Source: Halorubrum sp. CSM-61 (lineage in GTDB: Archaea > Halobacteriota > Halobacteria > Halobacteriales > Haloferacaceae). From it: 64,000 nt of DNA. The position numbers and the translations under genes are program-made. Location of the stretch: positions 320,260 to 384,259 of the forward strand of contig NZ_RJJW01000003.1 in assembly GCF_003781945.1 (NCBI RefSeq). The letters run 5' to 3'. Below the pieces are notes generated by a model. It ran no database searches. It was given only the letters and a program-made list of their open reading frames with translations, and was not told the DNA's origin. This document shows positions 1-64,000 of this stretch, in pieces; the first letter of the stretch is position 1; each line of letters starts with the position of its first letter.

Positions 1-890
1 GCGACGTCCGCGAACGTCAGCGACCCGCCCGCGAGCTCCGCGAAGTGGGTGACGACCGACGGGGCGTACACGATCCCCTCGATCTCGGTGCGGTCCGCGC
101 CGAACAGCGGGAAGCGGCTGTGGGGCGTGTCGCTGATCCGGTCGAGGTTCTCCTCGACCGAGGCGGTCGTCGACAGCGATACGATGTCGTCGTCGGGCGT
201 CATGATCTCGCTCACGGGGACCTCGTCGACATCGAGCGCGTTGAGGACCTCCCGGCGGCGCTCCTCCGGCAGCTCTATCTCCTCCATCATCGAACCGAGG
301 CGGGTGCGGAGCTGCGCTCGCGTCTCCAACACGTCCCCTTCGGTCTCCGTCCACGCGCCGGTCATCTCGACGCCGAACAGCCGGAGCGTCGCCTTCGCGA
401 CCCAGTCGCCGAACGTGATCAGCGGGGAGATGAGCCACGCGAACCAGTAGAGCGGGCGCGCGCCGTACTCGGCGACCTGCTTCGAGCGCTCGACGCCGAG
501 GTACGTCGGCGTCTGCTCGCCGTGCGTGAGGTGGACCATGTTGATGAGAAAGAAGGCCAATAGAGAGCCGGCACCGGCCGACGCGAGCGCGGTGTTCTCG
601 AAGAGCGGCGCGAAGACGGCCGCGAGCCCGGGTTCGGCGACGATTCCGAGCGCGATGCTCGTCCCCGAGATCCAGATCTGACAGGTCGTGAGGTAGAACT
701 CCAGATCGTCCGTCATCTCCCACGCGCGGCGGAGTCCGGGAGTGTCGATGTCGGACTCGGGGTACTGTCTGAGGCGGGTCAGTCCGAACTCGATCGCCAC
801 GAAGTACGCGTTGATCAAGATGAGGGCGACGCCGGCCGCCACGCGCAGACCGATCTCGCCGGGAGGCATCGCGGTCGCGAGCGGGATCAT
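1..890 (-). CDS. DUF21 (CNNM) and CBS domain membrane protein, C-terminus cut by window edge
   Basis: Reading leftward from an ATG at 890, the frame stays open to the window edge, so the C-terminus is missing. The N-terminal ~180 residues hold hydrophobic segments typical of the DUF21/CNNM transmembrane domain, including the stretch ALILINAYFVAIEFGLTRLR, where a small helix pair is followed by basic residues. After about residue 215 comes a CBS-like part with the motif VPVSEIMTPDDDIVSLS, as in CorC/TlyC-type 'hemolysin' proteins. Family members are thought to handle divalent cations such as Mg2+ or Co2+, with the CBS pair sensing adenosine nucleotides. The specific ion cannot be told from this part. 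It diverges from nothing on its right: hisS lies 61 nt away on the same strand. Confidence 0.85.
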   Translation of the reverse strand, partial: MIPLATAMPPGEIGLRVAAGVALILINAYFVAIEFGLTRLRQYPESDIDTPGLRRAWEMTDDLEFYLTTCQIWISGTSIALGIVAEPGLAAVFAPLFENTALASAGAGSLLAFFLINMVHLTHGEQTPTYLGVERSKQVAEYGARPLYWFAWLISPLITFGDWVAKATLRLFGVEMTGAWTETEGDVLETRAQLRTRLGSMMEEIELPEERRREVLNALDVDEVPVSEIMTPDDDIVSLSTTASVEENLDRISDTPHSRFPLFGADRTEIEGIVYAPSVVTHFAELAGGSLTFADV

Positions 891-951
891 CGTGTCGGGG
901 TCTCGCCGCGCGATTGAAAAGCGTTGAGGCGGGTCGGTTCGAAACCGGTCG

Positions 952-2274
952 CTACTCGTAGTCCTCGTAGGTCGGCAGCCCCTCCTCGGGCGGGAACTCC
1001 TCGACCGGAACGGTCGTCTCGTCGCCGCTCTCCATGTCCTTCACCGTGTACTCGCCGTTCTCTAAGTCGCGCTCGCCGACGACCACGACGGTCTCGGCGT
1101 TGATCGAGTCGGCGTAGCCGAGCTGCGCGCCGAACGAGCGGTCGGAAACGTCCCCCTCGACGACCACGTCGTCGCCGAGCGCGCGGAGGTCGCGGGCGAG
1201 CGCGGCGGCCTCGGCGCGGGTGTCGCCGACCGAGAGGACGTAGTAGTCGGTCGAAAGCTCCTCGTCGGGCCAGACGCCGGCGCGCTGACAGAGGAGCTTG
1301 AGCGTGGCGTGGCCGGGCGCGACCCCGACCGCGGGCGTCGGCTGGCCGCCGAAGCTCTCGATGAGGTCGTCGTAGCGCCCCCCGCCGAAGACGGAGCGAG
1401 ACACCTCCCCGGTCGAGTCGAAGCACTCGAAGACGACGCCGGTGTAGTAGTCGAGCCCGCGGGCGGTCGTCAGCGACACCTCGCAGAACTCGCCGGCGCC
1501 GAAGTCGTCGGCGGCGGCGAGCACGTTCCGGAGGTTCTCGACCGCCGCTTCGACCTCGTCGCCGCCGGCCTCGGCGACCGCGTCGAGGTCGTCGGGAGTC
1601 TCCACGTCCGAGATGAGGTCGTCGAACTCGCGAGCGGTCGCGCGGTCGAGCCCGGCGTCGGAGAGGAGTCCGAGGTACTCGCCGTCGTCGACCTTCTCGC
1701 GCTTGTCGACCGCGCGGATCGCGGCCTTCGCGTCGACCGCGTCGGGGTCGTCGGAGAGCGCCCGGACGAGACCGCCGAGGATGTCGCGGTGCGAGACGCG
1801 GAACTCGAAGTCGTCGCCGGTGAGCCCCAGGCTCGTGAGCGCGTCGGCGGCGACCGCGAGCACCTCGGCGTCGGCCTCGGGCGCCGAGGAGCCGAACACG
1901 TCGATGTTCGTCTGGTAGAACTCGCGGAACCGGCCCTGCTGGACCTGCTCGTAGCGCCAGAACGGGCGGGTGGACATCCACTTGATCGGCTTCGACAGCT
2001 CCTGTCCCTTCGCGACCACCATCCGGGCGACGGTGGGCGTGAGCTCCGGAGTCATCGAGACGCCGCGGCCCCCCTTGTCGTCGAAGGCGTACAGCTCCTC
2101 GACGATCTCCTCGCCGGACTTGTCGACGTACATCTCCGTCCGCTCCAGCGCGGGGGTGGCGATCTCGCGGAAGCCGTGCCGGCTCGCGGCGTCCTCGATG
2201 GCGTCGGTCACCTCGCGGCGGGCGGACTGCTCGCCGGGGTAGAAGTCGCGGAATCCCTTCAGGCCGTCGTACAT
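952..2274 (-). CDS. hisS: Histidyl-tRNA synthetase
   Basis: A 440-residue class II aminoacyl-tRNA synthetase that charges tRNA-His in the cytosol. The N-terminus (GLKGFRDFYPGE) matches the family's opening. The motif-2 region reads RPFWRYEQVQQGRFREFYQ near residue 105-125, and the histidine-binding signature GLDYYTGVVFE and the glycine-rich motif GGGRYDDLI follow near residues 275-300. A C-terminal anticodon-binding domain covers the last ~100 residues, ending in an acidic tail. Length is normal for the family. The start at 2274 gives the expected N-terminus. Gene order with the upstream PP-loop and PDCD5 genes is same-strand but separated by 88 nt, so co-transcription is possible but not shown. 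Confidence 0.97.
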   Translation of the reverse strand: MYDGLKGFRDFYPGEQSARREVTDAIEDAASRHGFREIATPALERTEMYVDKSGEEIVEELYAFDDKGGRGVSMTPELTPTVARMVVAKGQELSKPIKWMSTRPFWRYEQVQQGRFREFYQTNIDVFGSSAPEADAEVLAVAADALTSLGLTGDDFEFRVSHRDILGGLVRALSDDPDAVDAKAAIRAVDKREKVDDGEYLGLLSDAGLDRATAREFDDLISDVETPDDLDAVAEAGGDEVEAAVENLRNVLAAADDFGAGEFCEVSLTTARGLDYYTGVVFECFDSTGEVSRSVFGGGRYDDLIESFGGQPTPAVGVAPGHATLKLLCQRAGVWPDEELSTDYYVLSVGDTRAEAAALARDLRALGDDVVVEGDVSDRSFGAQLGYADSINAETVVVVGERDLENGEYTVKDMESGDETTVPVEEFPPEEGLPTYEDYE

Positions 2275-2362
2275 GAGCGTCGATTCGGCGAGCGCCCGCT
2301 TGAAAGCATCCTTTCGGGCCGCAGTCGAGGTCCGCGAAGAGCGGCGGCCGACCGGTCGCGAC

Positions 2363-2956
2363 TCAGTCGTTCCGACCGTGCACGTACGTCTGGTCGTGGT
2401 CCGGGAACACCTCGCCGACCGTCTCCTCGCCGTGTTCGTCGGCGATGAGCGTCCGGAGCTCGTCCTCGTAGTCGGCCTTGGGAACCTCCTCGCTCGGCCC
2501 CTGCTGGACGTCGAACGTCTCCTCGACGAGGCGGTCGACGGCGTGGCGGCCGAACCCGGAGAGCGGAGAGATGTAGTCGATCCCGTGACGGTCCTCCAGG
2601 CTCTGCGCCTGCGCGCGCGACACCGTGGGAACGCGGTCGTCGCGGCGCGTGCCGTCGGCGATCGCGTCGACCTCGTGGCTCGCGATCGTCTCCAGGGCGT
2701 GCTCGTGGACGCGCTGGATCCCGTTTCGGGGGTAGCCGTCGCCGATCATGGTCTCGATCGCCTCCTCGGCGACCTCGCGGTCGAGGTCGACGCGCTCGAA
2801 GGGGAAACCTAGCTCCGCGGCCGCGCGCTCGGCGTGTTGCCAGTCGTCGGTGAGCCCGAAGCTGCCGGTGACGCAGCGCACGTCGTAGAACCGGTCGAGC
2901 AGGTGGGCCGCGAGCGAGGAGTCCTTCCCCCCGCTGTACAGCAGCGCGAGCTCCAT
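2363..2956 (-). CDS. PP-loop ATPase-like protein (adenine nucleotide alpha-hydrolase fold)
   Basis: A 197-residue protein that opens with the PP-loop ATP-pyrophosphatase signature SGGKDSSLAAHLL at residues 8-20. This binds the phosphates of ATP in enzymes that adenylate an oxygen before substitution, such as asparagine synthase, GMP synthase, TtcA and diphthine ammonia-ligase types. The rest is conserved in haloarchaea, but no zinc or tRNA-binding motif is visible, so the substrate is unknown. The start ATG directly abuts the stop codon of the PDCD5-like gene upstream (stop at 2957-2959), suggesting one transcript and coupled translation. A tRNA- or protein-modifying role would fit this setting but is inference. 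Confidence 0.8.
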   Translation of the reverse strand: MELALLYSGGKDSSLAAHLLDRFYDVRCVTGSFGLTDDWQHAERAAAELGFPFERVDLDREVAEEAIETMIGDGYPRNGIQRVHEHALETIASHEVDAIADGTRRDDRVPTVSRAQAQSLEDRHGIDYISPLSGFGRHAVDRLVEETFDVQQGPSEEVPKADYEDELRTLIADEHGEETVGEVFPDHDQTYVHGRND

Positions 2957-3310
2957 CTATCGCCGCCGGATGTCGAAGCTCTGCTGGTCGGGCTGGAGTT
3001 CCTTCAGGAGGTCGCGCATCTGGTCTTCGTCGATCTGTCCCTGGATCCGCCCGCTCTGCGCGAGCGCCGCGACCTGCTGTTTCACCTTGTCGCCGAACTC
3101 CGGTTTCGACATCGCGACCGCGTTGAGCCGCTGGCGCGCGCCGTCCGTGAGGTACTGCTTGAGGACGGCCTCCTGCTGGGCCTCGGCGCGCTCCTGAGCC
3201 TGCTGTTGGGCCTCGGCGTCCGCTCCGCCGCCCTGTTCGCGCTCGCGGAGCTCCTGCATCTTCTTCTCTCGCAGCTCTTCGAGCCGTTCGTCGTCGGGGT
3301 TCTCGCTCAT
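2957..3310 (-). CDS. PDCD5-like DNA-binding protein
   Basis: A 117-residue, highly charged helical protein of the archaeal/eukaryotic PDCD5 (TFAR19) family. It shows the N-terminal helix [17 protein letters not shown], a Gln/Ala-rich coiled segment, the conserved core [23 protein letters not shown] near residues 48-70, and the typical C-terminal [14 protein letters not shown] segment with a basic tail ending in DIRRR. Members bind double-stranded DNA; their cellular role in archaea is not settled. A GTG six nt upstream is in frame (3316), but ATG 3310 gives the family's usual N-terminus. The PP-loop gene follows with no gap. Confidence 0.92.
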
Positions 3311-3444
3311 ACGCACCCGTTCTCGGTCCGCGCGAAAAACGATTTCGGAGGGATCGGACCGGAAGCGTCTCCGGCGGCGGCTCGACGAGGTCCGGCGAGG
3401 CCGGTCCGCGCCGCTTAAACGCCTCCTCGGCGTAGCCGCCGGTA

Positions 3445-4551
3445 ATGAGCGAGTCGCGGGAGTTCTGTCCCCGGTGTGGCGACGCCGTCCCGGAGCGGCG
3501 CGAGCCGCTTCCCGGCGACCCCCGAGGGCGGGACGCGCTGCTGTGTGACGACTGCTACTTCGAGGACTTCGAGCTGGTCGACGCGCCCGACCGGATCGAG
3601 GTGCTGGTCTGTTCCGGCTGCGGCGCGGTCCGCCGCGGCGAGTCGTGGCGGGACGTGGGCGCGCGCGACTACACCGACGTCGCCGTCGACGAGGTCGCGG
3701 AGGCGCTCGGGGTCCACGTCGACGCCGAAGACGTCGAGTGGGGCGTCGAGCCCGAGCAGGTCGACGAGAACAACGTCCGGATGCACTGCCGCTTCTCGGG
3801 GGTCGTCCGCGGGACGCTCCGCTCGGCGGAGGTGACGGTCCCCGTGAAGATCTCGCGGGGGACCTGCGACCGCTGCGGTCGGATCGCCGGCGGCTACTAC
3901 GCGGGGGTCGTACAGGTGCGCGCGGACGAGCGCGAGCTCACGCCCGCGGAGCGCGCCGAGGCGCTCGAGATCGCCGAGTCGTACGTCGCCGATCAGGAGG
4001 CCGACGGCGACCGCGAGGCGTTCATCACGGAGGTGAAAGAGACCGACGACGGACCGAACGTCAAGCTCTCGTCGAACCGGCTCGCGCAGAACGTCGCGAC
4101 GCGGATCACGGAGGCGCTCGGCGGGAGCTTCGAGTCGTACCCGACCCTCGTCACCGAGGACGGCGACGGCAACGAGGTGTACCGAGTGACGTTCGCGGTC
4201 CGCCTCCCGCGCTACGCCGAAGGCGAGATAATCGACCCCGAGGACGGCGACGGCCCCGTGCTCATCACGAGCGTTTCCGGCCGGCTCCGCGGCGTCCGAC
4301 TCGCCACGGGCGCGGAGTACACCTCCGAGTTCGAGGACGGGGCGGCCCCAGACGCGGTCCGGCTCGGCCGGCGGGACGACGCCGCGGAGACGACCGTGGT
4401 GACGGTGGAAGACGAGAACGCGATCCAGGTGCTCGACCCGGTCACCTACGAGGCGAAGACGGTCCCGAATCCCGACTTCGTCGACGGCGACGCCGGCTCC
4501 GTGCTCGCGTTCGAGCACGGCGGCGAGGTCCACCTCGTCCCCGAGGAGTAA
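3445..4551 (+). CDS. NMD3-family 60S/50S subunit biogenesis protein
   Basis: A 368-residue homologue of NMD3, the adaptor for the large ribosomal subunit in eukaryotes; archaeal members are presumed to act in 50S maturation or anti-association. The N-terminus carries several zinc-binding CxxC pairs: C8/C11, C34/C37 and C56/C59, plus a later CDRC pair near residue 137 followed by [15 protein letters not shown], a well-conserved stretch in this family. The eIF5A-like C-terminal region seen in NMD3 proteins is consistent with the last ~170 residues. It has an ATG start and stands alone, with the structured repeat element beginning 28 nt after its stop and running in the same direction. Confidence 0.93.
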
Positions 4552-4578
4552 GTCTCGCACGTTTGTGGCGACGAGACA

Positions 4579-5060
4579 ATATTTAAGTGAACTGTGAGCG
4601 ACGGTGACGATTGCTTATAAAGAACCGTGCGGTGGTGCGTGCCTCCGAGTGGCCGCCGAAGGCGGCCGCGAGGAGCACGCGCGAGGGAGTCGCTGGCGGC
4701 TGTCGCCGCCAGCGACGAGGCTGGGGAGGCATGAGGTGCTGTGCGGTTGCGGGGCGGGTGGGACTCAAAGGGGCAGCCGCGAGGACGAAGCACGGCGCAG
4801 TAAGCACTGCAAGGAGCGAGCGAAGCGAGCGACTGAAGCGCGCAGCAAGCCGCGCGAGTCCTCGCGGCTGGGGCTTTGGAGGCCTTCACCGTCGATCCGC
4901 AGTCACCGATTTATAGCCGAGCGGCTGGGGCTTTGGAGGCCTTCACCGTCGATCCGCAGTCACCGATTTATAGCCGAGCGGCTGGGGCTTTGGAGGCCTT
5001 CACCGCAGAGTCGATCACGGATACACAGCCGCCAGCAACACCCCTCGATCACGTATAAAC
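4579..5060 (+). repeat. Dispersed structured repeat element, copy 1 (possible ncRNA)
   Basis: A ~480-nt non-coding element that recurs, inverted, at 50262-50640. It starts with a TATA-like box (ATATTTAA, 4579-4586). Three hairpins follow. H1 lies at 4639-4678 (core GGCCGCC, loop GAA, GGCGGCC). H2 lies at 4689-4716 (12-bp perfect stem, loop TGTC). H3 has its 5' arm at 4766-4786 and 3' arm at 4858-4878: CAAAG/CTTTG, a 3x3 GGG/GGG internal loop, then 13 perfect base pairs. The 48 nt around H2 are identical in both copies. The distal half of H3 differs between copies but stays paired in each. No frame across it looks like a haloarchaeal protein. Its role is unknown. Confidence 0.85.
4864..5006 (+). 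repeat. 57-bp tandem repeat, about 2.5 units
   Basis: Two perfect 57-nt units (4864-4920 and 4921-4977) and a partial third (4978 to about 5006) lie in a row inside repeat copy 1. Each unit begins with the 3' arm of hairpin H3 (GCGGCTGGGGCTTTGG) and ends with a TATA-like TTTATAGCC. Copy 2 has only one unit, so this is a local duplication, likely by slippage or unequal recombination. It is not a CRISPR: there are no spacers. Confidence 0.95.
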
Positions 5061-5208
5061 GACCGATCAGCCAACGTGCAACCCGTACTCCCGCTATCGA
5101 TCAGAAAACATCTTTCAGCGGTACCCGCTTCGACCGCAAGCGGGCCTCAAGAGTGGGATCGAACCGGAGTCGAAAGGCCGAACTGCCGACCGTTCGCGTC
5201 GTTTCCGA

Positions 5209-5400
5209 TCAGTCGGCGTGGACCGAACGCTCCTCTCCGAGCGCGGCGGCGCGCTCCGACTCGGTCACGTCGATCCCGCGGCGCTCCAACTGATCGACGA
5301 ACTCCGGCTCGCTGAGGCCGGCCTGCGCGGCGGCCTGAGAGAGCGTCAGTGTTCGCGCCCCGTACAGCGTCAGCGCGGTCGCCAGCCCCTTCGTTGCCAT
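5209..5400 (-). CDS. Small UPF0175-like protein (possible antitoxin-type fold)
   Basis: A 63-residue acidic protein with the segment TLTLSQAAAQAGLSEPEFVDQLERRGI at residues 17-43, which resembles the helix-turn-helix of UPF0175-type proteins where it is often found in small antitoxin-like genes. A TATA box (TTTATG read on the plus strand, 5423-5428) lies 26 nt before the ATG at 5400, typical of a leaderless haloarchaeal mRNA, so the gene is probably real. No toxin partner is adjacent. Several haloarchaea carry single genes of this type, so a toxin-antitoxin role should not be assumed. Confidence 0.7.
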   Translation of the reverse strand: MATKGLATALTLYGARTLTLSQAAAQAGLSEPEFVDQLERRGIDVTESERAAALGEERSVHAD

Positions 5401-5613
5401 ATCTACCCTACTACCGTGATGGTTTATGAAGGTTACTAATCGATTGAGGCTCCTGATACACCTTATACGATATATATTGACGGTTGATCAGTCCGTGGGA
5501 GTATAATGCATTCCGGATGGCCTCTCGATCGATACGCAACGCCGGGCGCCGATCGGACCGGTCGTCGACCCGCGCCCGCAGGAGTTATCACGCTCTGCGG
5601 TCGTAGCCGGGGT

Positions 5614-5697
5614 ATGGACAGACAACAGCTGTTCGCGCTGTTCTTCGCGTTCCTCATGGTCAGTTCCATGGCCGCGTGGGGCGTCACGCTCCTGTAA
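5614..5697 (+). CDS. 27-residue single-pass membrane peptide
   Basis: A very short gene (27 codons plus TAA) encoding a hydrophobic peptide: MDRQQLFALF, then FAFLMVSSMAAWGVTLL. It has a charged N-terminus and one membrane-spanning helix of about 20 residues. A TATA-like GAGTTATCA at 5581-5589 lies 26-30 nt before the ATG, consistent with leaderless expression. No homology-based function can be given. It lies between two genes on the opposite strand, so it is an isolated unit. Confidence 0.65.
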   Translation: MDRQQLFALFFAFLMVSSMAAWGVTLL

Positions 5698-5797
5698 GCG
5701 CCGAACGGAACCGGATCGAAAACGGGGCCGAAAACCCGATCAGCCGATCGCGGTCCCCCGTGGACCGCCACCGCTTCCGACTCCCTACCGGCGATCC

Positions 5798-7714
5798 CTA
5801 GCCGTCGCCCCACACGTCTGAGAGCGGGTGGTCGTCGCGACGGTCCGCGTCCGCCTCCGAGCGCGTTCGCGTCGTATTGCTCCCGCCGCCCTTTCCGGTC
5901 GCCCCCGTCCCCGACCCGCCTGACGATCCCGAGCCGTTCGCCCGCGAGCCGCCGCTTCCGATGCCTCCGCTTCCGCCGGATCCGCCCCCGCCGAGCGCCG
6001 ACCCTCCGCGGCGGGCCGCTCGCGACGGCCCGGACGGCTCGGCGTCGATTCCGGCGAGCGCGGCGGCGGGATCGAAATCGGGCAGCGTCGGCGTCGTCAT
6101 CGCGTCGATCTGGTCGCGGAACCACGGGGGCGTGTCGGCTTCCGCGCGGTCGAAGAGGTCCAAGAGGGAGTCGTCCGCGAGGTACGTCGCGCCGCGGTCG
6201 TCGGGCGCGCGGACGACCCGCCCGCACGCCTGGATCACGGTCCGGAGCGCGGTCCGGTGGTACCACGCCCACTGGTCGTCGGCGAGCCGGCGGGCGACCC
6301 GCGAGTCGTTGGTGTTGCGGTACGGCGCCTTACACACCACCTGCCAGCGACAGAGGTCGCCTTTCAGGTCGAGCGCCTCCTCCATCTTCACCGAGACGAA
6401 CACCTCCGGGTCGTCGCTGGCCTTCCACGCCGACAGCTCCGCGTCTCGGTTCGCGCGGTCGTGCCGGCGGACGCGCGCGGCGACGCCGAACTCGCCCAGC
6501 AGCTCCGTGAGCCGGCCGGCGATGTCGTAGGAGTGCGCGTGGATCAGCCCCTTCTCGTCGGGGTGTTCGGCCATCAGCCGGACGATCAGGCGGGCGATCT
6601 TCGGCACCGTCTCGTCGCGGTGCTCGTAGGTCATCTGCCCCTGCGTCACGTCGTAGAGAGGGCGGTGCGAGAGCGGGAACGTGTGCTCGACGTCGACGAG
6701 GGCGACGTTCGCGGGGTCGAGGCCGACGCCGCGACAGAACGCCTCCTTCGAGAGGATGGTGGCGGACAGCAGCGCGAACGTGTTCCCGCGGTCCCACACC
6801 GTGTGCCGGAGGTAGCGGGCCGGATCGAGGGGCTTGATCGCGAGCGCCGACCCTTCCCCGTCCGGCTGGTCGACGACCCACGTCGTCGGCGACTCCGGAT
6901 CGCGGTAGTCCTCCAGGAACCAGCCGAGCTCGCTGATGAGCTCCTGTAAGCGGTCCCGGCGCGCGACCTCCTCGCGGTCCAGCTCGGGCCGGCCGGTCAG
7001 CTCGTCTTTCGCCCGCTTCGCGGTGTCGCGGAGCGACGCGGCGAACCGCGCGGTGCGGTCGAGCGCGTCCTCCTCCGGGCCGGCGTCGGCCGCCACGTCG
7101 GGGACGCCGACCTCGTCCCAGACGGGGACGCGGTCGGGCGAGAGCTCGATCGTCGCGTACATCTCCGCCCACTCCGCGAGGCCGTGCGCCTCGTCGATCA
7201 CCACCGTGTCGCGTTTCCGGAACACCTCCGAGCCGGCGGTGCGCATGAAGTACGCCAACGTCATGGCCGCGTAGCGGTTCCCTGAGGCGATCGCGCGGTC
7301 GGAGAAGTACGGGCACCGGTGTTTCACCGAGCAGTCGAACCCCTGCTGGCGGACGCAGGGGGCGCGGTTGACCGGCGTGTCGTGCTCGCCGGGGAGGATG
7401 CAGTCGTAGTTCGATTTCCCGCGGATCACCGCCAGGTCGTCGAGCAGGTCGTCGGCCTCCACGTCGTCGATCTGCGACACCTGCGGGGTCGTGTAGTAGG
7501 CGCCGGTCGCCTCGCTCGGGGAGGTCTCGTCGACGGTCGCCGACGCGCCCATGATCGCCCGCGCGAGGAGGGACTTGCCGCTGCCGGTCGGCGCGCGCAC
7601 CAAGACCACGTCGTTTCCGGCGGCGAACGCGTCGCGGATGTCCGCGAGCGCTCGCTCCTGTGCCCCCCGGAAGCTCGGGGCGGGGAACTCGGCGGGGATC
7701 CGATCGGGGTCCAC
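5798..7714 (-). CDS. XPD/Rad3-type ATP-dependent DNA helicase
   Basis: A 638-residue superfamily 2 Fe-S helicase. Motif I (Walker A) is APTGSGKSLLARAI near residue 40. A four-cysteine insertion follows (CILPGE, CVRQQGFDCSVKHRC), the [4Fe-4S] domain of XPD/DinG/FancJ helicases. Motif II is VIDEAHGLAEW, and motif VI is QACGRVVRAPDDRG near residue 500. The last ~90 residues are a low-complexity Gly/Ser-rich tail with an acidic end. It probably unwinds DNA 5' to 3' in repair or recombination. The frame is open far upstream, but a GTG at 7714 sits 27 nt after a TATA box (ATTAAA on plus, 7739-7744), so this start is preferred. The promoter region is shared with the divergent acyl-CoA ligase. Confidence 0.9.
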   Translation of the reverse strand: MDPDRIPAEFPAPSFRGAQERALADIRDAFAAGNDVVLVRAPTGSGKSLLARAIMGASATVDETSPSEATGAYYTTPQVSQIDDVEADDLLDDLAVIRGKSNYDCILPGEHDTPVNRAPCVRQQGFDCSVKHRCPYFSDRAIASGNRYAAMTLAYFMRTAGSEVFRKRDTVVIDEAHGLAEWAEMYATIELSPDRVPVWDEVGVPDVAADAGPEEDALDRTARFAASLRDTAKRAKDELTGRPELDREEVARRDRLQELISELGWFLEDYRDPESPTTWVVDQPDGEGSALAIKPLDPARYLRHTVWDRGNTFALLSATILSKEAFCRGVGLDPANVALVDVEHTFPLSHRPLYDVTQGQMTYEHRDETVPKIARLIVRLMAEHPDEKGLIHAHSYDIAGRLTELLGEFGVAARVRRHDRANRDAELSAWKASDDPEVFVSVKMEEALDLKGDLCRWQVVCKAPYRNTNDSRVARRLADDQWAWYHRTALRTVIQACGRVVRAPDDRGATYLADDSLLDLFDRAEADTPPWFRDQIDAMTTPTLPDFDPAAALAGIDAEPSGPSRAARRGGSALGGGGSGGSGGIGSGGSRANGSGSSGGSGTGATGKGGGSNTTRTRSEADADRRDDHPLSDVWGDG

Positions 7715-7819
7715 GACTGCCACTGGCGCGCTCGCGGAATTAAACCCTCGCTTGAGGCCGTCACGAAATGAACTCGAAACTACCCGATCGTTTATACGGT
7801 TCGGGCGGGAGATCGTGGT
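7715..7819. promoter_or_regulatory. Divergent promoter pair, helicase and acyl-CoA ligase
   Basis: Two TATA boxes face outward: TTTATAC at 7791-7797 for the rightward acyl-CoA ligase (ATG 7820) and TTTAAT on the minus strand at 7739-7744 for the leftward helicase (GTG 7714). Each lies 26-28 nt from its start codon, implying leaderless transcripts. Confidence 0.75.
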
Positions 7820-9901
7820 ATGAACTGGCGAGAGGCGGAGCGGGAGTTCGCGGACGACGTCGTCGCCCGAGAGACGCTCCCGCGCACGTTCGAGCGGTCC
7901 GCAGAGCGCAACGCGGACCGGCTCGCCCAGCGGTACAAGGGCGGGGTGTACGACCGGTCGCTGATCTCCAGCGGCGTGCTCCCGCCCGCCTCGGCGGGCG
8001 AGTACGCCGACGTGACCTACGCCGAGATGCGCGCGATCGTCCGGCGGCTCGCGGCCGGGCTCCGCGAGCTCGGCGTCGACGCTGACACCCGCGTGGCGCT
8101 GTACGCGCAGACTCGGATGGAGTGGGCCCAGACCGACTTCGCGGCGCTGGCCGCGGGTGCGACCGTCACGACCGTGTACGCCTCCTCGTCGCCGAAGCAG
8201 GTCCGGTACCTGATCGAGGACCCGGAGGCGACCGTCGTGGTCGCCGAGAACCGCGAGCTGCTCGACGAGGTGCTCGGGGTCGCCGACGACCTCGAACACG
8301 AGCTCGACGCGGTCGTGACGTTCGACGACGTGGACGCGGCGGATCTCGACGCGGAGATGGAAGGTACGGACGACATCAGCGGCGACGGCGACGGCGCCGG
8401 CCTCTCCGTCGACGACGTGTACACCCTCGGCGAGGTCCACGCCCTCGGCGAGGAGGCGTTCGACGAAGACGCCTACCAGTCGTGGATCGACGCGGTCGAC
8501 GTCGGGGACCTCGCGAGCCTCATCTACACCTCCGGGACCACGGGTCAGCCCAAGGGCGTCCGGCTCACCCACGCCAACTTCCGGGAGAACGTCAACCAGT
8601 GTTACCGGCGGTTCGCGGACCGCCCGGACCGCGACCCCGACGCGCCGGGGATCAGCGCCGAGTCGACGACGCTCTCCTTCCTCCCGCTCGCGCACGTCTT
8701 CGAGCGGCTCGCCGGCCACTACATGATGTTTGCGGCGGGTGCGACCGTCGCTTACGCCGAGAGCCCCGACACCCTCCGCGAGGACTTCGGGCTGGTGCGT
8801 CCGACGACGATCACGAGCGTCCCGCGCGTCTACGAGAAGCTGTACGACGCGATCCGCGAGCAGGCGAGCGAATCGCCCGTCAAAGAGCGCATCTTCGAGT
8901 GGGCGGTCGGCGTGGGGCAGGCCCACCACGAGGCCGACGACCCGGGCGCGCTGCTCGACGCCAAGCGCGCGGTCGCCGACAGGCTGGTGTTCTCGTCGGT
9001 CCGGGAGGCGATCGGCGGCAACGTCGACTTCTTCATCTCGGGCGGCGGGTCGCTGTCGGCGGAGCTGTGCGCGCTGTACCACGCGATGGATCTCCCCATT
9101 CTGGAGGGGTACGGGCTCACCGAGACCTCGCCCGTCATCAGCGTCAATCCGCCGGAGGAGCCGACGGTCGGCACCATCGGCCCGCCGGTGGTCGACACCG
9201 AGGTCGCGATCGACGGGACCGTCGTCGGCGAGGAGGTCGCGGATCTGTCGGGCGACGTCGGCGAGCTGCTCGTGCGGGGCCCGCAGGTGACCGACGGCTA
9301 CTGGAACCGTCCGGACGCGACCTCGGAGGCGTTCACCGAGCCCGACCGGCTGCCGGACGACGCCGTCGTGGCGGGCGACCCGCCCGAAGACCGCGACGGC
9401 GACCCGGACGATCCCTGGTTCCGCACCGGCGACATCGTCCAGCTCCGACCGGACGGGTACATCGCCTTCCGCGAGCGCGCCAAGCAGCTGCTCGTCCTCT
9501 CGACCGGGAAGAACGTCGCGCCGGGACCGATCGAGGACCGGTTCGCCGCGAACGAGTTCGTCGAGCAGTGCGTCGTGTTAGGCGACGGCCGGAAGTTCGT
9601 CTCCGCGCTGATCGTCCCGAACTTCGAGAAGGTGGCGGCGTGGGCCGACGCGCGCGGCGTCGACCTCCCCGACGGTCACAGGGAGATCTGCCGCGACGAT
9701 CGGGTCCGCGAGCGGATCCAGGAGGAGGTCGACCGCGTCAACGAGGAGTTCGAGCCGTACGAGCGGATCAAGCAGTTCCGGCTCGTCGAGGAGGAGTTCA
9801 CCGAGGAGAACGACCTGCTCACGCCGACGATGAAGAAGAAGCGGCGCAACATCCTAGACCGCTTCGCCGACGAGGTCGATCTCATCTACGAGGAGGCGTA
9901 G
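7820..9901 (+). CDS. Long-chain fatty acid--CoA ligase (AMP-forming)
   Basis: A 693-residue ANL-superfamily enzyme. The AMP-binding signature YTSGTTGQPKGVRLTHANF is at about residues 234-252. Other family motifs are GYGLTETSPVIS near residue 433 and the DPWFRTGDIVQL hinge region near residue 530. The C-terminus ends with LTPTMKKKRRNILDRF, typical of long-chain acyl-CoA synthetases. It activates fatty acids to acyl-CoA with ATP. Haloarchaea use ether lipids, so the enzyme probably serves fatty-acid catabolism or protein acylation rather than membrane lipid synthesis (inference). It has an ATG start and its own TATA box 26 nt upstream. Confidence 0.93.
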   Translation: MNWREAEREFADDVVARETLPRTFERSAERNADRLAQRYKGGVYDRSLISSGVLPPASAGEYADVTYAEMRAIVRRLAAGLRELGVDADTRVALYAQTRMEWAQTDFAALAAGATVTTVYASSSPKQVRYLIEDPEATVVVAENRELLDEVLGVADDLEHELDAVVTFDDVDAADLDAEMEGTDDISGDGDGAGLSVDDVYTLGEVHALGEEAFDEDAYQSWIDAVDVGDLASLIYTSGTTGQPKGVRLTHANFRENVNQCYRRFADRPDRDPDAPGISAESTTLSFLPLAHVFERLAGHYMMFAAGATVAYAESPDTLREDFGLVRPTTITSVPRVYEKLYDAIREQASESPVKERIFEWAVGVGQAHHEADDPGALLDAKRAVADRLVFSSVREAIGGNVDFFISGGGSLSAELCALYHAMDLPILEGYGLTETSPVISVNPPEEPTVGTIGPPVVDTEVAIDGTVVGEEVADLSGDVGELLVRGPQVTDGYWNRPDATSEAFTEPDRLPDDAVVAGDPPEDRDGDPDDPWFRTGDIVQLRPDGYIAFRERAKQLLVLSTGKNVAPGPIEDRFAANEFVEQCVVLGDGRKFVSALIVPNFEKVAAWADARGVDLPDGHREICRDDRVRERIQEEVDRVNEEFEPYERIKQFRLVEEEFTEENDLLTPTMKKKRRNILDRFADEVDLIYEEA

Positions 9902-9924
9902 GCGGAAACCGACGCCGTCGACGC

Positions 9925-10116
9925 CTACGCCCTCCACAGTTCGGTGTTCCCCAAACAGTAGAGGAACGCGATCCAGCCGAAGAGCAGTCCCGCGATGATG
10001 ACCAGGAAATCGGCCAACTTGGTGCCGACGACCAGGTCGTACCCGACGCCGATGGTCAGGAGAACCAACGAGACGGCCAGCAGCAGGTGACACCGCCGTT
10101 CGGCCTTTCGTTTCAT
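9925..10116 (-). CDS. Small two-helix membrane protein
   Basis: A protein of 63 residues with a basic N-terminus (MKRKAERRCHLLL) followed by two hydrophobic helices (LAVSLVLLTIGVGYDLVVG and FLVIIAGLLFGWIAFLYCLG) and a short polar end. It is likely a membrane protein with both ends on the inside. An in-frame ATG at 10140 would add eight residues, but a TATA-like element (CTATTTATG on the minus strand, about 10139-10147) lies 27 nt before the ATG at 10116, favouring the shorter form with no leader. Function unknown. Confidence 0.7.
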   Translation of the reverse strand: MKRKAERRCHLLLAVSLVLLTIGVGYDLVVGTKLADFLVIIAGLLFGWIAFLYCLGNTELWRA

Positions 10117-10239
10117 ATTTCTAACACTCTCGAAGAGCATAAATAGCTACCGCCGGATTGCTCGGCAGTGCCGGCGCTGGATGCGGTCTGGCGCACGCGG
10201 CAACGTACCGCTGGCGGCTTCCGCCGATGGCGGCTTACG

Positions 10240-10290
10240 GAAGTTCGAGGGGAAAGCCTCGCGCTTCAGCGCGGGGATGAATCCGACAAC
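10240..10290 (+). mobile_element. omegaRNA-like right end of a lost IS200/IS605 element (relic 1)
   Basis: The hairpin CCTCGCGC-TTCA-GCGCGGGG (10257-10276) followed by ATGAAT looks like the right terminus of haloarchaeal TnpB (IS1341-type) elements, where this hairpin is the 3' part of the omegaRNA just before the guide. No tnpB frame remains nearby. Identification rests on pattern memory of such ends, not on a search. Confidence 0.55.
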
Positions 10291-10612
10291 TCCTACGCGA
10301 ACTATATTCAACGTGCCGGACGGATGTTTTAAGTTGCGTTCCCGTATATCAACACTCAACCGAGGCGGTCTACCGCCCCACTAATCGGACAATATCGGGA
10401 TTCCCTTGATTCCAAACGGAAGACACCCTCTTCCGTGTCGGAACAGGGGTGTAGCAGTAAAAAGTACCTCCGAATCCCATGGCGGGATAGGAGTAACGGC
10501 TGATTGGCACAGCCAGTAGCCGTCATCGAGGCGACTACAAACCTTGAACATCCCAAACCGGCGGCACGGTGCCGTGGGAATCTTCGCCCTTCAGGGCGGA
10601 GAGGATGTCAAT
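10291..10612 (+). mobile_element. Degenerate IS200/IS605 element ending in an omegaRNA-like right end (relic 2)
   Basis: About 320 nt of non-coding sequence ends with two hairpins: CGGCAC-G-GTGCCG (10562-10574) and a nine-pair stem with a TTCA loop at 10581-10602, then AGGATGTCAA. This is the usual layout of the 3' omegaRNA/right end of TnpB-encoding elements. No intact tnpB is present. The terminal TGTCAA overlaps the stop codon (10608-10610, minus strand) of the neighbouring UPF0173 hydrolase gene. Confidence 0.55.
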
Positions 10613-11330
10613 CTAGCACGTACGTCTCGTCGCCGTCGAGGACGACGGGCTCGGCCGCGGCGCCGGCCGCCTTCACCTCGTTGACGAACTCGCGCGTCTC
10701 GATTTCGATCGGCGGGAACGTGTCGTAGTGCATCGGGAACACGACGTCGGCGCCCACCCAGTCGGCGGCGATGCCGGCCCCCGCGGGCCCCATCGTGAAG
10801 TGGTCGCCCGCGGGTAAGGCGGCGGCGTCGGGTTCGAGGTACGGCGCGATCACGTCGACCATCTCGGACATCAGCCCGGTGTCGCCGGCGTGGTAGAACG
10901 ACGTGCAGTCGGCGTCGGACTCCTGGGTCGGCTTCTTGTCGCCGATCACGAACCCGGCGGGCATCCCGGCGGAGGTGCCGTAGCCGGTGTCGATCCCGTT
11001 CGAGTGGTCCGCGCGGACCATCGTCACCCACGCGTCGCCGCACTCGACGGTGCCGCCGATGTTCATCCCCATGCCGCCGACGGCGTCCTCGTGGCCGAAG
11101 GTGTCCTGGACGTACCCGGTCAGCTCCGGGGTGGCGACCACCGTCGCGCCCTCGTACCGGTCGGCGTCGCCGATGTGGTCCGAGTGGCCGTGGGTCAAGA
11201 GGAGGTAGTCGGGGTCGAGCTCCTCCGGGTCGACGTCGGTCTTCGGGTTGTCGAAGAACGGATCGATCAGGAGTTCCGTGTCGTCGACGACGACGTGCCA
11301 CGTGGAGTGGCCGTGCCAGGTGAGTTCCAT
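10608..11330 (-). CDS. UPF0173-type metal-dependent hydrolase (metallo-beta-lactamase fold)
   Basis: A 240-residue MBL-fold protein. The metal-binding motif [10 protein letters not shown] is near residue 46-55. Further ligands are the [10 protein letters not shown] segment near residue 150 and [10 protein letters not shown] near residue 205, all hallmarks of the UPF0173/YtkL-like family. It has no known substrate; homologues are broad hydrolases or nucleic-acid phosphodiesterase-like proteins. The ATG at 11330 gives the family N-terminus [13 protein letters not shown]. The frame continues upstream but without family sequence. The stop codon falls inside the end of an IS relic, so the last residues (YVLD) may have been set by the insertion. 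Confidence 0.88.
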
Positions 11331-11543
11331 GGTACGCGTGGTACGTCTCAGCGAGTCGTAATAAAAGCCGACGCCGCGGTCACCTCGCCCCCCGGGGGAG
11401 GAGTTCACCGCCCGCCGCACGAACCGCTCGTCGATACCCCTCCGAGCGGAACGACGCCGAGTCCGGGGTCGAATGCGACCGATGGTCCCGTCCGGATTGC
11501 CTCTCCGGGAACGCTTTTCGGGCGGCCGCCCGATTGCGGAGAC

Positions 11544-12287
11544 ATGCACCACGTGCGATTCCGCGACCCGGCCGGATCGATCCGCGAGGGGACCTACGAC
11601 CCCGAGACCGACGCCGTCGCCTTCGCGGGCGACGAGTACGCCCTCGACGACCCCGCGATCGACGTGCTCCCGCCCGCCGAGCCGACGAAGATCGTCTGTA
11701 TCGGGCGCAACTACGCCGACCACGCCGCCGAACTCGGCAACGAGGTGCCGGACCGGCCGCTGCTCTTCTTGAAGCCGCCGAACGCGCTTGCGAGCCACGG
11801 CGACGAGATTACGGTCCCCGCCGGGAAAGACCGGATCGACTGGGAGGCCGAGATCGCGGTCGTCATCGGCGAGCAGTGCAAGGACGTCAATGCCGACGAG
11901 GCGATGGACGTCGTCGCCGGCTTCACCTGCATGAACGACGTGTCGAACCGCGACGACCAGAACCGCGAGCAGAACTGGGTGCGCGGCAAGGCGTTCGACG
12001 GCGCCGCGCCGCTCGGGCCCGTGCTGGCGACCCCGGACGAGGTCCCGGCCGACGCGAGCGTCGAGCTCCGCGTCAACGGCGAGACGAAGCAGTCCAGCGA
12101 CCGCGAGCACTTCATCTTCGACGTGCCGACGCTGATCGAGGAGATCACGACCTACCTCACCTTAGAGCCCGGCGACGTGATCTCGACCGGGACCCCCGAG
12201 GGCGTCGGCGCGCTCTCCGACGGCGACACCGTCGAGGTCGAGGTCGAGGGCGTCGGGACGCTCGAACACGACGTGCGGGTTCCCTGA
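11544..12287 (+). CDS. Fumarylacetoacetate hydrolase (FAH) family protein
   Basis: A 247-residue FAH-family enzyme of the short type (hydratase, decarboxylase or 2-hydroxyhepta-2,4-diene-dioate isomerase class). It shows the classic motifs [15 protein letters not shown] near residue 50, [16 protein letters not shown] near residue 95, [12 protein letters not shown], and the C-terminal [13 protein letters not shown] near residue 212. Mg2+ ligands are expected in the E-x-E motif (WEAEIAVV). The real substrate cannot be fixed from sequence; oxaloacetate decarboxylase (FAHD1-like) activity is one option. The start at 11544 is chosen because homology begins there; the upstream frame is antisense to the UPF0173 gene. 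Confidence 0.9.
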
Positions 12288-12399
12288 CCGCCTGGGAGAA
12301 CTCCCGCCGTCTCGCTCCCTGCCGCCCGATTGCACACCGGGTTTCCGGTGAACGACCGGTTCGGCCACCCTTAAGAGCGCCCCGCCCGGATCCACGCGC

Positions 12400-13494
12400 A
12401 TGCAACCACGGGATCTCTCCGATCACTCGCCGTACGTGCCGGGCCGGGGCGTCGAGGAGGTCGCCCGCGACCGCGGGCTCGACCCCGACGACCTCATCAA
12501 GCTCTCCTCGAACGAGAACCCGCACGGCCCGAGCCCGGCGGCCGTCGAGGCGATCCGCGAGCACGCCGACCGCGTCCACCAGTACCCGAAGTCCTCGCAC
12601 ACCGATCTCACCGAGAAGCTGGCCGCGAAGTGGGAGGTGTCGACCGAGCAGGTCTGGGTCTCGCCCGGCGCCGACGGCTCGATCGACTACCTCTCGCGGG
12701 CCGCGTTGGAGCCGGGCGACGAGGTGCTCGTCCCGGAGCCCGGCTTCGCCTACTACGCGATGTCCGCCCGGTACCACCACGGCGAGGTCTCCGAGTACGC
12801 GCTCACCCCGGACGACGGCTTCGCGCAGGACGCCGAGACGGTGCTGTCCGCCTACGGCGGCGAGCGGATCGTCTACGTCACCTCGCCGCACAACCCCTCG
12901 GGCTCGGTGATGCCGCTCGACGAGGTGCGGGCGATCGCGGACGCGACCGCCGAGGAGACGCTCGTCGTCGTCGACGAGGCGTACGGGGAGTTCGCCGCGG
13001 TCGACAGCGCGATCCCGCTGGTCGACGAGCGCGACGACGTGGCGGTCCTCCGCACGTTCTCGAAGGCGTACGGCCTCGCCGGGCTCCGGATCGGCTACAG
13101 CGTCGTCCCGGAGGCGTGGGGAGAGGCGTACGCCCGCGTGAACACGCCGTTCGCGGCGAGCGAGCTGGCGTGCCGGGCGGCGCTCGCCGCCCTCGACGAC
13201 GAGGAACACGTCGCGGAGTCTGTCGAGACGGCGCGCTGGGCCCGCGAGTACATCGCGGACGAGCTCGACGCCCCCACCGTCGAGTCGGCCGGGAACTTCG
13301 TGCTCGCCGAGGTCGGCGACGCGGAGCGGGTCGCCGACGCGGCGCAGGAACGCGGCGTGATCGTCCGCGACTGCACCTCCTTCGGGCTCCCGAACCACGT
13401 CCGGATCTCGACCGGCACGCGCGAGGGGACCCGCGAGGCCGTCGACCGGCTCAACGAGACGCTCGCGGACCTCGGGCTGGGGGCTCGGCCATGA
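12400..13494 (+). CDS. hisC: Histidinol-phosphate aminotransferase
   Basis: A 364-residue fold-type I PLP enzyme that converts imidazole acetol phosphate to histidinol phosphate in histidine synthesis. The family N-terminal signature SSNENPHGPSPAAVEAI appears near residue 32, VSPGADGSIDYL near residue 88, and the catalytic lysine is K222 in TFSKAYGLAGLRIGY. C-terminal arginine for substrate phosphate is in HVRISTGTREGT. The stop overlaps the next gene's start (ATGA at 13491-13494), so hisC and the AK6-type kinase are probably co-translated. Other his genes are not in this window, except hisS, which is unrelated in pathway. Confidence 0.95.
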   Translation: MQPRDLSDHSPYVPGRGVEEVARDRGLDPDDLIKLSSNENPHGPSPAAVEAIREHADRVHQYPKSSHTDLTEKLAAKWEVSTEQVWVSPGADGSIDYLSRAALEPGDEVLVPEPGFAYYAMSARYHHGEVSEYALTPDDGFAQDAETVLSAYGGERIVYVTSPHNPSGSVMPLDEVRAIADATAEETLVVVDEAYGEFAAVDSAIPLVDERDDVAVLRTFSKAYGLAGLRIGYSVVPEAWGEAYARVNTPFAASELACRAALAALDDEEHVAESVETARWAREYIADELDAPTVESAGNFVLAEVGDAERVADAAQERGVIVRDCTSFGLPNHVRISTGTREGTREAVDRLNETLADLGLGARP

Positions 13495-14006
13495 CCGCCG
13501 ACCGCGTCGCCGTCACCGGCACTCCCGGAACCGGCAAGTCGACGGCGACGGAACTGCTCGCCGACGAGTACGACGTGATCCACCTCAACGACCGGATCAA
13601 GGGCGACGACGACCTCTGGACCGAGCGCGACGCCGACCGCGACACGCTCGTCGCCGACCTCGACGCGGTCCGCGAGCGCCTCGGCGACTGGTCCGGCGTG
13701 CTCGACTCGCACCTCGCGCACCGGTTCGACGTCGACCGCGTGGTCGTCCTCCGGTGTCACCCGGAGACCGTCGAGACGCGCCTCCGCGAGCGCGGCGAGT
13801 CGGGCGCGACCGCCGAGGAAAATGCGGAGAGCGAGGCGCTCGACGTGATCCTCTCGGAGGCCGTCGGCGAACACGGCGTCGAGAACGTCTACGAGATCGA
13901 CACCACCGACCGCGACCCGGCGGCCGTGGCCGACGAGATCCGCGCCGCGATCGAGGGCGACCGCGAGCCGAGCGCGGGCACCGTCGACTTCATGGATTAT
14001 ATATAA
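13491..14006 (+). CDS. AK6/Fap7-type adenylate kinase
   Basis: A 171-residue P-loop kinase of the archaeal AK6 (Fap7/hCINAP) family. The Walker A motif is GTPGTGKSTATELL at residues 10-23. DSHLAHRF near residue 64 is the conserved DxHxxH-like NMP-binding signature, and VVLRCHPETVETRLRERG near residue 84 is typical of the family. It makes ADP from ATP and AMP and, in eukaryotes and archaea, assists small ribosomal subunit maturation through uS11. The start overlaps the hisC stop by four nt. The CDP-alcohol transferase begins 27 nt downstream, so a three-gene operon is likely. Confidence 0.92.
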   Translation: MTADRVAVTGTPGTGKSTATELLADEYDVIHLNDRIKGDDDLWTERDADRDTLVADLDAVRERLGDWSGVLDSHLAHRFDVDRVVVLRCHPETVETRLRERGESGATAEENAESEALDVILSEAVGEHGVENVYEIDTTDRDPAAVADEIRAAIEGDREPSAGTVDFMDYI

Positions 14007-14032
14007 GCCCGCCGCGACGGTCGGATCGATAG

Positions 14033-14635
14033 ATGACCCTCGACCAGTACCGGTCGGTCGCGGACCGCCTGCTCGGCCCGTGGGTGCGCGCCGCGGCCAA
14101 GATCGGGCTCTCGCCGGACCAGGTGAGCGTCCTCGCGTTCGGCGTCGCGGTCGCGGCCGCCGGCGCGTTCGCGGTCGGCGAACCCGCCTTTTATATCGTC
14201 GGGGCGGTCTGCGTCCTGCTCAACGGCTGGCTCGACCTCGTCGACGGCGCCTTGGCCCGCCACCTCGAGGTCTCATCCGACGGCGGCGACCTCCTCGATC
14301 ACGTCCTCGACCGCTACGCCGACATCGCGGTGATCGCCGGCTTCACCGTGGGGATCGGGGCGTACGCGCTCGGCTTCGCGGCGGTGACCGGCGTGCTGAT
14401 GACCTCGTACATGGGCACCCAGATCCAGGCGGTCGGCATCGGCCGCGAGTACGGCGGCCTGCTCGGACGGGCGGACCGACTCGCGCTGATGGGGATCGTC
14501 GGCGTCGTCGCCGCGGCGTACGCCGCGCCGATCGTCGCCGGCCTGAACGTCGTCGGTCTCCTGCTCGCGCTGTTCGCGGCGGTCGGCCACCTGACTGCGG
14601 TCCAGCGGTTCCTCGGTGCGTGGCGCGATCTGTAA
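14033..14635 (+). CDS. CDP-alcohol phosphatidyltransferase family protein
   Basis: A 200-residue integral membrane enzyme. It carries the family signature: D-V-D-G-x2-A-R at about residues 71-77, then, after a short gap, G-x3-D-x3-D (GGDLLDHVLD). Around it are about five or six hydrophobic helices. Such enzymes join a CDP-activated lipid to a polar alcohol. In haloarchaea likely products are archaetidylglycerol phosphate, archaetidylserine or archaetidylinositol phosphate. Its short length and N-terminus suit the archaetidylinositol-phosphate synthase type, but that is inference. It follows the AK6 gene in the same direction. Confidence 0.9.
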   Translation: MTLDQYRSVADRLLGPWVRAAAKIGLSPDQVSVLAFGVAVAAAGAFAVGEPAFYIVGAVCVLLNGWLDLVDGALARHLEVSSDGGDLLDHVLDRYADIAVIAGFTVGIGAYALGFAAVTGVLMTSYMGTQIQAVGIGREYGGLLGRADRLALMGIVGVVAAAYAAPIVAGLNVVGLLLALFAAVGHLTAVQRFLGAWRDL

Positions 14636-14710
14636 GGAACGGGGTCGCGGTTGCGCGCGACGGTCACCGGCGAGGGAACGCTTAAAAGCATCCGGCCGGA
14701 ACGAGTGCGT

Positions 14711-14947
14711 ATGCCCACCTTCGAGCTGAACCTGTCCGACGACGTGTACGCGGAGTTCCAGCAGCTCGCCGAACAGGAGTTCGTCTCCGAGGAGCAGGCC
14801 GCGGAGGACCTGATCGCGTCCGGTATCGAGGCGTACAACGTGAGCGTCGTCGACGACGAGCCCCGCGACGAGATGCTGGACGGCGCCGAGAACAACATGT
14901 TCGACACGGCGGAGGATCCGGGAAGCCTCGAAGACGACCGCCTGTAG
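14711..14947 (+). CDS. Small acidic protein with ribbon-helix-helix-like N-terminus (DUF7120-like)
   Basis: A 78-residue protein with the N-terminus MPTFELNLSDDVYAEFQQLAEQE, resembling the beta-strand and helix of a CopG-like ribbon-helix-helix unit, followed by helices and a highly acidic tail rich in Asp and Glu. Similar short proteins are widespread in haloarchaea (DUF7120 from memory). It may bind DNA or a partner protein. A TATA-like TTAAAAG (about 14682-14688) lies 26-29 nt before the ATG, supporting a leaderless mRNA and this start rather than the longer open frame. Confidence 0.75.
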   Translation: MPTFELNLSDDVYAEFQQLAEQEFVSEEQAAEDLIASGIEAYNVSVVDDEPRDEMLDGAENNMFDTAEDPGSLEDDRL

Positions 14948-14992
14948 TCGAGGTCGCCGGCAACCAGACCCTTTTAACCGCCGACCGGCCCG

Positions 14993-16177
14993 CTAGTAGC
15001 CGAGTCGCAGCGCCCGGTTCGCCGCCAGCGCGACGAGTCCGACGCCCATTACGCCGGCGAGCAACCCGAACGCGACCGACCAGCCGGCGGCGTCCGAGAC
15101 CGCGCCGACGACGACGCTCCCGGACGCGCCGATCACCATGTAGGCGGTCCGGACGAGCCCGAAGCCGGCGCCGCGCTCCCGGTCGGAGAGGAGGTCCATG
15201 AACCGCGACTGCAGGGGCGCGCCCCACGACATCGCGAGGCCGACGAACCCGACGCCGGCGACGATCGCGGGGCGACCGAACCCGAACTCCGCCGCCGCGA
15301 CGAGCAGCCCGTAACCGACGACTCCGGCGGCCATCGTCGCCATCACGGTCGCGTCGCGGCCGATCCGGTCGGAGACCGACCCCGTCACCGGCTGGGTCGC
15401 GCCGTGGACGAGGAAGTACAGCGAGAACAGAAGCGCCGACAGCGCGGTCGAGAGCCCCGTTCCGAACTCCAGGAACGACGGGAGGAAGGAGGCGGTCGCC
15501 TGCCACGCGAACGCGCCCATCGTCGCCAGCGCGGTCGTGTAGAGGATCCGGGGCCGGGAGAGCAGCTCCGCGAGCGGCCCGAGCGCGAACCGCTCGCGCA
15601 TCGCCTGGTCCGGCCGGAGCGGCTCGGTCGGTTCCACGCGCCACGCGAACAGGACGAACACGGGGACGGCGGCGGCGACGCCGAGGGCGATGCCGGCGCG
15701 CCAGCCGTACCGCGACCCGACGAGCGCGGCCAGCGGCGGGGCGGCGAGCCCCGCGATCGGACCGCCGGCGACGTGGACGCCGATCGCGCGGCCGATGTCG
15801 TCGAACTGCCGCGTGAGGAAGGTGGTCGCCACCGAGTAGTGGAGGCCGGCGCCGGCGCCGAGGATCACGGCGAAGACGATGAACGCGACGATCGACGGGG
15901 AGACGGCGATAAGCAGAGAGGCGACCGCGGTGGCGCCGACTGCCGTCAGGATGACGGTCCGCTCCCCGTACCGATCGCCGAGCACGCCCGAGGGGAACTG
16001 CGAGAGTGCGTACGCCAGCCACATCCCCGACAGCCCGAGCCCGACGGTCGCGTTGGTGACCCCGAACTCGAGGCGGATCCGCGGGATAAGCGGACTGATG
16101 ACCAGCCGCGCGACCATCGTCGCGGTGAACGCGAGCGTACAGAGCGCGAGCGCGGTGTGTTTGTACCGCCAGTTCAC
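14993..16177 (-). CDS. MFS transporter
   Basis: A 394-residue major facilitator superfamily permease with about 12 transmembrane helices. The loop between helices 2 and 3 carries the MFS motif GVLGDRYGERTV near residue 64-75, and a related motif VSDRIGRDATVM appears in the second half near residue 262. Families of this kind include sugar, nitrate and drug transporters. The substrate cannot be read from the sequence. It is a single gene, convergent with the small acidic protein gene on its left and 69 nt from the M24 peptidase, which is on the same strand. Confidence 0.9.
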   Translation of the reverse strand: MNWRYKHTALALCTLAFTATMVARLVISPLIPRIRLEFGVTNATVGLGLSGMWLAYALSQFPSGVLGDRYGERTVILTAVGATAVASLLIAVSPSIVAFIVFAVILGAGAGLHYSVATTFLTRQFDDIGRAIGVHVAGGPIAGLAAPPLAALVGSRYGWRAGIALGVAAAVPVFVLFAWRVEPTEPLRPDQAMRERFALGPLAELLSRPRILYTTALATMGAFAWQATASFLPSFLEFGTGLSTALSALLFSLYFLVHGATQPVTGSVSDRIGRDATVMATMAAGVVGYGLLVAAAEFGFGRPAIVAGVGFVGLAMSWGAPLQSRFMDLLSDRERGAGFGLVRTAYMVIGASGSVVVGAVSDAAGWSVAFGLLAGVMGVGLVALAANRALRLGY

Positions 16178-16246
16178 GGTCGCCGTTCTCGACCCGGGTC
16201 AAAGCGGGTTCCGGTCGCGGCCAGCCGAACCGGGTGTGGTGTGCGG

Positions 16247-17419
16247 TCAGACCACGAACTCGATCGGGTACTCCGTGAAGTTCTCGTAACCGTCCTCGGT
16301 GACGACGACAATGTCCTCTATCCGGACGCCGCCCACGTCGGGGTCGTAGAGCCCGGGTTCGACGGTGATCACGTGGCCGGGCTCTAACTCCTCCCCGCCG
16401 CTCGCGAGCCGGGGCGACTCGTGGACGTCGAGGCCGACCCCGTGGCCGGTGGAGTGGATGAACCCCGTCTCCGTCTCGGGGTCGGTCCGGAAGGTCGGCT
16501 CGCCGGCGTCCTCGTACACCTCGCAGGCCGCCGCGTGCACGTCCTCGCCGGTCGCGCCCGGCTCGACCGCGTCGAGCGCGGCGTCGAGCGCGCGCTCGGT
16601 GAGGTCGTACCACTCGCGGAGCCGATCGCTCGGTTCGCCGACGCAGAACGTCCGGGTCATGTCGGCGTTGTACTTCGTCGCCTTCGACCGCGGGAAGATG
16701 TCGACGATGATCGCCTCGTTCGCGCGGAGCGGTCCCGACCCGCGGTCGTGGGGGTCCGCGGCCTGCGCGCCCCCGGCGACGATCGTCTGGTCGAGCGCGC
16801 AGCCGCGCCGGAGCAGCGTCACCTCGATCTCCTCGGTCACCCGCTCGCTGGTGAGCGGCTCGCCGTCGCGGAGCAGGACGCCCGTCTCCGCGTCGTCGCC
16901 GTCGCCGGCCACGTCGGCGCCCGCGATCAGCTCTTCGGCGGCCCGCATCGCCGCCTCGTTGGCGCGCTGGGCCTCGCGGATCGCGTCGACCTCCGCATCG
17001 GTCTTGACGGCGCGGACCTCGCCGAGCCGGTCGTCGCCGTCGACGGTCACCCCGATCCCGCGATCGCGGAGCGCGTCCGCGGTGCCGACCGGCCCCCGCG
17101 GCGGCATCGAGACGGACTGGACGCCCTTGTCGCGAACGAAGCGGGCGTACATGTCGTTGCGGGCCTCGCGGCCGCCGTACTCGTAGTCGTAGTCGGCGTG
17201 GCGCTCGACCGTGTCGGCGTTCGCCTCCTTCTTCGCGCGTCCGTACTCCAGCCCGCCGACCAGCACGTGGATCTCGCCGTCGGCGTACAGCGTGAGAAAC
17301 GGGTCGGGACCGGTGAACCCGGAGAGGTACAGCTGGTTGGCGTCGTCCTGTGAGGCGTCGATCAGGTAGCCGTCCGTGTCGAGGTCGGCGAGCCGGTCGT
17401 CGAGTCGCGCGCGGTTCAT
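16247..17419 (-). CDS. M24 family metallopeptidase (Xaa-Pro aminopeptidase-like)
   Basis: A 390-residue pita-bread-fold peptidase. The N-terminal creatinase-like domain covers about residues 1-140. The catalytic domain has metal ligands in VDIFPRSKATKYNADMTRTF near residue 230, HSTGHGVGLDVHESPRL near residue 325, and ITVEPGLYD with VRIEDIVVVTEDG at the end. These match the five dinuclear metal ligands of prolidases and aminopeptidase P. It likely trims X-Pro peptides in the cytosol. The N-terminal start (MNRARLDDRLADLD) is at the family boundary. It is divergent from the TFB gene, with 347 nt between them. Confidence 0.93.
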   Translation of the reverse strand: MNRARLDDRLADLDTDGYLIDASQDDANQLYLSGFTGPDPFLTLYADGEIHVLVGGLEYGRAKKEANADTVERHADYDYEYGGREARNDMYARFVRDKGVQSVSMPPRGPVGTADALRDRGIGVTVDGDDRLGEVRAVKTDAEVDAIREAQRANEAAMRAAEELIAGADVAGDGDDAETGVLLRDGEPLTSERVTEEIEVTLLRRGCALDQTIVAGGAQAADPHDRGSGPLRANEAIIVDIFPRSKATKYNADMTRTFCVGEPSDRLREWYDLTERALDAALDAVEPGATGEDVHAAACEVYEDAGEPTFRTDPETETGFIHSTGHGVGLDVHESPRLASGGEELEPGHVITVEPGLYDPDVGGVRIEDIVVVTEDGYENFTEYPIEFVV

Positions 17420-17766
17420 GGGACACCTGCTCGGCCGACCCCCAAATCCGTTGTCCTCGCGGAACCGCGAGCGGCTCGCGGGAACGCCCGCGAATACAGA
17501 TCAAACGAGACTGTCGGCTCGCCGAGAGGGATCACGAAACAGATATATACGGAACGGGTATCCGACCGACGGCGATCCCGCCTGCGATACCGATCGCCCC
17601 ATATTTCTACGAAATACGGATTATAACGGTTGTAAACGTCGTTTTTGGCCATGTTTTAGTAACACATTTCGGGCGAATATTTAAATGCGTTCGGCACTTA
17701 CCCGAAGGTGAGGAAAACACCGAGATCCGTCTCTCGGTTTCGTCTTTCCCTCCACGTACTAAACCA
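17420..17766. promoter_or_regulatory. Divergent promoter region of M24 peptidase and TFB
   Basis: 347 nt of AT-richer intergenic DNA. The TFB promoter shows a purine-rich BRE-like GGGCGA next to the TATA box ATATTTAAAT (17677-17686); transcription would start near 17710, giving an unusually long leader of about 55-60 nt for a haloarchaeon. A second TATA-like run TTATAACGGT is near 17625. The left part is GC-rich with no clear box found for the peptidase gene. Confidence 0.65.
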
Positions 17767-18744
17767 ATGAGCGAGAACCTTCGAACCTACACGACCGAGC
17801 ACGTCGACGACGAGAGCCAGACCGAGTCGGAAAGCGAGGAGGAAGAGCTCCGCTGCCCGGAGTGTAACGGCCAGCTAGCGACCGACACGGAGCACGGCGA
17901 GACCGTCTGTGTCGACTGCGGGCTCGTCGTCGAGGAGGACGAGATCGACCGCGGGCCGGAGTGGCGCGCGTTCGACTCGAAGGAGAAGGACGAGAAGAGC
18001 CGCGTCGGCGCCCCGACGACGAACATGATGCACGACAAGGGGCTCTCGACGAACATCGGCTGGCAGGACAAGGACGCCTACGGCAAGTCGCTGTCCAGCC
18101 GCCAGCGCGAGAAGATGCAGCGGCTCCGCACCTGGAACGAGCGGTTCCGCACCCGCGACTCCAAGGAGCGCAACCTGAAACAGGCGCTCGGCGAGATCGA
18201 CCGCATGGCCAGCGCCCTCGGGCTCCCCGACAACGTCCGCGAGACCGCCTCGGTCGTCTACCGCCGCGCGCTCGACGACGACCTGCTTCCCGGCCGCTCC
18301 ATCGAGGGCGTGTCGACGGCGTCGCTGTACGCCGCCGCCCGGCAGGCCGGGACCCCGCGGAGCCTCGACGAGATCGCGGCGGTCTCCCGCGTCGAGAAGG
18401 ACGAGATCGCCCGGACGTACCGGTACGTCGTCCGCGAGCTCAAGCTGGAGATCCAGCCCGCCGACCCCGAGAGCTACGTCCCCCGGTTCGCCTCCGACCT
18501 CGGGCTCTCCGACGAGGCGGAGCGACGGGCGCGCAGCCTGCTCGACACCGCGAAGGAACAGGGGATCCACTCGGGCAAGTCGCCCGTGGGGCTCGCGGCC
18601 GCCGCCGTCTACGCCGCCGCGCTACTCGTCAACGAGAAGGTGACGCAGAGCGAGGTCAGCGACGTCGCGAACATCAGCGAAGTCACCATCCGGAACCGGT
18701 ACCACGAGCTCCTCGAGGCCGAGGACGGCGTCGCGCTGAACTGA
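17767..18744 (+). CDS. Transcription initiation factor B (TFB)
   Basis: A 325-residue archaeal TFIIB homologue. It recruits RNA polymerase to TBP-bound promoters. The zinc ribbon uses C30/C33 and C48/C51; the B-reader region (EWRAFDSKEKDEKSRVGAPTT) follows. Two cyclin-like repeats span about residues 120-215 and 225-315; the second contains SGKSPVGLAAAAVYAAALL and the recognition-helix segment SEVSDVANISEVTIRNRYHELLEA. The N-terminal 28 residues are acidic, as often seen in haloarchaeal TFBs. ATG 17767 is chosen because similarity begins there; upstream the frame is open but lies in the promoter region. Haloarchaea have many TFBs; which one this is cannot be told here. Confidence 0.96.
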   Translation: MSENLRTYTTEHVDDESQTESESEEEELRCPECNGQLATDTEHGETVCVDCGLVVEEDEIDRGPEWRAFDSKEKDEKSRVGAPTTNMMHDKGLSTNIGWQDKDAYGKSLSSRQREKMQRLRTWNERFRTRDSKERNLKQALGEIDRMASALGLPDNVRETASVVYRRALDDDLLPGRSIEGVSTASLYAAARQAGTPRSLDEIAAVSRVEKDEIARTYRYVVRELKLEIQPADPESYVPRFASDLGLSDEAERRARSLLDTAKEQGIHSGKSPVGLAAAAVYAAALLVNEKVTQSEVSDVANISEVTIRNRYHELLEAEDGVALN

Positions 18745-18847
18745 CGCCGCGCTCCGGTCCGAGGCGAACCGATCCACCCGATCCCTCGTCGTCGACGCCT
18801 CGCCCTTTTTCCAGAACGTCCAAACCGCCCCGGGCCGAGCCACGGGT

Positions 18848-19321
18848 ATGGAGACCACTCGCCACTTCACGGCGACGACGTACGTCGTCAACGACGGCGC
18901 GACCGCGCTCCACGCGCACGAACGGCTGGGGATCCGGCTCCCGCCGGGCGGGCACGTCGACCGCGACGAGATTCCCCACGAGGCCGCGCTCCGCGAGGTC
19001 CGCGAGGAGACGGGGTTGGAGGCGGAGCTCGTCGCGACCGAGTCGCCGATCGAGGGGCCGAACACCCGCGGGCTCCCGGAGCCCGCCCACCTCATGCTCC
19101 ACGACATCAACGTCCACGCGGACGGCTCCGTGGGTCACCAGCACGTCGACCACCTCTACTACGCGCGGGTCGACTCCCGCGAGATCGCGCCGAACGGCGC
19201 CGACGAGGTCGACCCCGACGGCTGGCGCTGGTACACGCCGACGGAGCTGGCCGAGAGCGACCTCCAGCGCGACGTGATCGAGCTCGGTCGGGAGGCGATC
19301 GCCGCGGTCGACGGGGCGTAG
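18848..19321 (+). CDS. NUDIX hydrolase
   Basis: A 157-residue NUDIX protein. The NUDIX box runs from GGHVDRDEIPHEAALREVRE through ETGL at about residues 37-60 and fits G-x5-E-x7-REUXEEXGU, with the catalytic Glu residues in the REVREETG helix. Members hydrolyse nucleoside diphosphates linked to another moiety; the exact substrate is unknown. The region AQLMLHDINVHADGSVGHQH is polar and may shape the pocket. ATG at 18848 follows a purine-poor spacer. It lies alone between TFB and a large haloarchaeal gene, on the same strand. Confidence 0.9.
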   Translation: METTRHFTATTYVVNDGATALHAHERLGIRLPPGGHVDRDEIPHEAALREVREETGLEAELVATESPIEGPNTRGLPEPAHLMLHDINVHADGSVGHQHVDHLYYARVDSREIAPNGADEVDPDGWRWYTPTELAESDLQRDVIELGREAIAAVDGA

Positions 19322-19440
19322 TCGGAAACGAAGGGGGGACAAACCCGACGTCGAGGCGAGATCGACCGACGGCCGGCGTCAGACGACCGTCTCACGCTCC
19401 GGAAGGTATTTGGGTCGTTGCAGGCGACGTAAACGCAAGA

Positions 19441-21708
<2,268 letters not shown>

Positions 21709-21898
21709 CCGGCGGGGCCGAGACGAGAAGCGTCGATCCGGGAGAACGCGGCTGGCGGGACCGAACTGCAAAGCCGATCGAAAACCGATCGAAGCGCGGT
21801 TTAAATGCGATTCGAACGCATCAAAACACCACCTAAACGCCGCTTTACAGCCGTCACAACGCGGTCCGTGCGTCGCCTCGCGCGAAGTCGAATCGGTT

Positions 21899-22204
21899 TC
21901 AGTTCTCGAGCTCCGCGGCGTCGTCGATCCGCATGGAGCCGAGCTTGTCGACCGTCTCGTCGAGCTTCTCGTCGAGCTCGTCGACGAACTCGTGGGTGCG
22001 CTCCGTCGTGATCGCGCCCTGGCTGGACGGCTCGATGAGGTTCTCCTCCTCGAGCACGCGCAGCGAGTAGCGGACCTTGTGATGGGGGTATCCCGTCTCG
22101 TTCGACATCTTCACGATGCCGATCGGCTCGTTTTCGATGACCATCCGCAGGACCTGGAGGTGACGTTCCAGCATGTCTACCTCCTTCTCTAGTCGATCTA
22201 TCAT
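21899..22204 (-). CDS. Winged-helix DNA-binding transcriptional regulator (PadR/ArsR-like)
   Basis: A 101-residue protein. A N-terminal coiled helix (MIDRLEKEVDMLERHLQVL) leads into a winged helix: the recognition part is NEPIGIVKMSNETGYPHHKVRYSLRVLEEENLIEPS near residues 25-60, then a wing and a long C-terminal helix (HEFVDELDEKLDETVDKL) likely for dimerisation. This family is common in haloarchaea. Target genes are unknown. TATA-like TTTTAAACC (minus strand, about 22230-22238) lies ~30 nt before the ATG. It is divergent from purA. Confidence 0.85.
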   Translation of the reverse strand: MIDRLEKEVDMLERHLQVLRMVIENEPIGIVKMSNETGYPHHKVRYSLRVLEEENLIEPSSQGAITTERTHEFVDELDEKLDETVDKLGSMRIDDAAELEN

Positions 22205-22529
22205 GGCACATGTTAACTCGTCATGCCCCGGTTTAAAAGTTGCTGTCGGAGGACGTCCGAAATCGCTCGACCCGAGGCTTTGACGTGGGGGTAGTTAACG
22301 CATTCGATCGTGGCGCCCCCGGAGCGATCGGTCGATCCGTCGTCGCCGATCGCGGAGGCGACTCGCGTGAACGGCCACGTCCTGCCGACGACCATCCGTC
22401 CGAACCACAAAGACCTGCACGAACGACGATACCGACACGTACACGTCTCGGATCCAATGCACGTTCGTGGTGTATTCTCGGCACTGGACCGTAATCGGTT
22501 TTACCCCCCGCCCGGAACCACCGGGTCGT
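22205..22529. promoter_or_regulatory. Divergent intergenic region, HTH regulator and purA
   Basis: 325 nt. TTTTAC at 22499-22504 is 27 nt before the purA ATG, giving a leaderless mRNA. A TTTTAAACC box on the minus strand serves the regulator. The middle (about 22260-22460) has no supported gene or RNA that I can see. Confidence 0.6.
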
Positions 22530-23879
22530 ATGACACTCACCATCGTCGGCTCCCAGCTGGGAGACGAGGGCAAGGGCGCGCTCGTCGACCGGTGGGGAGG
22601 GGACGCGGACGTCGTAGTCCGTTATCAGGGCGGCGACAACGCCGGCCACACCGTCGTCGAGGGCGGCGTCGAGTACAAGCTGTCCCTAGTGCCGAGCGGC
22701 GCGGTCCGGGGCACGACCGGGATCCTGGGCAACGGCTGCGTCGTCAACCCGAAGACGCTGTTCACCGAGATCGACGACCTGCGGGAGCGCGGGCTCGACC
22801 CCGACGTGCGGGTCGCCCGCCGGGCGCACGTCATCCTCCCGTACCACCGCGTGCTGGACGGGATCGAGGAGGAGGTCAAGGCGGACGACGACGCCGGCGA
22901 CGCGGTCGGCACCACCGGTCGCGGCATCGGCCCGACCTACGAGGACAAGGCCGGACGCCGCGGGATCCGGATCGCGGACCTGCTCGACCCCGACGTGCTC
23001 CGCGAGAAGCTCGAGTACGTCGTCCCGCAGAAGCGCGCGCTCGTCGAGGACGTGTACGGGCTCGATCTTGATGATGACCGCGCCGAGGCGTTCGACGTCG
23101 ACGCGCTCCACGAGGAGTTCGCCGCGATCGGCGAGCGCCTCGCCGACGAGGGAATGACCGTCAACTGCTCCGACTACCTCCACCGCCGCCGCGAGGCGGG
23201 CGACGAGATCCTCTTCGAGGGCGCGCAGGGCACGCACATCGACATCGACCACGGGAACTACCCGTTCGTCACCTCCTCGAACCCGACCGCCGGTGCCGCC
23301 TCGGTCGGTTCCGGGCTCGGCGTCACCACGGTGGGGGACGGCGAGGTCGTCGGAATCGTGAAGGCGTACCTCTCGCGGGTCGGCGAGGGGCCGCTCCCGA
23401 CCGAGCTCGACGGCGACGCCGACGAGGAGGCGCTCGCCGACGACATCCGCGAGAAGGGCGGCGAGTTCGGCACCGTCACCGGCCGCCCCCGCCGGATCGG
23501 CTGGCTCGACCTCCCCATGCTCCGGCACGCCGCGCGCGTCTCCGGCTTCACGGGCGTCGCGGTCAACCACGTGGACGTGCTCGCCGGGCTCGACGAGCTG
23601 AAGGTGTGTACGGGGTACGAGCTGGAGGGAGAGACGCTCGACACCGTCCCCACGACGACCGATCGGTGGGAGCGCTGCGAGCCCGTCTACGAGACCCTCG
23701 ACACGTGGGAGCCGTTCGACTCGGCCGCGGTCGCCGAGCGGGGCTACGACGCGCTCCCCGAGGCGGCCCGCGAGTACCTGGAGTTCGTCGCCGCCGAGAT
23801 CGACACCCCGATCTACGCGGTCGGCGTCGGCCCCGACCGCGAGGAGACGGTCGAGCTGACGAACCCGTTCGACGAGTAG
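22530..23879 (+). CDS. purA: Adenylosuccinate synthase
   Basis: A 449-residue GTP-dependent enzyme that joins IMP and aspartate, the first step from IMP to AMP. It opens with TIVGSQLGDEGKGALVDRW, the GDEGKGK-like P-loop of the family, and keeps the PGAGAHNAGH-type segment as GGDNAGHTVV near residue 37, then TTGRGIGPTYEDKAGRRGIR near residue 130 and the FEGAQGTHIDIDHGNYPFVTSSNPTAG block near residue 230. Later come GRPRRIGWLDLPMLR and a normal C-terminus. Length is as in other haloarchaea. ATG at 22530 is 27 nt after a TATA box. Confidence 0.97.
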   Translation: MTLTIVGSQLGDEGKGALVDRWGGDADVVVRYQGGDNAGHTVVEGGVEYKLSLVPSGAVRGTTGILGNGCVVNPKTLFTEIDDLRERGLDPDVRVARRAHVILPYHRVLDGIEEEVKADDDAGDAVGTTGRGIGPTYEDKAGRRGIRIADLLDPDVLREKLEYVVPQKRALVEDVYGLDLDDDRAEAFDVDALHEEFAAIGERLADEGMTVNCSDYLHRRREAGDEILFEGAQGTHIDIDHGNYPFVTSSNPTAGAASVGSGLGVTTVGDGEVVGIVKAYLSRVGEGPLPTELDGDADEEALADDIREKGGEFGTVTGRPRRIGWLDLPMLRHAARVSGFTGVAVNHVDVLAGLDELKVCTGYELEGETLDTVPTTTDRWERCEPVYETLDTWEPFDSAAVAERGYDALPEAAREYLEFVAAEIDTPIYAVGVGPDREETVELTNPFDE

Positions 23880-23919
23880 CGGCCCCCCGAGTTTTGAGGG
23901 TCGGACGCGAACCGCCGAT

Positions 23920-24735
23920 ATGGCCCAACCCTCCGACGGCTCGTCGGCCGACGCGTCGTCCCCGCCGGAGCCGATCTTCGAACGCACCTTCGCGCACCTC
24001 TCTCGGCTGCTTCCGCTCGCGCTCGTCCCGCTCGTCACGGCGCTGATGAACGCCAGCGACTTGCTGGCCGCGTCGCGGACGGACGGGATATCGATCCGAG
24101 CGTCGTTTCCCGTGTACCGATACGACCTCTGGAGCTTCGTCGAGGCTCCGACCGGCGACGGGCTGTCCGTCTCCGTCCCGTTCGGGACGCTGGAGTCGCT
24201 TCCGCTTCTCGTTCCGGCGCTCGCGGCGTACGTCGTCGTCTCAGGCGCGCTGAGCGCGGGGTACTTCGGCGGCATCGCGGCGGGGATCACGACCGGTCGG
24301 TACGATTTCGCCGCGAGCGTCCGCCGGTTCGGCGTCCGGATGATCGCGCTGGAGGCGCTCGTCGTCGTCGCGCTGGCTGCGGTCTTCCTCCCGTTGATCG
24401 TGGTCCCGCCGCTGTTCGTGGCCGCGGTCCTCGCGGCGCTGGCGCTCTCCTACCTGTTCTTCCCGACGGTGTACGTCCTCGTGTTGGAGGACCGTGGGAT
24501 CGAGTCTGCGGCCCGCCGAGCGCGCGGACTCGTGCGACGTCACCAGCCGCTCGGATTCTTCCTCTTCGTCGCGATCGTCACTGCCGTCTGTTCCGCCCCC
24601 CTGAGCCTCCTGACGCGCGTCGGACCGGTCGGGGCGGTACTGGCCGCGGTCGTCGCCGCACCGCTCGGCCTCGCGTTCAACGTCGCGGTCGCGCTGAAGG
24701 TCGCCGAGATGGCCGACGTCGAGACCGTCGAGTGA
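23920..24735 (+). CDS. Multi-pass membrane protein, unknown function
   Basis: A 271-residue protein with about six hydrophobic segments (for instance LLVPALAAYVVVSGALSAGY near residue 90-110, the run LEALVVVALAAVFLPLIVV, and VLAAVVAAPLGLAFNVAVAL at the end). The N-terminal 20 residues are acidic and polar. A central cytoplasmic loop carries ESAARRARGLVRR, like the basic loop of proteins that regulate integral-membrane assembly. Similar to haloarchaeal proteins named only as hypothetical; no enzyme motif was found. It starts 40 nt after purA in the same direction and may be co-transcribed. Confidence 0.75.
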   Translation: MAQPSDGSSADASSPPEPIFERTFAHLSRLLPLALVPLVTALMNASDLLAASRTDGISIRASFPVYRYDLWSFVEAPTGDGLSVSVPFGTLESLPLLVPALAAYVVVSGALSAGYFGGIAAGITTGRYDFAASVRRFGVRMIALEALVVVALAAVFLPLIVVPPLFVAAVLAALALSYLFFPTVYVLVLEDRGIESAARRARGLVRRHQPLGFFLFVAIVTAVCSAPLSLLTRVGPVGAVLAAVVAAPLGLAFNVAVALKVAEMADVETVE

Positions 24736-24763
24736 CCGCTGGTCGGCCGCCGCGATGAGCCTC

Positions 24764-25627
24764 TCACTGCGGGTCGATCTCGTTCAGTGCGCGCAGGTCC
24801 TCGTCGGTCAGCGACAGGTCCGCCGCCGCGAGGTTCGACTCGAGGTGGTCGACGCTCGACGTGCCCGGGATCGGGAGCGTCACGTCGGAGTGATCGAGCA
24901 GCCACGCGAGCGCGACCTGCCGCGCCGTCGCGTCGCGGCGGTCGGCGACCTCCCCGAGCGCGTCGGGTGTCTCGTCTCCGCCGATCGCGTACATCGGACC
25001 CCACGGGATGAACCCCACTCCCTTTTCCTCGCAGGCGCGGAGCACGTCCTCGTCGTCGCGGTGGCCGACGTTGTACTGATTCTGGACCGTGGCGACGTCG
25101 ACGATCTCAGTCGCCGTCTCTAACTGCTCGACGGTGATGTTTGAGACTCCGACGTGAGCGATCTGGCCGGCGTCCTTCATCTCCGCGAACGCGTGGACCG
25201 ACTCCTCGAAGTCGGTGTCCGGGTCCGGGCGGTGGAACTGGTACAGGTCGATCGTGTCGGTGTCGAGCCGATCGAGGCTACACAGCACCTGGTTCTTCAG
25301 GAAGTCGGGGTCGCCGCGGGGGAGCCAGTCGCCCTCGCGGTTGCGGAGCAGGCCGGCCTTCGAGGCGACGACGACGTCGTCGGGGTCGCCGAGCGCCTCG
25401 CCGATCAGGCGCTCCGAGACGCCCGGCCCGTAGGAGTCGGCGGTGTCGACGAAGTCGACGCCGAGCTCGACCGCGCGCCGGAGCACCGCCTTAGCCCCCT
25501 CCTCGTCGGCGGGTCGGCCGATGATATCCTCGCCCGTGATCCGCATCGCGCCGAAGCCGAGGCGGTCGACGGTCAGGTCGCCGCCGATGTCGAACGTATC
25601 GCTCCTGCCGGTGGAGTCTGAAGCCAT
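24764..25627 (-). CDS. Aldo/keto reductase
   Basis: A 287-residue TIM-barrel NAD(P)H oxidoreductase. The catalytic tetrad lies in GVDFVDTADSYGPGVSERLIGEAL (Asp and Tyr near residues 56-62), a lysine in DDVVVASKAGLL near residue 85, and a His in YQFHRPDPD near residue 130. Typical closing segments are HVGVSNI, QNQYNVGHRD and LAWLLDHSDVTLPIPGTSS. The substrate is unknown. It is convergent with the membrane protein gene on its left (28 nt apart), and the promoter region to its right is shared with the Lrp regulator. Confidence 0.92.
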   Translation of the reverse strand: MASDSTGRSDTFDIGGDLTVDRLGFGAMRITGEDIIGRPADEEGAKAVLRRAVELGVDFVDTADSYGPGVSERLIGEALGDPDDVVVASKAGLLRNREGDWLPRGDPDFLKNQVLCSLDRLDTDTIDLYQFHRPDPDTDFEESVHAFAEMKDAGQIAHVGVSNITVEQLETATEIVDVATVQNQYNVGHRDDEDVLRACEEKGVGFIPWGPMYAIGGDETPDALGEVADRRDATARQVALAWLLDHSDVTLPIPGTSSVDHLESNLAAADLSLTDEDLRALNEIDPQ

Positions 25628-25769
25628 GGTCGAACGATCGCTCGCCAGGCGGAAAGCCGTGGGGATGGCGGAAGGGGACGCGCCTCGACTGTGACCTTTC
25701 CACGCTACGATTCCTCGCCCGTCTTGCGCGCGTCGCTACTCATAAACCGCCCCCGCGCGATCGTAAAGC

Positions 25770-26258
25770 ATGGACGCCGAGCGCGAGGTACTCGACGTGT
25801 TGGCGCGGAACGCCCGCGAGGACATCGACGACATCGCGGCCCAGACGGGCCTCGACGCGGACGCGGTAGCGGCGGCGATCGACGCGCTGGAGGCGGACAA
25901 CGTGGTTCACGGCTACCAAGCCGTCGTCGACTGGGACCGCGTCGACGAGGGGAAGATCCGCGCGATAGTCGAGATCAACGTCGAACTCGACCGCGAGACC
26001 GGCTACGAGCAGGTCGCCGACCGGATCGCGAAGTTCCCCGCGGTCGACGCCCTCCATCTGGTCTCCGGCGACTACGACTTCGCCGTCGAGGTGCTCGGAG
26101 AGAACATGCAGGACGTCTCCGAGTTCATCTCCGAGCAGGTCGCGCCGATGCCCGCGGTCACGCAGACGGTGACCCACTACATCATGGACACCTACAAGGA
26201 CGGCGGGATCCGGTTCGAGGACGGCGACGACGACGACCGCCTCTCCGTCTCGCCATGA
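25770..26258 (+). CDS. Lrp/AsnC family transcriptional regulator
   Basis: A 162-residue regulator. The N-terminal HTH spans about residues 1-55 (EREVLDVLARNAREDIDDIAAQTGLDADAVAAAIDAL). The RAM/AsnC effector domain follows (VDALHLVSGDYDFAVEVLGENMQDV and FISEQVAPMPAVTQTVTHYIM). It probably senses an amino acid or keto acid. Its stop codon overlaps the start of the next aminotransferase gene (ATGA at 26255-26258), so it likely regulates or co-varies with that enzyme. TATA-like CATAAACC at 25741-25748 is 27 nt before the ATG. Confidence 0.93.
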   Translation: MDAEREVLDVLARNAREDIDDIAAQTGLDADAVAAAIDALEADNVVHGYQAVVDWDRVDEGKIRAIVEINVELDRETGYEQVADRIAKFPAVDALHLVSGDYDFAVEVLGENMQDVSEFISEQVAPMPAVTQTVTHYIMDTYKDGGIRFEDGDDDDRLSVSP

Positions 26259-27397
26259 GGCTCTCGGACCGCGCGCGAGACCTCCCCGAGTCGGGGATCC
26301 GGAAGTTCTTCGAGCTCGCGGAGGCGCGCGACGACGTGATCTCTCTCGGGGTCGGCGAGCCCGACTTCTCGGCGCCGTGGGCCGCCCGCACCGCCGCGAT
26401 CGACTCCTTAGAGCGCGGGAAGACCTCCTACACCTCGAACCGCGGAATGGCCGCCCTCCGCGAGCGGATCGCCGACCACCACGAGCGCTACGATCAGTCG
26501 TACGATCCGGCCGAGGAGGTGCTCGTCACGACCGGCGCGAGCGAGGCGGTCGACCTGGCGTTCCGCGCGCTGGTCGACCCCGGCGACACGGTCGCGGTCC
26601 ACGAGCCGACGTACATCTCGTACGGCCCGGGGATCGAACTGGCGGGCGGCGAGCAGCTGACGGTCCCCACGCGGGCCGGAGACGACTTCGCGCTCACGCG
26701 GGAGTCGCTGGAGGCGGCCGGCGCCGCGGAGGCGGACCTGCTCGTCCTCTGTTACCCGAACAACCCGACGGGTGCGACGATGACGGAAGAGGAGTACGCC
26801 GAGGTCGCCGCGTTCTGCCGCGACGAGGACCTGCGGGTGATCGCAGACGAGATCTACTCCGCGCTCACCTACGGCGCCGACCACGCGTCGATCGCCACGC
26901 AGCCGGGAATGCGCGAGCGCACCGTCGTCGTCAACGGGTTCTCGAAGGCGTACGCGATGACGGGCCTCCGCCTCGGATACGCGCTGGGCCCCGCCGAGGC
27001 GATCGACGCGATGAACCGGATCCACCAGTACACGATGCTGTCGGCGCCGACGACGCCGCAGTACGCCGCGATCGAAGCCCTCGACCGCTGCGACGAGGAG
27101 GTGACAGAGATGGTCGACGAGTACAACCGCCGGCGACGGCTGGTCGTCTCCCGGTTCAACGAGATGGGCCTCGACACCTTCGAACCCGGCGGCGCCTTCT
27201 ACGCGTTCCCCGACTGCGGCGGCGACGACGAGGCCTTCGCCGAGGAGCTGCTGGAGGCGCAGGGCGTCGCCGTCGTTCCCGGCTCCGTCTTCGGCGAGGG
27301 CGGCGAGGGCCACCTCCGCGTGTCGTACGCGACCTCGATGCGCGAACTGAAGGAGGCCACAGACCGGATCGCGGCGTTCGTCGACGGGCGGGACTGA
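26255..27397 (+). CDS. PLP-dependent class I/II aminotransferase
   Basis: A 380-residue fold-type I aminotransferase. It opens with SGIRKFFELAEARDDVISLGVGEPDF, has NNPTGATMTEEEYAEVA near residue 170, and the catalytic lysine K231 in NGFSKAYAMTGLRLGYALG. The C-terminal EGHLRVSYATSM carries the substrate-carboxylate Arg. It resembles aspartate or aromatic aminotransferases of archaea. The substrate is not certain, but an Lrp regulator directly upstream supports an amino acid role. ATG 26255 overlaps the regulator's stop. Confidence 0.93.
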   Translation: MRLSDRARDLPESGIRKFFELAEARDDVISLGVGEPDFSAPWAARTAAIDSLERGKTSYTSNRGMAALRERIADHHERYDQSYDPAEEVLVTTGASEAVDLAFRALVDPGDTVAVHEPTYISYGPGIELAGGEQLTVPTRAGDDFALTRESLEAAGAAEADLLVLCYPNNPTGATMTEEEYAEVAAFCRDEDLRVIADEIYSALTYGADHASIATQPGMRERTVVVNGFSKAYAMTGLRLGYALGPAEAIDAMNRIHQYTMLSAPTTPQYAAIEALDRCDEEVTEMVDEYNRRRRLVVSRFNEMGLDTFEPGGAFYAFPDCGGDDEAFAEELLEAQGVAVVPGSVFGEGGEGHLRVSYATSMRELKEATDRIAAFVDGRD

Positions 27398-27599
27398 CCG
27401 GACTCGGTCGTGGTTATACAGACGTTCAGCATAATTCAAGGTGGAGCCTCCGACCTCAAGTCGTGCGGGACCGAAGGTCCCGCTGACCATCCGAACGGGC
27501 CTGCGGCCCGTGAGGAGAGAGCGAGTGTAACGAGCGAGTAGGTCGGAGAGGAAACCGACAAACGATGACGAAACCGCATGACTGTAGCCACCCGACTCC

Positions 27600-27641
27600 T
27601 GAGATTATAAATACCCTCAAGTAGTAATCTGAAGTATTGAG
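27600..27641 (+). promoter_or_regulatory. tnpB promoter
   Basis: TTATAAATA at 27605-27613 is a strong archaeal TATA box about 30 nt before the GTG start of tnpB, consistent with a leaderless or near-leaderless transcript. Confidence 0.65.
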
Positions 27642-28880
27642 GTGCGTCGAACCGCGCCGGTCAAACTCGTCGTTCCCGATGAGCGACGCGACGACCTCCA
27701 CGAGTCAGCTCGCCAGTTCCTTCACTGCGCGAATCGTGCTGCCGAGTTCTGTTGGGACGACCGTTCCTACACGAACTGCGTCACGGCAAACTCAACTGCG
27801 CGAGACGCACTCTACGCGGAGCTACGGGAAGAAACTGAACTCACCGCGAACCTCGTCCAAGAAGCCATCCGACGTGCGGTCCAAGCGACGAAGGGGTGCG
27901 TCGAGCGGTGGAAACGGGGCAAGCGTGTGAGCCAGCCTGAGTTCACGTCGTGGAGTATGCTCTATGACAAGCGGAGTGCGACGTTCTACCGAAACGAAGT
28001 CTCGCTGTCAACCGTCAACGGCCGCGTTGAGTGTGAGTTTGAACTCCCGGCGGACAGCCCGACACCCTACGAACAGTACGTTCTTTCGGACGAGTACGAG
28101 TTCCGGGCGAGTACACTCCAATACGACAAGGCGACCGACGAGTTCTACTTTCACATTACGACCCGGAAGTACGATGACGACGAGTCCGAGGGTTCGGCAG
28201 ATACCGGGCACCAAACAGTCCTCGGTATCGACCTCGGCGTCAACAGCCTTGCAGTAGCTTCGACCGGCACGTTCTGGCAAGGTGACGACTACGATCACTG
28301 GTGCCGCGAGTTCGAGAAGCGGCGTGGTGAGATGCAACAGCGCGGCACGCAAGCCGCGCACAACGCAGTCCTTCGCCTCGGCAAGAGCGAAGAATCGTGG
28401 CGGAAACAGTACATCCACACGGTTGCCAACGAGATCGTCACGGAAGCTGTCGAGAACGGGTGCGACGTGATCGTGTTCGAGGACTTAACAGACATCCGTG
28501 AGCGGCTTCCACAGGCGAAGTGGCACCACGTCTGGGCATTCCGTCGCCTCTATGAGTACGTCGGGTACAAGGCCACTGAACGAGGCGTTGCGGTGAAGCA
28601 GGTTGCGCCGAACCACACGTCCCAACGTTGTTCTCGGACGGACTGTGGGTTCACGCACGAATCAAACCGTGACTGCGAACACTTTGAGTGCCAGAAGTGC
28701 GGGTATAAGGTCAATGCGGACTACAATGCAGCGAAGAATATCGGGGTGCGATACGCCCGGAAACAGGAACACAGCCTCCGTTCCTCGCCCAAGTCGGGGA
28801 GCGGAGACGCACCAGTAGACGTGCGTGTGAATGGTGGAACGTTGAACGGTGAGAGTCACCAGCCTATTGCTGGCGACTGA
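27642..28880 (+). CDS. tnpB: RNA-guided endonuclease TnpB (IS1341-type)
   Basis: A 412-residue TnpB, the ancestor-type nuclease of Cas12. RuvC catalytic residues are D197 (GIDLGVNSLA), E280 (VIVFEDLTDIR) and D360 (NADYNAAKNIGVRYA), all intact. A zinc ribbon (C330/C335 and C350/C353) sits between the last two. The N-terminal ~190 residues form the target/guide-binding part with the helix-rich segment NLVQEAIRRAVQATKG. It uses a GTG start at 27642. The omegaRNA should overlap its 3' end and the right end of the element. It appears complete, with no frameshift, so it may be active in cutting DNA that matches the guide. Confidence 0.95.
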   Translation: MRRTAPVKLVVPDERRDDLHESARQFLHCANRAAEFCWDDRSYTNCVTANSTARDALYAELREETELTANLVQEAIRRAVQATKGCVERWKRGKRVSQPEFTSWSMLYDKRSATFYRNEVSLSTVNGRVECEFELPADSPTPYEQYVLSDEYEFRASTLQYDKATDEFYFHITTRKYDDDESEGSADTGHQTVLGIDLGVNSLAVASTGTFWQGDDYDHWCREFEKRRGEMQQRGTQAAHNAVLRLGKSEESWRKQYIHTVANEIVTEAVENGCDVIVFEDLTDIRERLPQAKWHHVWAFRRLYEYVGYKATERGVAVKQVAPNHTSQRCSRTDCGFTHESNRDCEHFECQKCGYKVNADYNAAKNIGVRYARKQEHSLRSSPKSGSGDAPVDVRVNGGTLNGESHQPIAGD

Positions 28881-28985
28881 TTGCCGGGAATCCACATCAA
28901 AGCCCCACCCTCAACGAGCGAACCGCGTATGCGGTGAGCGAAGTAGGGTGGGGTAGTTTACCAACTAGCCGTTTGAGGCAGACCA
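28780..28985 (+). ncRNA. Predicted omegaRNA of the TnpB element
   Basis: By analogy with known TnpB systems, the guide RNA covers the tnpB 3' end and the right-end hairpin (28903-28953, inner stem CCGC-GTAT-GCGG) and ends in a ~15-20 nt guide copied from flanking DNA (about 28962-28980, starting near CAACTAGCCG). This extent is inferred; no transcript start is visible in the sequence. Confidence 0.5.
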
Positions 28986-28990
28986 ACGTC

Positions 28991-29350
28991 TCAGACGAAC
29001 ACGACGAACCGGAACAGCCACAGCGTGACCATCCCGCCGGCGATCGTCGCCGTCACGTCCTCCGTGCGCCACGCGATCACGCCGGCGACGGCGCCCGCGA
29101 TCAGCCGCTCGTCGGCGAGCGTCGCGGCGACCGAGGGGCGGACCGTCACCAGATCGGGGAGCACCAGCGCCGCGAGCACCGCCGGCGGGACGTATCGGAG
29201 CGGGCGTTTGATCCGCGCGGGCACCTCGTCGATCCGCCCGAAGAGGTGGATGAATGAGAGCCGGAATCCGTACGTCGCGAGCCCGATGACGACGATGGCG
29301 AGCCAGACCTCGAGCGAGCCGCCGAAGGGGATGAGGGATCCGCCGGTCAC
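28991..29350 (-). CDS. azlD: AzlD-family branched-chain amino acid exporter subunit
   Basis: A 119-residue small membrane protein with four hydrophobic segments, including LAIVVIGLATYGFRLSFIHL, the conserved RYVPPAVLAALVLPDL stretch near residue 52, and the end WLFRFVVFV. It pairs with AzlC to form a branched-chain amino acid (or related) exporter. The start is the GTG at 29348-29350, which overlaps the azlC stop (GTGA). The IS element lies 30 nt after its stop codon. Confidence 0.9.
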   Translation of the reverse strand: MTGGSLIPFGGSLEVWLAIVVIGLATYGFRLSFIHLFGRIDEVPARIKRPLRYVPPAVLAALVLPDLVTVRPSVAATLADERLIAGAVAGVIAWRTEDVTATIAGGMVTLWLFRFVVFV

Positions 29351-30114
29351 GACCCGTACACCTCCGTCAGCAGGCCGACCGCAATTCCGGAGACGGCGCC
29401 CGCGAGCAGCCCGAGGTTCAGGGGGAGCCCGGCGGCCGCGACCGCGATCGTCCCGCCGGCGACGCCCGCGGCGGTGGTCGGTCGGTCCTTCATCGCGGGG
29501 ACGAGGAGCGCGAGGAACACCAGCGGGACCGCGAAGGTCAGTCCCCACGCGTCGGGGACGCCGGCGCCGACGACGACGCCGACCACCGTGCCGATCTGCC
29601 AGACGACCCACAGCGCCGCGGCCGCCCCGAAGTAGTAGCGCCACCGGCTGCGCTCCGAGTTCGCCTCGAACTCCGCGACCGAGAGCGCGTACGCCTGATC
29701 GGTGAGCAGGTACGCGAGGCCCGCCCGGAACCTGCGACCGTAGTCCGCGAAGTGGGGCGCGATCGAGGCCGAGTACATCACCATCCGGAGGTTGATCACG
29801 ACCGCGGTGCCGACCACGACCGCGAGCGGCGCGTTCGACCCGATCAGGTCGATCGCGGCGAGCTGCGAGGCGCCCGCGAACACGATCACCGACATCCCGA
29901 CCGCCTCGGCGAGCCCGAGCCCGGCGTCGACGGCGGCGATCCCGGCGATCAGGGCGAACGGGGCGATCCCGAGCAGCAGCGGCGACACGTCCCGGACGCC
30001 GGCCCGGATGTCGCCGTCGGTGAGGCCGGACGGGTCGCCGTCGGACGGGGCAGAGGCGTCGCCGTCGGAGGGGTCGGCGGCGTCGCCGTCGAGGAGGTCT
30101 CCGTCCACGGTCAC
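29347..30114 (-). CDS. azlC: AzlC-family branched-chain amino acid exporter
   Basis: A 255-residue membrane protein. After an acidic, repeat-like N-terminus (DGDAADPSDGDASAPSDGDP, residues 8-27) come the AzlC core motifs: LLGIAPFALIAGIAAVDAGL, MSVIVFAGASQLAAIDLI near residue 75, and the RMVMYSASIAPH segment near residue 110. It forms the large subunit of the exporter with AzlD. Translation begins at a GTG (30112-30114) that overlaps the trmJ stop, so the four genes from 31510 down form one coupled operon. Confidence 0.92.
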   Translation of the reverse strand: MTVDGDLLDGDAADPSDGDASAPSDGDPSGLTDGDIRAGVRDVSPLLLGIAPFALIAGIAAVDAGLGLAEAVGMSVIVFAGASQLAAIDLIGSNAPLAVVVGTAVVINLRMVMYSASIAPHFADYGRRFRAGLAYLLTDQAYALSVAEFEANSERSRWRYYFGAAAALWVVWQIGTVVGVVVGAGVPDAWGLTFAVPLVFLALLVPAMKDRPTTAAGVAGGTIAVAAAGLPLNLGLLAGAVSGIAVGLLTEVYGS

Positions 30115-30923
30115 TCTCGCGGGTAGACGGGCTCGTCGTGCTTCGCCGCGAGGTGGTCGGCGTGCTCCAGCTTCGCGTTGGCCTTGCGGAACGTGCCGAG
30201 CAGGGAGTGGATCTCGCGCTCGGTCGGGTGCGCGCGACCGAGCAGGCGGCGCATCAGCAGCGCGTTCTTCTCGCGGACGTGCTCGCGCTGGCCGGTGACC
30301 TCGAGGAACTCGCCGAAAAAGTCGTGGAAGCGCTCCACGTCGCCCTCGGGGGCGCGCGTGACCTCGGTGTCGGGGAGCTGCGTCTCGTCGACGGTGAGAT
30401 CGCGGAGCTCGTACAGGAGGACCGTGGCGGCCTGCCCGAGGTTCAGGACGGGGTAGTCGTCGTCGGCCGGGATCGAGCACACCTCGTCGAGCCGCGAGAG
30501 CTCCTCGTTGTTGAGCCCGCGTCCCTCGCGGCCGAAGACGATGGCGGTGGGCGCGTCGACGGTCTGCAGCGACTCGCGCAGTTCGGTCGGCGTCTTGAAG
30601 GGGAACCGCTCGTGGCTCCGGTCGTCCTCGCCGGTGATCGCGGTGGTGCCGACCGTGTGGTAGTTCGCGACGACCTCGTCGAAGGTCACCTCGTCGGCGT
30701 TCGGGAGCACGTCCTCGCGGGCGTGGCCGGCGAAGCCGTACGCCTCGCCGTCCTCCTTCAGCTCCGGCGGGTCGACCAGCTTGAGGTCCGTGAGCCCGAA
30801 GTTCTTCATCGCGCGGGCGATGGTGCCGACGTTGCCCGGCGTCTCCGGCTCGACGACGACCACGACCGGCTTTCGGCGGGCCCGTGAGTCGTCGCGATCG
30901 TCGCCCTCGTCTGCTCCGCTCAT
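30111..30923 (-). CDS. trmJ: TrmJ-like SPOUT tRNA (cytidine/uridine-2'-O-)-methyltransferase
   Basis: A 270-residue SpoU/SPOUT enzyme. Motif 1 is [23 protein letters not shown] near residues 20-42, motif 2 is [18 protein letters not shown] near residue 123, and motif 3 is [22 protein letters not shown] near residue 145. The last ~90 residues form the C-terminal helix bundle seen in TrmJ, which methylates position 32 of tRNAs with SAM. Start ATG 30923 overlaps the stop of the upstream gene (ATGA), and its stop overlaps azlC. The link to an amino acid exporter is curious but may be only operon packing. Confidence 0.88.
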
Positions 30924-31510
30924 CGGTTCGACGGGTAGTCGGTCGAGAGGTCGACGTCGTCGAAGTCGTCCTCGCTCAGCTTGTCTTCGTCGCCCTCCTC
31001 GTCGCTCTCGCCGGCGAGCTCGAGGATGTCGATCCGGTCGCCGTCGAAGTCCCGCTCGACGCGCTCCTGTACGTCCTGTTGGTCCGGCAGGTCCGGGAGC
31101 CCGTCGGGGTCCTCCTCGACGTGCTCGACCGAGCCGTACCCCTCGGGGGCCTCGTTGCCCGCGGCGACCCACTCGTGGAAGCGGTCGCCGAACTCCAGCG
31201 AGCCCGCGTGCTCGCTGCCGCCCTCCTCGCGGAACCAGTAGAGGAGGTCCGGCTCGTGTTCGGGGCAGAGCAGCACCTCCCCGTTGGGCTCGCCGTAGAC
31301 GATCTCCGCCTGGTTACAGCGGTGGATCTCCGCTTCGCCGTAGTCGAGGTAACAGACGTCGCAGGGCTCCTCGACGAGGCCGACGAGCCGCACGAGACGC
31401 TCTCGGGGCTCCTCGGGGATCTCGTCGAGGGGCTTCAGCTCCTCGTCGTCGGTGAAGATCTCCGCCTCGTCGAAGCGCCACCCTCGGAGGCCGATGCTCA
31501 CTTTCGCCAT
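30920..31510 (-). CDS. Conserved haloarchaeal protein with zinc-binding cysteines
   Basis: A 196-residue acidic protein. Near residues 45-80 it has [18 protein letters not shown] and later [15 protein letters not shown], a set of Cys and His residues that looks like a zinc site. The N-terminus [19 protein letters not shown] is well conserved in haloarchaea. The C-terminal 80 residues are very acidic, with a probable disordered tail. Function unknown. It heads the overlapping operon with trmJ, azlC and azlD. Confidence 0.78.
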
Positions 31511-31607
31511 GCGCGAGGCTACGCGAAGCGCGGATAAAAGCGCGTCCTTCCGGGCACGAGCGTCCCGTTCGCGAGGCATATACGGACGCGGTCCGTACCC
31601 CCCATCA

Positions 31608-32168
31608 ATGCGACGACGGGGAGTCCTCGCGGCGATGGGTGTCGCGTCGACCGGCGGGCTCGCGGGCTGTGGCGGGGGCGCGCCGACGGCCGACGGGGAG
31701 AGTGGCGAGAGCGACGGTGAGGACGGTGACGGGGATGAAGAAACCGACATCGAGTGGCCGGCCGGGACGTACGCCGACTACGAGACGACGACCGTGGTCG
31801 TCGAGAGTCCGGAGGGCGAGGAGCTGGGGTCGGTGACCGCAGCGATCGCGGACGACGAAGAAAAGCGTCCTCTTGGCCTCAGCGACGCCGAGGCGCTCCC
31901 GGAAGACGGCGGCATGCTATTCGCGTACTCGGAGCCGCGGGACTCGCTCACGTTCATCATGCCGGAGATGGACTTCGGGATCGACATCGTCTACGTCGAC
32001 GCCGAGAGGACGATCACCAGGATCCACAACGCGCCGGAGCCCGCCCCGAACGAGGACGGGAGCGAGCAGCGGTATCCCGGCTCCGGACAGTACGTGCTCG
32101 AAGTCCCCTACGAGTGGACCGATCGACGCGACGTCGAAGTCGGGGACACGCTCGCGTTCGAGCTGTGA
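31608..32168 (+). CDS. DUF192-family lipoprotein
   Basis: A 186-residue exported protein. The N-terminus [21 protein letters not shown] combines a twin-arginine-like start with a lipobox (GLAGC, Cys at residue 21), so it is probably Tat-exported and lipid-anchored on the outer face. An acidic linker rich in Glu, Asp and Gly follows to about residue 45, then the DUF192 domain: [30 protein letters not shown] and [19 protein letters not shown], ending with [12 protein letters not shown]192 proteins are of unknown function; the core is a beta-rich fold. ATG at 31608. Confidence 0.88.
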
Positions 32169-32174
32169 CCGCGG

Positions 32175-32405
32175 TTATCGGACTCTCTCGATAGCCGTCG
32201 GATCCGGGGCGTTCAGCTCCGACGTTCGAGCGACGCTCACGGCGAGGACGACGCTCATGACCCCGAACAGCGCCGCGATCGCGAGGACGCACGCGATCAC
32301 GCCGACCGTGATGAGGGCCTGACTCCCGAGCAGTTCGCCTCCGATCGTCGCGAGGAGGGCGGCCAGCGCGAGTCCGAGCAACCGATCTTCCGCTTTCGTC
32401 TGCAT
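32175..32405 (-). CDS. Small membrane protein with two helices
   Basis: A 76-residue protein with a charged N-terminus (MQTKAEDRLLG) and two hydrophobic segments (LALAALLATIGGELLG and ALITVGVIACVLAIAALFGVMSVVLAV), then a short polar C-terminus. It is convergent with the DUF192 gene (6 nt apart). Function unknown. Nothing else in its context points to a role. Confidence 0.65.
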   Translation of the reverse strand: MQTKAEDRLLGLALAALLATIGGELLGSQALITVGVIACVLAIAALFGVMSVVLAVSVARTSELNAPDPTAIERVR

Positions 32406-32557
32406 GCGTCAGTTCCGTGCTCGACGGCATTAACGCGTGCGCGAAGCCTGCCGTCACGTCTCACACTATCACGGCCACCGAGGCCCCGAGCGCCGATCCG
32501 CCGGCGAACGCGTCGGGTACTCGTCCCGTTTATGTCGCTCGCGTCCGTGGTGATCGT

Positions 32558-33844
32558 ATGCGAAACGTGGACGCCGCGGGGCTGGGGATCGGCGACGACC
32601 ACCCGCCCCGGATCATGGGCGTGCTCAACGTCTCCGCGGAGTCGCCGTACGACCCGAGCGTGTACGACGACCCCGGCGAGGCCGCGGAGTACGTCGACGA
32701 GGAGCTGATCGGCGAGGGCGCCGATATCGTCGACGTCGGCCTCGAGTCGGCCAACAAGGACTTAGCGGTGCTCTCCGCCGAACAGGAGCTGGACCGGCTC
32801 GACACCGCGGTCGAGACGCTGGAGTCGACCTCCGGCGACGCCGTCTGGTCGATCGAGACCCGCTACCACGAGGTCGCCGACGAGGCGCTCGCGCGCGGCT
32901 TCGACATGGTCAACGACATCTGCGGCTTCGCCGACCCCGAGATGCCGCGGGTCTGCCGCGAGCACGACGCGGCGGTCTCGAAGATGGCCTCGCCGCCCGA
33001 TCTGGAGCGGCCGGGCGCGATCGAGGACGTCGACTGGGCGGCGCGGAGCGCCGCCAGTCCAGAGCGTAGCTGGAGCTACGCGGACGACATCTACGAGGCG
33101 CTCTCGATGAACGGGTTCACCGACAAGACGATCCTCGACCCAGCGTTCGGCGGCTGGTCCGTCGAGAAGACCCACGATGACGATCGCGAGACGTTCCGCC
33201 GGCTCCGAGAGTTCCGGGGGTACGGTCGCCCGCTGCTCGTCTCGATCAACCGCAAGAGCTTCCTGAAGACGATCGCGGGACGCAGCACCGAGGAGGCCCT
33301 TCCGGCGTCGCTGGCGGCCACCTCGATGGCGGTCGAACGCGGCGCCCACGTGATCCGAACCCACGACGTGGCCGAGACGCGCGACGCGGCGCTGGTCGGC
33401 GCGGAGTTCGCCCGGAATCGGGTCCGGTCGGAGGACGACGCCGAGACCGGCGAGGTCGCCCTCGAGGAGCTGGACGTGACGACCGTTCGAGAGGCCGAGC
33501 GCCACCTCGACCGGCTCGGCGCCGACCAGTCCGTCGCCGGTGACGCGGTCGTCCGCACCTACGAGCTGCGCGGGCTCACCGACGAGGCCGTGGGCGCGCT
33601 CCGGGCGGCGACCGCGGAGCCCGGCGTCGCCGCGGCGTTCGCTCTCGCCGGTTCCCCCGCCCACGAGGCCGCGGTTCGCCCCTCCGCCGCCGACGGCGGG
33701 ACGCCCGAGCGCACCGGTGCCGACGGGGGGTACGGGCTCCTCGTCGGAACGCCGACCGCGCTGTCCGCGGTTCGATCGGCCGTTTCTGGCGTCTCAGGCG
33801 CGCTCGACGCCGCACTGGAACCGATCGGGGAAACCTCCAAGTAA
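32558..33844 (+). CDS. Dihydropteroate synthase (FolP-like)
   Basis: A 428-residue TIM-barrel enzyme that condenses a pterin diphosphate with p-aminobenzoate or a like acceptor. The family signature is RIMGVLNVSAESPYDPSVY near residue 23, with GADIVDVGLES near residue 57, FDMVNDICGFADPEM near residue 112 and the sheet end RGAHVIRTHDVAETRDA near residue 265. Typical enzymes end near 290; here about 150 extra residues continue (EELDVTTVREAERHLDRLGA and later a Gly/Ala-rich part), whose role is unknown. mptE lies 171 nt downstream, supporting a folate/pterin role. Start at ATG 32558 fits the family. Confidence 0.88.
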   Translation: MRNVDAAGLGIGDDHPPRIMGVLNVSAESPYDPSVYDDPGEAAEYVDEELIGEGADIVDVGLESANKDLAVLSAEQELDRLDTAVETLESTSGDAVWSIETRYHEVADEALARGFDMVNDICGFADPEMPRVCREHDAAVSKMASPPDLERPGAIEDVDWAARSAASPERSWSYADDIYEALSMNGFTDKTILDPAFGGWSVEKTHDDDRETFRRLREFRGYGRPLLVSINRKSFLKTIAGRSTEEALPASLAATSMAVERGAHVIRTHDVAETRDAALVGAEFARNRVRSEDDAETGEVALEELDVTTVREAERHLDRLGADQSVAGDAVVRTYELRGLTDEAVGALRAATAEPGVAAAFALAGSPAHEAAVRPSAADGGTPERTGADGGYGLLVGTPTALSAVRSAVSGVSGALDAALEPIGETSK

Positions 33845-33864
33845 GAGAAAGTTTATGCCGTCGT

Positions 33865-34015
33865 GTAGACAACCCGTTCAGTGGACGCCGGAGGGGCACG
33901 CGGGTAGGGGTACTCTGTGCTACTCCGGCCCATACCATATTCCTCGCCCCCAGCGGCGGCGCCGTTCGTCGCGGCCGAGACGCGGTAGCGTCGCGTCGGT
34001 ATGGTGGTCTAACCC
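33865..34015 (+). ncRNA. Candidate structured leader or small RNA upstream of mptE
   Basis: 171 nt separate folP and mptE. A TATA-like AGTTTATG (33850-33857) precedes a strongly folding region. A hairpin at 33888-33927 pairs GCCGGAG-GG-GCAC with GTGC-TA-CTCCGGC (11 Watson-Crick pairs, one mismatch, one G-T). An outer stem pairs CCATACC (33930-33936) with GGTATGG (33998-34004), and TAGAC (33866-33870) may pair with GTCTA (34007-34011). It contains no long frame. It could be a regulatory leader or an independent RNA; no known family was recognised. Confidence 0.45.
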
Positions 34016-34723
34016 ATGAACTTCGAGACCTTCGAACCCGTCTACGAGGCGATCCTCGCCGACTTCGGCTTCGACCGAGCCGCGGACGAGCGCGCCCGCG
34101 ACGTCGCCGCCGAGATCGCGACCCCGTTCCCCCTCGACCGGCTCGGCGACTGGCGCGGTGACACCGTGGCGATCGCGGGCGCCGCCCCGCGTCTGGCGGA
34201 CGAGATCGAGGTCGCCCGCGACGCCGACGCGGTCGTCGCCGCCTCCACCGCCGCCGACGTCCTCCGCGACCGCGGCGTCGCCGTCGACTGCATGGTGACC
34301 GACCTCGACAAGAACCCCGACACCGCGGCGGCGCTCACCCGCGAGGGAGTCCCGGTCGCGGCCCACGCCCACGGCGACAACCTCCCCGCGGTCCGCGAGT
34401 GGCTCCCCCGGTTCGCGGACGAGGCGACGCTGGCGACGACGCAGGCGGCCCCGGTCGGCCCGGTCCGAAACCTCGGCGGGTTCACCGACGGCGACCGCGC
34501 CGCCTTCCTCGCGGACCACGTCGGCGTCGGGCGCCTCGTCTTCCCGGGCTGGGACTTCGACGACCCGGACGTGAACCCGACGAAGGCGCGGAAGCTCGAC
34601 TGGGCAGCGCGGCTGTTGCGGTGGCTGGAACGCCGCCGCGACGAGCGGTTCGATATCTTGGACGGGCGGCGCGGGGAGTTGGACGACGCGCTCGATCCGA
34701 TCCTCCGCGGGGGCGACGGGTAG
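34016..34723 (+). CDS. mptE: 6-hydroxymethylpterin diphosphokinase, MptE type
   Basis: A 235-residue protein of the MptE-like family, which makes the pterin diphosphate used by dihydropteroate synthase in archaea. It shows DTVAIAGAAPRLADEI near residue 50, the metal-site-like VVAASTAADVLRDRGVAVDCMVTDLDKNPD near residue 72 (the DxD pair binds Mg2+), VPVAAHAHGDN near residue 111, and FPGWDFDDPDVNPTKARKLDWAARLL near residue 180. All are family hallmarks. With folP just upstream it forms the two consecutive steps of tetrahydrofolate-like cofactor synthesis. Confidence 0.93.
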   Translation: MNFETFEPVYEAILADFGFDRAADERARDVAAEIATPFPLDRLGDWRGDTVAIAGAAPRLADEIEVARDADAVVAASTAADVLRDRGVAVDCMVTDLDKNPDTAAALTREGVPVAAHAHGDNLPAVREWLPRFADEATLATTQAAPVGPVRNLGGFTDGDRAAFLADHVGVGRLVFPGWDFDDPDVNPTKARKLDWAARLLRWLERRRDERFDILDGRRGELDDALDPILRGGDG

Positions 34724-34745
34724 TTCGGAAGAGGATCGGAGCGCG

Positions 34746-35519
34746 CTACGCCACCCGGTCCTTCGGCAGCAGCTCCTCGGGGTCGCGCGCGTCGAGCCAC
34801 TCGACCAGTTCGACGAGCTGACCGCTCGCGGCCTCGAACAGCCGCTCCGCCTTCTCCTCGGTCACGTCGGTCGGGTCGCCGAAGGCCCCGTTCGGGGAGT
34901 TGTCGATCGAGTCGTAGTAGGTACGGGCCCCGTGGACCACCGCGTCCGACTCGTCGAGGTGGACGAGCCCGTCGTCGCGGGCGTCCTCCAGCCGGTCCGC
35001 GTCGACCAGCTCCGGGGCGATGTGGGTGATCATCGCGGTCTCCTTCGGGCCCGCGTGGGGTCCGTTGTGCTCGAACAGGTCGTCGACGAGCCCCGGGATC
35101 GACTCGTCCCACATCCACTCGATCGCGTAGGCCGTCTCGTCCTCGTGGAGCCGTCGCCCGACCTCCCGGAGGTGCTGGACGTTGCCGCCGTGGGCGTTCA
35201 CGAACACGACGCGGTCGATCCCGTGGTACGCGAGGTTCCGGGTGAACGACTCCACATAGTCGCGGAACGCCGGCGGGTCGACCCACATCGTCCCCGGGAA
35301 CTGCCGGTGGTGCGGGCTGACGCCGACGGTGACCGTCGGCGTGCGGACGGCGCCGGTCTCCTCGGCGGCCGCGGTCGCGAGCGCCTCGGCGATCAGGTGG
35401 TCGGTCGCCAACGGCAGGTGCGGGCCGTGCTGTTCCGTGGAGCCGAGCGGGACGAGCGCGACGGACGCGTCCGCCAGCGCCTCCCCGAGCTCCGGCCACG
35501 TGTGGTCGGCGAGATACAT
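34746..35519 (-). CDS. Creatininase-family amidohydrolase (ArfB-like candidate)
   Basis: A 257-residue creatininase-family enzyme. Its metal-binding motif is GSTEQHGPHLPLATDHL near residues 26-42, with HHRQFPGTMW near residue 70, VFVNAHGGNVQHL near residue 105 and the Glu/His region PHAGPKETAMITH near residue 150. In archaea one member (ArfB) removes formate from an intermediate on the way to riboflavin and F420. Pterin genes alongside make that role attractive, but other family members have different substrates. It is convergent with mptE. Confidence 0.85.
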   Translation of the reverse strand: MYLADHTWPELGEALADASVALVPLGSTEQHGPHLPLATDHLIAEALATAAAEETGAVRTPTVTVGVSPHHRQFPGTMWVDPPAFRDYVESFTRNLAYHGIDRVVFVNAHGGNVQHLREVGRRLHEDETAYAIEWMWDESIPGLVDDLFEHNGPHAGPKETAMITHIAPELVDADRLEDARDDGLVHLDESDAVVHGARTYYDSIDNSPNGAFGDPTDVTEEKAERLFEAASGQLVELVEWLDARDPEELLPKDRVA

Positions 35520-35669
35520 ACCCGACCTCCGGGTTCGGGGACGTATGAAACCCGCTTTCTCGGTCGCGCTCGCCGGGAGCGGCGGTCCCGATCCCGGAGC
35601 GAGCGCCCCGACCGACGCCGTCGACCCGTGTCGCCACCCTTTTTGTGTCGTCCCGCCGAATTCGGAGGT

Positions 35670-36086
35670 ATGTTCGGAGGAGGCGGCATGAACCCGCGAA
35701 AGATGAAACAGATGATGAAACAGATGGGGATCGACGTCGAGGAGCTCGACGCCGACCGGGTCGTCATCGAGACGGCCGACGGCGACGACCTCGTCTTCGA
35801 CGGCGCCCAGGTGACCAAGATGGACGCCCAGGGACAGGAGACCTACCAGATCGTCGGTTCCCCCGAGACGGTCGCCGACGCCGGCGCCGGCGGGAGCCCC
35901 TCCGCGATCGAGGAGGGCGACGAGTCGCCCGACGCGACGGAACGCGACGCGGGCGTCACCGACGCCATTCCCGACGAGGACGTGGCGCTCGTCGCCGAGC
36001 GCGCGGGCGTCCCGCAGTCCGCGGCCCGCGAGGCCTTAGAGAAGGTCGACGGCGACCTCGCGGCCGCCATCGCGGACCTGGAGTGA
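35670..36086 (+). CDS. Nascent polypeptide-associated complex protein (NAC)
   Basis: A 138-residue archaeal NAC that shields new peptides at the ribosome. The N-terminus is MFGGGGMNPRKMKQMMKQMGI, then the NAC beta-barrel (VEELDADRVVIETADGDDLVF, then QVTKMDAQGQETYQIVG). A flexible acidic linker leads to a C-terminal UBA domain: DVALVAERAGVPQSAAREALEKVDGDLAAAIADLE. The ATG at 35670 follows a purine-rich GGAGG just upstream, which could act as a Shine-Dalgarno site. TrmI starts 11 nt downstream, so the two genes are probably one transcript. Confidence 0.95.
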   Translation: MFGGGGMNPRKMKQMMKQMGIDVEELDADRVVIETADGDDLVFDGAQVTKMDAQGQETYQIVGSPETVADAGAGGSPSAIEEGDESPDATERDAGVTDAIPDEDVALVAERAGVPQSAAREALEKVDGDLAAAIADLE

Positions 36087-36096
36087 CTGATCCGGC

Positions 36097-36837
36097 GTGA
36101 CGGACGCCGCGTACCTGCTGGTCCACGACGACCGGGAGTACCTGTTGGAGCCGGGCGAGGAGTTCGGCACCGACCTCGGCGTGCTCGAGGTCCCCGACGA
36201 CGTCGAGGGCGGCGACACCGTCGAGACCCACCTCGGAACCGTCTTCGAGGTCCGCGAGCTCCGCGGCCCGGATCTCTTCAACCACCTCGAACGCACCGGC
36301 GCCCCGATGATGCCCCGCGACGTGGGGCTCGTGATGGGCCACACCGGCGCGTCCGGCGGCGACCGCGTGCTCGACGCCGGCACCGGGACGGGGATCCTCG
36401 CGGCGTACCTCGGCCGCGCGGGCGCCGACGTGACCACCTACGAGATCGACCCCGACTTCGCCGAGGTCGCCCGCGGGAACATGGCGACCGCCGGCGTGTC
36501 GGACCGCGTCGAGGTCCGCACCGGCGACCTCAGCGAGGAACTGGACGCGCTCGCCGACGAGGACCCCTTCGACGTGTTGACACTCGACACGGGCGACGCC
36601 CCGGCGGTGGTCGAGCGCGCGGACGACCTGCTGGTCTCCGGCGGCCGCCTCGCCGTCTACTCCCCCTTCGTCGAGGGGACCCGCGAGGCCGCCCTCGCCG
36701 CCCGCGAGGCCGGCTTCGAGGGCGTCGAGACGCTCGAAACGATCCAGCGCGAGATGGACTTCTCCGACCGCGGCTCCCGTCCCTCCACCGCGGGCGTCGG
36801 CCACACCGGGTATCTGGTGTTCGGTCGGGCCCCGTAG
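36097..36837 (+). CDS. trmI: tRNA (adenine-N1) methyltransferase, TrmI type
   Basis: A 246-residue SAM-dependent enzyme. The N-terminal ~60 residues form the small beta domain of TrmI (YLLVHDDREYLLEPGEEFGTD). Motif I for SAM is VLDAGTGTGILAAYLGRAGA near residue 90, followed by VTTYEIDPDFAEVARGNM. The catalytic-region segment DVLTLDTGDAPAVVE follows. In archaea TrmI makes m1A at positions 57 and 58 of tRNA. It uses a GTG start just after NAC. Confidence 0.93.
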   Translation: MTDAAYLLVHDDREYLLEPGEEFGTDLGVLEVPDDVEGGDTVETHLGTVFEVRELRGPDLFNHLERTGAPMMPRDVGLVMGHTGASGGDRVLDAGTGTGILAAYLGRAGADVTTYEIDPDFAEVARGNMATAGVSDRVEVRTGDLSEELDALADEDPFDVLTLDTGDAPAVVERADDLLVSGGRLAVYSPFVEGTREAALAAREAGFEGVETLETIQREMDFSDRGSRPSTAGVGHTGYLVFGRAP

Positions 36838-36882
36838 CCGGAGCGGCGCAACGTTCTTTCCGATTCCGCTGCCACGGAGCGT

Positions 36883-37983
36883 ATGGCTTCGCCGACGACC
36901 GGCGGCTACATCGCCGCCGGCGACAGCCCCAGCGAACGTGACGGGCTCGGAGACGACCCCTCCGACGTCGCCGTCGAGATCGACGGGACCGACGCCGGAC
37001 TCGTCGACGCGGTCGAATCGGCGCTCACCGGCCGATCAGAAGTCGTCGCCGTCGGCGTTCCACTGGCGCTTCTCCCGCCGATACTCGCGGCCCGGGAGCG
37101 GACGGAGGACGACACGCCGTGGCGGGTCGCCTGTCGACCGGGCGTCGTCGACGCGCTCGGACGGGCGTTCGTCCTCGGCACCGCGGTCGCCGAGGCGGTC
37201 GCGGCGGGAGCGATCGAACTCCGGACGGGGGCCGGTCCCCGGACGGGAGCGAACGAGAGCGACGCCGGACGGGTCCTGTTCGCGTCCCCGGAGCGCGTCG
37301 ACGCGGTCGCCGGACCGGAGGGGAACCGGACGCTCGTCGCCGAGGAGACGCCGGACCGGGTCGCGCCCGCGTCCCGGGCGGTGCGCGAGCGGTTCGCGGC
37401 GGCGACGCCCGCGAGCGTCGACATGCCCGCGCGAAGCCGCCTGCTCGCGGCCGCCCGCGAGACGCTCGACGACCGGTTCGCCGACGACGTGGCGGCGGCC
37501 CTCGACGCGCTCCCGTACGGCGCGGTCGGTCGGACCGGCGAGGTCACCGATCGGACCCTCCTCCTCGCGCTGGCGGCGCGGCACGACCACCTGCTGTGGG
37601 ACCTCAGGCGGTGGATCGGCGACGAGTCGGGCCGGGGGAGCGACGATAGCGGCGGAAACGGCGATGGCGACGAAGGAGACGAGAGCGCCGACCTCGACGG
37701 GGGCGTCGGGATCGCCGCCGGCCAGGACCTCACCGACGACCGCAAGGCCCTCGTGCGGCGCGGTCTGATCGAGGCGATCAAGGTTCCGGCGGGCGACGGA
37801 CGGCCCCAGCTCCGGCTTCGCGCCGTCGACGACGCGCTGCTCCGCGCGACTCCGGTAGAGGTGCTCAGCGTGCTCCGCGGGCGGTTCGCGCTCCCGGTCG
37901 ACGAGGACGGGCGGGTCCGCGAGACCCCCGGACGCGACGAGCGCCGACCGGTGTGGGAGCGGGCGCGACGTGACAAGAACTAA
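36883..37983 (+). CDS. Haloarchaeal protein, possibly DUF5821/TbsP-like regulator
   Basis: A 366-residue acidic protein. A first domain has a VAVGVPLALLPPILAARE strand-helix unit near residue 55, and later the segment RSRLLAAARETLDDRFADDVAAALDALP near residue 185. Then come the DRTLLLALAARHDHLLWDLRRWIGDE helix and the wing-like end VLSVLRGRFALPVDED. This fits haloarchaeal DUF5821-type regulators such as TbsP, but the match is from memory and weak. A disordered Asp/Gly-rich stretch lies at about residues 245-275. It ends 26 nt before the next aminotransferase start. Confidence 0.6.
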   Translation: MASPTTGGYIAAGDSPSERDGLGDDPSDVAVEIDGTDAGLVDAVESALTGRSEVVAVGVPLALLPPILAARERTEDDTPWRVACRPGVVDALGRAFVLGTAVAEAVAAGAIELRTGAGPRTGANESDAGRVLFASPERVDAVAGPEGNRTLVAEETPDRVAPASRAVRERFAAATPASVDMPARSRLLAAARETLDDRFADDVAAALDALPYGAVGRTGEVTDRTLLLALAARHDHLLWDLRRWIGDESGRGSDDSGGNGDGDEGDESADLDGGVGIAAGQDLTDDRKALVRRGLIEAIKVPAGDGRPQLRLRAVDDALLRATPVEVLSVLRGRFALPVDEDGRVRETPGRDERRPVWERARRDKN

Positions 37984-38008
37984 CTCCCGGCGGCGCCCCC
38001 GAACGGGT

Positions 38009-39130
38009 ATGCCGAACTTCTCCGACAGGGTCGAGCGGATCTCCATCAGCGGGATCCGCGAGGTGTTCGAGGCGGCCGGCGACGACGCGATCAACCTCGG
38101 GCTCGGACAGCCCGACTTCCCGACGCCGGACCGCGCGCGACAGGCCGCGGTAGACGCCATCGAGGCCGGGAAGGCCGACGCCTACACCGAGAACAAGGGG
38201 ACCCGGTCGCTGCGCGAGGCGATCGCCGAGAAACACCGGGCGGATCAGGGGGTCGACCTCGACCCCGGAAACGCGATCGCCACCGCGGGCGGCAGCGAGG
38301 CGCTCCACGTCGCCTTGGAGGCGCACGTCGACGCCGGCGACGAGGTGCTGATCCCGGACCCGGGGTTCGTCTCCTACGACGCGCTGACGAAGCTGACGGG
38401 CGCGGAGCCGGTCCCGGTCCCGCTGCGCGACGACCTCACGATCGACCCGGCGGCGATCGAAGACGCGATCACCGACGACACCGCGGCGTTCGTGGTGAAC
38501 TCGCCCGGCAACCCCACGGGCGCGGTCTCCTCCGAGGAAGACGTGCGCGAGTTCGCGCGGATCGCCGACGAGCACGACGTGCTCTGCGTCTCCGACGAGG
38601 TGTACGAGTACACCGTCTTCGACGGGGACCACTACTCCCCGATGGAGTTCGCCGAGACCGACAGCGTCGTCGTCGTCAACTCCGCCTCGAAGCTGTTCTC
38701 GATGACGGGCTGGCGGCTCGGCTGGGTGTACGGTTCGTCCGAGCGCGTCGACCGCATGCTCCGCGTCCACCAGTACGCGCAGGCCTGCGCGTCGGCTCCG
38801 GCGCAGTACGCCGCCGAGGCCGCGCTGCGCGGCGATCGCGGGGTCGTCGACGAGATGACCGCCTCCTTCGAGCGCCGCCGCGACCTCCTCCTCGAGGGCT
38901 TCGACGACATCGGGATCGACTGCCCGACGCCGCAGGGGGCGTTCTACGCGATGCCGCGGGTTCCCGAGGGGTTCGTCGACGAGTGCCTCGACCGCGGCGT
39001 GGTCGTCGTGCCGGGCGAGGCGTTCGGCGAGGGCGGGCGCGGCCACGCCCGGATCTCGTACGCGACCGACGAGAGCGAGCTCCGGGAAGCGCTCGACGTG
39101 ATGGCGGACGCCTACGAGGCGGTGAAGTAG
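38009..39130 (+). CDS. PLP-dependent aminotransferase (class I/II)
   Basis: A 373-residue fold-type I enzyme. Signatures: INLGLGQPDFPTPDRARQA near residue 30, ATAGGSEALHVAL near residue 91, NSPGNPTGAVSSEEDV near residue 165, and catalytic K228 in NSASKLFSMTGWRLGWVYG. The C-terminus (GHARISYATDESEL) has the carboxylate-binding Arg. It is like archaeal aspartate/aromatic aminotransferases. The ATG at 38009 gives the family N-terminus; the frame extends 13 codons upstream over the preceding gene's end. The operon context with the TbsP-like gene may link it to its regulation (inference). Confidence 0.93.
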   Translation: MPNFSDRVERISISGIREVFEAAGDDAINLGLGQPDFPTPDRARQAAVDAIEAGKADAYTENKGTRSLREAIAEKHRADQGVDLDPGNAIATAGGSEALHVALEAHVDAGDEVLIPDPGFVSYDALTKLTGAEPVPVPLRDDLTIDPAAIEDAITDDTAAFVVNSPGNPTGAVSSEEDVREFARIADEHDVLCVSDEVYEYTVFDGDHYSPMEFAETDSVVVVNSASKLFSMTGWRLGWVYGSSERVDRMLRVHQYAQACASAPAQYAAEAALRGDRGVVDEMTASFERRRDLLLEGFDDIGIDCPTPQGAFYAMPRVPEGFVDECLDRGVVVVPGEAFGEGGRGHARISYATDESELREALDVMADAYEAVK

Positions 39131-39204
39131 CCGCGACATGACGCAGATACGGGCAACACCTGCCAAACGATAACCTCAAAGCATTAGTCAGTCCCGGGAG
39201 GTTT

Positions 39205-39243
39205 CCGCAAGTTATACTGTCGCCGATGAAGTACCGGTTGGTA
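39205..39243 (+). promoter_or_regulatory. mat promoter
   Basis: GTTATACT at 39211-39218 sits about 28 nt before ATG 39244, the distance expected for a leaderless mRNA. The upstream ATG at 39226 would lie before the expected transcription start and is therefore not used. Confidence 0.65.
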
Positions 39244-40446
39244 ATGGACCGGAACATTCAGGTCAGCCGCCTCGACCGCCGAGCGGTCGAGGACCAGGAG
39301 GTCGAGATCGTCGAGCGGAAGGGTATCGGACACCCCGACTCGATCTGCGACGGTATCGCGGAGTCGGTGTCGCGCGCGCTCTCGCAGCTCTACTTGGACC
39401 GCGTCGGGAAGGTGCTCCACTACAACACCGACGAGACGCAGCTGGTCGCCGGCCGCGCCGCGCCCGCCTACGGCGGCGGCGAGGTCGTCGAGCCGCTCTA
39501 CGTGCTCATCGTGGGCCGCGCGACGAAGGAGTACGAGGGAGAGCAGCTCCCCGTCGATTCGACCGCGCTCGCGGCCGCCCGCGACTACCTCTCCGAGGCG
39601 ATCCCGGAGCTGGAGTACGGCACCGACGTGATCGTCGACGCCAGGCTCGGCGAGGGCTCCGGCGACCTCCAGGACGTGTTCGGCGAGGAGACCCAGCAGG
39701 TTCCGATGGCCAACGACACCTCCTTCGGCGTCGGCCACGCGCCCCTGACGGAGACCGAGCGGATCGTCTACGAGGCCGAGCGGGAGCTCAACACGACCTA
39801 CCACGACGACCACCCCGAGCTCGGACCGGACGTGAAGATCATGGGCAAACGCGAGGGCGACCGGATCGACATCACGGTCGCGGCGGCGATGGTCGACCGG
39901 TACGTCGACGATCTCGACGAGTACGACGACGCCGTCGAGGACGTGCGCGAGTTCGTCACCGATCTGGCCGAGGCGCGCACGGACCGAGCGGTCCACGTCG
40001 ACGTCAACACCGCCGACGACTACGAGGAGGGCTCGGTGTACCTCACCGTCACCGGCACCTCCGCCGAGCAGGGCGACGACGGGTCCGTGGGGCGCGGCAA
40101 CCGCGCGAACGGACTCATCACTCCGAACCGACCGATGTCGATGGAGGCGACCTCCGGGAAGAACCCCGTCAACCACATCGGGAAGATCTACAACCTCCTG
40201 TCGACCCGGATCGCGGAGTCCGTCACCGACGAGGTCGACGGGATCCGCGACCTGCAGGTCCGCCTGCTCTCGCAGATCGGGCGCCCGATCGACGAGCCTC
40301 ACGTCGCCGACGCGCAGCTCGTCACCGAGGAGGGGCTCGATATCGACGACATCGAGGAGGAGGTCGTCGCCATCGTCGACGAGGAGCTGTCCGACGTCAC
40401 GGACGTGACTCGCAGCGTCATCGACGGCGACGTGTCGACGTTCTGA
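39244..40446 (+). CDS. mat: S-adenosylmethionine synthetase (archaeal type)
   Basis: A 400-residue archaeal-type methionine adenosyltransferase. Its N-terminus [23 protein letters not shown] and the motif [17 protein letters not shown] near residue 28-44 match the family. Later motifs are [20 protein letters not shown] near residue 60, [14 protein letters not shown], and [26 protein letters not shown] near residue 282. It makes the cell's SAM, used by the methyltransferases seen nearby (TrmI and TrmJ). A TATA box TTATAC at 39212-39217 lies 27-30 nt before ATG 39244, which favours this start over the ATG at 39226. Confidence 0.97.
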
Positions 40447-40517
40447 GCCGGGTACCGCCGCAGCGGTACGTAACGGATCTCAGAAGTTATTTGCGGTTTG
40501 ACGGGTGACGTTCGGTA

Positions 40518-41558
40518 ATGGATTCGACCCGCGCGTGGCCGGTCCTCGCGCTCGTCGCGGTGGTCGGGATCGTCGCTCGCGTCGTCGAATTCTCTTCGTC
40601 TCCGACCGACGACCCGGTAGCGGTCGTTCTCGGATCGCTGATCCCGCTCGGATTCGGTGCCGCGCTGCTGGCGCTGCTGTGGTGGATCCGGTACGACGAG
40701 CGAACGACGATCACCCGTCGGGTCGTCGCCTGGTGTCTGCTCTGCGGGACGGTGATCGCCGGAATCGAAGGCACGACGATCCTCTACCAGCAGACGCAGG
40801 GGGTCGTGCTCACCGAACGGCGGCTCACGGTGGTGAACGCCTTCGTACGCGGGACGCTGCTCGGGCTCTTAGTCGGGCTGTACGATCACCAGCGACGGAC
40901 CGCGATACGCACGTCTCGCGAGAGCGAGACCCGGCGGAGTCGGTTGGACGAGTTCGCGTCGGTCGTCGCTCACGACCTCCGGAACCCGCTCTCCGTCGCG
41001 CAGGGATACCTCCCCCTCGCCCGCGAGGGCGACGAGGAGGCGTTCGACCGGATCGCGGGCGCCTTGGATCGCACGGAACAGATCATCGACGACACCCTGA
41101 CGCTCGCCCGGGAGGGGGAGGAAGCGACGGAAACGGAGTCGGTCTCGCTCGGCGCGCTGGCGCGGGAGGCGTGGTCGACGACGGCGAACGTCGAGGACAC
41201 CGGAGACGAAGCGAACAGGCTTGAGATCGCGGGCGACGCCACAATCGACGCCGATCCGTCTCGCCTCCGCCGACTCCTCGAGAACCTCTTTCGCAACGCG
41301 ATCGAGCACGGCGGCGCCGACGGATCGGTGGTCGTCACGGTCGGCGCCACGCCGACGGGCTTTTTCGTCGCCGACGACGGCCCCGGAATTCCCGACGACG
41401 AGCGGGAATCGGTGCTCGACGCCGGGTACACCACCGCGGCGGAGGGGACCGGGTTCGGGCTCGCGATCGTCTCGCGGATCGCCGACGCCCACGGCTGGAC
41501 GGTGTCGATCGCGGAGAGCGACGAGGGCGGAGCGAAGTTCGTCTTCGAGACGGAGTGA
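40518..41558 (+). CDS. Membrane sensor histidine kinase
   Basis: A 346-residue two-component kinase. The N-terminal ~130 residues hold about four hydrophobic segments (for example WPVLALVAVVGIVARVV and GSLIPLGFGAALLALLWWI), similar to the 4-TM sensor regions of haloarchaeal kinases. A linker leads to HisKA with the phospho-acceptor H152 in SVVAHDLRNPLSVAQG. The HATPase_c domain holds the N box LLENLFRNAIEHG near residue 255 and the G boxes DDGPGIPDDE and GTGFGLAIVSRIADAHG. No response regulator is next to it. Its signal is unknown. Confidence 0.92.
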   Translation: MDSTRAWPVLALVAVVGIVARVVEFSSSPTDDPVAVVLGSLIPLGFGAALLALLWWIRYDERTTITRRVVAWCLLCGTVIAGIEGTTILYQQTQGVVLTERRLTVVNAFVRGTLLGLLVGLYDHQRRTAIRTSRESETRRSRLDEFASVVAHDLRNPLSVAQGYLPLAREGDEEAFDRIAGALDRTEQIIDDTLTLAREGEEATETESVSLGALAREAWSTTANVEDTGDEANRLEIAGDATIDADPSRLRRLLENLFRNAIEHGGADGSVVVTVGATPTGFFVADDGPGIPDDERESVLDAGYTTAAEGTGFGLAIVSRIADAHGWTVSIAESDEGGAKFVFETE

Positions 41559-41634
41559 GAGCGCTCGGCGGTCCGAGCGGTTCCCGGTCCGCGTGACCGC
41601 AACCGATTTGTGGAGCGGCCGAGTGCGATAGCGT

Positions 41635-42087
41635 GTGACGCGGGTGTGTCTCCTCGGCGACCCCGACGTGAACCTCACCTACGAGCTGCTGTCCCGCGAG
41701 ACGGCCCGGGACGCCCTCGCGACCTACGAGATCGAGGAGCCCTTCGAGAACAGCGTCGCCGTCGACACCGTGAGCCTCGGCGCTGCAGTGTCCCTTTTAA
41801 ACGACCTCAACTGGTACCTCGTGCGCTTCGTCGACGAGGCGCTCGTCCGCGAGCCCTCCGTCTCCCCCGACGAGTGGCTCTCGCGCGACCTCGCTCGGGA
41901 GGTGCGCGACGGCGCGGTCCCCCCGGAAGAGACCGACCAGCGCCTGAAGGTGTTCGGGCTCGTCGACGGGCGACCGGTCGAACCCCTCTACGTCCGCCGG
42001 ACGCAGGGCGAGACGCCCGAGTACGACCTCCGCGACGTCGACGAGACGGTGGTCGTCCGGGTGAGCGAGTCGGAGTTCTCTGGGTGA
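41635..42087 (+). CDS. Conserved haloarchaeal protein (DUF5804-like)
   Basis: A 150-residue protein starting at a GTG. It has no catalytic motif I recognise. Conserved-looking segments are VCLLGDPDVNLTYELLSRETARDALATYEI near the start, SLGAAVSLLNDLNWYLVRFV in the middle and VDGRPVEPLYVRR at the end. It resembles haloarchaeal DUF5804 proteins from memory. Its GTG start is 77 nt after the kinase stop. Function unknown. Confidence 0.7.
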   Translation: MTRVCLLGDPDVNLTYELLSRETARDALATYEIEEPFENSVAVDTVSLGAAVSLLNDLNWYLVRFVDEALVREPSVSPDEWLSRDLAREVRDGAVPPEETDQRLKVFGLVDGRPVEPLYVRRTQGETPEYDLRDVDETVVVRVSESEFSG

Positions 42088-42165
42088 GCGGAAGGGGTCG
42101 CCAGCGGGTCTCGACGCCGCTTCCGCCGGAGACGGGTTAAAAAGGGTCCGGACCGAACACGTGAT

Positions 42166-42864
42166 ATGGGAATGAAAGCTGACGGCGACGCGGAGCTCCA
42201 CGAGATCGACCGCTTCGGCCGCGGCGTCGGTTGGATCGCGTACCCCGACGAGGAGATGGAGCGCGCGAGCCACGCGGTCGCGGTCCCGAACGAGGAGAGC
42301 GAGACGGACGACGTCTGGGTGTTCGACCCGGTCGACGCCCCCGGCGTCGACGACCTGCTGGACGAGCTCGGTACGGTCGCGGGCGTCGTCATCGGCTTAG
42401 ACCGCCACAAGCGCGACAGCGCCGCGATCGCGACGCGACACGGCGTCCCCGTCTACGTCGCCGAGTGGATGACCGGCGTCGCCGACGAGATCGACGCGCC
42501 CGTCGAGCGGTTCGGTTCGCGGCTGGCCGACTCGGGGTTCGAGGCGTTCCGGATCCGCGACTCGACTGTCCCCCCGTGGCAGGAGGTCGGCTTCTTCGAC
42601 GGCGAGACGCTGATCGTCCCCGAGTCGCTCGGCTCCGCTCCGTACTTCCGGGGCGACCGCGAGCGGCTCGGCGTCCACCCGATGCTGCGGCTGTTTCCGC
42701 CGACCGAGGCGCTCTCCGGGCTCGATCCGGAGCGGGTGCGCGTGGGCCACGGCGTCGGCGTAGCGGAGCGCGGCGCGCTCGCCGTCGAGGACGCGCTCTC
42801 CGGGTCGCGCCGCAAGGCGCCCGGGCTGTACGCGAAGACGCTCCGCTCGGCGCTCGGGATCTGA
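42166..42864 (+). CDS. Conserved haloarchaeal protein, degenerate metallo-beta-lactamase-like fold
   Basis: A 232-residue protein. Several segments look like an MBL fold with lost metal ligands: TVAGVVIGLDRHKRDSAAIATRHGVPVYVAEWM (where HxHxDH would be, now LDRHKRDS), GFFDGETLIVPESLGSAPYF near residue 145 and VRVGHGVGVAERGALAVEDAL near residue 198. Function unknown; perhaps a binding protein rather than an enzyme. TATA-like GTTAAAAAGG at 42136-42145 lies about 26 nt before the ATG. Confidence 0.7.
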   Translation: MGMKADGDAELHEIDRFGRGVGWIAYPDEEMERASHAVAVPNEESETDDVWVFDPVDAPGVDDLLDELGTVAGVVIGLDRHKRDSAAIATRHGVPVYVAEWMTGVADEIDAPVERFGSRLADSGFEAFRIRDSTVPPWQEVGFFDGETLIVPESLGSAPYFRGDRERLGVHPMLRLFPPTEALSGLDPERVRVGHGVGVAERGALAVEDALSGSRRKAPGLYAKTLRSALGI

Positions 42865-42880
42865 CCGTGTCGACGCCCGT

Positions 42881-43303
42881 ATGCCCGTGATCCACGTCAC
42901 GCGCGACCTGTTGACGGTGCTCCTCGATCTGGCCGCCGAGCGCGACCCCGACGAGACGAGCCTGAAGCTCTCGGCGACGCGCGCCGGCGAGTTCGACGAG
43001 GAGACCGGACTCGACCCGGAGATGCCGGTGTTGACTCACTTCACGCCCGCGGAGGTCGGCGGCTCGGTGAACGCGGTGTTCGGCGTCGACATCGGGACGC
43101 CCGCGGGGCGGGGCGGCGCGCGGTTCGTCTCGCACCCGAACGGGTTCCTCGGCGTGTCGAAGACGGACGACCTCGCGGCGATCGTGCTCGTGGCCGTGCC
43201 GCCGTACGACGACGACGCGGTCGCCGCGTTCGACCGCGCCGGCGACGGAATCGAGCTGGCGGTCCTCGACGCGGCGCCGCCGGAGGAGTCGCTTCCCGAG
43301 TGA
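42881..43303 (+). CDS. Conserved haloarchaeal protein, unknown function
   Basis: A 140-residue protein with the segments LLTVLLDLAAERDPDETSLKLSATRAGEF at the start and FGVDIGTPAGRGGARFVSHPNGFLGVSKTDDLA in the middle. It has the look of a small alpha/beta protein with a JAB/MPN-like or PRC-like size, but no motif decides. It starts 16 nt after the MBL-like gene, so the two are likely one transcript and may act together. Confidence 0.7.
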   Translation: MPVIHVTRDLLTVLLDLAAERDPDETSLKLSATRAGEFDEETGLDPEMPVLTHFTPAEVGGSVNAVFGVDIGTPAGRGGARFVSHPNGFLGVSKTDDLAAIVLVAVPPYDDDAVAAFDRAGDGIELAVLDAAPPEESLPE

Positions 43304-43371
43304 AGGGAGACAATCGTCCCGGCAGGCTCCGAGCATGAGTTTAAAAAGCCCCGAGCGAGTATCTTCCCGCA

Positions 43372-43695
43372 ATGGCAGCACGCCCACCCGGCGGCGGATC
43401 CTCCGAGCCGGACGCGATCGAGTTCGGCATCGCCGTGCTCGACGGCCGGATCGAGGAGGCGGACGTGTCGTTCCCGGCGACGGCCGGGGAGATCCGCGAC
43501 GCCCTCGGCGACAGTGAGATCCCCTACGACGCCAAGGGCCGGACGATCGCGCTCGGCGAGGCGCTCGACGAGGTGCCGCAGAGCCGGTTCGAGAACGAGA
43601 CGGAGTTCCTCGACGCGCTGTACCCGGTGTTCGACCGCAAGCGGCGGGAGGGCGGCGGGTTCCTGACGAGCCTGCGAGACGCGCTCCCCTTCTGA
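43372..43695 (+). CDS. DUF5789-like small haloarchaeal protein
   Basis: A 107-residue protein. The core EADVSFPATAGEIRDALGDSEIPYDAKGRTIALGEALDEVPQSRFENETEFLDAL resembles haloarchaeal DUF5789 proteins, which are of unknown role. A TATA-like GTTTAAAAAG (43339-43348) lies 24-30 nt before the ATG at 43372, supporting a leaderless start. It is convergent with the PRC-barrel gene on its right (15 nt apart). Confidence 0.78.
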   Translation: MAARPPGGGSSEPDAIEFGIAVLDGRIEEADVSFPATAGEIRDALGDSEIPYDAKGRTIALGEALDEVPQSRFENETEFLDALYPVFDRKRREGGGFLTSLRDALPF

Positions 43696-43710
43696 CGGCG
43701 TGAGAGCGCG

Positions 43711-44013
43711 TTAGACCTCCAGTTCGGCCTCGCCCTCCGTCTCGTCGCTCCCGGTGTCGAGCCGTTCGATGATGTCGTTTATCAGCACGACGTCACCGAC
43801 GGCGCGGACCCAGCGGTACGGGAGGATGACGCCGGTGTTCCCGTCGACGCGCCCGGCGAACAGCTCGTGGTTGAGTTCCGCGAGCGCGAGCCCGGTCACC
43901 GCCTGTGCGTCCAGATCGAGGCGCACGTCTTCGATCTCGCCGACGAAGACGCCGTTGTTCGAGTAGACCTCGCGACCGACGAGGGAGGTGATCTCCTCCG
44001 GAGCAGCGTTCAT
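43711..44013 (-). CDS. PRC-barrel domain protein
   Basis: A 100-residue PRC-barrel protein (MNAAPEEITSLVGREVYSNNGVFVGEIEDVRLDLDAQAVTGLALAEL, with GVILPYRWVRAVGDVVLIND near the end). Archaeal PRC-barrel proteins include the CdpB family, which binds SepF/FtsZ at division in haloarchaea, so a division role is possible but not shown. TATA-like CTTAATAGG (minus strand, about 44036-44044) fits ATG 44013 better than an in-frame GTG at 44028. Confidence 0.87.
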   Translation of the reverse strand: MNAAPEEITSLVGREVYSNNGVFVGEIEDVRLDLDAQAVTGLALAELNHELFAGRVDGNTGVILPYRWVRAVGDVVLINDIIERLDTGSDETEGEAELEV

Positions 44014-44116
44014 ATGCGGTACGGTCACGAGCGCGCCTATTAAGCGTTCGTTGTCGAACGACGCCCGTCAGACGGGACGGGTGGGGCGGGGCCCGTCGCG
44101 ACCGTCCCGCGCCCGC

Positions 44117-46351
44117 TCACTCCCGCGGCGCGATCAGCTCCACCGGGTGCATCGGCGTCGACTCCAGCAGGGCGTCCAGCTGTTCGTTACAGGAGGTGCC
44201 CGAGGCGACGACGGTCCGGTCGGTGTCGCCGAACTGCTCGCGGAGGGGCTCTCCCACGTCCATGCTCAGTTCGTAGTAGTCGGTCTTGTAGCCGAACGAG
44301 CCGGCCATCCCGCAACACTCCGTCTCAGAGACGCGCACGTCGTAGCCGAGCCGCTCCATCACGGCGGTCGCGTGCTCGCCGACGCCGATCGTCCGCGCCT
44401 GGCAGTGCGGGTGGTAGGCGACGCGCGTCCCCGAGGCCACCGGGCCCGTCCCCTCGGCCGGCGCCCGGAGCGCGGCCGGGTCGCCGCCGTTCTCCAGGAG
44501 GCCGAAACAGTACTCCATCACGTCGTAGCCGGCGTCGGCGAGTCGCTCGAACGAGCGCTCCGGGAGGAGCTTCTCGTACTCGCGCCGGAACATCGCGAGG
44601 TCGCTCGGTTCGATCACGACCACGTCGCGGCCGGCGTCGACGTGGGGGGCGAGCCCCGCGTACGCGTCCTCGGCCGACGCTCGCGCGGTCGCGACCATCC
44701 CCTGCGAGAGCGGCGGACGACCGCTCCCCGAGAGGTCTGGGACCCGGACGTGGACGCCGAGCGCCTCCAGCGCGCGCACCGCCGCCTTTCCCCGGTCGAT
44801 GTCGACGTAGTTGGTCGCGGTGTCGGGGTAGAGCACGGCTTCCCGGGACGCCTCGTCCGCAGGGACCGCGGCGCCGCCCCGGCGCTCGAACCAGTCGACG
44901 AGCGGCTCGCTCGCGAACTCGGGCAGGTCGCGCCGGCGGTCGATCCCGGTCACGCGCTCGGCGAGCGCGCGGAGCGGGCCCGCGTCGGCGAGCCGGTTCG
45001 CGATCGGCGCGGTCAGGCTCCCGAGCTTCGCGACGGTCTCGTAGCTGCCGACGACCCGCGTCCCCAGATCGAGTCCCGCGGGCTCCTCGTCGGGCACCAG
45101 CTCCTCGAACAGCCAGTCGGTCTGTCGAGAGTCGACCTCGCCGCGGTTGATCCGGTCGCGGACGACCGTGTTGATCCACGGGATGTCGATCCCGACGGGA
45201 CACGCCGGGACGCACCGGGAGCAGCCGGTACAGAGGTCGTTGAACTCGGCGGCGACGTCGAGCCCCTCGATCCCGGCCTCCCAGCCGGTGGCGATGCCGC
45301 CGGAGTACGTCTCCCCGCCGAACGCGTGGCCGCCGACGCTCTGGAAGTTGCCGCAGGCGTTCGCGCAGGCGGAACACCGGATGCAGTACAGCGTCTCCTT
45401 CAGCTCCTCGTCGTCGCGCATCGCCATGCGCCCGTTGTCGATGAGGACGAGGTGGAAGTCGCGGTCGTCGCCCGAGCCGTCGGCGAGCGGCTCCTCGTCG
45501 CCCTGGAAGTCCGGAATGGGGGAATCGACGGGCGGGGTGAGCGTCGAGATGTAGGAGGTCACGTCCTGTCCCGTCCCGGACCGGCCGATCAGCTCGACGA
45601 ACGGCGAGAAGTCCTCGACGGTCGGGACGAGCTTCTCGACGCCCGCGACCGCGACGTGGGTGTCGGTCGCGGTCACCGACTTCCGGGCGTTGCCCTCGCT
45701 GGTGACCAGAAGCATCGTGCCCGAGTCCGCGGCGATGAAGTTCGCCCCCGTCATCCCCACGTCGGCGTCCTCGATCAGCTCGCCGAGCCGCTCGCGGGCG
45801 AACACCGTGAGCTCCTCGGCGGTCTCCGGCGGGTCGTCGAGGTCGAACCGCTCCGCGAACAGCTCCGAGATGCCCTCGCGGGACTTGTGGATCGCCGGCG
45901 CGACGATGTGCGAGGGCGCCTCGTCGGCGAGCTGGAGGACCCACTCGCCGAGGTCCGTCTCGACCACCTCCACGCCCTCCGCTTCGAGCGCCTCGTTCAC
46001 CTCGATCTCCTCGGAGGTCATCGACTTCGACTTCACGAGGCGGTCGGCGTCGCGCTCCCGGGCGGTCAGCTCCGTGATGTACCGGTTCGCGTCCGCCGCG
46101 TCGTCGGCGACGTAGACGGTCCCGCCGTCGGCTTCGACCGATTCTCTCACCTGCTCGATCAGTTCCGGCAGGCGGCCGATCGCGTCCTCCTTGATGGCGC
46201 GGGCCTCGCCTTTCAGCTCCTCGTAGTCGTCGAGCCGGCCCGTCGACTCGTAGCGCCCCTCGTTGAACCCGCGGGTGTTCGCGGCGACCGCGTCGCCCTC
46301 GGCCGCCATCAGCTCGCGGATGCGGTCGGCCTTCGCGGCGTCGCTACTCAT
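44117..46351 (-). CDS. LutB-type lactate utilisation Fe-S protein fused to LutA-like CCG domains
   Basis: A 744-residue protein. Residues 1-320 form a LUD domain (SKSMTSEEIEVNEALEAEGVEVVETDLGEW and MTGANFIAADSGTMLLVTSEGN). Two [4Fe-4S] motifs follow: CIRCSACANACG and CTGCSRCVPACPVG near residues 325-400. The last ~290 residues carry CCG domains (YHPHCQARTIG and ETECCGMAGSFGYKTDYYE), as in LutA or GlpC. In bacteria LutA and LutB are separate subunits; here they are one chain. Together with LutC it should oxidise L-lactate to pyruvate. Its start overlaps lutC's stop by eight nt. Confidence 0.92.
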   Translation of the reverse strand: MSSDAAKADRIRELMAAEGDAVAANTRGFNEGRYESTGRLDDYEELKGEARAIKEDAIGRLPELIEQVRESVEADGGTVYVADDAADANRYITELTARERDADRLVKSKSMTSEEIEVNEALEAEGVEVVETDLGEWVLQLADEAPSHIVAPAIHKSREGISELFAERFDLDDPPETAEELTVFARERLGELIEDADVGMTGANFIAADSGTMLLVTSEGNARKSVTATDTHVAVAGVEKLVPTVEDFSPFVELIGRSGTGQDVTSYISTLTPPVDSPIPDFQGDEEPLADGSGDDRDFHLVLIDNGRMAMRDDEELKETLYCIRCSACANACGNFQSVGGHAFGGETYSGGIATGWEAGIEGLDVAAEFNDLCTGCSRCVPACPVGIDIPWINTVVRDRINRGEVDSRQTDWLFEELVPDEEPAGLDLGTRVVGSYETVAKLGSLTAPIANRLADAGPLRALAERVTGIDRRRDLPEFASEPLVDWFERRGGAAVPADEASREAVLYPDTATNYVDIDRGKAAVRALEALGVHVRVPDLSGSGRPPLSQGMVATARASAEDAYAGLAPHVDAGRDVVVIEPSDLAMFRREYEKLLPERSFERLADAGYDVMEYCFGLLENGGDPAALRAPAEGTGPVASGTRVAYHPHCQARTIGVGEHATAVMERLGYDVRVSETECCGMAGSFGYKTDYYELSMDVGEPLREQFGDTDRTVVASGTSCNEQLDALLESTPMHPVELIAPRE

Positions 46352-46913
46352 CGGCGGTCACCCCGGGATCCGCGGAGTCGGCCGCCTCGTCGTCCCGCAA
46401 CAGCACCACGTGGACCTCCTTCGGGCCGTGCGCCCCTTGGACGAGCCCGCCCATGTCGGCGGTCGCGCTGGGACCGGTGGCGAACACCACGTCCGCCGAC
46501 TCGTCGCGCGCCTTCGGGCCGAGCCACTCGAACGCGTCCGGCATGTCGGGGACGAGGTCGGCCTCGCGGAGGACGACGACGTGGCGGTCGACGAAGAGGC
46601 TCACCGGCTCGGTTCCCGCCCGGTCGGCCTCGATCGCGACGCTCCCGTACGCGACGACCCCGAGCTCCGCGTCGGTGACGCCGGTGTGGGCCGCGCGGAG
46701 CTCTGCGGTCGTCGGGTCGGTCTCGACCCGGTCGGGCAGCGCGACCGGCGCGTCGGTCGGGTCGTCGCCCCCTCCGCCGAGCGGGACCCCGACGGCCGGG
46801 TCCCCCGCGGCCTCGTCGATCAGTTCCCCGCACGCGCTCGGCGGCCCCTCGGTGACGGTCACTCCGAGGGAGTCCAGCCGGCGCTTGAACGTCGAGCGGT
46901 CGGCGAGTGACAT
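46344..46913 (-). CDS. lutC: LutC-type LUD-domain protein
   Basis: A 189-residue LUD-domain protein. It shows the Thr/Gly-rich LutC core: GVTDAELGVVAYGSVAIEAD near residue 77 and VVFATGPSATADMGGLVQGAHGPKEVHVVLL near residue 140, the signature end of LutC. It is the third part of the lactate-oxidising complex and overlaps the LutB/LutA fusion gene by eight nt, so the pair is an operon. Its promoter region is shared with the divergent dehydrogenase gene. TATA-like ATATGTATC on the minus strand lies about 25 nt before the ATG. Confidence 0.92.
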   Translation of the reverse strand: MSLADRSTFKRRLDSLGVTVTEGPPSACGELIDEAAGDPAVGVPLGGGGDDPTDAPVALPDRVETDPTTAELRAAHTGVTDAELGVVAYGSVAIEADRAGTEPVSLFVDRHVVVLREADLVPDMPDAFEWLGPKARDESADVVFATGPSATADMGGLVQGAHGPKEVHVVLLRDDEAADSADPGVTADE

Positions 46914-47051
46914 ACGTCATCATTCAACGGGATACATATGGGTGTTGTGCCGGGTTTCGGGGACCCCGTTCGAGCTTGCGGCTGGGCGGGAGGTTCCCGT
47001 TCGATATGCCGGGTCAGGAGATTTTTCATAGCTCGACCGTGAGGGACTCTC
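46914..47051. promoter_or_regulatory. Divergent promoter, lut operon and D-lactate dehydrogenase-type gene
   Basis: 138 nt between lutC (minus) and the FAD/Fe-S dehydrogenase gene (plus). CATATGTATCC (about 46930-46940, read on the minus strand) is a TATA-like box for lutC. A T-rich ATTTTTCATAG at about 47021-47031 precedes the dehydrogenase ATG by about 25 nt. Shared regulation of both lactate pathways is likely (inference). Confidence 0.6.
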
Positions 47052-50000
47052 ATGGCAACCAACACGCCGGACCCGGATCCGCGGGACGGGGGGGACTTCG
47101 ACTACACGGGCGGGGCGGTGGAGCGCCCGGACCTCGTCGAGGCGCTGGAGGCCCGGGTCGACGGCGACGTACGGTTCGACGACTACTCGAAGCGGCTGTA
47201 CGCGACCGACGCGTCGGCGTACGAGGTCACGCCGATCGGGGTCGTGATGCCGGCGTCGACGGCGGACGTGGCGGCGGTTCACGAGTACTGCTTCGAGGAG
47301 GGAATTCCGGTGTTGCCGCGCGGAGGCGGCACGTCGCTCGCGGGCCAGACGGTGAGCGAGGCGGTCGTCCTCGATCTGACCGACTCGATGGACGCGGTGC
47401 TGTCGACGGACCCGGACGCGGGGACCGCCCGGGCGCAGGCGGGGGCGTACGTCGGCGATCTCAACGCCGCGGTCGAGCCCCACGGGCTGAAGTTCGCGCC
47501 CGACCCGGCGTGGCGCGACAAGTCCGCGCTCGGCGGCGCGATCGGCAACAACTCCACCGGCTCGCACTCGCTGAAGTACGGGAAGACCGACCACTACGTC
47601 GAGGAGGCGGAGGTCGTGCTCGCGGACGGGACGGTGACGACCTTCGGGGAGGTCGCCGTCGAGGAGCTGCGCGAGTCGGCCGATCCCGACGCCGACGACC
47701 TCCTGCCGCGAATCTACGCCGAGGTCGTCCGAATCTTAGACGAGGAGGCGGACGCGATCGACGAGCGGTTCCCGGAGATGAAGCGGAACGTCTCCGGCTA
47801 CAACCTCGACCGCCTGCTCGCCGAGTACCGCGGCGATCACGGCGAGGCGGGCGCGGTCAACCTCGCTCGCCTCATGGCCGGCAGCGAGGGGACGCTCGCG
47901 ACGGTGACGGAGGCGACGGTCTCGCTCGTGGCGATTCCGGAGACGAAGGCGGTGGCGCTCCTGACGTACGACGACCTCCTCGACGCCATGGAGGACGTGG
48001 CGCCGATCCTCGAACACGACCCCGCCGCCGTCGAGGTGATGGACGACGTCCTCTTAGGGCTCGCCGCCGACACGCCGGAGTTCGCGGAGGTCGTCGGAAT
48101 GCTTCCCGAGGGAACCAATTCCGTGCTCCTCGTCGAGTTCTACGCCGACAGCGACGCGGAGGGGAAACGGAAGGTCGCGGACCTGATCGCGGACCGGGCG
48201 GGCGCGACGGCCGAGCGACCCCGACCGGCGACGGTGGCGGAGCCGAGCGACGGCGCCGCGGCGGTCACGAGCCAGCCCCGTCGCGCGGTCGACGCGATGG
48301 AGGCGCACGACCCCGCGAAGCGCGACCGGTTCTGGAAGATGCGCAAGGCGGGGCTCCCGATCCTGCTGTCGCGCACCACCGACGACAAGCACATCTCCTT
48401 CATCGAGGACTGCGCGATCCCGCCGGAGCACCTCCCGGAGTACACCCGCGAGTTCCAGGAGATTCTGGAGGACAACGACACGTTCGCGACGTTCTACGCG
48501 CACGCCGGGCCGGGGGTGCTCCACGTCCGACCGCTGATCAACACGAAGGACGTCGACGGCGTGGACGCGATGGTCGATATCGCCGACCGCGTCACCGACG
48601 CCGTGGTCCGGCTCGGCGGGTCGGTGTCTGGCGAGCACGGCGACGGCCGCGCCCGGACCCAGTGGAACCGGAAGCTGTACGGCGAGGACCTGTGGGACGC
48701 CTTCCGCGAGCTGAAGACCGCCTTCGACCCCGACTGGCTGCTCAATCCGGGGAACGTCTGCGGCGACTTCGACATGCGCGAGAACCTCCGGTTCGACGCC
48801 GACTACGAGTACGACGCCGGCTTCGACCCGGCGATGGAGTGGGCGATCGACAACGGGATGCAGGGGATGGTCGAGCTCTGCCACGGCTGCGGGGGCTGTC
48901 GCGGTCCGCAGGAGACCACCGGCGGCGTGATGTGTCCGACCTTCCGCGCCTCCGAGGAGGAGATACAGGCGACCCGCGGCCGGGCGAACATGCTCCGCGG
49001 AGCCATGAACGGCGAGCTCCCCGACGACCCGACCGACGACGAGTTCGTCACCGAGGTGATGGACCTCTGCGTCGGCTGTAAGGGCTGTACGGTGGACTGC
49101 CCGAGCGGCGTCGACATGGCGAAGCTCAAGGCCGAGGTCGAGCACGCCCACCACGAGGAGCACGGGATCGACCTCCGCACGCGGGTGCTGGGGAACTTCG
49201 AGCGGTTGGCGCCCCTCGGATCGAAGCTGGCCCCCCTCTCGAACCTCCCCGGGAAGCTCCCGGGCGCCGGCCTCGTCATGGAGAAGGCCCTCGGGATCGC
49301 GAGGGAGCGCGACCTCCCCACGTTCCGCTCGGAGAGCCTGACCGACTGGTTCGAGGCCCGCGGCGGCGCGGGAATCGCCCGCGCCGAGGCCGACCGCGAC
49401 GTGCTGCTGTTCCCAGACGTGTACACCACCTACACGAACCCCGGCGCGGGGAAGGCCGCGGTACGCGTGCTGGAGGCCGCGAACTGCCACGTCCGGATCC
49501 CGGACGTGGACGGGAGCGGTCGCCCCCCGCACTCGAAGGGGATGCTCGAGAAGTCCCGGAAGGCCGCCGAAGACGCGGTCGAGACGCTCGCGCCCGAGAC
49601 GCGGAACGGCTGGGACGTGGTCGTCGTCGAGCCGACCGACGCCGTGATGCTCCAGAGCGACTACCACGACCTGCTCGACGGCGACGCCAGCGACGTGCCC
49701 GACGCCGACGTGGCGTCGGTCTCGGCGAACACCTACGGAATCATGGAGTACGTCGACGCCCACCGGCTCGACGAGGGGATCGACCTCGACGCGCCAACCG
49801 AGTCGCTCACCTACCACGGCCACTGTCACCAGAAGGCGACGAAGAAGGACCACCACGCCGTGGGTGTGCTCCGACGGGCAGGGTACGGGGTCGACCCGCT
49901 CGACACCTCCTGTTGCGGGATGGCGGGCTCGTTCGGCTACGAGGCCGAGCACTACTCGATGAGCAAGGCGATCGGTCGGATCCTGTTCGATCAGGTCGAG

Positions 50001-50123
50001 GCGAGCGACGGCGACGAGGTCGTCGCGCCCGGCGCCTCCTGCCGGAGCCAACTGAAGGAGCGCGACGGCGGCGCCCCCGAACCGCCGCATCCGGTCGAGA
50101 AGCTGGCGGCGGCGCTGGCGTAG
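47052..50123 (+). CDS. FAD-linked oxidase/Fe-S dehydrogenase, D-lactate (2-hydroxyacid) dehydrogenase type
   Basis: A 1023-residue two-module enzyme. Residues 1-580 form an FAD-binding PCMH-type oxidase (VLPRGGGTSLAGQTVSEAVVLDL near residue 95, FYAHAGPGVLHVRPLINT, GSVSGEHGDGRARTQW near residue 524). Then come [4Fe-4S] motifs (CHGCGGCRGPQ near residue 615 and CVGCKGCTVDCPSGVDMAKLK near residue 677) and C-terminal CCG domains (YHGHCHQKATKKDHH, TSCCGMAGSFGYEAEHYS). It suits a membrane-linked D-lactate or glycolate dehydrogenase passing electrons to quinone or an Fe-S partner. The divergent lut operon supports D-lactate. Substrate is not proven. Confidence 0.92.
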   Translation: MATNTPDPDPRDGGDFDYTGGAVERPDLVEALEARVDGDVRFDDYSKRLYATDASAYEVTPIGVVMPASTADVAAVHEYCFEEGIPVLPRGGGTSLAGQTVSEAVVLDLTDSMDAVLSTDPDAGTARAQAGAYVGDLNAAVEPHGLKFAPDPAWRDKSALGGAIGNNSTGSHSLKYGKTDHYVEEAEVVLADGTVTTFGEVAVEELRESADPDADDLLPRIYAEVVRILDEEADAIDERFPEMKRNVSGYNLDRLLAEYRGDHGEAGAVNLARLMAGSEGTLATVTEATVSLVAIPETKAVALLTYDDLLDAMEDVAPILEHDPAAVEVMDDVLLGLAADTPEFAEVVGMLPEGTNSVLLVEFYADSDAEGKRKVADLIADRAGATAERPRPATVAEPSDGAAAVTSQPRRAVDAMEAHDPAKRDRFWKMRKAGLPILLSRTTDDKHISFIEDCAIPPEHLPEYTREFQEILEDNDTFATFYAHAGPGVLHVRPLINTKDVDGVDAMVDIADRVTDAVVRLGGSVSGEHGDGRARTQWNRKLYGEDLWDAFRELKTAFDPDWLLNPGNVCGDFDMRENLRFDADYEYDAGFDPAMEWAIDNGMQGMVELCHGCGGCRGPQETTGGVMCPTFRASEEEIQATRGRANMLRGAMNGELPDDPTDDEFVTEVMDLCVGCKGCTVDCPSGVDMAKLKAEVEHAHHEEHGIDLRTRVLGNFERLAPLGSKLAPLSNLPGKLPGAGLVMEKALGIARERDLPTFRSESLTDWFEARGGAGIARAEADRDVLLFPDVYTTYTNPGAGKAAVRVLEAANCHVRIPDVDGSGRPPHSKGMLEKSRKAAEDAVETLAPETRNGWDVVVVEPTDAVMLQSDYHDLLDGDASDVPDADVASVSANTYGIMEYVDAHRLDEGIDLDAPTESLTYHGHCHQKATKKDHHAVGVLRRAGYGVDPLDTSCCGMAGSFGYEAEHYSMSKAIGRILFDQVEASDGDEVVAPGASCRSQLKERDGGAPEPPHPVEKLAAALA

Positions 50124-50142
50124 GCGGGCGATCCCGGCGGGG

Positions 50143-50170
50143 GACTCCCCCGTGAACCGAACGGGGAGTC
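50143..50170. terminator. Possible terminator hairpin after the dehydrogenase gene
   Basis: GACTCCCC (50143-50150) pairs perfectly with GGGGAGTC (50163-50170). It lies 20 nt after the stop of the dehydrogenase gene and before the repeat copy. No T-run follows, so the call is weak. Confidence 0.3.
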
Positions 50171-50261
50171 GTTCTCAAAAGCCACGGGCGCAAGCGTTCC
50201 GGTCAATATCGGTCCGGTGACGATTGATAGCGGGAGTAGGTATAGCGATATGGTGGAGTAG

Positions 50262-50640
50262 TTGTTTATAACTGATCGAGTAGTGTTGCTGGCGGCGGTT
50301 TATAAGTGATCGACGGTGCTGCGGTGAACAGCTTCAAAGCCCCAGCCGCTAAGGGCGACGCATGCTCGCTGCGCGCCTCACTCGGTCGCTCACGGTGTTC
50401 GCTCCCTCGTTGCGGTGCTTGCGTCCCCTGCGACGCCCTTAGCGGCTGCCCCTTTGAGTCCCACCCGCCCGCAACCGCACAGCGCCTCACGCCTCCCCAG
50501 CCTCGTCGCTGGCGGCGACAGCCGCCAGCGACTCCCTCGCACCGGCGGTTCGCGGCCGCCAATGGCGGCCGCGAACCGGGGCGCGCCACAGCCGTTCATT
50601 CATAAGCGGTCGTCCCCGTCGCTCACGGCTGTTTAAATAT
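50262..50640 (-). repeat. Dispersed structured repeat element, copy 2 (possible ncRNA)
   Basis: An inverted copy of the 4579-5060 element, reading leftward from 50640 and again starting with ATATTTAA. H1 is a 15-bp hairpin (arms 50564-50578 and 50546-50560, loop ATT). H2 (50505-50532) is identical to copy 1. H3 pairs 50434-50456 with 50335-50357: CAAAG/CTTTG, GGG/GGG loop, then 15 perfect pairs. The distal part of H3 is CTAAGGGCG here versus CGAGGAC in copy 1. It begins 48 nt past the stop of a co-directional gene (50689, minus) and has a single 57-nt unit where copy 1 has about 2.5. Confidence 0.85.
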
Positions 50641-50688
50641 CGAACTGTCACCACCGATCTGCAATACTCACTCCCGCACTCGATCAAG

Positions 50689-51684
50689 TTACTCGCCTCC
50701 TTCGACCCGATCGCGCTCTCGCTCCCGCCGTCGGTCCAAGACCAGTTCGAGTCCCTTCCCGGGACCCCCCTCGATCGGCCAGCCCTTCGTGCGCCACTGG
50801 GGCGGCTCGGGTGAGAACTCCGCGCAGGAGCCCGAACACTCCCGGCCGGTCGGGACCTTGTCCTTCGCCGCGCAGTACGGGACGAGCGCTCGACCCTCCC
50901 GGCGGAGTTCGAAGTGCCGACAGTCCGGGCGCATCGTGTCGGCGAAGGAGCGCCACCCCTTCCCGTAGGCGCGCTCGGCGATCTCCAGCCGGAGCGTCTC
51001 GATCTCGGGATCGCGTCGCTCGCTTCCCTGCGGGCCCAGATCGCTCGGGTGCCACGCCACGCTCGCCGCGTCGGCGCGAACCCCCTCGGAGAAGTCGGTC
51101 GCGAGGATGCCGGCCTCGACGGGCATCTCGCGGAGCAGCGCCGGCTCGACGCGCTCGCCGGTCGTCTCGGTCGCGAGCCACGCCTCGTCCGCGAGGCCGG
51201 CCTCCACGTCGTGAGCGAGCTGGTCGGCGAGGCGGTCGGCGGCGGAGCGGTCCAGGTCCGGCTTGTTCTCGATCGCGACGATCCGCTCGACCCAGTCCGG
51301 GTACGGTCGCGTCCGGCGGAGCTGGATCCGGTTGTTCCGCCGGCGCTTCTCGATCAGGCTCCGGCCCGCGGCCCGGTGCACCGCCTGCCGGACGTAGCGC
51401 CACGGGTAGCCGGGGTGCGGGAGCGCGTCGCGGTACCACGCCCACTCGGCCGGGGCGTGGCGCACGACGTGGAGGAGATCGGAATCGATGGTCCGGTCGC
51501 CGAACGCGCGGCGGGCCGCGAACGCCGCCGGATCGACCTCGATCACGACCGTGTCCCAGCGGCGCTTCTTGGTACCGAGCTGGCGGGCGACGACCGCGGG
51601 ACGGGGACCGTCGCTCGGGTGCCACGCGAGCTCGGCGTACCGACAGACGAGGAGCTCGTAGCCGAACTCGGCGTCCGGAGTCAC
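50689..51684 (-). CDS. DUF5787-like protein, candidate Fe-S nuclease
   Basis: A 331-residue haloarchaeal protein. The segment VERIVAIENKPDLDRSAADRLADQL near residue 130 contains an E-x-K pair after hydrophobic strands, as in PD-(D/E)XK nucleases. The C-terminal part holds four Cys (DCRHFEL, VPYCAAK, then ECSGSC), and one Cys lies at the start (LLVCRYAELAW), a layout like the Fe-S site of Cas4/RecB-type nucleases. This is a resemblance, not a proven match. The first start codon at 51684 gives a normal N-terminus. Repeat copy 2 starts 48 nt after its stop. Confidence 0.72.
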   Translation of the reverse strand: MTPDAEFGYELLVCRYAELAWHPSDGPRPAVVARQLGTKKRRWDTVVIEVDPAAFAARRAFGDRTIDSDLLHVVRHAPAEWAWYRDALPHPGYPWRYVRQAVHRAAGRSLIEKRRRNNRIQLRRTRPYPDWVERIVAIENKPDLDRSAADRLADQLAHDVEAGLADEAWLATETTGERVEPALLREMPVEAGILATDFSEGVRADAASVAWHPSDLGPQGSERRDPEIETLRLEIAERAYGKGWRSFADTMRPDCRHFELRREGRALVPYCAAKDKVPTGRECSGSCAEFSPEPPQWRTKGWPIEGGPGKGLELVLDRRRERERDRVEGGE

Positions 51685-51738
51685 GGTCGGAATCGCCGAC
51701 GCCGGAGTGAAAAGCGGATCGTCACGGTCGCCCGAGGG

Positions 51739-52185
51739 TCAGACGTACTCGCCCGTCTCGTCGTCTTTCCGCTCGTCGAGGTACTCGTGAGCGTCTTCGA
51801 GGATCTCTCGGGGCCCGGTCTGCGTGATCGTGTTGAGCGCCTGATCGTAGTCGCGCCACTGCAGGTCGCGGTGTTCGTTCGATATCTCGGCGCTCGCCTC
51901 GAACGAGCGCGCGATGAACAGGTGGACCGTCTTGTGGATGGTGTTGCCGTTCGCCTCGAACACGTAGTCGTACTCCTCGCGGAAGCCGTCTATCAGCCGG
52001 AAATCCTCGATCCCGGCCTCCTCGCCGACTTCCCGTATCGCCGTCTGCTGGAGCTCCTCGTCCCCCTCGACCCCGCCCTTGGGGAACTCCCAGTCCCCCG
52101 GTCGGCTCTTCAGGAGCAAGTACTCCCGTTCGCCGCGGGTGTCGCGGAAGAGGATGGCTCCAGCGCTGGTCGCTTCGACCGTCAT
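51739..52185 (-). CDS. NUDIX hydrolase, bis(5'-nucleosyl)-tetraphosphatase type
   Basis: A 148-residue NUDIX protein. It opens with TSAGAILFRDTRGEREYLLLK, has WEFPKGGVEGDEELQQTAIREVGEEAGIE near residue 36-64 (the NUDIX box) and closes with REILEDAHEYLDERK. The WEFPKGG start of the box is usual for diadenosine tetraphosphate hydrolases. It may remove stress dinucleotides. ATG 52185 is preferred to the ATG at 52206, since a TATA-like TTTAGGG lies ~27 nt before it. Confidence 0.88.
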   Translation of the reverse strand: MTVEATSAGAILFRDTRGEREYLLLKSRPGDWEFPKGGVEGDEELQQTAIREVGEEAGIEDFRLIDGFREEYDYVFEANGNTIHKTVHLFIARSFEASAEISNEHRDLQWRDYDQALNTITQTGPREILEDAHEYLDERKDDETGEYV

Positions 52186-52387
52186 TAGCGTCAGGTAAGC
52201 GAGCACCCCTAAAGAGGGTGTCGGAGTCGCGAACGCACCGGCCGTTGCGGCCCTCTTCGGCTGATTTGGGCGGCGTTAACCCTCGGTGTCGAGATTTTTA
52301 TACGCCGATCTGGGCGCTGCATGTAGCCTCCCGCCTCGGTAGATGCGTTTTTGGTCCTCGGGCCACCATCACCGGTAACCCCCAGCC

Positions 52388-52720
52388 ATGACCTTCGTCA
52401 CGAAACTCTCTTTCGCCTCCGGCGACCGGGACGTGCTCGCCGAGACGGTCGAGGAACTCAAGTCGACGCTCGAACGCAAGGGCGCGGAGTGTAAGGGCCC
52501 GCACGCCACGCCCGCCGAGACGGTCCGCGTCCCGCTTTACAAGCAGCTCCGCGCCGGCGACGAGTTCTCGCCGTGGAGCTACGACGTGTACAAGCGCTCC
52601 ATGGAGATCCACGGCGCCGACGACATCGCCCGCGAGGTCGTCGCCCGCGACTTCCCCGACTCGATCCACGTCGAGGTCGAAGTCGATCAGAAGAAACCGC
52701 TCGGTCACCGCCGCGACTGA
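52388..52720 (+). CDS. uS10/mL48-family ribosomal-type protein (paralogue)
   Basis: A 110-residue protein of the uS10 family: MTFVTKLSFASGDRDVLAETVEELKSTLERKGAECKGPHATPAETVRVPLYKQL, then WSYDVYKRSMEIHG. It differs from the true archaeal S10 (which lies near EF-1A) and is probably a stand-alone paralogue found in haloarchaea. Its role is unclear; it might act under special conditions. A TATA-like TTTTTATAC (52290-52298) precedes a leader of about 65 nt that holds an ATG-TAG pair at 52320-52325. Confidence 0.88.
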   Translation: MTFVTKLSFASGDRDVLAETVEELKSTLERKGAECKGPHATPAETVRVPLYKQLRAGDEFSPWSYDVYKRSMEIHGADDIAREVVARDFPDSIHVEVEVDQKKPLGHRRD

Positions 52721-52749
52721 TTTTTTAAACCGCTGGAGCGACCGACGGC

Positions 52750-54099
52750 TCAGTCGTCGTCGCCGGTCGCGACGATCCGCTCGCCGGAGACGAGCCACCC
52801 GTCGTCGTTCGCGCGCTCAGCGATCCTCGGCTGGAACACCCACGCGGCGAGTCCGAGGATCGGGAGCATCGACGCCCCGACGATCGCGTAGCCGACGTGG
52901 AGGTTCGGGAGGAACGCGGCGGAGAAGGCCAGCGGGTAGACGACCCCGCCGACGGTGCCGATCCCACCGACGATCCCGGTGACCGACCCGGAGTTGTCGG
53001 GGAACATCGTCGGCACCTGCGCGAAGATGGCGCCCTCGGAGAACGCGCAGCCGGTCCCGACGAGGAACCCGGCCGCGACGGCGACGTAGATGTTCCCCGT
53101 CAGCCCGGCGAGCGTCATGCCGAACATCGACAGCACCACGAACGAGAGCGTGGCGAACGTCCATTGGTTGCGGTACTCCCCGGCGAAGAAGGGGAGGATG
53201 TCCCGCTCGTTGCGCGCGACCACGTCGCTGACGTAGCCACCGATGGGCCGTAAGAGTCCGGCGGCGACCGAGAACGTCGCGGCGAACGTCGCCGCGATCA
53301 CCACGTCGCCCTGGCCGAACGCCTCGCGGTAGTACGTTCCCAGCCAGCCGTTCATCGCCAGTTCGAGCCCGAACGACATCACGTACGCGACGGAGAGGAC
53401 GACCGCGCCGTAGCGGGTGGCGATGAAGCGCCACTGGTCCCAGCTCACGCCCGCCTTCGTCGCCTCTCGTTTGGTCTCGCTCTTCGCGGCGGCGCCGAAG
53501 ACGTAGTAGACGACCCCGAGCAGCACCGCGAGCACGCCCGTGTAGAAGAACGCCGCCCGCCAGTTCGACGAGGTGGCGAGGAACCCGGTCCCGAATATCG
53601 GGTCGACGTATCCCTCGCCGAAGATCCGCGGGAGCGTGAAGTACGCGCCCAGTCCGGCCCCGGCGTTGCCGATCCCGGCGAAGATCCCCTCAGCGGTTCC
53701 GAGGTTCTCCGCCTCGAACCACTCGGAGACGTGTTGGATGCCGATGACGAACGTGATCCCCGACAGCGACGCGACGATCCGAGAGGCGGTGAACACCTCG
53801 TAGGTCTGTACGAACGCGCTGGCGATCGCGAACGCCCCGACTGTCACGAGCGTCACGCCGCCGGTGACGTCAGCCCCGAACCGGTCGGTCAGCGGTCCGA
53901 CGAGGATGCGGCCGAGGGGGACGGCGACGACGGCCGCGCTCGCCACGATCCCGAGCTGTTGGACAGAAAGACCGAACTCCGCGGCGATGCCGCCGGTGAA
54001 CGGCGCGAACGAGAACCAGATCACGAACCCGAGGTTGAACATCGCCGTCGCGAGGATCAGGTTCCGGTACTTGCCGTACAGCAGGTCGGTCGCCTTCAC
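52750..54099 (-). CDS. narK: Nitrate/nitrite MFS transporter
   Basis: A 449-residue MFS permease with 12 helices. The nitrate signature of helix 5 is seen in [17 protein letters not shown] near residue 140, and the partner helix 11 motif [18 protein letters not shown] near residue 378. The helix 2-3 loop holds [14 protein letters not shown]. Placed next to nasA and nirA genes, it should import nitrate for assimilation. It starts with GTG at 54099, whose first bases overlap the stop of a 54-residue upstream frame (GTGA), suggesting translational coupling. Confidence 0.94.
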
Positions 54100-54260
54100 C
54101 GCGAGACACCCCCTGAGGAACGATCGTTGGCGTCTGGACGATCGCGAACCTCGATCCCCCGATCGACCGCGTTCTCACGCCGGGGTGCGCACCTCGGCGA
54201 GAGTTTGGCGGCGTCGGAGTCCGGATCGCACACCGATTGCGATTCGAATTGGGTGAGCAT
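54096..54260 (-). CDS. Short frame coupled to narK, 54 residues
   Basis: ATG at 54260 to TGA at 54096-54098, whose bases overlap the narK GTG (GTGA). The product (beginning [21 protein letters not shown]) is acidic and then basic, with two Cys. A TATA-like box TTATTAATATC (minus strand, 54292-54303) lies about 37-40 nt before the ATG, so a transcript would begin just ahead of this frame. It may be a regulatory leader peptide, a small protein, or only the consequence of a random open frame. No function is claimed. Confidence 0.5.
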
Positions 54261-54589
54261 GGTATTTCTTACAAAACAACAACACAGACTAGATATTAAT
54301 AAACAAATTGGTTGACAAAATTATATTCTAGGCGGCCGTGGTGTGCTATCCTCAAGAAGCGTTTTCACAGAGAATCATTCCCAGATAAATGAGAGAAATT
54401 AAAAAATGCGAATCTAATCGATCTATTCTCGAAAGAACAACGACCTGTCCGATCGTTCGCTGATCTGTTTTACTTCTTTAATCACGATTCCATGGGTACT
54501 GGGCACACGATTACACGAGAGACGGCGACGCGACTGGTCGGAAGGAGACGGACTGCAGGCAGAAAGGCAGCCAGCGGCGGGCGACCCGA
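54261..54589. other. AT-rich intergenic region between narK leader and nasA1
   Basis: About 330 nt, clearly more AT-rich than its neighbours. It holds the narK-side TATA element near 54295 and several A/T runs (for example AATTAAAAAATG near 54400). I see no RNA or protein gene with support here. It may contain binding sites for nitrate or ammonium regulators. Confidence 0.5.
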
Positions 54590-56728
54590 TCAGGAGTACG
54601 AGCCGGTCCCGTTCGGCTGACCCGAGCCGCCGGCGATATCGGTAGTGGTACCGTTCGGGGCCCGCAGCGCGACCGCGCACTGCTTGAGGTTCGGTTCGGC
54701 GGACTCCGGGTCCGCGGCGGACAGCGTGAGCCGGTTCGCCGCCGGGTTGTGGACCGGGAGCCAGACGAGCCCCGGCGGCACGTCGGCGTCGGGCGCGACC
54801 CGGACCGTCACCGCGGACCGGCGGGACTCGATCACCGTCTCCCCCCGGTCGAACGCCCGCAGGTTGTCGGCGATCGTTTCGGGGTGCATCCGCGCCGCGG
54901 TCGCGCTGTCGCCGTCGTCACCGGTACCGTCGTCGAACCGGGTCCGGATCCCGGTGTTGTACGCGTCCGGACGCCGACCGGTGGTGAGCGTGAGCGGGTA
55001 CGACTCGTCGATCGGCTCCGGCACGCCCCCGTGAGTCGCGCTCGAGAACCGCGCTCGGCCGGAGTCGGTGGGGAACGACCACGGGCTCTCGCCGTCGTTC
55101 TCGGAACCTCCGGCGTGGTACCGATACCCGCCTTCGGCGGTCCCGTCCGGGGCCGGCCACCGGACGGCCAGCTCCTCCGCGAGCCGGTCGTAGGAGATCC
55201 CCGAGAGGTCCGCCGTCGTGCCGCGCGTCAGCGCGCCGACCTCGTCGAACAGCGCCTCGGGGTCGAGCCGCGTCGACTCGAACAGTTCGGGGACGACCCG
55301 GTCGGCGACCGCGCCGATGACGTCCACGTCCCGCCGGACGCCCTCCGGGGGCTCTCGCGCGGCGGTGACCCGAGAGACGCGGCGCTCCATGTTCATCACC
55401 GTCCCCTCGGACTCGCCCCACGTCGCCGCCGGCAACACCACGTCCGCCAGCTCGACGGTGTCGGAGCGGAACGCGTCCTGGACGATCAGGAACGTGTCCT
55501 CGAGCGCGCTCTCGACGTGGTTCGCGTCCGGCATCCCCGCGGCCGGGTTCGTCGCCACCGTCCAGCAGACGTCGACGTTGTCCCGCGCCAGCTCGTCGAC
55601 GATCCGGACGAACCCCGGGCCGGACGAGTCGGGGAGCCGGCGCAGGGGAACGCCCCACGCGTTCGCGATCGCCTTGCGGTGCGCCGCGTCGTCGAACGGT
55701 CTGTACCCCGGCCACGACGACTTCGAGGCGCAGACGCGGTTCCCCATCGAGTTCGCCTGCCCGGTCAGCGAGAACGGCCCGCTGCCGGGGCCCACGTTCC
55801 CCGTCGCGAGACAAAGATCGATCAGCGAGCGGGCGGTTCCGGTACCCTGCACGCTCTGATTGACGCCCATTCCCCAGTACACGAGCGTCCGATCGTCGAA
55901 CGCCGCGGCGAGTTCGGAGACGCGCTCGACCGACACGCCGGCGGTCTCGGCGGCAACGTCGACCTCGGGCAGCGATCCGACTATTGCCTCGAACCCCTCG
56001 GTGTGCCGCTCGACGAACTCCCGGTCGACGAGCCCGTCCTCGACGACCTGCGCGAGCACGGCCCGCGCTAAGGCCAGATCGGTCCCCGGCTCCGGTCGGA
56101 CGTGGCAGTCGGCGTCGGCGGCGGTCGCGCTCTCGACGGGGTCGACGACGATCAGTCGGCCGTCGTCGTCGCTCGCGCTGTCGGCGATCCACCGGTACAT
56201 CACCGGATGCGCCACCGCGGGGTTCGCGCCCCAGATCACGTGCGTCTCGGCGTCGGGGATGTCCTCGTAGGTCGGCGGCGGCGCGTCGCTCCCGAACGCC
56301 CCCATATACGCCTGCACCGCCGAGGCCATACAGAGGGTGGTGTTGGCGTCGTAGTACCGGGTGCCGAAGCCACCGCGCGCGAGCTTCCCCAGCGCGTACG
56401 CCGCCTCGTTCGTCTGCTGGCCGCTTCCCAAGACCGCGACGTTGTCGTTCCCGTCCCTGAGCGCCTCGACGATCCGCACCGAGACCGTCCCGAGAGCGGT
56501 GTCCCAGTCCGTCGGCCGGAGCGTCCCGCCGCGGCGGATCAGGGGTTCCGTCAGCCGCTCGCCGCTCGGCTCGACCGTCTCGCGGACCCCCCGACTGCAG
56601 GTCTCGCCCCCGTTCGTCGGGTGACCGTCGTCGCCGCGGACGCCGAGTCGCCCGTCGTCGCCGGCGCGCTGTCGGTAGCCGCACCCGACCGCGCATCGCA
56701 TACACGTTGTTGGCCTTCGATCAGTCAT
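54590..56728 (-). CDS. nasA: Assimilatory nitrate reductase, molybdopterin type (paralogue 1)
   Basis: A 712-residue Mo-bis-MGD enzyme reducing nitrate to nitrite. The [4Fe-4S] cluster is bound by C9, C12, C16 and C44. The likely molybdenum ligand Cys lies in YDANTTLCMASAVQAYMGAFG near residue 145. Other family landmarks are VIWGANPAVAHPVMYRWI near residue 180, VYWGMGVNQSVQGTGTARSLIDL near residue 290, ANSMGNRVCASKSSWPGY near residue 330, and ATNPAAGMPDANHVE. There is no signal peptide, so it acts in the cytosol and probably uses ferredoxin. It is followed by a second nasA with long near-identical stretches. Confidence 0.95.
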   Translation of the reverse strand: MTDRRPTTCMRCAVGCGYRQRAGDDGRLGVRGDDGHPTNGGETCSRGVRETVEPSGERLTEPLIRRGGTLRPTDWDTALGTVSVRIVEALRDGNDNVAVLGSGQQTNEAAYALGKLARGGFGTRYYDANTTLCMASAVQAYMGAFGSDAPPPTYEDIPDAETHVIWGANPAVAHPVMYRWIADSASDDDGRLIVVDPVESATAADADCHVRPEPGTDLALARAVLAQVVEDGLVDREFVERHTEGFEAIVGSLPEVDVAAETAGVSVERVSELAAAFDDRTLVYWGMGVNQSVQGTGTARSLIDLCLATGNVGPGSGPFSLTGQANSMGNRVCASKSSWPGYRPFDDAAHRKAIANAWGVPLRRLPDSSGPGFVRIVDELARDNVDVCWTVATNPAAGMPDANHVESALEDTFLIVQDAFRSDTVELADVVLPAATWGESEGTVMNMERRVSRVTAAREPPEGVRRDVDVIGAVADRVVPELFESTRLDPEALFDEVGALTRGTTADLSGISYDRLAEELAVRWPAPDGTAEGGYRYHAGGSENDGESPWSFPTDSGRARFSSATHGGVPEPIDESYPLTLTTGRRPDAYNTGIRTRFDDGTGDDGDSATAARMHPETIADNLRAFDRGETVIESRRSAVTVRVAPDADVPPGLVWLPVHNPAANRLTLSAADPESAEPNLKQCAVALRAPNGTTTDIAGGSGQPNGTGSYS

Positions 56729-56923
56729 TTGCGTTTATAGTGCGCAACCGTCTCGATTAAACAGATAATCACATTCATTCGTACGCTGTTCTCGTGTCGA
56801 TCTGGCTCTCCGTTTTTTCCCGTCCGGTATAATTCTTTTTTCGCATGAATAACCGTGTAGTATACTGTGGGCGGAACGCTCGCGGCTCGCTCGTCCGCCG
56901 GAACCGGGACGGGGGCAGGGAAG
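56725..56923 (-). promoter_or_regulatory. nasA1 promoter region
   Basis: ATTAAAC at 56756-56762 (TATA box on the minus strand) is 30 nt before ATG 56728, giving a leaderless nasA1 transcript. This separates nasA1 from the upstream nasA2 and suggests it has its own promoter. TTATAATTCTT-like A/T runs lie near 56830-56842. Confidence 0.6.
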
Positions 56924-59038
56924 TCAGTCGTCCGAGGAGGCGGGCTCGCCGTCCGCGGTGGGACGACCCTCGTGGACCAACGGGTTCGACGGTTGCGGCG
57001 CCCGGACGTCGACCGCGCACTGCTTGAGGTTCGGCTCGTCGGACTCGGGATCGACGACCGGGAGCGTGAGGACGTTCACGGCCGGGTGGTGGATCGGCAG
57101 CCACACCACCCCCTTCGGCACGCCGTCGTCCGGGTTGACCCTTATCGTCGCGGACCCCCGCCGCGACGAGACGACCGTCTTCCCGCGGTCGAACGCCTCG
57201 ATGTACTCCAGCGTCGTCTCCGGGTGGATCCGTGCGGTCGGAGGCCCGTCGGCCTCGACCCCGCGGCTCCGAACCCCGGTGTTGTACGCGCCGGGCTCTC
57301 GGCCGGTCGTTAAGGTCAGCGGGAACTCGTCGTCGGTCGGCTCGGCGAGGCCGTCGTGGACCCCCGTCGAGAACCGCGCGCGGCCCGACGGCGTCGGGAA
57401 CGACCACCCGTCGTCGCCGACGTAGCGGTACCCGCCCTCCGCCTCGGGCGACGGCGCGGGCCACCTGACCGCGCGCTCCGCCTCCAGCCGGTCGTAGGAG
57501 ATCCCAGACAGATCCGCGGGCGTCCCCGCCGTCAGCTCGCGGAGCTCGTCGAAGGTCGATTCCGGCGAGACCGCGGGTTCCGGAAACAGCTCCCCGTCGA
57601 TCGCGGCGCCGATGGCGACGATGATGTCGAGATCCTGCTTGATCTTCGGGGAGGTCTCCGTGGCGGCGCGGACCCGAGAGACCCGGCGCTCCATGTTGGT
57701 GACGGTCCCCTCGGACTCGCCCCACGTCGCCGCCGGCAGCACCACGTCGGCCAGCTCGACGGTCTCGGTCCGGAACGCGTCCTGTGCGACGAGGAAGGCG
57801 TCTTCGAGAGCGCCCTTGACGCGGCTCGCGTCGGGCATCCCCGCGACCGGGTTCGTCGCCACCGTCCAGCACACCTCTGGCGGGCCGTCCGCGACGGCGT
57901 CGACGATGCCGACCGGTCCCGGACCCGGGTCGTCCGGGAGCCGGCTCCGCGGGATCCCCCACGCGTCGGCGACGAACCGCCGCTCTTCCGGATCAGTGAA
58001 CCCGCGTTGACCCGGCCACGTCCCCTTCGACGAGCAGACGCGAGTCCCCATCGAGTTCGCTTGGCCCGTCAACGAGAACGGTCCGCTTCCGGGTCGGAGG
58101 TTCCCCGTCGCGAGACACAGGTCGATGAGGGCTCGCGAGGTCGCCGTCCCCTGCACGCTCTGGTTGACGCCCATCCCCCAGTAGACGAGCGTCGGGTCAG
58201 TCACGGCCTCCGCGACGCGCTCGACGGTCTCGACCGAGACCCCGGCGGCCTCGGCGGCCTCTCCCACCGAGGGCAACGCGTCGACCGTCGCCTCGAACCC
58301 CGTCGTCGCCTCGGCGACGAACTCGCTGTCGACGGCGTCGTCGGCGACGATCTGCGCCAACACCGCCCGGGCGAACGCCAGATCGGTGCCGGGGTCCACC
58401 TGGACGTGGCAGTCCGCGTCGTCGACGGTCTCGCTCTCGACGGGATCGACGACGATCAGCTCGCTGTCGTCGTCGCTCGCGCTGTCGGCGATCCAGCGGT
58501 ACATCACCGGATGCGCCACCGCGGGGTTCGCGCCCCAGATCACGTGCGTCTGTGCGTCGGGAACGTCCTCGTAGGTCGGCGGCGGCGCGTCGCTCCCGAA
58601 CGCCTGGTAGTAAGCGGTGACGGCGGAGGCCATACAGAGGGTGGTGTTGGCGTCGTAGTACCGGGTGCCGAGGCCGCCGCGAGCGAGCTTCCCAAGCGCG
58701 TACGCCGCCTCGTTCGTCTGCTGGCCGCTCCCCAACACGGCGACGCCGTCCGAGCTCTCGGCGAGGGCGTCCTCGATATGCGAGACGACGGTCCCGATCG
58801 CCGTCTCCCAGCTGGTGGGCACGAGGGTGCCGTCTTCCCTGATAAGGGGCCGCGTCAGCCAGTCGCCGTCCGGGTTCGCGGTCTCGTCGATGCCGCGCTG
58901 GCAGGCGAGGCCGCGGTTGACCGGATGCGAGGCGTCGCCGCGGACGGTGTCGAGCCCGTAGTGGGTGGCGTACCCCTGCTGGAGGTGCCCGCACCCGACG
59001 GCACACCGCATACACGTGGTCGGCGTCCACTCGCTCAT
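56924..59038 (-). CDS. Assimilatory nitrate reductase, molybdopterin type (paralogue 2)
   Basis: A 704-residue paralogue of the nasA gene beside it. Cluster ligands are C9, C12, C16 and C46, and the Mo-ligand region is YDANTTLCMASAVTAYYQAFG. It keeps the same landmarks (GANPAVAHPVMYRWIADSASDDD; WGMGVNQSVQGTATSRALIDLC; MGTRVCSSKGTWPG). Start ATG 59038 gives MSEWTPTTCMRC, matching MTDRRPTTCMRC of paralogue 1. A longer frame to a GTG at 59137 is possible but not favoured. Its ATG overlaps the stop of a 38-residue frame (ATGA). Whether both enzymes use nitrate, or one another substrate or condition, is open. Confidence 0.93.
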   Translation of the reverse strand: MSEWTPTTCMRCAVGCGHLQQGYATHYGLDTVRGDASHPVNRGLACQRGIDETANPDGDWLTRPLIREDGTLVPTSWETAIGTVVSHIEDALAESSDGVAVLGSGQQTNEAAYALGKLARGGLGTRYYDANTTLCMASAVTAYYQAFGSDAPPPTYEDVPDAQTHVIWGANPAVAHPVMYRWIADSASDDDSELIVVDPVESETVDDADCHVQVDPGTDLAFARAVLAQIVADDAVDSEFVAEATTGFEATVDALPSVGEAAEAAGVSVETVERVAEAVTDPTLVYWGMGVNQSVQGTATSRALIDLCLATGNLRPGSGPFSLTGQANSMGTRVCSSKGTWPGQRGFTDPEERRFVADAWGIPRSRLPDDPGPGPVGIVDAVADGPPEVCWTVATNPVAGMPDASRVKGALEDAFLVAQDAFRTETVELADVVLPAATWGESEGTVTNMERRVSRVRAATETSPKIKQDLDIIVAIGAAIDGELFPEPAVSPESTFDELRELTAGTPADLSGISYDRLEAERAVRWPAPSPEAEGGYRYVGDDGWSFPTPSGRARFSTGVHDGLAEPTDDEFPLTLTTGREPGAYNTGVRSRGVEADGPPTARIHPETTLEYIEAFDRGKTVVSSRRGSATIRVNPDDGVPKGVVWLPIHHPAVNVLTLPVVDPESDEPNLKQCAVDVRAPQPSNPLVHEGRPTADGEPASSDD

Positions 59039-59151
59039 CGGCGGTGCGACTCCTCCGTGGTGATCCCGCGCCCCGCTAGAGCGGTCGATCCGCCGGCGGT
59101 TCCGATCCGTGACCGGTCCGAAACAGGTGGCCCGCACACGTGGTTTCGCAT
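59035..59151 (-). CDS. Short frame coupled to nasA paralogue 2, 38 residues
   Basis: ATG at 59151 to a TGA at 59035-59037 that overlaps the ATG of nasA2 (ATGA). The product starts MRNHVCGPPVSDRSR and is basic and polar. A TATA-like AATTATAGC (minus strand, 59187-59195) lies about 39 nt before the ATG, so the transcript should start just upstream of it. It is similar in arrangement, but not in sequence, to the frame before narK. Confidence 0.45.
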   Translation of the reverse strand: MRNHVCGPPVSDRSRIGTAGGSTALAGRGITTEESHRR

Positions 59152-59677
59152 CAGTTAGTTTCTGAATATCACATACCCAATCAGCGCTATAATTGTTTTG
59201 GTATGGATGAATAGCGCGTATTAGAAAAGGAACGCACAGTAATTCAAGGTATTTCTAAATAAACATGCGCATACTTGGGCGGGCGTCGACGCCCACGCAC
59301 GCGCCGCCGACGCACCCGCGTGGGTCCTCGATGCCGGACGGGAACGCGTGCGGTCCGAGACGCTCGGCGAACGGCGATCTCCGCGACCAACGGGTCGATC
59401 ACGCGACGCGTGACCCATTTGTCGCGAACCGTGACGCTCGCTCGGAGCGGACACCCGATCGATACGAGTGAACTCCGACTCGCGCCACACTGCGACGGCC
59501 CGGTTGAATTTGTGAACTTCTCTCCGGCTACGCTACCCCATTTATAATTTCGTTGGTTATAGATAGAAATATATTCTGCTCTGAGCGACGCCTTTCCGAT
59601 CGCTTCGTTATGCTCTCTATTTTGTGATTTTATAAAAACCGAACTATTTTATGATTCCCTGTAAACTTCTACCCGAT
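59152..59677. other. Divergent intergenic region between nasA2 and nirA
   Basis: 526 nt. Both ends are AT-rich with TATA-like boxes for nasA2 (near 59190) and for nirA (TATTTTATG at 59646-59654). The middle (about 59264-59470) is GC-rich and, in one frame, reads like worn coding sequence (GVDAHARAADAPAWVLDAGR), perhaps a relic. No intact gene is supported. Confidence 0.5.
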
Positions 59678-59743
59678 ATGGACCACCATTCGGCCAATAT
59701 AAACCCGGAACAGTTCCACACCAACGAGGAGAGTGATCGGTGA
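59678..59743 (+). CDS. Short frame coupled to nirA, 21 residues
   Basis: ATG 59678 to TGA 59741-59743; the TGA overlaps the nirA start (TGATG). It codes for a small acidic and His-rich peptide (MDDHHSANINPEQFHTNEES and two more residues). A TATA box (TATTTTATG, 59646-59654) lies 24-32 nt before its ATG, exactly where a leaderless transcript would begin at this frame. It is the best-supported of the short frames before the nitrate genes. Confidence 0.55.
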   Translation: MDHHSANINPEQFHTNEESDR

Positions 59744-61503
59744 TGGCCAACAAAAAGGAGGACTGGAAGTCGGAGCTGTACGGCGACGAGGTGCGTGAGA
59801 AGCTACTGGAGTTCGCGGAGACGGGGCTCGAGTCGATCCCGGAAGACGAGCGCGAGAAGTGGTTCACCCGATTCAAGTTCTGGGGGGTGTTCCACCAGCG
59901 CTCGGGCCAGGAGGGGTACTTCATGATGCGGCTGACCAACGCCAACGGGATCTTAGAGCCCGGTCAGCTCCGCGCGATCGCCGAGGTCGCCCGCGACTAC
60001 GCGTCGGGGCCGGTGTCGAACCCCGAGTTCGGCGACGGGTGGATCGACCTGACGACCCGACAGTCGATCCAGCTCCACTGGATCGAACTGGAAGACATCC
60101 CGGAAATTTGGGAGAAGCTCGAATCGGTCGGGGTGACCACTCGCTCCTCGGGCGGGGACACGATGCGGAACATCTCCGGCAGTCCGGTCGCCGGCAAGGA
60201 CGCGAACGAGGTGATCGACACGCTCCCGCTGCTCGAACGGTTCCAAGAGGAGATCCGTGGCGACGACGACCTCTGTAACATGCCCCGGAAGTTCAACATC
60301 AGCGTCTCCGGGACGCCCGAGGGCGGCGCGCAGGACGCGATCAACGACATCGGGCTCGAACCCGCAAGCAAGCAGATTGACGACGAGGGGACGCTCGGCT
60401 TCAACGTGCGCGTCGGCGGCGGGCTCGGCGGTCGCGAGCCCCGGGTCGCTCGCCCCCTCGACGTGTTCGTCACGCCGGACGAGGCGTACGAGGTCGTCCG
60501 CGGCTTCGTCGAGCTGTACCACGACCACGGCGATCGGCAGGTCCGCGCGAAGAACCGCTCGCGGTTCTTCGTCGACGAGCACGGCACCGAGTGGATCCGC
60601 GACCTGCTCGAGGAGGAGTACGTCGACGCCGACCTCCGGACCGCCGGCGAGGACATCCGCGACGAGTACACCTACAACGCCGGGTCGGCCCCCGAGGAGG
60701 GTAAGAAGGACTACACCGGCGTCCACGAACAGGGCGACGGCAAGCGGTACGTGGGCCTCAGCGTCCCCGTCGGCCGGCTGCCGGCCGAGGAGGCGATCGA
60801 GCTCGCCGACCTCGCCGACGAGTACGGCTCCGGCGAGATCCGGCTCACGCGCCGGCAGAACCCGATCATCGTCGACGTGGAGCCCGATCGGGTGGACGAG
60901 CTGCTCGCGGAGTCGCTGCTCGCGAAACACCGCCCGGAGCCGAACCCGTTCGTCCGGGGTGCGATGGCCTGTACCGGCACCGAGTTCTGCTCGATCGCGC
61001 TCGTCGAGACCAAGACGCGGATGGCGACGATGCTCCGCTGGTTCCGCGAGAACGTCGACCTGCCCGACGACGTCGAACAGCTGAAGGTCCACTTCTCCGG
61101 CTGTACCGCCGACTGCGGCCAGGCCAACACGGCGGACATCGGCCTGCTCGGCATGCGGGCGCGGAAGGACGGGGAGATGGTCGAGGCGGTCGACATCGGC
61201 GTCGGCGGCGGGATGGGCGAGGACCCCTCCTTCGTCGACTACGTCCGACAGCGGGTGCCGGCCGACGAGGCCCCAGGCGCGATCCGGAACCTGATCGAGG
61301 CGTTCGGGGAGCGCCGGGCGCCGGGCCAGACGTTCCGCGAGTGGGTGGCCGCGACCGACGACGAGACGCTCGCGGAGCTGTGCGAGCCCGAGGAGACCGA
61401 CTACGTCGATCCGACGCTCACCGACGCGAAGCAGTCGTGGTACCCGTTCGCCGAGGAGGGGACGACGGCGGCGGATCCAGAGGTGGTCTCGTCCGATGAC
61501 TGA
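59743..61503 (+). CDS. nirA: Ferredoxin-nitrite reductase (NirA)
   Basis: A 586-residue siroheme enzyme that reduces nitrite to ammonium. The [4Fe-4S]-siroheme ligands are C410 and C416 (ACTGTEFCSIA) and C454 and C458 (SGCTADCGQAN). The two half-repeats of the family are seen in NPEFGDGWIDLTTRQSIQLHWI near residue 90 and YGSGEIRLTRRQNPIIVDV near residue 361. Ferredoxin is the likely electron donor. ATG 59743 (MANKKEDW) is favoured over the preceding GTG. Divergent from the nasA genes, with a coupled leader frame. Confidence 0.96.
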   Translation: MANKKEDWKSELYGDEVREKLLEFAETGLESIPEDEREKWFTRFKFWGVFHQRSGQEGYFMMRLTNANGILEPGQLRAIAEVARDYASGPVSNPEFGDGWIDLTTRQSIQLHWIELEDIPEIWEKLESVGVTTRSSGGDTMRNISGSPVAGKDANEVIDTLPLLERFQEEIRGDDDLCNMPRKFNISVSGTPEGGAQDAINDIGLEPASKQIDDEGTLGFNVRVGGGLGGREPRVARPLDVFVTPDEAYEVVRGFVELYHDHGDRQVRAKNRSRFFVDEHGTEWIRDLLEEEYVDADLRTAGEDIRDEYTYNAGSAPEEGKKDYTGVHEQGDGKRYVGLSVPVGRLPAEEAIELADLADEYGSGEIRLTRRQNPIIVDVEPDRVDELLAESLLAKHRPEPNPFVRGAMACTGTEFCSIALVETKTRMATMLRWFRENVDLPDDVEQLKVHFSGCTADCGQANTADIGLLGMRARKDGEMVEAVDIGVGGGMGEDPSFVDYVRQRVPADEAPGAIRNLIEAFGERRAPGQTFREWVAATDDETLAELCEPEETDYVDPTLTDAKQSWYPFAEEGTTAADPEVVSSDD

Positions 61504-61615
61504 CCGCGCGATCGGTTCGGGGACGGACGACCGCACGATCGCCGCCGAGGGCGACACGGAGGACCGGGCGCAACACGCGTCGGCCGACGTCGCGCCGGAG
61601 CTGTTCGGCTGGTAG
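61496..61615 (+). CDS. Small acidic ORF overlapping the nirA stop, 39 residues
   Basis: ATG 61496 begins inside the end of nirA (ATGACTGA overlap) and runs to TAG 61613-61615. It codes for 39 residues, acidic, ending in APELFGW. Position suggests translational coupling to nirA. Its short length and lack of a recognisable domain keep confidence low; it may be a small accessory protein of nitrite reductase or a chance frame. Confidence 0.4.
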   Translation: MTDRAIGSGTDDRTIAAEGDTEDRAQHASADVAPELFGW

Positions 61616-61640
61616 ATCGGTCCGGAGCGACTTCCATCAC

Positions 61641-62069
61641 ATGTACGACGAAATTCTGTTCCCGACCGACGGCAGCGAGGCATCGAAGCGGACGTTCCCG
61701 CACGCGGTGAGTCAGGCGGAGGCCTTCGACGCGCGGGTCCACGTCCTCTACGTGGTGAACACGACGTACGCCGGCGTCGGCGCCGGCGGCGGCAAGAACG
61801 TTAACTCCCTCCGCGCGGAGGGCGAGGAGGTGACCGAGGAGTTCGAGCGGCGGCTCCGCGACGAGGACGTAGAGGTGATCACGCGGATCGAAGACGGAGA
61901 CCCCCACACGGAGATCACGCGATACGCCGACGGCGAGGCCGACATGATCGTCATGGGGACGCGGGGGCGAAGCGGGATCGAGAAGTACCTGCTCGGCAGC
62001 GTCACCGAGAAGGTCGTCCGGACCGCCGACGTGCCGGTGTTCACGGTTCGGACGCCCGAGTCGGAGTGA
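61641..62069 (+). CDS. Universal stress protein (UspA family)
   Basis: A 142-residue USP. The N-terminal strand and helix (YDEILFPTDGSEASKRTFPHAV) and the C-terminal ATP-binding loop MGTRGRSGIEKYLLGSVTEKVVRTADVPVFTV, which fits G-x2-G-x9-G-(S/T), are the family hallmarks. USPs bind nucleotides and respond to stress. It starts 25 nt after the small ORF behind nirA and may be co-transcribed with it. Confidence 0.93.
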   Translation: MYDEILFPTDGSEASKRTFPHAVSQAEAFDARVHVLYVVNTTYAGVGAGGGKNVNSLRAEGEEVTEEFERRLRDEDVEVITRIEDGDPHTEITRYADGEADMIVMGTRGRSGIEKYLLGSVTEKVVRTADVPVFTVRTPESE

Positions 62070-62115
62070 GCGCTCCTCGCCCGACGTGACCGCTTCTTTC
62101 CCCGTCGCAAGGCCC

Positions 62116-62433
62116 ATGTCGCTTCCCGCCGTCCGCCCGGACATGAACGAGCGGATCACGTCGGTGACCGCGTACACGACGCTGGACCTCGTCGACGGGG
62201 CGGCCGTCGGCTACGACTGGACCGAGGACGCCACAGGCGTGTTGAACGTCACAGCGTCCGACGAGGAGCCGGGTCGCGTCGAACTGCAGTTCGAGCTCGA
62301 CGGCCTCGACGTCGACCGGCTTCCGAACCACGCCGACAGGGTCGATCTCACGCCGGAGCAGGCAAGGACGGTCGCGGCCGCGCTGACGCGGTACGCGGAC
62401 CGGATCGAGGACGGAGACGAAAGCGACGACTGA
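62116..62433 (+). CDS. Small DUF6360-like haloarchaeal protein
   Basis: A 105-residue protein (96 if it starts at the ATG 62143). The core ITSVTAYTTLDLVDGAAVGYDWTEDATGVLNVTAS, the RVELQFELDGLD strand and the closing helix LTPEQARTVAAALTRYADRIEDG fit a small alpha/beta protein family in haloarchaea (DUF6360, from memory). Function unknown. It begins 46 nt after the UspA stop. Confidence 0.7.
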   Translation: MSLPAVRPDMNERITSVTAYTTLDLVDGAAVGYDWTEDATGVLNVTASDEEPGRVELQFELDGLDVDRLPNHADRVDLTPEQARTVAAALTRYADRIEDGDESDD

Positions 62434-62503
62434 CGACGCGGAGAGAACGAGAGAGTCGAACCGCCACGCGATCGTTTAAGCCCGGTCGAAGCCTCGCGGC
62501 GGT

Positions 62504-63784
62504 ATGAGCGCTCTCGACGACGACGCGTACCGCGCGTTCCGCCGCGACCTGCACCGCCACCCCGAGCCCGCGTGGCGCGAGTTCTACACCACCGCCCGGA
62601 TCGTCGAGGAGCTCCGCGAGCGCGACCTCACGGAGCTGTACGTCGGCCCGGACGCGCTGGCGACCGACGACCGCATGAACGTCCCCGACGACGAGGAGCT
62701 CGCGGAGTGGGAGCAGCGCGCCCGCGACGCGGGCGCGGACCCGGAGATCGTCGACCGGCTCTCGGGCGGGTACACCGGCTGCGTCGCGGTCGCCGAGCGC
62801 GGTCCCGGCCCCGTGATCGGGCTCCGGGTCGACATCGATGCGCTCCCGGTGACAGAGTCCGAGGACGCCGACCACGTCCCCGCGGCCGAGGGGTTCCGAT
62901 CGGAGCGGGAGGGGTACATGCACGCGTGCGGCCACGACGCGCACGCGACGATGGGGCTCGGAACGCTCGACGCGGTTCTCGACTCCGACTTTGCGGGCAC
63001 GCTCAAGGTGTTCTTCCAGCCCGGCGAAGAGCAGGTCGCGGGCGGCAAGCCGATGGCGGAGTCGGGCCACCTCGACGACGTCGACTACCTCTACGCCGTC
63101 CACGTGGGCCTCGATCACCCATCCGGCGAGGTCGTCTGCGGCGTCGACGGGTTCCTCGCCGTGCGGCACTTCCTCGCGGAGTTCACGGGCGAGCCGGCCC
63201 ACGCGGGCGCGCGTCCGGAACAGGGACGGAACGCGGTGCAGGCGATGGCGGCGGCGGTCCAGAACCTCTACGCGATCCCCCGACACGCCGACGGTCCGAC
63301 CCGGGTGAACGCCGGGATCGTCGGCGGCGGCACCGCGACGAACGTCATCCCCGAGGAGTCGCTCATCGAGGGCGAGCTCCGAGGTGCGACGACCGAGCTG
63401 GCCTCGTCCATGTCCGAGCACGCCGACCGGATCCTGGAGTCGGCCGCGGAGATGCACGACTGCGCGGTCGAGGTCTCGACGAAGGGCGAGGCCCCGAGCG
63501 CGACGAGCGACGACGCGCTCGCCGGGATCGTCGGCGAGGTCGCCGGCGACGTGGCGGGCGTCACGCAGATCGTCGACAGCGCCGACCTCGGTGGGTCAGA
63601 GGACGCCACCTACCTGATGCAGTCGGTTCAAAAGCGCGGCGGGCTCGCCTGCTACGTCGGCGTCGGCACCGACCACCCCGGCGGCCACCACACGAGCACG
63701 TTCGACACCGTCGAGGGCGACATCGCGATCGGAATCGGCGTGCTCTCCGGGGCGATCCGGAAGGTCGCCCAGACGCGGCCCTGA
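62504..63784 (+). CDS. M20-family amidohydrolase (AbgB/HipO-like)
   Basis: A 426-residue M20D peptidase. Metal ligands lie in MHACGHDAHATMGLG near residue 144 (His and Asp), FFQPGEEQVAGGKPM near residue 170 (Glu), and HVGLDHPSGE near residue 204; the C-terminal GVGTDHPGGHHTSTFDTVEGD has the final His. An extra ~40-residue stretch between residues 50 and 92 (PDDEELAEWEQRARDAGADPE) is longer than in classic hippurate hydrolases. It likely hydrolyses N-acyl amino acids or amides. The substrate is unknown. It lies alone. Confidence 0.92.
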   Translation: MSALDDDAYRAFRRDLHRHPEPAWREFYTTARIVEELRERDLTELYVGPDALATDDRMNVPDDEELAEWEQRARDAGADPEIVDRLSGGYTGCVAVAERGPGPVIGLRVDIDALPVTESEDADHVPAAEGFRSEREGYMHACGHDAHATMGLGTLDAVLDSDFAGTLKVFFQPGEEQVAGGKPMAESGHLDDVDYLYAVHVGLDHPSGEVVCGVDGFLAVRHFLAEFTGEPAHAGARPEQGRNAVQAMAAAVQNLYAIPRHADGPTRVNAGIVGGGTATNVIPEESLIEGELRGATTELASSMSEHADRILESAAEMHDCAVEVSTKGEAPSATSDDALAGIVGEVAGDVAGVTQIVDSADLGGSEDATYLMQSVQKRGGLACYVGVGTDHPGGHHTSTFDTVEGDIAIGIGVLSGAIRKVAQTRP

Positions 63785-63821
63785 GCCGGGAGAGAACGGG
63801 GAAAACGAAAATTAGAGGCGG

Positions 63822-64000
63822 CTATTCCGTCGTCTCCGCCGATCCGTCTATCTCCTCCCCGCACTCCGGGCACTGCTCCCGCGAACCGTCGAACTCCTCG
63901 CCGCAGGCGGGACACCGGAACGTCTCGGCGCTCTCGGCCGCGTTCTTCGCGGACTGTTTGAACGTCTCTACCTGCCGGCCGAGCTCGGTGAATAGCCCCA
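63822..64000 (-). CDS. Zinc-ribbon protein, N-terminus beyond window edge
   Basis: The last 58 residues of a frame ending at TAG (63822-63824). It holds a helix (FTELGRQVETFKQSAKNAAES) and a C-terminal zinc ribbon with two CxxC pairs (CPACGEEF and CPECGEEI). Such a tail is common in haloarchaeal small membrane-associated or regulatory proteins. The beginning is outside the window, so nothing more can be said. Confidence 0.7.
   Translation of the reverse strand, partial: GLFTELGRQVETFKQSAKNAAESAETFRCPACGEEFDGSREQCPECGEEIDGSAETTE

Follow-up and report, generated by a model that had tools for sequence, protein, structure and literature searches.

Fungal mitochondrial genomes carry interspersed hairpin elements that are small and of variable sequence, with their structure kept, and bacterial REP and BIME sequences are dispersed intergenic palindromic repeats that form hairpins. 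The haloarchaeal family described here is, like REP/BIME, intergenic, hairpin-forming and dispersed, but it is much longer and has several domains. It shares with the double-hairpin and repetitive hairpin-forming elements of fungal and sponge mitochondria (for sponges, see PMC2800124) an interspersed, hairpin-based organisation, a structure kept despite variable sequence and nested insertions. Its hairpins vary with preserved pairing, as in double-hairpin elements; it departs from their small, two-hairpin format, since it has a three-domain core of ~250 nt with single-stranded motifs that are invariant across the class, and it resides in archaeal chromosomes.

Three other systems are close in some respects. 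Haloarchaeal MITEs and other non-autonomous derivatives of insertion sequences are also short, non-coding and present in many copies, and a subset of the Halorubrum copies has terminal inverted repeats and flanking duplications of nearly 8 bp; the core of the family, however, is not itself bounded by terminal inverted repeats, hardly ever occurs on plasmids and keeps its structure from genus to genus. The omega-RNA of TnpB (IS200/IS605) is structured, comparable in length and associated with archaeal mobile DNA, but the family is not found beside tnpB; we rejected this identity, and the one tnpB locus searched with our model gave no match. Eukaryotic SINEs (dispersed, structured RNA-like and non-autonomous) are an analogy only, with RNA-mediated copying as a feature of SINEs.

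Anatomy and spread of the family

An earlier note on the window (i.e., the whole 64-kb stretch of DNA that was analysed) had reported two non-coding, hairpin-rich copies of a repeat, one per strand. Inverted-repeat analysis, folding and a covariance model all recover both, with the anatomy that the note had described: three hairpins (H1, H2 and H3) within ~250 nt, separated by invariant purine-rich motifs (Table 1). H2 and its flanks, GCGAGGGA-GTCGCTGGCGGC-TGTC-GCCGCCAGCGAC-GAGGCTGGGGAGGC, are indeed identical in the two copies over about 50 nt. Both H3 hairpins have the CAAAG/CTTTG end, the GGG/GGG internal loop and the CAGCCG stem, and the next pairs are unlike but still pair (CGAGGAC/GTCCTCG in copy 1, CTAAGGGCG/CGCCCTTAG in copy 2). 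The two H1 sequences differ as well, and each folds. Copy 1 is flanked by an NMD3-family gene (3445-4551; NMD3-like by Pfam) and a convergent UPF0175-family gene (5209-5400). A protein gene or its remnant, which the note had set against its own proposal, was rejected, as three overlapping open reading frames have no Pfam match.

Table 1. Features of the two copies in window coordinates; fold z compares folding with dinucleotide shuffles, R1 is the covariance model and A1 an alignment of copies.
Feature	Position	Strand	Basis
Copy 1 structured core (H1, H2, linker, H3)	4627..4879	+	R1 match, E 2e-51; fold z -4.2
Copy 1 H1, GTGCGTGCCTCC / GGAGCACGCGC, inner hairpin GGCCGCC-GAA-GGCGGCC	4635..4682	+	
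Conserved single-stranded motif GCGAGGGA, H1-H2 junction	4681..4688	+	Near-invariant in A1
Copy 1 H2, 12-bp stem, TGTC loop	4689..4716	+	Inverted-repeat analysis, folding
Conserved motif GAGGCTGGGGAGG, 3' of H2	4717..4729	+	Near-invariant in A1
Conserved motif GGGACTCAAAGGGGC at H3 opening	4760..4774	+	Near-invariant in A1; class-wide form GGGACTSAAAGGGGC
Copy 1 H3, CAAAG/CTTTG, GGG/GGG loop, long stem, apical ladder of 2-bp steps with G-A mismatches	4766..4878	+	
Three tandem 57-nt units (H3 3' arm and tail), third diverged	4864..5034	+	
Distal TATTTAA box, outer frame	4580..4586	+	Sequence; about one-third of copies have a similar offset
Proximal TTATAAA box	4615..4621	+	TTATAA box survey of 80 copies
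Right outer inverted-repeat remnant TACTCCCGCTATCGATC	5086..5102	+	
Copy 2 structured core	50334..50594	-	R1 match C22:370593-370853 (-), E 4e-43; fold z -4.5
Copy 2 H3	50334..50457	-	
Copy 2 H2, same sequence as copy 1 H2	50505..50532	-	
Copy 2 H1, own sequence, perfect 16-bp inner stem	50546..50590	-	
Left inner inverted repeat GCGGGAGTGAGTATTGCAGATCGG, Halorubrum frame, copy 2	50654..50677 (C22:370913-370936)	-	
Right inner inverted repeat GATAGCGGGAGTAGGTATAGC, complement of copy 2 3' end	50226..50246	+	

The ~57-nt tandem unit recurs in variable copy number at three other loci (L013, L029 and L041). Four conserved plus-strand runs of at least three G between 4717 and 4878 could in principle form a G-quadruplex in high potassium.

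Both window copies are real, but they greatly undercount the family. DNA searches of the source genome gave at least 64 matching pieces from the best 40 candidates, and the covariance model (R1; 38 copies, 246 positions) found at least 150 places, all but two of them full length, with a weakest E of 1e-21. A search for the inverted repeats of the Halorubrum frame (see below) added 11 sites that had no listed core; most hold one on inspection, one core being interrupted by a transposon and two sites being coreless, so that the true copy number exceeds 150. The density is roughly one copy per 25 kb.

The note had proposed a covariance-model search of Halorubrum and other haloarchaea. In our searches, the family has matches in all 52 genomes of the genus and, in an even draw across Halobacteria, in 311 of 391 genomes and 74 of 86 genera. 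The motifs GCGAGGGA, YTGGGGAGG and GGTGGGACTGAAAGGGGC...GGGGCTTTC recur in the sequences from other genera, which identifies these as homologues; some consist of H3 alone and others of a head-to-head pair of H3 units. H3-only units outside Halorubrum are often arranged in this way, with ~30 bp between them (L181, L191, L206, L207 and L209, and matches in genomes G294 and G199). When 84,980 species genomes were scanned for the exact motif, the matches listed came from haloarchaea only, bar one chance match in Bacteroidales, and the 59 matches listed from a phylum-wide draw all fall inside the order. Of eight haloarchaea initially unmatched, six stayed so when 150 candidates were scored in each, and some of these genomes are near-complete. 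The family is thus widespread across haloarchaea, not universal.

Rfam 15 gave no match in the window, the best permissive scores staying below half of the gathering thresholds, and we found no description of the family in the open-access literature searched. The repeats form a real, class-wide family of folded elements undescribed in Rfam. Roughly one structured element per 25 kb, in most tested haloarchaeal genera, would amount to a large gap in archaeal genome annotation.

Selection on the folded strand

RNAalifold gave 57 pairs, 28 of them with changes on both sides, and 98.1% of cells are paired in 78 distinct copies from the source genome. Covariation reached 0.364 in these copies (0.147 when shuffled, at most 0.061 in slid controls), 0.362 in 60 sequences mostly from outside Halorubrum (0.101 shuffled) and 0.329 in 15 orthologues of a single site (0.127 shuffled); the alignments were fitted to the model and are hence biased toward its structure, against which the shuffled and slid controls guard. 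Folding energy does not by itself decide the strand, since one paralogue has similar z values on both (-7.2 plus, -6.4 minus). The asymmetry of the non-canonical pairs is more informative, because a G-U on one strand is an A-C on the other. In H1 and H3 of the source genome, G-U occupies 134 cells and A-C at most 18 (p about 4e-23, with cells that are not independent events), and in H3 of other genera the counts are 73 and 9; helix 4 of the model, which shows hardly any covariation, was excluded. The selected molecule is then the plus strand in single-stranded form, RNA and ssDNA being equivalent in this test.

The apex of H3 is built like a ladder, from two-base-pair steps that covary, with invariant tandem G-A mismatches in between. 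Columns 272-273 and 357-358 read GA in every copy that has letters there (one N aside), the pairs that flank them vary among GC, CG, AU and UA, and the GA columns are kept in most sequences from other genera that have these positions. Judged from these sequence comparisons, selection acts on the folding of the core's plus strand in single-stranded form. The note had proposed selection on structure from paired changes between its two copies; covariation, pair asymmetry and invariant mismatches now bear this out, but the two copies alone would not prove selection, because in much of the change whole hairpin modules are swapped, and hairpins are also sometimes inverted.

Chromosomal setting and the likeliest reading

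The family is restricted to chromosomes and nearly absent from plasmids. The exact motif has no match in 2.9 million viral contigs (IMG/VR), phage records gave none, and five plasmid records matched, at one place each; for comparison, a tnpB query alone matches at least 69 records of the plasmid set named Haloarcula, Halobacterium, Haladaptatus or Natrinema. In one relative (G036), the 3.22-Mb contig has all 112 matches; the 364-kb contig, for which 12.7 would be expected, has none. In the source genome, two contigs that we assume to be plasmids (C8 and C15, 313 kb together) have none of the 150 listed places, with 13.8 expected. Placement in G036 is Poisson-like and shows no replichore bias, and a lagging-strand insertion preference was rejected on that ground (permutation p 0.46). 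What sets the main replicon apart becomes a question in itself.

We placed 81 copies relative to genes called with a home-made codon-usage gene finder: 39 lie between convergent genes, 10 between divergent genes, and 12 and 14 in tandem pairs, with and against the upstream gene, the rest being unclassified. Convergent junctions are enriched (39 of 75 classified copies vs 11 of 58 adjacent pairs in the window, p 1e-4). We rejected a 3'-UTR element of the upstream gene, as orientation in tandem pairs is random. Copies are dispersed, and presence at a given site differs between species. The comparison of empty sites that the note had suggested found intact, partly deleted and empty orthologues; downstream of the NMD3-like gene, the site is intact, internally deleted, expanded or absent, depending on the relative.

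We slightly favour, on balance, a non-autonomous, chromosome-restricted interspersed element with a folded core of ~250 nt, which would act through RNA or ssDNA. The folded molecule would be recognised through its invariant motifs by a trans-acting haloarchaeal factor, and selection would maintain competence for this recognition. Ectopic gene conversion between copies would spread hairpin modules, and in Halorubrum roughly half of the copies would also have come to lie inside a unit with terminal inverted repeats, which in its fullest form has GGCTCTGTTGAAATCC-like ends and target duplications of nearly 8 bp. The note had offered either an ncRNA or a non-autonomous mobile element working through RNA or ssDNA hairpins. 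A repeat that folds as a single strand still appears the best reading of the sequences, and mobility is likeliest rather than demonstrated.

Near absence from plasmids and viruses, where classic mobile elements are common, counts against mobility, and long persistence at one orthologous site could also mean a host function. The copies might then be a host-beneficial ncRNA gene family or a chromosomal element (an insulator or terminator at convergent genes, or a nucleoid or RNP component), each of them individually dispensable. Chromosome restriction and the excess at convergent junctions fit this alternative too, but insertion tolerance predicts the same excess, and copies between divergent genes, the random tandem orientation, the many empty or partly deleted orthologous sites and the near-complete genomes that have no match all speak against it; we regard it as unlikely, though the most serious competitor to a dispersing element, which is still the likeliest reading. 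A bolder version of the latter, which we put forward as a rather doubtful speculation, is that a folded RNA made from more than 100 chromosomal loci per cell serves, across the class, an undescribed RNP system as its guide, primer or scaffold, and that this system also propagates the RNA genes inside the chromosome while leaving plasmids and viruses free of them.

Outer frame and hairpin turnover

Many Halorubrum copies have a TATTTAA box ~50 nt and a TTATAA box ~17 nt upstream of H1; the latter motif occurs within 80 nt in 57 of 80 copies, mostly at that distance. The TATA-led start noted in the window copies characterises only part of the family and belongs to an outer, Halorubrum-specific frame. 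In haloarchaea, the usual spacing from box to transcription start exceeds what a box 17 nt before H1 would allow for a whole H1. We rejected this box as a core promoter, as it is too near for a transcript with a complete H1.

An inverted repeat around GCGGGAGTNNGTATTGCAGATCGG is represented by one or both of its ends in 40 of the 81 Halorubrum copies, with none seen in the rest, and no frame was noticed in those copies from outside Halorubrum that we inspected. Copy 2 is a framed unit from about 50226 to 50680; copy 1 has no left terminal inverted repeat. Some frames extend to GGCTCTGTTGAAATCC-like ends. The octamers that flank core-bearing framed units match at 2-7 of 8 bases, the best at 7 (L103) and 6 (L184, L236 and L128), whereas in four cases coreless units with GGCTCTGTTGAAATCC-like ends have flanks matching at 7-8 of 8. 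Ends and near-8-bp duplications resemble IS6-type transposition. The three resident PF13610 genes, which encode IS6-like transposases, were rejected as the source of the frame because their ends differ, and among the PF13610 transposases examined in the source genome we found no mobilising protein or autonomous version.

The repeats could be plain MITEs of a known insertion sequence family, defined by the outer inverted repeats and duplications, with the hairpins as passive cargo. Framed copies with GGCTCTGTTGAAATCC-like ends and, in several, 5-7 of 8 matching flank bases would fit, as would the coreless units with the same ends; yet about half of the examined Halorubrum copies and the inspected copies from elsewhere have no frame, the core is conserved and covarying class-wide, and the IS6-type identity of the ends is tentative, resident PF13610 elements having no such ends. 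We consider this improbable.

Units that have GGCTCTGTTGAAATCC-like ends but no core, and whose flanks agree at 7-8 of 8 bases, include L033:39-637, L105:206-1508 and L290:800-1461, and that of L105 has an open reading frame resembling a lipoprotein gene. By sequence, such units look like passenger-gene transposons.

The hairpins themselves are exchanged as blocks. Among 80 copies, there are 45 types of H1 inner hairpin and 50 of H2, in 71 combinations. At one orthologous site, which lies downstream of a gene and is empty or partly deleted in other species, the 15 species with an intact core have 14 different H1 and 14 different H2, nearly all of which fold alone (with our cut of the modules, and a few extractions spoiled by nested insertions). 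As the gene beside this site is 84-95% identical, such turnover at a fixed site indicates block replacement, which is most simply explained by ectopic gene conversion. Consistent with this, identical cores occur at three loci in one set and at two in another, the identity stopping inside or near the frame. Orthologous sites provide a natural experiment in hairpin replacement with pairing kept. H2 apices in both orientations and the H3 interiors of L289 and L327, inverted relative to other inspected copies, indicate that inversion at the DNA level also happens.

One study proposes that RNA hairpins arise and persist through template switching, which according to it can also account for asymmetric pair frequencies (PMC8794818). 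A by-product of template switching and gene conversion, keeping hairpins with no selection for single-strand folding, would agree with the block replacement and with both kinds of inversion. The excess of G-U over A-C speaks against it, although less strongly in view of that study. It also predicts that mismatches be repaired into pairs; template switching can yield such changes, but it would not hold the GGG/GGG loop and the tandem mismatches of G with A invariant, and inverted H3 interiors are rare. We regard this reading as largely refuted and very improbable.

Nested double-hairpin-like inserts were seen by eye inside H1, the linker or H3, in both orientations (L030, L090, L103, L122, L124, L133, L165, L188, L199 and L209). 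Their recurrent forms include TGGTTC-hairpin-GTCATC-hairpin-GACGACA and GCAGC-hairpin-GGCAGC-hairpin-CGACA, and the inserts have the appearance of another double-hairpin element nested within the first.

Follow-up and report, generated by a model that had tools for sequence, protein, structure and literature searches.

The narK gene of Halorubrum sp. CSM-61 follows a short upstream open reading frame (uORF) that ends on the narK start codon, and of 80 haloarchaeal narK loci compared, 77 have an upstream frame ending no more than 14 nt from the narK start. These loci have kept the frame open, its stop at the narK start and a Shine-Dalgarno (SD) motif near the end of the frame; the encoded peptide appears to evolve almost neutrally. 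We consider it probable that the frame is a ribosome-delivery uORF, on which ribosomes would load, terminate at the narK start and reinitiate there. Termination-reinitiation is already known from Haloferax volcanii. Its class-wide use before the separately promoted genes of one pathway is undescribed in the literature searched, a body that excludes subscription papers and preprints and in which no publication on uORFs upstream of nitrate genes in haloarchaea was found.

Short coupled frames in the nitrate cluster

We analyzed a 64,000-nucleotide stretch of Halorubrum sp. CSM-61 DNA, hereafter the window, which contains narK, two nasA genes and nirA, each with a short frame overlapping its start codon:

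52750-54099, minus strand: narK, NarK-type nitrate/nitrite MFS transporter, GTG start
54096-54260, minus strand: narK upstream frame, 54 codons, ATG to TGA, GTGA overlap with the narK start
54106-54113, minus strand: SD-like stretch GGGGGTGT within the final codons of the narK upstream frame
54296-54303, minus strand: TATA-like box TTTATTAA; its centre lies 39 nt upstream of the ATG of that frame
54590-56728, minus strand: nasA1, second assimilatory nitrate reductase copy (NF041323, 1109.2 bits, above cut-off)
56725-56778, minus strand: frame before nasA1, 17 codons, ATGA overlap with the nasA1 start
56924-59038, minus strand: nasA2, assimilatory nitrate reductase (NF041323, 1195.9 bits, above cut-off)
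59035-59151, minus strand: nasA2 upstream frame, 38 codons, ATGA overlap
59678-59743, plus strand: nirA upstream frame, 21 codons, TGATG overlap
59743-61503, plus strand: nirA, ferredoxin-nitrite reductase type (best match NF007125, 444.4 bits, below the cut-off of 594; named with the help of gene context)

The TGA of the narK upstream frame (54098-54096) overlaps the GTG of narK (54099-54097) on the minus strand. The initial annotation had described this frame as following a TATA-like box with a short leader and stopping on the narK start codon, and our analysis confirmed the description: with the archaeal TATA-to-start spacing taken at its usual value, transcription is predicted to start near 54272, giving a leader of 12 nt before the 54-codon frame and its GTGA overlap. 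The 39-nt distance from box to ATG is common to the Halorubrum narK group to which the window belongs. At the position of the SD-like stretch, which is degenerate in the window, five of the eight closest relatives (L002-L009) carry GGAGGTGA.

Because the best match of the narK product in NCBIfam, TIGR00886, scored 177.8 bits, below the cut-off of 311.7, the gene was named from its best family together with gene context. Its GTG start is secure, because no in-frame start was found upstream of it in the window and the next methionine, residue 20, lies only within the first hydrophobic stretch. An in-frame N-terminal extension of narK was rejected, since no start precedes the GTG and in close relatives the open frame extends only two codons beyond the gene (451 codons, against 449 residues); in the window it remains open further (474 codons), but without an in-frame start there. 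We also set aside a fusion by programmed frameshifting, given that the peptide is not conserved and that four of 77 upstream frames share the reading frame of narK but are separated from it by a stop. Elsewhere in the window, positions 50266-50690 contain several overlapping frames, on either strand, that are unlikely to be genes and whose translations look repetitive; the segment may be non-coding and rich in repeats.

The similar arrangements that had been claimed before nasA2 and nirA are present, and a third precedes nasA1. Both NasA proteins passed the cut-off of NF041323, the NCBIfam model of haloarchaeal assimilatory NasA. The nasA1 leader varies among relatives. Two of them (L092 and L093) have a single 32-codon frame that reaches nasA1; in two others (L095 and L096) the early frame is cut short, and another frame that begins close to its stop reaches the nasA1 start; in the window, an ACG stands in place of the relatives' early ATG and the 17-codon frame is kept. 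The leader in the window (56725-56860), L095 and L096 has the look of a uORF in decay that a relay of frames has repaired. Two nasA copies of other genomes (G045:C1:190357-192468 and G050:C9:60547-62658) contain one internal stop each, which suggests that some species are losing one gene of the nasA pair.

Conservation of the coupled frame and comparison with other genes

We searched the genus Halorubrum for NarK and obtained matches in 27 of 52 genomes, from which 19 genes were kept as NarK-like (about 59% identity or more), the weaker MFS matches and paralogues below this level being left out. An upstream ATG or GTG frame whose stop overlaps the narK start was present in all 19; these genes split into groups with unrelated leader sequences. 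Random loss of the frame next to an intact narK, which would have spoken against the initial annotation, was thus not seen when the upstream regions were compared for frame and overlap. A 20- to 21-codon frame likewise precedes all 17 nirA genes of the window's type (69-100% identity) in the genus, and the nasA2 upstream frame is kept in nine of nine Halorubrum loci compared, a set that leaves out L069, where the N-terminus is split. Within this one genus there are two NarK groups, about 62-67% identical, and a NarK copy of Natronomonas sp. (L097) is 84% identical to that of the window. These groups and this copy suggest a transfer of the nitrate cluster.

The comparison was widened to the haloarchaeal class with 80 fetched, named narK loci, of which the 79 with a readable start were counted together with the window, giving 80; one locus without an N-terminus (L157) was left out. 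Under the rule that a frame has at least 20 codons and ends between -12 and +14 nt relative to the narK start, 77 of the 80 have a coupled frame, whereas 23.7 are expected from dinucleotide shuffles of the leaders. The close stop and start of a termination-reinitiation pair are thus found at these 77 loci. Of 31 named genera, 30 include one or more loci with the frame, and in 28 every locus has it. The three loci that lack it under the rule are L139, which is a metagenome-assembled genome (MAG); L102, whose first frame ends some 60 nt too soon and where a relay of three short frames can be read by eye; and L141, a miss that hinges on the choice of start, as a frame sits near its other start. 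The overlap type varies from clade to clade: a stop offset of +1 (NTGA) is the commonest (43 of 77), +7 occurs in 17, and other offsets make up the rest. The same arrangement is seen before narK of Halocatena salina (L171), where the narK start was annotated independently.

A single frame of this kind is not improbable. It occurs in about 30% of shuffled narK leaders (23.7/80) and before 122 of 456 other genes, so that about 27-30% of comparable leaders hold one, which speaks for a chance open frame in GC-rich DNA. The excess over chance lies in the conservation, 19/19 in the genus and 77/80 in the class with 30 of 31 named genera, and in a neutral simulation on the tree of the eight Halorubrum narK frames all eight stayed open in 29 of 5,000 runs, indels being uncounted. 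These data make chance scarcely credible as an explanation, and the preservation of the frame lends indirect support to the idea that it is translated.

The other genes just mentioned come from 1,083 genes called in the narK loci, with starts from a simple gene caller; the controls cover genes of at least 150 codons that have 100 nt or more of unoccupied DNA in front of them. Any coupled frame was present before 71/78 narK, 46/61 nasA and 22/38 nirA genes, compared with the 122/456 other genes, and a TATA-proximal coupled frame before 63/78 narK, 27/61 nasA and 19/38 nirA genes, compared with 21/456. The very small p-values of the latter comparison overstate the independence of the loci, because these are phylogenetically related. 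Among the 12 other families with at least five promoter-proximal members, ten scored 0, one 1/5 and one 2/7. The 2/7 family, in the flanks of L091-L170 (e.g., L170 1988-3677), is ammonium-transporter-like, a name read from its sequence, and other nitrogen genes may share the coupled-frame design.

We also used a stricter, start-blind test, in which the nearest TATA box and then the first start after it are taken and the frame is ignored; its signal is weaker. In this test, 43 of 58 narK genes were coupled (18.3 expected) compared with 14 of 65 other genes (9.7 expected); of the 78 narK genes entered, 15 were uncoupled, 5 scored leaderless, 11 had no start and 4 had no box. For nirA the result was 10 of 17 (3.7 expected), and for nasA 17 of 31 (10.7 expected), a weaker excess. 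Under a lax rule (at least 12 codons, several candidate starts allowed) a frame was found in 68 of 69 nasA loci, not a strong number, the controlled comparisons being the other-gene counts and the start-blind test. Under the same rule nine of 42 nirA loci were without a frame, and in some genera (e.g., Halosimplex and Halobacterium) nirA has none and seems to be leaderless instead. Thus the proposal that nitrate assimilation genes share a design of short coupled frames stands for the window and its relatives, but the frame is not universal before nirA and its excess before nasA is weaker.

Peptide, promoter and leader RNA

We compared the narK frames codon by codon with the last 8 codons removed. 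The dN/dS was 1.02 in Halorubrum A (7 sequences), 0.65 in a Haloarcula-like clade (7), 0.72 in Halorubrum B (4) and 0.94 in Natrialba (3), and 2.9 in a Haloferax set of two sequences only; that of narK itself in the same loci was 0.08-0.16. If the product of the frame were a small protein with a function, or a leader peptide acting through its sequence as in amino-acid attenuation, purifying selection or a conserved peptide would be expected, and some data do lean this way. Members of a clade partly share their N-terminal residues, M[FLY]xQF in the window's narK group and MW.HIQ in the Haloarcula group, and the nasA2 frame has a dN/dS of 0.70 in its first half versus 1.26 in its second. A start MRxxVCGPPxSDRSR is partly shared by the peptides before nasA2. 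However, the narK frames of four clades, at 0.65-1.02, do not show the purifying selection typical of a functional small protein; their peptides are unalike between clades and range from 22 to 98 codons; the pooled composition is flat, without a dominant residue (the highest is Ser at 10.9%) and with a net charge of about zero, not acidic; and no frame peptide matched an NCBIfam model. We therefore regard a peptide with a function of its own as unlikely. Over their whole length, the nirA frame gave a dN/dS of 0.64 and the nasA2 frame 0.77, and a weak constraint on these two peptides is possible.

Bacterial trp and his attenuators also place a short leader-peptide frame before a metabolic gene, and in this respect the narK frame resembles them. 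Unlike them, it showed no regulatory codon run, conserved peptide or excess leader structure, its dN/dS being about 1 and its composition flat. The suggestion of the initial annotation that the act of translation, and not the peptide, may be what matters is supported by this near neutrality.

In many narK loci, the frame starts 27, 32-33 or 39 nt after the TATA centre, clade by clade. At the usual archaeal spacing, this would place the transcription start either on the first codon of the uORF or 5-12 nt upstream. In 65 of 77 narK loci the frame start has a TATA-like box ahead of it, a figure that, like the clade distances, is favoured by our picking the uORF start among in-frame starts by TATA score; the assignment of the box in Haloferax is uncertain. 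Such a box precedes narK itself in only 3 of 77 loci, and an internal leaderless narK promoter was rejected as the main route. Slightly upstream of the TATA boxes, for example at about 54310-54320 in the window, we noticed an element resembling TGT(A/C/T)AACG (TGTMAACG). By a rough count it occurs at 19/78 narK and 9/38 nirA genes compared with 18/456 other genes, and it is a possible operator of a nitrate regulon.

An SD motif of at least 5 nt was present before 62 of 78 narK genes, compared with 74 of 456 other genes. The SD inside the upstream frame that characterizes coupled pairs is thus seen in most narK loci, the motif of the window being a degenerate case. These positions bear on the idea that the frame is open solely because ribosomes covering the leader protect it from premature termination or decay, its end at the narK start being incidental. 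On this idea, too, the frame would be open and its peptide neutral, but it predicts neither stops within -12 to +14 in 77/80 loci nor an SD placed for the downstream start in 62/78, and we give it little credence.

The leader of about 170 nt would be unusually long for a mostly leaderless haloarchaeon, judging from the share of leaderless transcripts in H. volcanii (PMC4983044), and a structured leader (riboswitch or attenuator) might control narK with the frame as a by-product. No Rfam match at gathering thresholds was found in window positions 53900-60000. The folding energy of the leaders was close to that of shuffles (mean z -0.22, SE 0.13, n=76, one long leader being left out of the folding comparison), and shuffling the leader left the SD-start block about as accessible as before (difference 0.003, SE 0.009). 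Neither a known RNA family nor structure beyond chance was thus seen in these tests, and control by a structured leader is very improbable.

A probable route for ribosomes to narK

Because the frame stays open, ends on or beside the narK start and encodes a peptide that seems not to matter, it probably exists to carry ribosomes. Transcription would begin at the uORF start codon or about 5-12 nt before it, as the TATA box implies, and ribosomes would load on the uORF by the leaderless or near-leaderless route dominant in haloarchaea. Its translation would yield a peptide of no consequence. Having reached the stop on or next to the narK start codon, the ribosomes would terminate and, helped by the SD motif near the end of the frame, reinitiate on narK.

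Parts of this pathway have been described in H. volcanii. According to Huber et al. (2019; PMC6728339), reinitiation occurs there at overlapping genes, and the SD is non-functional for de novo initiation at 5'-UTRs but contributes to reinitiation without being essential to it: when it was removed, reinitiation fell by about 20 to 80% in six of seven gene pairs and rose in the seventh. In this species 72% of the protein-coding transcripts are leaderless (PMC4983044). With a non-working 5'-UTR SD and mostly leaderless transcripts, a leadered narK would therefore be poorly translated unless ribosomes came from a leaderless frame, and we infer that the uORF provides them. The coupled pairs described in PMC6728339 resemble the narK arrangement in their NTGA or TGATG overlap, the SD inside the upstream frame and the haloarchaeal translation apparatus; their upstream partner, however, is a normal gene, whereas that of narK is a promoter-proximal, near-neutral short frame that seemingly serves only the downstream gene.

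The idea of a uORF "delivering" a ribosome to a coupled gene appears in the pertinent section of a 2025 review (PMC12548453). There, too, a short frame would serve to get the following gene translated, but the section treats such uORFs in general terms and with mycobacterial MIRUs, while the narK type is class-wide in archaea and attached to one pathway. Short frames in haloarchaeal leaders of 150-250 nt were listed for H. volcanii in 2016 (PMC4983044); the section describing them gives 16 frames of 15-31 amino acids, lists no nitrate gene and does not discuss overlap with the downstream start. In the available text of a study on nasABC regulation in H. mediterranei (PMC8143581), the terms "transcription start", "UTR" and "leader" are absent.

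The same device before nasA2, nasA1 and nirA suggests that expression of the nitrate-assimilation set may depend on translating short frames. A far-reaching extension would make nitrate assimilation in Halobacteria a translational regulon, in which each separately promoted gene would be expressed only via a peptide-neutral leaderless uORF and nitrogen status would tune the efficiency of termination-reinitiation; we regard this as doubtful.

A haloarchaeal gene with a long leader needs another route for its ribosomes, since most starts are leaderless and, in H. volcanii reporters, the SD is unused at 5'-UTRs. A class-wide, sequence-neutral frame would be a natural case of selection on translating and not on the product, and the differing overlaps and relays provide natural variants for testing reinitiation. 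In haloarchaeal nas genes, a translated stretch may have been mistaken for "promoter" or untranslated leader, both by gene callers and in work on regulation.
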